In this document: positions 1-13,019 of the stretch, one piece after another
How positions within the stretch are numbered: the first letter of the stretch is position 1
How the letters are laid out: the number at the start of each line of letters is the position of its first letter
NCBI GenBank assembly: GCA_937897265.1
Contig: CALCPT010000169.1
Span: forward strand, 1 to 13,019
DNA length: 13,019 nt
Source: an uncultured Alcaligenaceae bacterium
GTDB taxonomy: Bacteria > Pseudomonadota > Gammaproteobacteria > Burkholderiales > Burkholderiaceae_B
Reading direction: 5' to 3'
Made by a program: the position numbers and the translations under genes
Notes under the pieces: model-generated
Told to the model about the DNA's origin: nothing
Seen by the model: the letters and a program-made list of their open reading frames with translations, nothing else
Database searches by the model: none

Positions 1-2
1 AG

Positions 3-35
3 ACACTCTTTCCCTACACGACGCTCTTCCGATCT
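3..35 (+). other. Illumina TruSeq/P5-side sequencing adapter remnant
   Basis: These 33 bases match exactly, from memory, the 3' part of the Illumina P5-side read-1 adapter (it starts ACACTCTTTCC and ends CTTCCGATCT). It is not genomic DNA. Bases 1-2 (AG) differ from the CT that precedes this stretch in the single-index adapter, so they may be the last two bases of a dual-index i5 barcode; that part is inference. Genomic sequence starts at about base 36, inside parA. Read on the minus strand in the parA frame, the adapter encodes RSEERRVGKEC, a familiar adapter-derived peptide in draft assemblies. Confidence 0.97.
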
Positions 36-821
36 ACGGACACGCTCGATCACCTCAGCTCCGAAAGCAATATAGGCTTGCGCACCGCGTGAACTCGGGT
101 CATAGACAACGCCAGGCATGCCATGGCTCGGGGCCTCTGCAAGACGCACATTGCGTGGGACGACAGTCTTGAATACCTTGTCACCAAAATGCGCTTCTAG
201 TTGTGCAGAAACCTGTTGTTGCAAGGTGACGCGAGGATCAAACATGACACGCAATAATCCAATCAAACTTAGATCGGGATTGATGTTGCGGTGAACGCGT
301 TTAATCGTATTAACGAGGTCAGACAGTCCTTCAAGTGCGAAGTATTCACATTGCATTGGGATGATGACGCCGTGCGCCGCGGCTAAACCGTTCAAGGTCA
401 ACAAAGATAAAGTAGGTGGGCAATCGATCAAGACAAAATCATATTGCAGTTCAACTTTTGACAGGGCGTGTTTTAGCTGGAGCTCTCGATGGTCCATGCC
501 AACCAAATCAATCTCGGCACCTGATAATTCACGGTTAGAGGGCAGAACATCATACCCACCGCTCTCAGAAGCAACGACGGCCTCTTGAATTGTCGCCTCG
601 CCGATCAGTACCTGGTAGAGATTATGCGCAAGCGTACTTTTATCGATGCCACTGCCCATTGTCGAATTACCCTGTGGGTCGAGATCGATGAGCAAAACTC
701 TTTGTCGATGCTTAGCTAGGCCTGCCGCAAGATTGATCGCTGTTGTGGTTTTTCCAACACCGCCTTTTTGATTAGCAATACAAAAGACTCGGGCTGTCGT
801 TGGTGTGACGGGGATGTTCAT
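36..821 (-). CDS. parA: Chromosome-partitioning ATPase ParA/Soj, 3' end missing
   Basis: Deviant-Walker ParA ATPase that works with ParB and parS to segregate the newly replicated origin. The 262 genomic codons begin [18 protein letters not shown]. The signature Walker A KGGVGKTT is at residues 19-26 (signature Lys19, P-loop Lys24), the A' motif LLIDLDPQGN at 43-52, and Walker B FVLIDCPP at 129-136 (Asp133). Near the end, VVPRNVRLAEAPSHG and the GAQAY region are typical of chromosomal Soj proteins. The start ATG overlaps the rsmG stop (ATGA), so translation is probably coupled. Family members are about 255-265 residues, so only a few C-terminal residues are missing. The reading frame continues into the adapter with no stop; the tail RSEERRVGKEC must not be annotated as protein. 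parB would be expected immediately downstream, outside the window. Confidence 0.95.
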
Positions 822-1528
822 GTGGTTCCTTTCCGTTGCATCCAGACCAGACAGCGCTGGCCCTCAAGCTCAGGAACTGTCAGGGGTTCTATTGTTTGGG
901 CAAACCAAGTCGTATGGGCTTGAAGTGCTGTGAGTTCTTCGGTTGGTTCTTTACCTTTCATCGCTACCAAATTACCTCCGGCGCGAACATGGCGACCTGA
1001 GAGCTGTGCAAAGTCTTGCAGCGAAGCGAAGGCGCGTGAGGTCACTAAAGAGCTTTCAAGCGGCTCGAGAGTTTCGATTCGTGCATGTTGTGCTGAAAGG
1101 TTTGGTAACGCGAGGACCCCTGCCATTTGTCGCACAAACATGGCTTTTTTTTCTACGGCATCGACACAAGTCACATGCACTTGAGGAAGCATGATTGCAA
1201 GAATCACACCCGGCAGTCCTCCTCCTGATCCAACATCAACGATCGTAGGGGATTCCGTTGGTTGAAGCGCAAGGGCTCGGCTCACTGGTGTCACAAGTGA
1301 GAGGCTATCAAAAATGTGTTGAACGAGGGCTTGATCAGGATCTCGGATTGCGGTGAGGTTATAGGTCTTGTTCCACCGTAAGAGCTGCGAGAGATACTCA
1401 AGCAGGGCCGTCTGTTGAACAGGCTGAGTGGTAAGCCGTAAAAAGGCTAGCGCACGGGTGAGTCGCTCACTCGTGCTTGTTTTGACCGGTGAGGGTGCCT
1501 GTGTGGCCACGTTACGCGGCCTTGCCAT
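818..1528 (-). CDS. rsmG: 16S rRNA (guanine-N7) methyltransferase RsmG (GidB)
   Basis: SAM-dependent methyltransferase that makes m7G at the conserved G527 (E. coli numbering) of 16S rRNA. The protein has 236 residues. Visible are NLTAIRD at 57-63, HIFDSL at 71-76, the SAM-binding glycine loop [11 protein letters not shown] at 97-107, VDAVEKK at 122-128, SRAFASL at 164-170 and GGNLVAMKG at 184-192, all in family order. E. coli RsmG is about 207 residues; the extra length is a basic, Pro/Thr-rich N-terminal stretch of roughly 25 residues. The only ATG in this area is at 1528, inside the end of mnmG (17-base overlap), so the start is plausible, but a later non-ATG start cannot be excluded. The stop overlaps the parA start by four bases. 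The layout mnmG-rsmG-parA(-parB) is the classical origin-proximal operon. Confidence 0.95.
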
Positions 1529-3416
1529 ATTGGTGGCGCTTAAGATGGATTAATAGTAAAGAGATCGCCGCTGGCGTGACTCCAGAAATTCTGGAGGCTT
1601 GTCCGATTGTTTCCGGTCGGTGCACATTAAGTTTTTGACGAACCTCGAAAGACAAGCTTGTCACAGCACTAAAGTCGAGATCGGTAGGAATTGGCAACGT
1701 ATCTTGTGCTTGATGGCGGTCAACCTCATCTTGTTGGCGCGTAATGTAACCTTCGTATTTGATTTGTATTTGGACTTGTTCAGCCTCATCGCTAGGCGAA
1801 AGACCCGTTGGCAAATCAAACCCTTCTTGTAGGGGCATATTCACCAGGTTTTGATAAGATACGTTGGGGCGCTTAAGTAAATCGGAGAGTAAGTACTCGC
1901 GTTCGATTTCTTTACCGAGCGTTTTTACTGCGACAGCGGCGTCTAACATACGTGGATTTACCCATGTTGTGCGTAACCGAGCAACTTCATTTTCAACTGT
2001 TTCTCTCTTTTTGATGAAGGTGTTCCAGCGACGGTCATCGACTAAACCAAACTCTCTACCTTTTTCAGTTAAGCGCCAATCGGCATTATCTTCTCGCAAA
2101 CTTAAGCGGTATTCGGCACGAGACGTAAACATTCGATAGGGCTCTGTCACACCTTTTGTAATCAGGTCATCGATCAGTACGCCCATATAGGCCTGATCAC
2201 GACGCAAGATGAAGGGACTTTCGTTTCGAGCAGCACGTGCCGCATTGATACCGGCAATCAAACCTTGGGCCGCGGCCTCTTCGTATCCTGTTGTTCCGTT
2301 GATTTGTCCCGCAAAAAACAATCCTTGGATACTCTTGGTTTCAAGCGTTGCTTTTAATTCTCTCGGGTCAAAATAGTCGTATTCGATTGCATAACCAGGA
2401 CGAACAATATGAGAGTTTTCAAGGCCTTTCATTGAGCGAATCAACGCTAATTGAATATCAAAGGGCAAACTCGTTGAAACGCCATTTGGATAAATTTCGT
2501 GTGTTGTTAAACCTTCTGGCTCGAGGAATATTTGATGTGAATCTTTATCGGCAAAGCGATGGACTTTGTCTTCTATAGAAGGACAATATCTCGGACCAAC
2601 TCCTTCAATGACTCCACTGTACATAGGAGACCGATCCAGTCCACTACGAATGATTTCATGTGTTCGCGCGTTAGTATGCGTAACCCAACAAGGTACTTGT
2701 TTTGGATGAAGTGCTTGGGTCCCTAAATATGAAAATACTGGAACAGGATCTAAGTCACCTGGCTGTTCAGTGACCAGTGAATAATCAATTGTGCGACCAT
2801 CTATTCGAGGTGGCGTACCAGTTTTTAAACGCCCTTGCGGTAGTTTTAACTCTTTTAGTCGCGCGCCCAGTGTTGAAGCTGAGGGGTCTCCTGCTCGACC
2901 AGCGGAATAGTTTTGTAAGCCAATGTGAATCAGACCATTTAAAAAAGTCCCTGCTGTTAGGACAAGCGCCTTTGTTCGAAAGGTTATCCCCGATTGAGTC
3001 ACAGCCCCAACAACTCTATCTCCTTCAAGGATTAAATCATCTACTGACTGTTGAAATAACCAAAGGTTAGGTTGATTCTCGAGACGGCTACGAATGGCCT
3101 GTCTATATAGAACACGATCAGCTTGAGCGCGTGTTGCACGAACGGCTGGTCCTTTGGAGGCGTTTAAGATGCGAAATTGAATTCCCGCTTCATCAGTTGC
3201 TATCGCCATCGCACCACCTAAGGCATCTATTTCTTTAACTAGATGTCCTTTACCTATACCTCCGATCGAGGGATTACATGACATTTGCCCAAGTGTTTCA
3301 ATGTTGTGGGTTAGCAAAAGAGTCTTTGCTCCACTTCGCGCCGAGGCTAATGCTGCCTCTGTCCCAGCGTGACCGCCACCAACAACCAGAACATCAAATA
3401 TAGTAGGGTGATTCAT
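1512..3416 (-). CDS. mnmG: tRNA uridine 5-carboxymethylaminomethyl modification enzyme MnmG (GidA)
   Basis: FAD- and folate-dependent partner of MnmE. Together they install the (carboxymethyl)aminomethyl group on wobble U34 of a subset of tRNAs in the cytoplasm. Length is 634 residues, usual for the family. The N-terminal dinucleotide fold has [12 protein letters not shown] at 11-22. C47 lies in the [15 protein letters not shown] block. C278 in [14 protein letters not shown] matches the second conserved Cys (C277 in E. coli). [18 protein letters not shown] is at 368-385 and [25 protein letters not shown] at 414-438. The C-terminal helical MnmE/tRNA-interaction domain is intact. The ATG at 3416 gives the canonical N-terminus; no clear Shine-Dalgarno is visible and the leader is A+T-rich. 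It is the first gene of a leftward operon that starts next to the parS/DnaA-box region. mnmE is in the same window, about 2.9 kb away. Confidence 0.97.
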
Positions 3417-3447
3417 ATTTAATACATTTAATAGGCTTGGGGGATGG

Positions 3448-3475
3448 ATTATAGACTTGTCCCTTTAAATCTGAA
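3448..3475 (-). promoter_or_regulatory. Putative sigma70 promoter of the mnmG-rsmG-parA operon
   Basis: On the minus strand there is a perfect TATAAT at 3453-3448, with a TTCAGA (4 of 6 to TTGACA) at 3475-3470 and a 16-base spacer. It lies about 30 bases upstream of the mnmG ATG. The first parS site begins only four bases beyond the proposed -35, so ParB loading and spreading could influence this promoter. The -10 is convincing; the -35 is weak. Confidence 0.5.
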
Positions 3476-3478
3476 GTT

Positions 3479-3494
3479 TGTTTCACGTGAAACA
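3479..3494. promoter_or_regulatory. parS site 1 (ParB-binding palindrome)
   Basis: Perfect 16-bp palindrome TGTTTCACGTGAAACA, matching the widely conserved bacterial parS consensus. It is the loading site for ParB, the partner of the ParA encoded in this window. It lies just upstream of the putative mnmG promoter. An apparent small reading frame here (MFHVKH...) is simply parS read through in one frame. Confidence 0.95.
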
Positions 3495-3641
3495 TCAACG
3501 ATTTGAAGTTATTCGTTTCAATTCTTTCCTGAGACACTCTTTTCATTCATTACTTAACTATTCCTTTCATAGCACCACAAGCCTCAAAATGTCTGATTTC
3601 CAATTCACCGGTAGGCATCATCCAATCAATTCTCTCAATAA

Positions 3642-3657
3642 TGTTTCACGTGAAACA
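3642..3657. promoter_or_regulatory. parS site 2 (ParB-binding palindrome)
   Basis: Second copy of the same perfect 16-bp palindrome, 163 bp from the first, start to start. It lies 16 bp from the first DnaA-like box of the phased array, so segregation and initiation elements almost abut. I saw no third perfect copy in the window. Confidence 0.95.
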
Positions 3658-3673
3658 ATGATCAGGACGACTC

Positions 3674-3735
3674 TGTGGGTAACTTGGGTATAACGTGGGT
3701 ATAACTTATGGATAACTCTGTATAAATTGGGATAA
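3674..3735 (-). repeat. Helically phased array of DnaA-box-like 9-mers
   Basis: Six minus-strand 9-mers related to TTATNCACA start (left edge) at 3674, 3685, 3696, 3707, 3717 and 3727, giving periods of 11, 11, 11, 10 and 10 bp. Read on the minus strand they are TTACCCACA, TTATACCCA, TTATACCCA, TTATCCATA, TTATACAGA and TTATCCCAA. The first five differ from the consensus at one position, the sixth at two. All point the same way with gaps of 1-2 bp. In E. coli oriC, low-affinity DnaA sites separated by 2 bp in one orientation guide assembly of a DnaA filament; I infer the same role here. The spacing and identity are read directly; binding is inference. Confidence 0.7.
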
Positions 3736-3768
3736 ACAAGGGCACATGTAAATTTGACCGGGTTCTAT

Positions 3769-3777
3769 TGTGGATAA
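3769..3777 (-). promoter_or_regulatory. Perfect DnaA box (lobe 1, left)
   Basis: TGTGGATAA on the plus strand, that is TTATCCACA on the minus strand, the high-affinity DnaA consensus. It has the same orientation as the phased array to its left and would be the natural anchor for filament growth toward parS2. Confidence 0.85.
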
Positions 3778-3802
3778 ATCGGTGAGTAAATTGTTAATAT
3801 CA

Positions 3803-3833
3803 TGTGTATATAGTGTGTATATCCTGTGTATTG
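3803..3833 (-). repeat. 11-bp triplet repeat of TGTGTATAT-type units
   Basis: TGTGTATAT occurs at 3803-3811 and 3814-3822, and TGTGTATTG at 3825-3833, with an exact 11-bp period. On the minus strand the first two read ATATACACA, one mismatch from TTATNCACA; the third has two mismatches. They are therefore a second phased, same-orientation set of weak DnaA-box candidates inside a very A+T-rich stretch, and could equally be part of the unwinding element. Confidence 0.55.
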
Positions 3834-3881
3834 TTATTTACAACAAAAAAATTCACACCCTGGCTAAATAAGTATCTTTAT

Positions 3882-3890
3882 TTATCCACA
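3882..3890 (+). promoter_or_regulatory. Perfect DnaA box (lobe 1, right)
   Basis: TTATCCACA on the plus strand, opposite in orientation to the box at 3769, so the two diverge. It lies about 50 bases upstream of the aminotransferase ATG and may also affect that gene's promoter. Confidence 0.85.
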
Positions 3891-3941
3891 AGCACATAAA
3901 ACCAACCTTATATACGCCGACTCATTATTTAACCTTCAAAC

Positions 3942-5111
3942 ATGCTCATACAATCAAAATTGCCCGAGGTCGGGGCCACCATCTTTACTACGATGAGTAA
4001 GATGGCATTGGAATATCAGGCAATCAATTTGGGACAGGGGTTTCCTGACTTCAACACTGATTCTGCTCTGTTGCGCTTGGTGTCTGATGCAATGGAACAA
4101 GGTTTTAATCAATATCCCGCAATGGCTGGTGTAATGGCCTTACGCCAAGTCATTAGTCAAAAAATAGTTAATCTTTATCAACATCAGTACGATCCTGAAA
4201 CTGAAATCACTATTACCAGTGGTGCGACACAGGCAATCATGGCTAGCGTCCTTGCTTGTGTTGGCGTCGGTGATGAAGTCGTTGTATTGGAACCTTGCTA
4301 CGACTGCTATATCCCAGCTATTAAACTCGCTGGTGGTACCGCTATCAGTGTGCCCATGCGTGCGCCGAGTGAAACTAAACCTGTTTATAGCGTTGATTGG
4401 AGCTTGGTAAACGCTGCAATTACCAAAAAAACCAAGTTACTTATTGTAAATTTTCCGCACAACCCTACAGGCGCTGTCATCACCTCAGCTGACCTAGATG
4501 AACTAGAAAAATTAGTTCAACAGCACGATATCTTTTTATTATCAGACGAAGTTTATGAACACATCATTTTTGATGGTGTCCAACACCTTAGTCTTTCTAC
4601 CAGACCAACGTTAGCAGCCAGAAGCTTTGTCATTTCTTCCTTTGGAAAAACGACACACACAACAGGTTGGAAAATCGGCTACTGCTGCGCACCTAAACTC
4701 ATGACCACGGAACTTAGAAAAGTTCATCAGTTCATGGTTTTTACAGTACCGTCGCCCTTTCAACACGCCTTAGCGACTTATACAGCTAATGCAAACACCT
4801 ATCTAAACCTACCGAGTTTTTATCAAACCAAACGAGATTACCTTTCGGATGGATTACGACAAACCCGTTTTAAGGTTTTACCCAGTCCAGGAACCTTTTT
4901 TTTACTAGCTGACTACAGCGATATATCAGACCAAAAAGAAGCTGACTTTGCTATCTGGTTGACACAGACACACGGCGTTACGGTTATTCCGGTATCAGCG
5001 TTTTATCAATCATCCGATGCCCCCGCCTCGAATCACAAACTTGTTCGCTTTTGCTTTGCCAAACAGGAGGCCACCCTTGATTTAGCACTTGAACGTTTAG
5101 CGAAGGTTTGA
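3942..5111 (+). CDS. ybdL: Methionine aminotransferase, YbdL-type (PLP fold type I)
   Basis: Class I/II aminotransferase of 389 residues that closely follows my recollection of E. coli YbdL along its whole length. YbdL transfers the amino group of methionine (and some aromatic or His substrates) to a 2-oxo acid using pyridoxal phosphate. The start aligns (QSKLPEVGATIF), then come INLGQGFPDF at 28-37, Y120 in EPCYDCY (ring stacking), N174 in NFPHNPTG, D202 in SDEVYEH, the Schiff-base Lys236 in SSFGKT, TGWKIGYC at 241-248 and the carboxylate-binding Arg369 in LVRFCFA. All key residues are present, so it should be active. No good Shine-Dalgarno precedes the ATG. It stands alone, flanked on both sides by origin-like non-coding DNA, and is not part of the usual conserved cluster. 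Substrate preference (methionine versus kynurenine or glutamine-type) is inferred from similarity only. Confidence 0.9.
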   Translation: MLIQSKLPEVGATIFTTMSKMALEYQAINLGQGFPDFNTDSALLRLVSDAMEQGFNQYPAMAGVMALRQVISQKIVNLYQHQYDPETEITITSGATQAIMASVLACVGVGDEVVVLEPCYDCYIPAIKLAGGTAISVPMRAPSETKPVYSVDWSLVNAAITKKTKLLIVNFPHNPTGAVITSADLDELEKLVQQHDIFLLSDEVYEHIIFDGVQHLSLSTRPTLAARSFVISSFGKTTHTTGWKIGYCCAPKLMTTELRKVHQFMVFTVPSPFQHALATYTANANTYLNLPSFYQTKRDYLSDGLRQTRFKVLPSPGTFFLLADYSDISDQKEADFAIWLTQTHGVTVIPVSAFYQSSDAPASNHKLVRFCFAKQEATLDLALERLAKV

Positions 5112-5233
5112 TTTAAACACGATAAAACAGTGAAAATAATTTTTATAAGAAACAACTTTTTGGTTACCGTGATGTCTTGGTGTTTTATCTCTTTTATTGT
5201 TCTTATATATAAAAACTAATGGATAATAAGGCC

Positions 5234-5242
5234 TGTGGATAA
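5234..5242 (-). promoter_or_regulatory. Perfect DnaA box (lobe 2, left)
   Basis: TGTGGATAA on the plus strand (TTATCCACA on the minus strand). It sits immediately left of the most A+T-rich segment, a common placement for the anchoring DnaA box next to an unwinding element. Confidence 0.85.
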
Positions 5243-5269
5243 GTGGTATAAATATAAATATCTTATTAT

Positions 5270-5282
5270 TATCAATTAGTTA
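5270..5282 (+). promoter_or_regulatory. IHF consensus site
   Basis: TATCAATTAGTTA matches WATCAANNNNTTR at every specified position and has an A/T tract upstream. It lies between the DnaA boxes at 5234 and 5297, comparable to the IHF site between R1 and R5M in E. coli oriC. IHF bending there is inferred. Confidence 0.6.
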
Positions 5283-5296
5283 CGTAATATTTATCT

Positions 5297-5305
5297 TGTG
5301 AATAA
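5297..5305 (-). promoter_or_regulatory. DnaA box (TTATTCACA)
   Basis: TGTGAATAA on the plus strand. It fits TTATNCACA exactly, with T at the variable fifth position. Same orientation as the box at 5234, from which it is separated by the A+T-rich segment and the IHF site. Confidence 0.7.
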
Positions 5306-5411
5306 CCTCTGTTTAGTTTTGTGGACTAAGTTGAATAAGTTTCGCTCCTCAACAGTTGTGTTGAGTTACCCCTAGTTCGTGCACAGCTTGTTCACAAGCC
5401 GCTAGCCCTTG

Positions 5412-5420
5412 TTATCCACA
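5412..5420 (+). promoter_or_regulatory. Perfect DnaA box (lobe 2, right)
   Basis: TTATCCACA on the plus strand, opposite to the 5234 box, repeating the divergent arrangement of lobe 1. A one-mismatch box TTGTTCACA (5388-5396) lies just upstream in the same orientation. Confidence 0.85.
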
Positions 5421-5491
5421 GGTATATTTTTTGTAAAAAAATTCATTTGATGCGTAGAAACAACACATATGTTGCAATAACTGACCTCAAT

Positions 5492-5497
5492 AAAGGA
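5492..5497 (+). promoter_or_regulatory. Shine-Dalgarno of the SDR gene
   Basis: AAAGGA with a 5-base spacer before the ATG at 5503. It fixes the start of the dehydrogenase and is one of the clearer ribosome binding sites in the window. Confidence 0.75.
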
Positions 5498-5502
5498 TTG
5501 TT

Positions 5503-6285
5503 ATGTTGCGCGGTAAAACGGCGTTAATTACTGGCTCGGTGGCTGGCTTAGGCTACGCAATGGCAGAAGCACTTGCTGCACAACATGCAAATATTATTTT
5601 GCATGGGCTTGAGCCGATCGATCAGATACAAAAGGCGAGCGAACATTTACGTTCAACCTATGGTGTCTCTGTTATGGATAGTCGAGCAAATTTAACTGTT
5701 GTGTCTAAAATCGAGGCACTAATCGACCAAGTACAAAAGACGTTTGGAGGTGTTGATATCCTCATTAACAACGCCGTGATTAGAAATTTCGCTGCTATTG
5801 ATACCCTTGAGACGGCATCTTGGGATGAGTCTATTGCGGTTAATTTATCGTCGGCATTTCACACTTCACGATTGACAGTTCCAGGGATGAAAAAAAAGAA
5901 GTGGGGCAGAATTATCAATATATCCTCTGTTTATGGAACCACCGCAACCGCTAATCGAGTTTCGTACATCACGACAAAAACAGCGTTAATAGGCTTAACA
6001 AAAAGTACAGCGATGGATGTTGCGACGGATGGAATCACCTGTAATGCGTTATGTCCTGGAACTGTTCCAACCCCTCCAATCGTTGAACGAATTGCAAGTA
6101 ATGCCAAAAGAGCCGGGATCACTATCGAGCAGGCTGAGCATGATTACATTTCAAGTCGGCATCCGACAGGCCGCTTCGTTGCGATGAGCAGCGTGGCGAG
6201 TTTTGCGGTTTTTTTATGTAGTGACGCAGGCAAAGATATTACGGGTGCTGTCTTGCCTGTAGATGGTGGTTGGACAATAGAGTAG
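5503..6285 (+). CDS. Short-chain dehydrogenase, 3-hydroxybutyrate-dehydrogenase-like but with altered substrate pocket
   Basis: Classical SDR oxidoreductase of 260 residues, the same length as bacterial D-3-hydroxybutyrate dehydrogenase and alignable to it without gaps from memory. The cofactor loop TGSVAGLG is at 10-17, NNA at 89-91, N114, catalytic S142, and Y155/K159 in YITTK; PG at 185-186 and DGGW ending at W257 complete the fold. It should therefore be an active NAD(P)-dependent enzyme. However, the residues that hold 3-hydroxybutyrate in the Pseudomonas fragi enzyme (Q94, H144, K152, W187, Q196, as I recall) are here R94, Y144, R152, T187 and R196; only W257 is kept. Hydroxybutyrate is thus doubtful and the substrate is unknown. 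A good Shine-Dalgarno supports the start. It converges on mnmE with only 8 bases between the stops and no terminator hairpin visible. Confidence 0.85.
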   Translation: MLRGKTALITGSVAGLGYAMAEALAAQHANIILHGLEPIDQIQKASEHLRSTYGVSVMDSRANLTVVSKIEALIDQVQKTFGGVDILINNAVIRNFAAIDTLETASWDESIAVNLSSAFHTSRLTVPGMKKKKWGRIINISSVYGTTATANRVSYITTKTALIGLTKSTAMDVATDGITCNALCPGTVPTPPIVERIASNAKRAGITIEQAEHDYISSRHPTGRFVAMSSVASFAVFLCSDAGKDITGAVLPVDGGWTIE

Positions 6286-6293
6286 GGCGGTCG

Positions 6294-7652
6294 TTATTTA
6301 CCAATACAAAAGCGTGAAAAAATTTCGCCAAGTAAATCATCAGGCGTCATTTGACCTGTAATCAAGCCAAGTTGATCATGAGCCAAACGAAGTTCTTCTG
6401 CAAAAAGATCTAAGACAAGATCTTTTTGTAAGGCGTATTCGCTTGCTTGTACGAGATGATGTTGTGCTGCTATGAGTGCATCAACATGACGTTGGCGAGC
6501 CAACCAAGGGGATTCTTGACCAGGATTCCATCCAGCTAGTTCAAGCAATTTTGCACGCAGTACATCAAGCCCTAGACCTGTTTTCGCTGAAATCAATAAC
6601 GTATCGTTTGAGGCCGCGACGACGTTGTTTGATAAATCGACTTTATTGCAGACGTTAAGAACAATTGATTTTGTTGCGCGACGTTGTTGAATTTGTGGAT
6701 CAAGAATGAGGTGGTTTGTATTAACAGCGCTTAAATGCAAAATCACATCCGCTTGTTCGATCGCTGCCCATGTTCGTTCAATACCGATAGCCTCAATGGT
6801 GTCATCAGTATCGCGTAAACCAGCTGTATCGGTAATCGTAATGGGTACACCCTCAAGAGAAATGACCTGACTGACTTTGTCCCGCGTTGTGCCAGCAATA
6901 TGAGTCACGATCGCAAGATCTTGACCTGACAGTGCATTGAGCAAACTTGATTTACCAACATTGGGTTCGCCCGCTAAAACAACATGTAATCCTTCGCGTA
7001 AGACTACACCTTGACGCGATGCCGATAAAATTTCTGTCAGTTCGTTTTGAAGAACCTCAAGCTTTGTGTGGGCCTGATATTTTTCGAGAAACTCAATTTC
7101 TTCTTCAGGAAAATCTAGCGTTGCTTCAACTAGCATTCGAAGATTCACGATACCCGCTGATAGCGTGTTGATACGTTTTGAAAACGATCCTGTCATTGAA
7201 ACTGCAGCTGCTCGTGCTGCGGCCTCAGAAGACGCATCAATTAAATCAGCAATGGCTTCCGCTTGAGTCAAATCAATTTTGTCGTTTAAAAATGCACGTA
7301 ACGTGAACTCCCCTGGCGAGGCGATGTTGATATTAAATGCCGCACCAACGGTTAAACAGCGGTTCAGTAGCTGTTGTAAAACGGCTGGACCACCGTGACC
7401 TTGTAACTCGAGGACATCTTCACCTGTGTACGAGGCGGGACCTACAAAGTAGAGAGCAATTCCTTGATCGATAGCGTTGCCATCAGCATCTGGAAAACGA
7501 CAGTACGTTGCTAGGCGCGGTTCGAGAACTCGACCAAGCAACGCATAGATAAAGGGCCCCAAATGGGGCCCAGAGACGCGCACTACACCAATGCCACCCC
7601 TACCAGGGGCGGTGGCAATGGCAACGATAGGACGCTGATTTAAAGTGCTCAT
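6294..7652 (-). CDS. mnmE: tRNA modification GTPase MnmE (TrmE)
   Basis: K+-dependent GTPase that with MnmG modifies wobble U34 of tRNAs. Length is 452 residues, as usual. The N-terminal formyl-THF-binding dimerisation domain ([42 protein letters not shown] at 112-133) is followed by a helical region with the G domain inserted. G1 GEPNVGKSS is at 228-236, G2 GTTRD at 254-258, G3 DTAGLRDT at 275-282, G4 NKVD at 336-339 and G5 SAK at 355-357. The C-terminal FCIGK with Cys449 is intact. AAGG lies six bases upstream of the ATG (TTAAGGTTGAATG). It starts 13 bases after the yidC stop, so it is probably cotranscribed with yidC. The 3' end converges on the SDR gene. Confidence 0.97.
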
Positions 7653-7665
7653 TCAACCTTAAAAA

Positions 7666-9375
7666 TTAGCGATGCGATGCGGTGGCAATAGTTGCCATCT
7701 GCTTGGTGATGTACCACTGTTGCGCAATCGATAAAATATTGTTTACGCACCAGTACAAGACAAGCCCAGAGGGGAAAAAGAACATCATTCCACCGAAGAC
7801 TAACGGCATAAACATCATGACCTTAGCTTGTACTGGATCAGGTGGAGTTGGGTTCAAGCGCATTTGCACGAACATTGTCGCCATCATAATGGCAGGCAAA
7901 ATAAAGTAGGGGTCTCGCACGGAAAGATCGTGTACCCATAGTACCCACGGTGCGCCGCGTAATTCAACACTCGAACCCAACACGTAGTAAAGCGAAATGA
8001 AAACCGGAATCTGAATCACAATAGGCAAACAACCGCCGAGGGGATTAATTTTCTCGGTGCGATACATTTCCATCATGGCGGTGTTGAGCTTTTGTCGATC
8101 GTCACCAAATTTCTCTTTCAAGGCCTGTAACCGAGGCGCAACCATTTTCATCTTTGCCATTGAGCGATAACTTGCTGCTGACAACGGATAAAAAGCCGCT
8201 TTGATTAAGACCGTTAAAAGAACGATGGTCCAACCCCAATTACCTAACAAAGAAAATAACCAAGTCATTAAAGCGAAGACTGGTTTAGCGATAATCGTGA
8301 GCAACCCGTAATCAACGACAAGTTCAAGACCCGGTGCTAAGGCTTCTAGAGCCGTTTGGTCTTGCGGGCCAACCCATAATTTTGAAGACATCGTCAAACT
8401 ACTGTTAGCAGCAACAGTACCAACAGGCTCGATGCTGCGCAGTGCGTACAGATTTTTTTCTAGCTCAGTCATGTCGTAGGTGCGCGACTTGCCTTGCGGA
8501 GGCACCCAAGCTGTCACAAAGTAATGCTGAATAAACGCGAACCAGCCGTTGTCTGCTTGTTTGATATAACTCGCTTTACGTTTCTCGACCTCAGTCAAGG
8601 TCACCTTTTGAAATTTCTCTTGTTCAGAATAAATTGCTGCACCGACAAAATTTGCCGGGCCGCTTAAGAAACTAGGCGCGCTACTCGTGCCAGCGGGATC
8701 AGAACCATCACGAGTAATCTGCAAATACACCGAAGGGGTAATTGCTTGAGCGGATAGATTTTCAATTTGATGGGCGACGTCGACCGCGTAATCGCCACGC
8801 TTGAGCGTAAAGGTCTTTGTGAGCTTGACGTCACCCGAGACGGACGAGAACTTAATGACTAAGTTATCGCCTTTTAGTTCGCGCGCATCAGTTTCGAGGG
8901 TAAACGGTGCGAGGTGATTTGGAAACGTTGCACCAGCTGGGGCCCCTGTTAGGCCGGATTGCACAACATAGGTATGTCCGGCGGCGCGCTCTAATAGCCT
9001 GAAAGGCTTTAAAGGATCTTCGACAGAGGGAAAAGCTAATAAGTCTGTACGAATCAGCTGAGCACCTTGAAGATCAAAGGTCAAAGCCAATACATCGGTT
9101 TTGAAAACAACGGTTTGTGAAGGCGTGTTTGCAGTTGTAGTTAGGCCAGGCACCGTGGCAGTGGTACCGCCGGCGGGCGTAGCAGCGGCAGGCGCCACGG
9201 GAACACCAGCATTGTTTGCTGCGGATGCAGCATCAGCCGTCTCGGCCTTGGGCTTAACGCTTGCGGGAGGTGCGCCAAAAACAGGAGGGTTACCTTGATG
9301 AACTTGCCAGTTGTTCCACAGCATCAGCAGTGAAAACGAAAAAATCATCAAAAGGATGGTGCGACGGATGTCCAT
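7666..9375 (-). CDS. yidC: Membrane protein insertase YidC
   Basis: Inner-membrane insertase that works alone or with SecYEG. At 569 residues it has the proteobacterial architecture: TM1 at about residues 6-22, an Ala/Pro/Thr-rich periplasmic linker (about 36-88, low complexity and slightly longer than I would expect), the beta-rich P1 domain (about 88-345), and then the conserved five-helix insertase core. In the core, R404 (SYRSMAKM) corresponds to the groove arginine R366 of E. coli. The cytoplasmic hairpin APRLQALKEKFGDDRQKLNTAMMEMYRTEKINPLGGC is split over 413-449, and YWCVNNILSIAQQW is at 541-554. The short C-tail is typical. A weak AGG lies 6-8 bases before the ATG. A strong terminator sits only 16 bases upstream of the start, so much of the expression must come from read-through or from initiation very close to the gene. 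Confidence 0.97.
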   Translation of the reverse strand: MDIRRTILLMIFSFSLLMLWNNWQVHQGNPPVFGAPPASVKPKAETADAASAANNAGVPVAPAAATPAGGTTATVPGLTTTANTPSQTVVFKTDVLALTFDLQGAQLIRTDLLAFPSVEDPLKPFRLLERAAGHTYVVQSGLTGAPAGATFPNHLAPFTLETDARELKGDNLVIKFSSVSGDVKLTKTFTLKRGDYAVDVAHQIENLSAQAITPSVYLQITRDGSDPAGTSSAPSFLSGPANFVGAAIYSEQEKFQKVTLTEVEKRKASYIKQADNGWFAFIQHYFVTAWVPPQGKSRTYDMTELEKNLYALRSIEPVGTVAANSSLTMSSKLWVGPQDQTALEALAPGLELVVDYGLLTIIAKPVFALMTWLFSLLGNWGWTIVLLTVLIKAAFYPLSAASYRSMAKMKMVAPRLQALKEKFGDDRQKLNTAMMEMYRTEKINPLGGCLPIVIQIPVFISLYYVLGSSVELRGAPWVLWVHDLSVRDPYFILPAIMMATMFVQMRLNPTPPDPVQAKVMMFMPLVFGGMMFFFPSGLVLYWCVNNILSIAQQWYITKQMATIATASHR

Positions 9376-9390
9376 GCTTGCCTAAATATA

Positions 9391-9417
9391 TAAAAAAGCG
9401 AACCAGAGAAGGCTCGC
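9391..9417 (-). terminator. Intrinsic terminator/attenuator between yidD and yidC
   Basis: On the minus strand, GCGAGCC, loop TTCTCT, then GGTTCGC form a 7-bp stem (six Watson-Crick pairs and one G-T) followed directly by TTTTTTA. This is a textbook Rho-independent terminator. It would end rpmH-rnpA-yidD transcripts between the yidD stop and the yidC start, or act as an attenuator reducing yidC-mnmE expression. Confidence 0.75.
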
Positions 9418-9426
9418 AGTTTAGCG

Positions 9427-9708
9427 TTAATCTAGATGACAGCGGTGTGAAGGTGCAACGCAATCAGTGTTTTTAGAAACTATTTTTGAGGGCTGGGTCG
9501 GCACAGGGTCAAATCCGCCCTGACACCAAGGATGGCAACGCCCTAAGCGAGAGATGGCAAGACCAGAGCCTTTTAAGGCACCCCAAGTCTGGATTGCCTC
9601 AATGGCATAGCTCGAGCAGGTTGGGGTAAACCGACAGCTGTTGCCAACCCAAGGGCTCAAGAAAAACTTATATGCTCGAATCGGCAAAATTAATAGCGCT
9701 TTTAGCAT
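9427..9708 (-). CDS. yidD: Membrane protein insertion efficiency factor YidD
   Basis: Small membrane-associated protein that aids insertion of inner-membrane proteins, found almost universally between rnpA and yidC. It has 93 residues. The N-terminal amphipathic helix ([17 protein letters not shown]) is followed by the family signature [15 protein letters not shown] with C25 and C31, [28 protein letters not shown] with C58 and C62. After residue 72 a hydrophilic tail of about 20 residues is unconserved. The start overlaps the end of rnpA by seven bases, with GAAGG about seven bases upstream inside rnpA, so translation is likely coupled. Confidence 0.95.
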
Positions 9709-10085
9709 TGTCTTGCCTTCACAAAATGCGCATCTGCCTCTTGGCGAGCCGCTCGTTTTAGCGCAGTAAGGCTGATAGCCTCAATGCGCCTGTTTAGCCT
9801 GACGACGTAGTCTGCAGCGGGTAAAGACAAGCGACACGATCGAAAAGCCTCGCGAACAACGCGTTTTAAAGCATTGCGTGTTGAGGCGTGCTGAGCAAAG
9901 CGCTTGGCCATGATCAAACCCAAGCGGGCAATGGGAGGCGCGGTGTTAGGCTGTTCGGATGAACCAATCACCTTTGCCGTTACAACAAAATAAACCCCAC
10001 GGGCTACCCTGCGACCGGAGAGGGCAGCAGAGAACTCAGTGGGGCGGTGCAAGCGCGCCGCCGTTGGAAACGTGGCGCTAGGCAT
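9702..10085 (-). CDS. rnpA: Ribonuclease P protein component
   Basis: Basic protein subunit that helps the RNase P RNA bind pre-tRNA leaders. I place the start at the ATG at 10085, giving 127 residues, because [18 protein letters not shown] matches the usual N-terminus of Burkholderiales RnpA. The frame stays open upstream to a TTG at 10130, but that would add 15 atypical residues across a hairpin. The RNR signature ([22 protein letters not shown]) spans 61-82. No good Shine-Dalgarno precedes this ATG. The gene lies 71 bases after rpmH and overlaps yidD. Confidence 0.93.
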
Positions 10086-10104
10086 CAGAACAGTGTTGTC
10101 GCAA

Positions 10105-10121
10105 GTGGGCGTGCTGCCCAC
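10105..10121 (-). promoter_or_regulatory. Hairpin in the rpmH-rnpA spacer
   Basis: On the minus strand, GTGGGC, loop AGCAC, then GCCCAC form a perfect 6-bp G/C-rich stem about 20 bases before the rnpA ATG. No T-run follows, so it is not a classical terminator. It could stabilise or be a processing point for the rpmH message, or lower rnpA expression relative to rpmH. Function is inferred. Confidence 0.35.
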
Positions 10122-10156
10122 AACAGTCAAGTTGGCTGATAAATTCAGTTGACTGG

Positions 10157-10291
10157 TTAGACGGCCAGGCGCTTACGGCCTTTGGCACGACGGGCGTTGA
10201 TGACTGCGCGGCCACCGCGTGTTTTCATGCGCACGCGAAAGCCGTGAGTACGCTTACGACGGGTAACGGAAGGCTGGTAGGTACGTTTCAT
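10157..10291 (-). CDS. rpmH: 50S ribosomal protein L34
   Basis: Complete 44-residue L34 of the large ribosomal subunit: [18 protein letters not shown], then [24 protein letters not shown] and AV, ending in TAA. Length and sequence are canonical. It is the first gene of the leftward rpmH-rnpA-yidD set, transcribed divergently from dnaA. No strong Shine-Dalgarno is visible. Confidence 0.98.
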
Positions 10292-10348
10292 GATGAGTGG
10301 CCCAACAAAGAGCGAAAAAAGGTTTAGGATAATCCCGAAAAGCCCTCC

Positions 10349-10377
10349 ATTTCATCAAAAAAACCGAACTTAGTCAA
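10349..10377 (-). promoter_or_regulatory. Putative rpmH promoter
   Basis: On the minus strand, TTGACT (5 of 6 to the -35 consensus) at 10377-10372 and TGAAAT (4 of 6) at 10354-10349 are separated by exactly 17 bases. It lies about 60 bases upstream of the rpmH ATG. Confidence 0.5.
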
Positions 10378-10416
10378 ATGGTTAGGGCAAACCCAAAGGT
10401 AAATTGGCCGAACGCC

Positions 10417-10448
10417 TGTGGATAACCTTGCCTCTGACAGGGTAGAAT
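10417..10448 (+). promoter_or_regulatory. dnaA promoter overlapping a perfect DnaA box
   Basis: TAGAAT at 10443-10448 is a 5-of-6 match to the -10 consensus, about 23 bases before the dnaA ATG. A perfect DnaA box, TGTGGATAA (10417-10425), covers the expected -35 area; no good -35 hexamer is seen. This arrangement suggests autoregulation by DnaA. The rest of the 179-base rpmH-dnaA gap shows no DnaA-box cluster, so it is unlikely to be the origin. Confidence 0.6.
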
Positions 10449-10470
10449 CAGACTTTATTTAGCGAGTCAC

Positions 10471-11949
10471 ATGAACCAGTTTTGGCAGTCCTGCGTCTTA
10501 CACTTAGAGCAGGAGTTTCCTCCCCAGCAAATCAGCGCGTGGATACGTCCGCTGATTCCGCTTGCCTACGATGAGGCGCAGGCATGTCTACGGCTGTCCG
10601 CACCGAATCGATTCAAGCTTGACTGGGTGCGTAAAAACTTTGCGCATCAAATCGAAACCTTCGCTACCACTTGGTACAAACGACCCGTACAAGTTTTGTT
10701 TGAGTTGCCGGTACCAGAACAAGATCTGCGCGTACCTCGCGCAAATGGCAATCCGCAGTACGACGCCGTTTCAAGTCAAAGTGACGCCGCAACACACGCG
10801 CAGCTATCTAGTCTGAATGACAACGCACTAAACGCGTCTCACATACAAGCGGGCCAAACGACGGTGCTTGCAGGAGCCTTGAGTGGTGTGTCGACGGCCC
10901 AGTCGGTTACGTCACCGGCCGATGAGCGCTCACGCCTAAATGTCGAACTTATCTTCGACAATTTTGTAACCGGCAAGGCCAACCAACTTGCTCGGGCGGC
11001 TGCATTACAAGTTGCCGAAAATCCCGGTACCTCATACAACCCGTTGTTCTTGTATGGCGGGGTTGGTTTAGGCAAGACACATTTGATTCATGCGATTGGT
11101 AATGCGTTGCTCGCAAGTGGTAAAGGTGCGCGTGTGAGATATGTTCACGCAGACCAGTACGTCTCAGATGTCGTGAAAGCATATCAACGCAAAGCGTTTG
11201 ATGATTTCAAACGCTATTACCACTCTCTTGATTTGCTCTTGATCGATGATATTCAATTTTTTTCTGGAAAAAATCGAACACAAGAAGAGTTCTTTTACGC
11301 GTTTGAGGCAATGGTCGCGCAGCGTAAGCAAATCATTATCACGAGCGATACGTACCCTAAAGAGCTGTCGGGCATTGATACGCGCTTGATCTCAAGATTT
11401 GACTCGGGGCTTACCGTTGCGATTGAACCCCCAGAGCTCGAGATGCGAGTCGCAATTTTGTTGCGCAAGGCCGAGCAAGAGGGCGTCACACTACCTGAAG
11501 ATGTTGCTTTTTTTATTGCCAAACATTTGCGTAGCAACGTTCGAGAACTTGAAGGGGCGCTCAAAAAAGTTGTAGCGTACGCGCGCTTTCACGGTCGAGA
11601 AGTCGCCAACGTCGATATTTGTAAAGACGCCTTAAAAGACTTGCTATCAGCGTCTAGCGGACAGGTGACTGTCGAGAACATTCAAAAAACAGTCGCTGAT
11701 TATTACAAAATGAAGGTCGCCGATATGTATTCAAAGCGGCGACCTGCCAACATTGCCATGCCGCGTCAGGTTGCAATGTATCTTGCCAAAGAGCTGACGC
11801 AAAAAAGCTTGCCAGAAATTGGCGATCTGTTTGGTGGTCGCGATCACACCACCGTGTTACATGCGGTGAGAAAGATCACCGATCTACGTGCGAAACAAGC
11901 AGACTTTAACCATACGCTGCATGTGCTTGAACAAACTTTAAAGGGATAA
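10471..11949 (+). CDS. dnaA: Chromosomal replication initiator DnaA
   Basis: AAA+ ATPase that binds DnaA boxes and opens oriC. It has 492 residues. Domain I (about 1-80, [25 protein letters not shown]) is followed by a variable, Ser/Ala/Gln-rich domain II linker (about 81-155). Domain III has Walker [10 protein letters not shown] at 196-204, Walker [10 protein letters not shown] at 255-263, the box VII region [16 protein letters not shown] at 303-318 and sensor II RELEGAL at 358-364. Domain IV DNA-binding helices carry [20 protein letters not shown] and the signature [10 protein letters not shown] at 456-465. The protein is intact. The start aligns with family N-termini although no good Shine-Dalgarno precedes it. 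dnaN follows three bases after the stop, as an operon. Confidence 0.98.
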
Positions 11950-11952
11950 TCC

Positions 11953-13019
11953 ATGCAACTTGTCCAGACCCCCCGCGATGCTTTACTCAAACCGCTATCG
12001 ACGGTTGCCGGAATTGTTGAGCGGCGTCATACATTGCCAATTCTTGCCAACATTTTGGTGCGCAAGCAGGCGCAACGGGTATCGTTCATTGCAACGGACC
12101 TCGAAGTACAAATCACCACGCATGCTGATTTTGGCACCGGCGCCGAAAGCGAGTCGCTCACTGTCGCTGCGCGCAAGCTTTTAGACATCTTGCGCGCCTT
12201 GCCCGACACCGGCGACGTTAAGCTCTCAACGACCGGTGGCAAGCTTGCTGTTCAAACGGGTAAAAGCCGCTTTTCGCTACAAACGCTTGCAGCGACAGAG
12301 TTTCCGACAATGACACAGCCTGAGCGCTGGGATGTCTCGTTAACACTGCCGCGTAAAACACTTAAGCATCTGTTTAACATGGCGCACTTTGCCATGGCGC
12401 AACAAGACATCCGCTATTACTTAAACGGAATGTTGATGGTGTTTGAGCCAGGTCTGTTGCGCGCAGTGGCAACCGATGGACATCGTCTAGCCCATAGCTC
12501 AACCGCAGTTGAGGGTGTGCTTGCGAAGCACGAAGTGATCGTGCCACGCAAAACTGTGCTCGAGATGCAGCGCCTGTTAGACGAATCCGATGAGCCCGTC
12601 ACGATCGATGTCGCGCCAGGTCAGATTCGCTTTTCGTTTGGTCATGTCGAGTTAGTGTCCAAACTGGTCGAGGGCAAGTTTCCTGACTTCAATCGTGTGA
12701 TCCCCTCAAATTACACACGGCATTTTGATGTTTCGCGTGAAATCTTGCAGGGGTGCTTGCAGCGCGCTGCAATTTTGACGACCGATAAATTCAGGAGCGT
12801 TCGCTTGCAATTGGGACAACACCTGTTAAAGATTTCTTCGACAAATGCCGAGCAAGAAGAGGCGCAAGAAGAGATCGATGTCGATTACGAACACGAGGCT
12901 TTAGACGTTGGATTTAACGTCAGCTATTTGCTAGATTTCTTAGCCAACGTCAAAGCCGAAACGATTCGCTGGTCTGTCATGCCCGATGCGAACGCCTCAG
13001 CCCTTATTACTTTGCCTGA
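11953..13019 (+). CDS. dnaN: DNA polymerase III beta sliding clamp, 3' end missing
   Basis: Ring-shaped processivity clamp; 355 complete codons are present and the frame is still open at the edge. The three clamp domains are recognisable: LLKPLSTVAGIVERRHTLPILANIL near the start, FAMAQQDIRYYLNGML and ATDGHRLAHSS in the middle, RAAILTTDKFRSVRL and NAEQEEAQEEIDVDY, then the C-terminal domain GFNVSYLLDFL to ALITLP. E. coli DnaN is 366 residues, so roughly 10-15 residues including the hydrophobic YVVMPMR-type tail are missing. The final TGA of the window is out of frame: its GA starts the next codon (Glu or Asp). AAGGGA overlapping the dnaA stop serves as Shine-Dalgarno. Confidence 0.96.
   Translation, partial: MQLVQTPRDALLKPLSTVAGIVERRHTLPILANILVRKQAQRVSFIATDLEVQITTHADFGTGAESESLTVAARKLLDILRALPDTGDVKLSTTGGKLAVQTGKSRFSLQTLAATEFPTMTQPERWDVSLTLPRKTLKHLFNMAHFAMAQQDIRYYLNGMLMVFEPGLLRAVATDGHRLAHSSTAVEGVLAKHEVIVPRKTVLEMQRLLDESDEPVTIDVAPGQIRFSFGHVELVSKLVEGKFPDFNRVIPSNYTRHFDVSREILQGCLQRAAILTTDKFRSVRLQLGQHLLKISSTNAEQEEAQEEIDVDYEHEALDVGFNVSYLLDFLANVKAETIRWSVMPDANASALITLP

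Follow-up and report, generated by a model that had tools for sequence, protein, structure and literature searches.

A probable chromosomal origin region in a Zwartia-related Alcaligenaceae bacterium, with an E. coli-type oriC and a parS-linked DnaA-box array on either side of an aminotransferase gene

Does the interval beside mnmG in this Alcaligenaceae bacterium carry one replication origin, or the two halves of one? A first-pass annotation of the 13,019 nucleotides analysed here (the window) proposed a bipartite origin, with DnaA boxes in two non-coding gaps separated by an aminotransferase gene. An origin at this place and DnaA clusters in both gaps are upheld below; the equal rank given to the gaps is not, since gap 2 alone has the E. 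coli-type layout. We consider it rather probable that this interval forms the origin region of the chromosome in a Zwartia-related Alcaligenaceae bacterium, with gap 2 as the complete oriC and gap 1 as an accessory, parS-linked element.

The locus and its DnaA boxes

The genes and gaps on which the argument depends are as follows.

3..821, minus strand: parA-like ATPase gene, an open-ended ORF with a KGGVGKTT motif, truncated by the contig end
1512..3416, minus strand: mnmG (gidA), NCBIfam TIGR00136, E 2e-271
3417..3941: gap 1, non-coding
3448..3475, minus strand: candidate mnmG promoter, TTCAGA-16-TATAAT, a consensus match only
3942..5111, plus strand: spacer gene, a methionine aminotransferase-type PLP enzyme, NF006569 at 576 bits (cut-off 420) and Pfam PF00155
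5112..5502: gap 2, non-coding
10417..10425, minus strand: perfect DnaA box, 54 bp upstream of the dnaA start
10471..11949, plus strand: dnaA, its C-terminal DNA-binding domain matching chain 1j1v

The first of these is named from its KGGVGKTT motif, which we take to be the ParA signature; chain 1j1v is presumably domain IV of E. coli DnaA bound to a DnaA box. Promoter-like sites number three in the region, under the shuffle mean of 6.5. The aminotransferase gene is transcribed towards gap 2, an orientation relative to oriC that 43 of 59 family genomes share, and a search between its end and oriC found no terminator-like site. A PLP enzyme as spacer, which had been called unusual, is so beside the published bipartite origins compared, but within the family it is the usual neighbour, with 43 of 59 genomes having it.

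The search bore out that the window holds five perfect TTATCCACA boxes, four in the gaps (3769 minus, 3882 plus, 5234 minus and 5412 plus) and one at the dnaA promoter (10417 minus), against 0.08 expected; none of 200 shuffles reached five. The perfect box is not enriched genome-wide, because the bacterium's own genome (a fragmented MAG of 3.75 Mb) has 13 against 16 in a reversed control, and five of the 13 lie in the window. Box-like sites (TTWTNCACA, at most one mismatch) occur at 19.0 per kb in gap 1 and 15.3 per kb in gap 2; in the rest of the window, taken as five stretches, their density is 1.2-4.3 per kb. The box at 10417..10425 is a probable autoregulatory dnaA box; its distance from the gene is 54 bp in 13 of the 14 genus loci that have dnaA with such a box, and 53 bp in the remaining one. 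Each gap had also been credited with a perfect minus/plus pair. Both pairs are present here (3769/3882 and 5234/5412), but the one in gap 1 is peculiar to this genome: among 17 genus genomes the perfect minus box is found in 11 and the perfect plus box in two, and the symmetric pair was consequently rejected as the key feature of gap 1.

Conservation was examined in 24 genus relatives and in a family set chosen by mnmG. Dropped from the gap tests were L054 and L057, whose contigs end inside the aminotransferase gene, and L020, L024, L040, L050, L052 and L060, whose contigs end before it; L212, with no mnmG start, was left out of the family set, leaving 59 of 60 loci. A further array test, on 57 loci, includes four from the genus. 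The array score, position weight matrix, thresholds and parS null were choices made in this analysis. Shuffles preserved dinucleotides for the five-site score test (100 shuffles) and were first-order Markov for the genus, 57-locus and 59-genome tests.

Anatomy, conservation and skew of gap 2

In gap 2 (5112-5502) there is very probably a complete oriC of the E. coli type, whose elements are listed in order.

5183..5233, plus strand: candidate DNA unwinding element (DUE), an AT-rich block with a conserved TATATATAA, from the 17-genome alignment
5234..5242, minus strand: R1-like perfect DnaA box
5270..5282, plus strand: IHF-like site TATCAATTAGTTA, between R1 and the R5M-like box
5297..5305, minus strand: R5M-like DnaA box TTATTCACA
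5377..5396, plus strand: two weak DnaA sites (5377 and 5388), on the same strand as R4
5412..5420, plus strand: R4-like perfect DnaA box

The AT-rich block, R1, IHF-like site, R5M-like box and R4 follow one another as in E. coli oriC, with the same strands (R1 and R5M minus, R4 plus), weak sites again ahead of R4, and an R1-R4 distance of 178 bp against 180 bp. By eye, an imperfect stretch of DnaA-trios may tentatively be recognised ahead of R1 within the AT-rich block. The stretch of lowest G+C and an IHF site had both been assigned to gap 2, and the sequence agrees: G+C is lowest (0.307) in the 300 bp at 5101-5400, and the sole match of the window to the strict IHF consensus WATCAANNNNTTR is at 5270, a similar core recurring by eye in most alignment rows. 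The least stable 50 bp, 5247-5296, lie between R1 and R5M. From this anatomy gap 2 is predicted to be bound by DnaA and IHF and to contain the site of unwinding.

The E. coli origin, between mnmG/gidA and mioC, lies on the same side of mnmG and in the same orientation. It differs in the spacing of its inner sites and in having a clear R2, and in E. coli no gene intervenes between mnmG and oriC, with a DnaA array and parS beyond it, as here. The gap-2 profile scores the E. coli region weakly, with matches of 7.0 and 4.6 bits that are on the opposite strand, so the resemblance lies in layout. Another Betaproteobacterium, Burkholderia cenocepacia, is compared by description; on its chromosome 1, boxes, repeats, an IHF site and an AT-rich block are described as dispersed and the exact origin as uncertain (PMC4948915, seen in part).

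A comparison of the mnmG-side interval across relatives, suggested in the first-pass annotation, found both gaps in all 17 genus genomes with complete gaps; gap 2 aligns in every one. Its minus/plus pair is perfect at exactly 178 bp in nine of the 17, perfect at 115 bp in two, and has one imperfect box in six. An E. coli-type oriC would have two arrays of weak sites in opposite orientations; in gap 2 the plus array exceeds all 60 shuffles in 16 of 17 genomes, the minus array being weaker (mean 14.1). Of 32 genus genomes, 13 have the perfect pair, each at a single place, and the reversed control has none. Across the order the exact pair matched 12 of 300 genomes, six of them among the ten family members drawn (the window's included) and six in other families, so that this search is too strict to serve as a survey. 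An oriC profile was built from the genus gaps together with the oriC matches of named relatives; it detects an origin in 48 of the 59 family genomes, a set not fully independent of the profile, which was built partly from aminotransferase-selected loci, some genomes being in both. In the window gap 2 is its only match.

The idea that gap 1 is a second copy of gap 2 was rejected, as the oriC profiles, even with matches allowed up to E 10, give none in the window other than gap 2; in the genus loci listed the strong matches are likewise gap 2, with gap 1 giving at most a weak reverse match (L083, E 0.24). As a separate observation, two oriC-like copies are present in 17 of the 59 family genomes.

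Cumulative GC skew, which had been proposed as a check, was run on 39 named loci, mostly of Achromobacter and Bordetella, and on a 1-Mb contig of a genus member. In the 39 loci oriC lies 5.4-8.3 kb past the aminotransferase gene and 8.3-14 kb from mnmG. At -7, -6 and -5 kb every one of the 39 has negative skew, and by the bin adjoining oriC the mean has become positive; the cumulative minima over the whole locus all fall within 4.1 kb of oriC, 22 of them within 1 kb. Against this, mean skew is slightly positive in the bins at -14, -12 and -11 kb. On the 1-Mb contig R1 is the closest of three landmarks to the minimum, at 1.4 kb, followed by the dnaA box at 3.0 kb and the gap-1 box at 3.9 kb. 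Skew at fourfold sites is negative for the aminotransferase gene in 15 of 17 genomes (positive in none) and positive for the SDR gene in seven of ten, which fits a switch at gap 2, but it is positive for mnmG in 16 of 17 and for rsmG in 12 of 17, a misfit to a left-arm position; because of this misfit the locus skew of the 39 relatives was given more weight than gene-level skew. The switch in the relatives thus agrees with, and supports, a putative replication start at gap 2, while the gene-level signal is mixed.

Phased arrays and parS in gap 1

The second non-coding stretch, on the mnmG side of the aminotransferase gene, has a different content.

3479..3494: parS site 1, TGTTTCACGTGAAACA, full 16 bp
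3642..3657: parS site 2, full 16 bp, 16 bp ahead of array 1
3674..3736, minus strand: DnaA array 1, about six box-like 9-mers in 10-11-bp steps and one orientation
3769..3833, minus strand: DnaA array 2, the perfect box 3769-3777 first, then weak sites in 11-12-bp steps
3882..3890, plus strand: perfect DnaA box, not conserved in the genus

Phased weak boxes together with parS had been noted here from the outset, and the statistics agree: besides the two parS sites, the five-site phasing score is 48.8, while none of 100 shuffles of the 3-kb region went above 17.8. In each of the 17 genus genomes the minus-strand arrays outscore every one of 60 shuffles, and the period that fits best is 11. Array 1 is the only place in its own genome that matches a phased-triple pattern (two overlapping matches); over the genus genomes this pattern has 42 matches, several on other contigs, and it is strict, 13 of 32 genomes having no match, including G005 and G013, although in both the array test is positive for gap 1. 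A low-stability stretch is found in gap 1 too, at 3790-3839.

Beyond the genus, a minus-strand array of the gap-1 type was detected by the shuffle test in 35 of 59 family genomes, a count to be read against 40 shuffles, about one or two genomes expected to pass by chance, and some marginal cases (L193, 6.8 vs 5.2). Such arrays were undetected in 18 of the 59 within the tested span of at most 4 kb from mnmG, so that L227 and L238, whose arrays lie farther out, are counted among the 18. Where the order is mnmG-aminotransferase-oriC, 31 of 43 genomes have an array of either strand and 26 of 43 one on the minus strand. Outside oriC, 34 of 62 arrays (not independent, several coming from one genome) lie within 100 bp of a parS site, against a mean of 13.6 and a maximum of 23 in 152 random draws; this excess favours a partition-linked or regulatory role. 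The median distance of the arrays from oriC is 1.77 kb, and the link to parS is not cleanly separable from that to oriC because both usually lie within about 2 kb.

Individual genomes vary this plan. L039 repeats parS and array as a unit, and L227 keeps parS, array, aminotransferase gene and oriC together 10.9 kb from mnmG, both in favour of a separate parS-linked element. Against it, the array adjoins oriC, far from parS, in L207 and L234, and two further arrays, in L205 and L246, are located at dnaA promoters. In L240 an array stands ahead of oriC, and the aminotransferase gene was not found. In Achromobacter/Bordetella-type loci several ORFs lie between mnmG and oriC, and the mnmG-side arrays are weaker.

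What gap 1 may do

We prefer to read gap 1 as an accessory array linked to parS, and not as a co-essential half of the origin. Same-strand DnaA sites with an 11-bp period beside parS would be expected to carry an ATP-DnaA filament next to ParB; most likely gap 1 would in this way enable DnaA to work at the partition site, as it does in Caulobacter, and would modulate the supply of DnaA or the action of ParA at the origin about 1.4 kb away, without being a half that the origin needs in order to fire. In Caulobacter, DnaA sites also lie beside parS near the origin, and DnaA is described as binding parS and as able to start partitioning at levels too low for replication (PMC6399470, seen in part). 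The likeness is drawn from that description; in the present locus the sites form 11-bp phased arrays.

Unlikely, though the most serious of the alternatives, is a true bipartite origin, in which DnaA bound to the two gaps would meet, the aminotransferase gene would be looped out and both lobes would be needed for normal firing. Formally the gaps would fit a divided origin, defined as two DnaA-box subregions of which one has the DUE (PMC4285127, seen in part), the conserved DUE candidate lying in gap 2 and a low-stability stretch in gap 1 as well, and the span of about 2 kb agrees with the published cases in the same source. In H. pylori and B. subtilis, too, one gene splits two DnaA-box clusters, one cluster with the DUE and the other with phased sites (excerpts of PMC8235120 and PMC4285127); H. 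pylori oriC1, the DUE-less lobe, has five boxes with 2-bp spacers (PMC8235120), and the box-like 9-mers of gap 1 are mostly 2 bp apart. Gap 1 resembles this lobe and a parS-linked DnaA platform of the Caulobacter kind equally. A lobe that the origin needs would likewise be expected to persist in all the genus genomes examined, as gap 1 does, and this counts against the accessory reading. The published spacer is dnaA and here is not, which is not strictly disqualifying since PMC4285127, in the part seen, says "usually" dnaA. Unlike in those two species, however, the DUE-bearing part is by itself E. coli-like and the spacing is very elastic in relatives: the whole layout is already in gap 2, the 18 family genomes noted above have no array by the shuffle test (two having one farther out), and in Achromobacter/Bordetella-type loci oriC lies 8.3-14 kb from mnmG and the mnmG-side arrays are weaker.

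A bolder form of the accessory reading, which we put forward as tentative and on balance doubtful, is a two-module origin in a family of Betaproteobacteria, an E. coli-type oriC plus a hybrid centromere-initiator module (parS and, a short way on, the 11-bp phased single-strand array), in which ATP-DnaA filaments would join ParB to the orisome and one DnaA threshold would set both firing and segregation. If so, relatives would multiply either module, as the parS-array repeats of L039 and the doubled oriC-like copies may illustrate. The reason for split bacterial origins is stated to be unknown in a review that describes them for a few Gram-positives, Mollicutes and H. pylori (PMC4285127, seen in part). 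A family with a readable core origin, and with a further DnaA array that in most cases adjoins parS, lies some 0.2 to 7 kb from the core and is undetected in some members, is a natural series that could test whether a second lobe serves unwinding, DnaA supply or segregation, and the existence of named cultured Zwartia strains makes such tests practical. Among the open-access matches listed, judged from titles and the beginnings of abstracts, none was an experimental study of oriC in Alcaligenaceae or Bordetella, or dealt experimentally with parS-phased DnaA arrays.

Distinctly less probable is a site near the origin for DnaA titration or control of the DnaA nucleotide state. Like the B. subtilis clusters and E. 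coli datA and DARS, gap 1 is an extra cluster outside the core origin, its sites are many and close to oriC, and their position and number vary among genomes; when six of the B. subtilis clusters that lie outside oriC were removed, initiation came early (PMC5295017, seen in part). Titration needs neither single-strand 11-bp phasing nor closeness to parS, however, and unlike those sites the array is parS-linked and within 2 kb of oriC; IHF sites are described at datA and DARS2 (PMC13036160, in part), while the strict IHF consensus has no match in gap 1, where weaker sites are possible.

Very unlikely is control by gap-1 DnaA of the divergent mnmG and aminotransferase promoters, with read-through from the latter gene entering oriC from the DUE side. 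The position of gap 1 between divergent genes, the failure to find a terminator-like site ahead of oriC and the orientation kept in 43 of 59 genomes would suit it, but the array of L227 is 10.9 kb from mnmG, that of L240 precedes oriC with the aminotransferase gene not found, and in Achromobacter this gene is about 5.5 kb from oriC.

It is hardly credible that gap 2 is not the origin and that replication starts in the promoter of dnaA or in the dnaA-dnaN region, a start suggested by the box pattern in some other families of the order: the promoter box is conserved in the genus and L064, L066 and L073 have boxes or arrays just downstream of dnaA, but in the window there is a single perfect box near dnaA (10417, minus) and none after the gene, and the switch in skew, like the conservation across the family, indicates gap 2.

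Gap 2 as an oriC-like region

The window takes in the whole of contig C169, from a fragmented parent MAG of 3.75 Mb. Its left half runs parA-like (-), rsmG (-), mnmG (-), gap 1 (3417-3941), aminotransferase (+), gap 2 (5112-5502) and SDR (+), and its right half mnmE (-), yidC (-), yidD (-), rnpA (-), dnaA (+) and a further plus-strand frame at 11953. Protein-family searches in the window covered the aminotransferase, SDR, mnmG, mnmE, dnaA, yidD and rnpA; the names parA, rsmG and yidC are presumptive, and the frame at 11953 is presumably dnaN, from its position. All five perfect DnaA boxes reported by the first-pass annotation lie where it had placed them (0.08 expected), and its account of parS (two sites are present), of the IHF-like site and of the low-G+C stretch likewise holds. 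With up to one mismatch allowed, the density of box-like sites is several times higher in either gap than elsewhere in the window.

The sequence of gap 2 has the layout of an E. coli-type oriC, with these elements:

5234, minus strand, R1-like DnaA box
5270, IHF-like site
5297, minus strand, R5M-like DnaA box
5377 and 5388, plus strand, weak DnaA sites
5412, plus strand, R4-like DnaA box

The R1-like and R4-like boxes are 178 bp apart, as against 180 bp from R1 (minus) to R4 (plus) in E. coli K-12, where the gene order at the origin is rsmG (-), mnmG (-), oriC, mioC, and the gap-2 elements have the same orientation relative to mnmG as those of E. coli oriC. For the roles of the corresponding E. 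coli parts we rely on PMC6727663. In the gap-2 alignment of 17 genus genomes, TATATATAA and the R1 and R4 ends are kept; the R5M-like box and CTCTGTTT recur in most rows. The resemblance is one of layout, since the gap-2 profile has weak similarity to E. coli itself.

GC skew and the site of initiation

The skew set comprised 39 named loci, chiefly from Achromobacter and Bordetella, with four of Pigmentiphaga type; the oriC profile matches 5.4-8.3 kb beyond the aminotransferase in these and, in the 38 that include mnmG, 8.3-14 kb from that gene. In 1-kb bins placed relative to oriC, mean skew is negative throughout the stretch between -10 and -2 kb, turns positive at -1 kb and stays so beyond; left of -10 kb it is about zero, with small positive values in the bins at -14, -12 and -11 kb. 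Whole-locus cumulative minima lie within 4.1 kb of oriC in all 39 loci (within 1 kb in 22), and in a 400-kb stretch of one genus member the minimum is 1.4 kb from R1. Fourfold skew in the genus counts against placing the start of replication here: for mnmG and for rsmG its sign is opposite to that expected of a left arm. Overall, gap 2 is very probably the core origin.

The phased array of gap 1 and its association with parS

Gap 1 contains two runs of box-like 9-mers:

from 3674, minus strand, array 1, about six 9-mers at 10-12-bp steps
from 3769, minus strand, array 2, about six 9-mers at 10-12-bp steps

Gap-1 arrays outscored all 60 shuffles in each of the 17 genus genomes, and when the period was scanned with one base of slack permitted the best was 11 (score 34.5, vs 28.3 at 12 and 24.1 at 10), other periods from 7 to 15 giving 13.2 or less. 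Such spacing recalls the weak E. coli DnaA sites, for which PMC6727663 gives a 2-bp separation (11 bp start to start), and the five boxes with 2-bp spacers noted for H. pylori oriC1 in PMC8235120. A phased-triple pattern matched the window's own genome in gap 1 only (two overlapping matches, control 0); across 32 genus genomes it gave 42 matches in 19 genomes, some of them outside gap 1, vs 13 control matches. The DNA-binding domain of the window's DnaA matches chain 1j1v (E 1.2e-31), which we take to be that of E. coli DnaA, and gap 1 is a likely, predicted target of DnaA binding.

The survey covered 59 of 60 family genomes selected by mnmG. oriC was detected in 48, the aminotransferase also in 48, and the order mnmG, aminotransferase (+), oriC in 43. 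Between mnmG and the next landmark (up to 4 kb), 35 have a significant minus-strand array, six a plus-strand one and 18 no significant array. Among named loci, selected by the aminotransferase, 57 include both mnmG and oriC, and in 47 of these an array outscored 40 shuffles. Outside oriC, 62 arrays scoring above 20 were found in 47 of 76 loci, 34 of them within 100 bp of parS (random placement: mean 13.6, maximum 23). In one relative (L039) a 148-bp unit of parS plus DnaA array stands in gap 1 as three head-to-tail copies, and in another (L227) the parS-array-aminotransferase-oriC block is intact 10.9 kb from mnmG. Exceptions are L207 and L234, where the array adjoins oriC at a distance from parS, and L205 and L246, where arrays lie at dnaA promoters.

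Gap 1 may be a half-origin, as in the bipartite origin first proposed with the two gaps as lobes and the aminotransferase gene as spacer, or a titration site, or a parS-linked DnaA platform. We favour a putative parS-linked accessory element, because the arrays lie close to parS and are duplicated jointly with it, gap 2 is complete, and the family distribution is patchy. Precedents are the action of DnaA at parS in Caulobacter (PMC6399470) and of Soj on DnaA in B. subtilis (PMC5295017). Neither a split origin nor DnaA at parS is new in itself; what is new, as far as our literature searches show, is their variant here, in which an 11-bp phased DnaA array by parS is separated by a metabolic gene from the E. 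coli-type oriC it is paired with.

Duplicated copies and other observations

Two or more oriC-like copies occur in 17 of the 59 family genomes (e.g. L193, L207, L239), and two in the named loci L110, L112, L122, L124, L126, L154 and L156, chiefly in tandem and 0.1-2.4 kb apart. In these seven loci the copies are 67-71% identical; both have a perfect box on each strand, except in L124 and L156, where one copy is without the plus box. The second match in L228, a short one of 48 bits, is marginal. In L140/L204 two copies flank the aminotransferase on both sides in opposite orientation (61% identical). In a different family of the order, L061:15000-15850 (genome G030) contains two oriC-like copies that share 81% identity; ahead of its minus box each has a TAGTAGTAGTAG run, a clean DnaA-trio candidate. 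In L064, L066 and L073, which belong to other families of the order, dnaA is directly followed by boxes or arrays, suggesting an origin between dnaA and dnaN there, whereas the window's family has it beside mnmG.

At the dnaA promoter the window has a perfect box at 10417, 54 bp upstream of the dnaA start, a spacing found in 13 of 14 genus loci with dnaA (53 bp in the other). Positions 1-35, at the contig end, resemble an Illumina adapter on the reverse strand, and the terminal residues of the parA-like frame therefore look like an assembly artefact.
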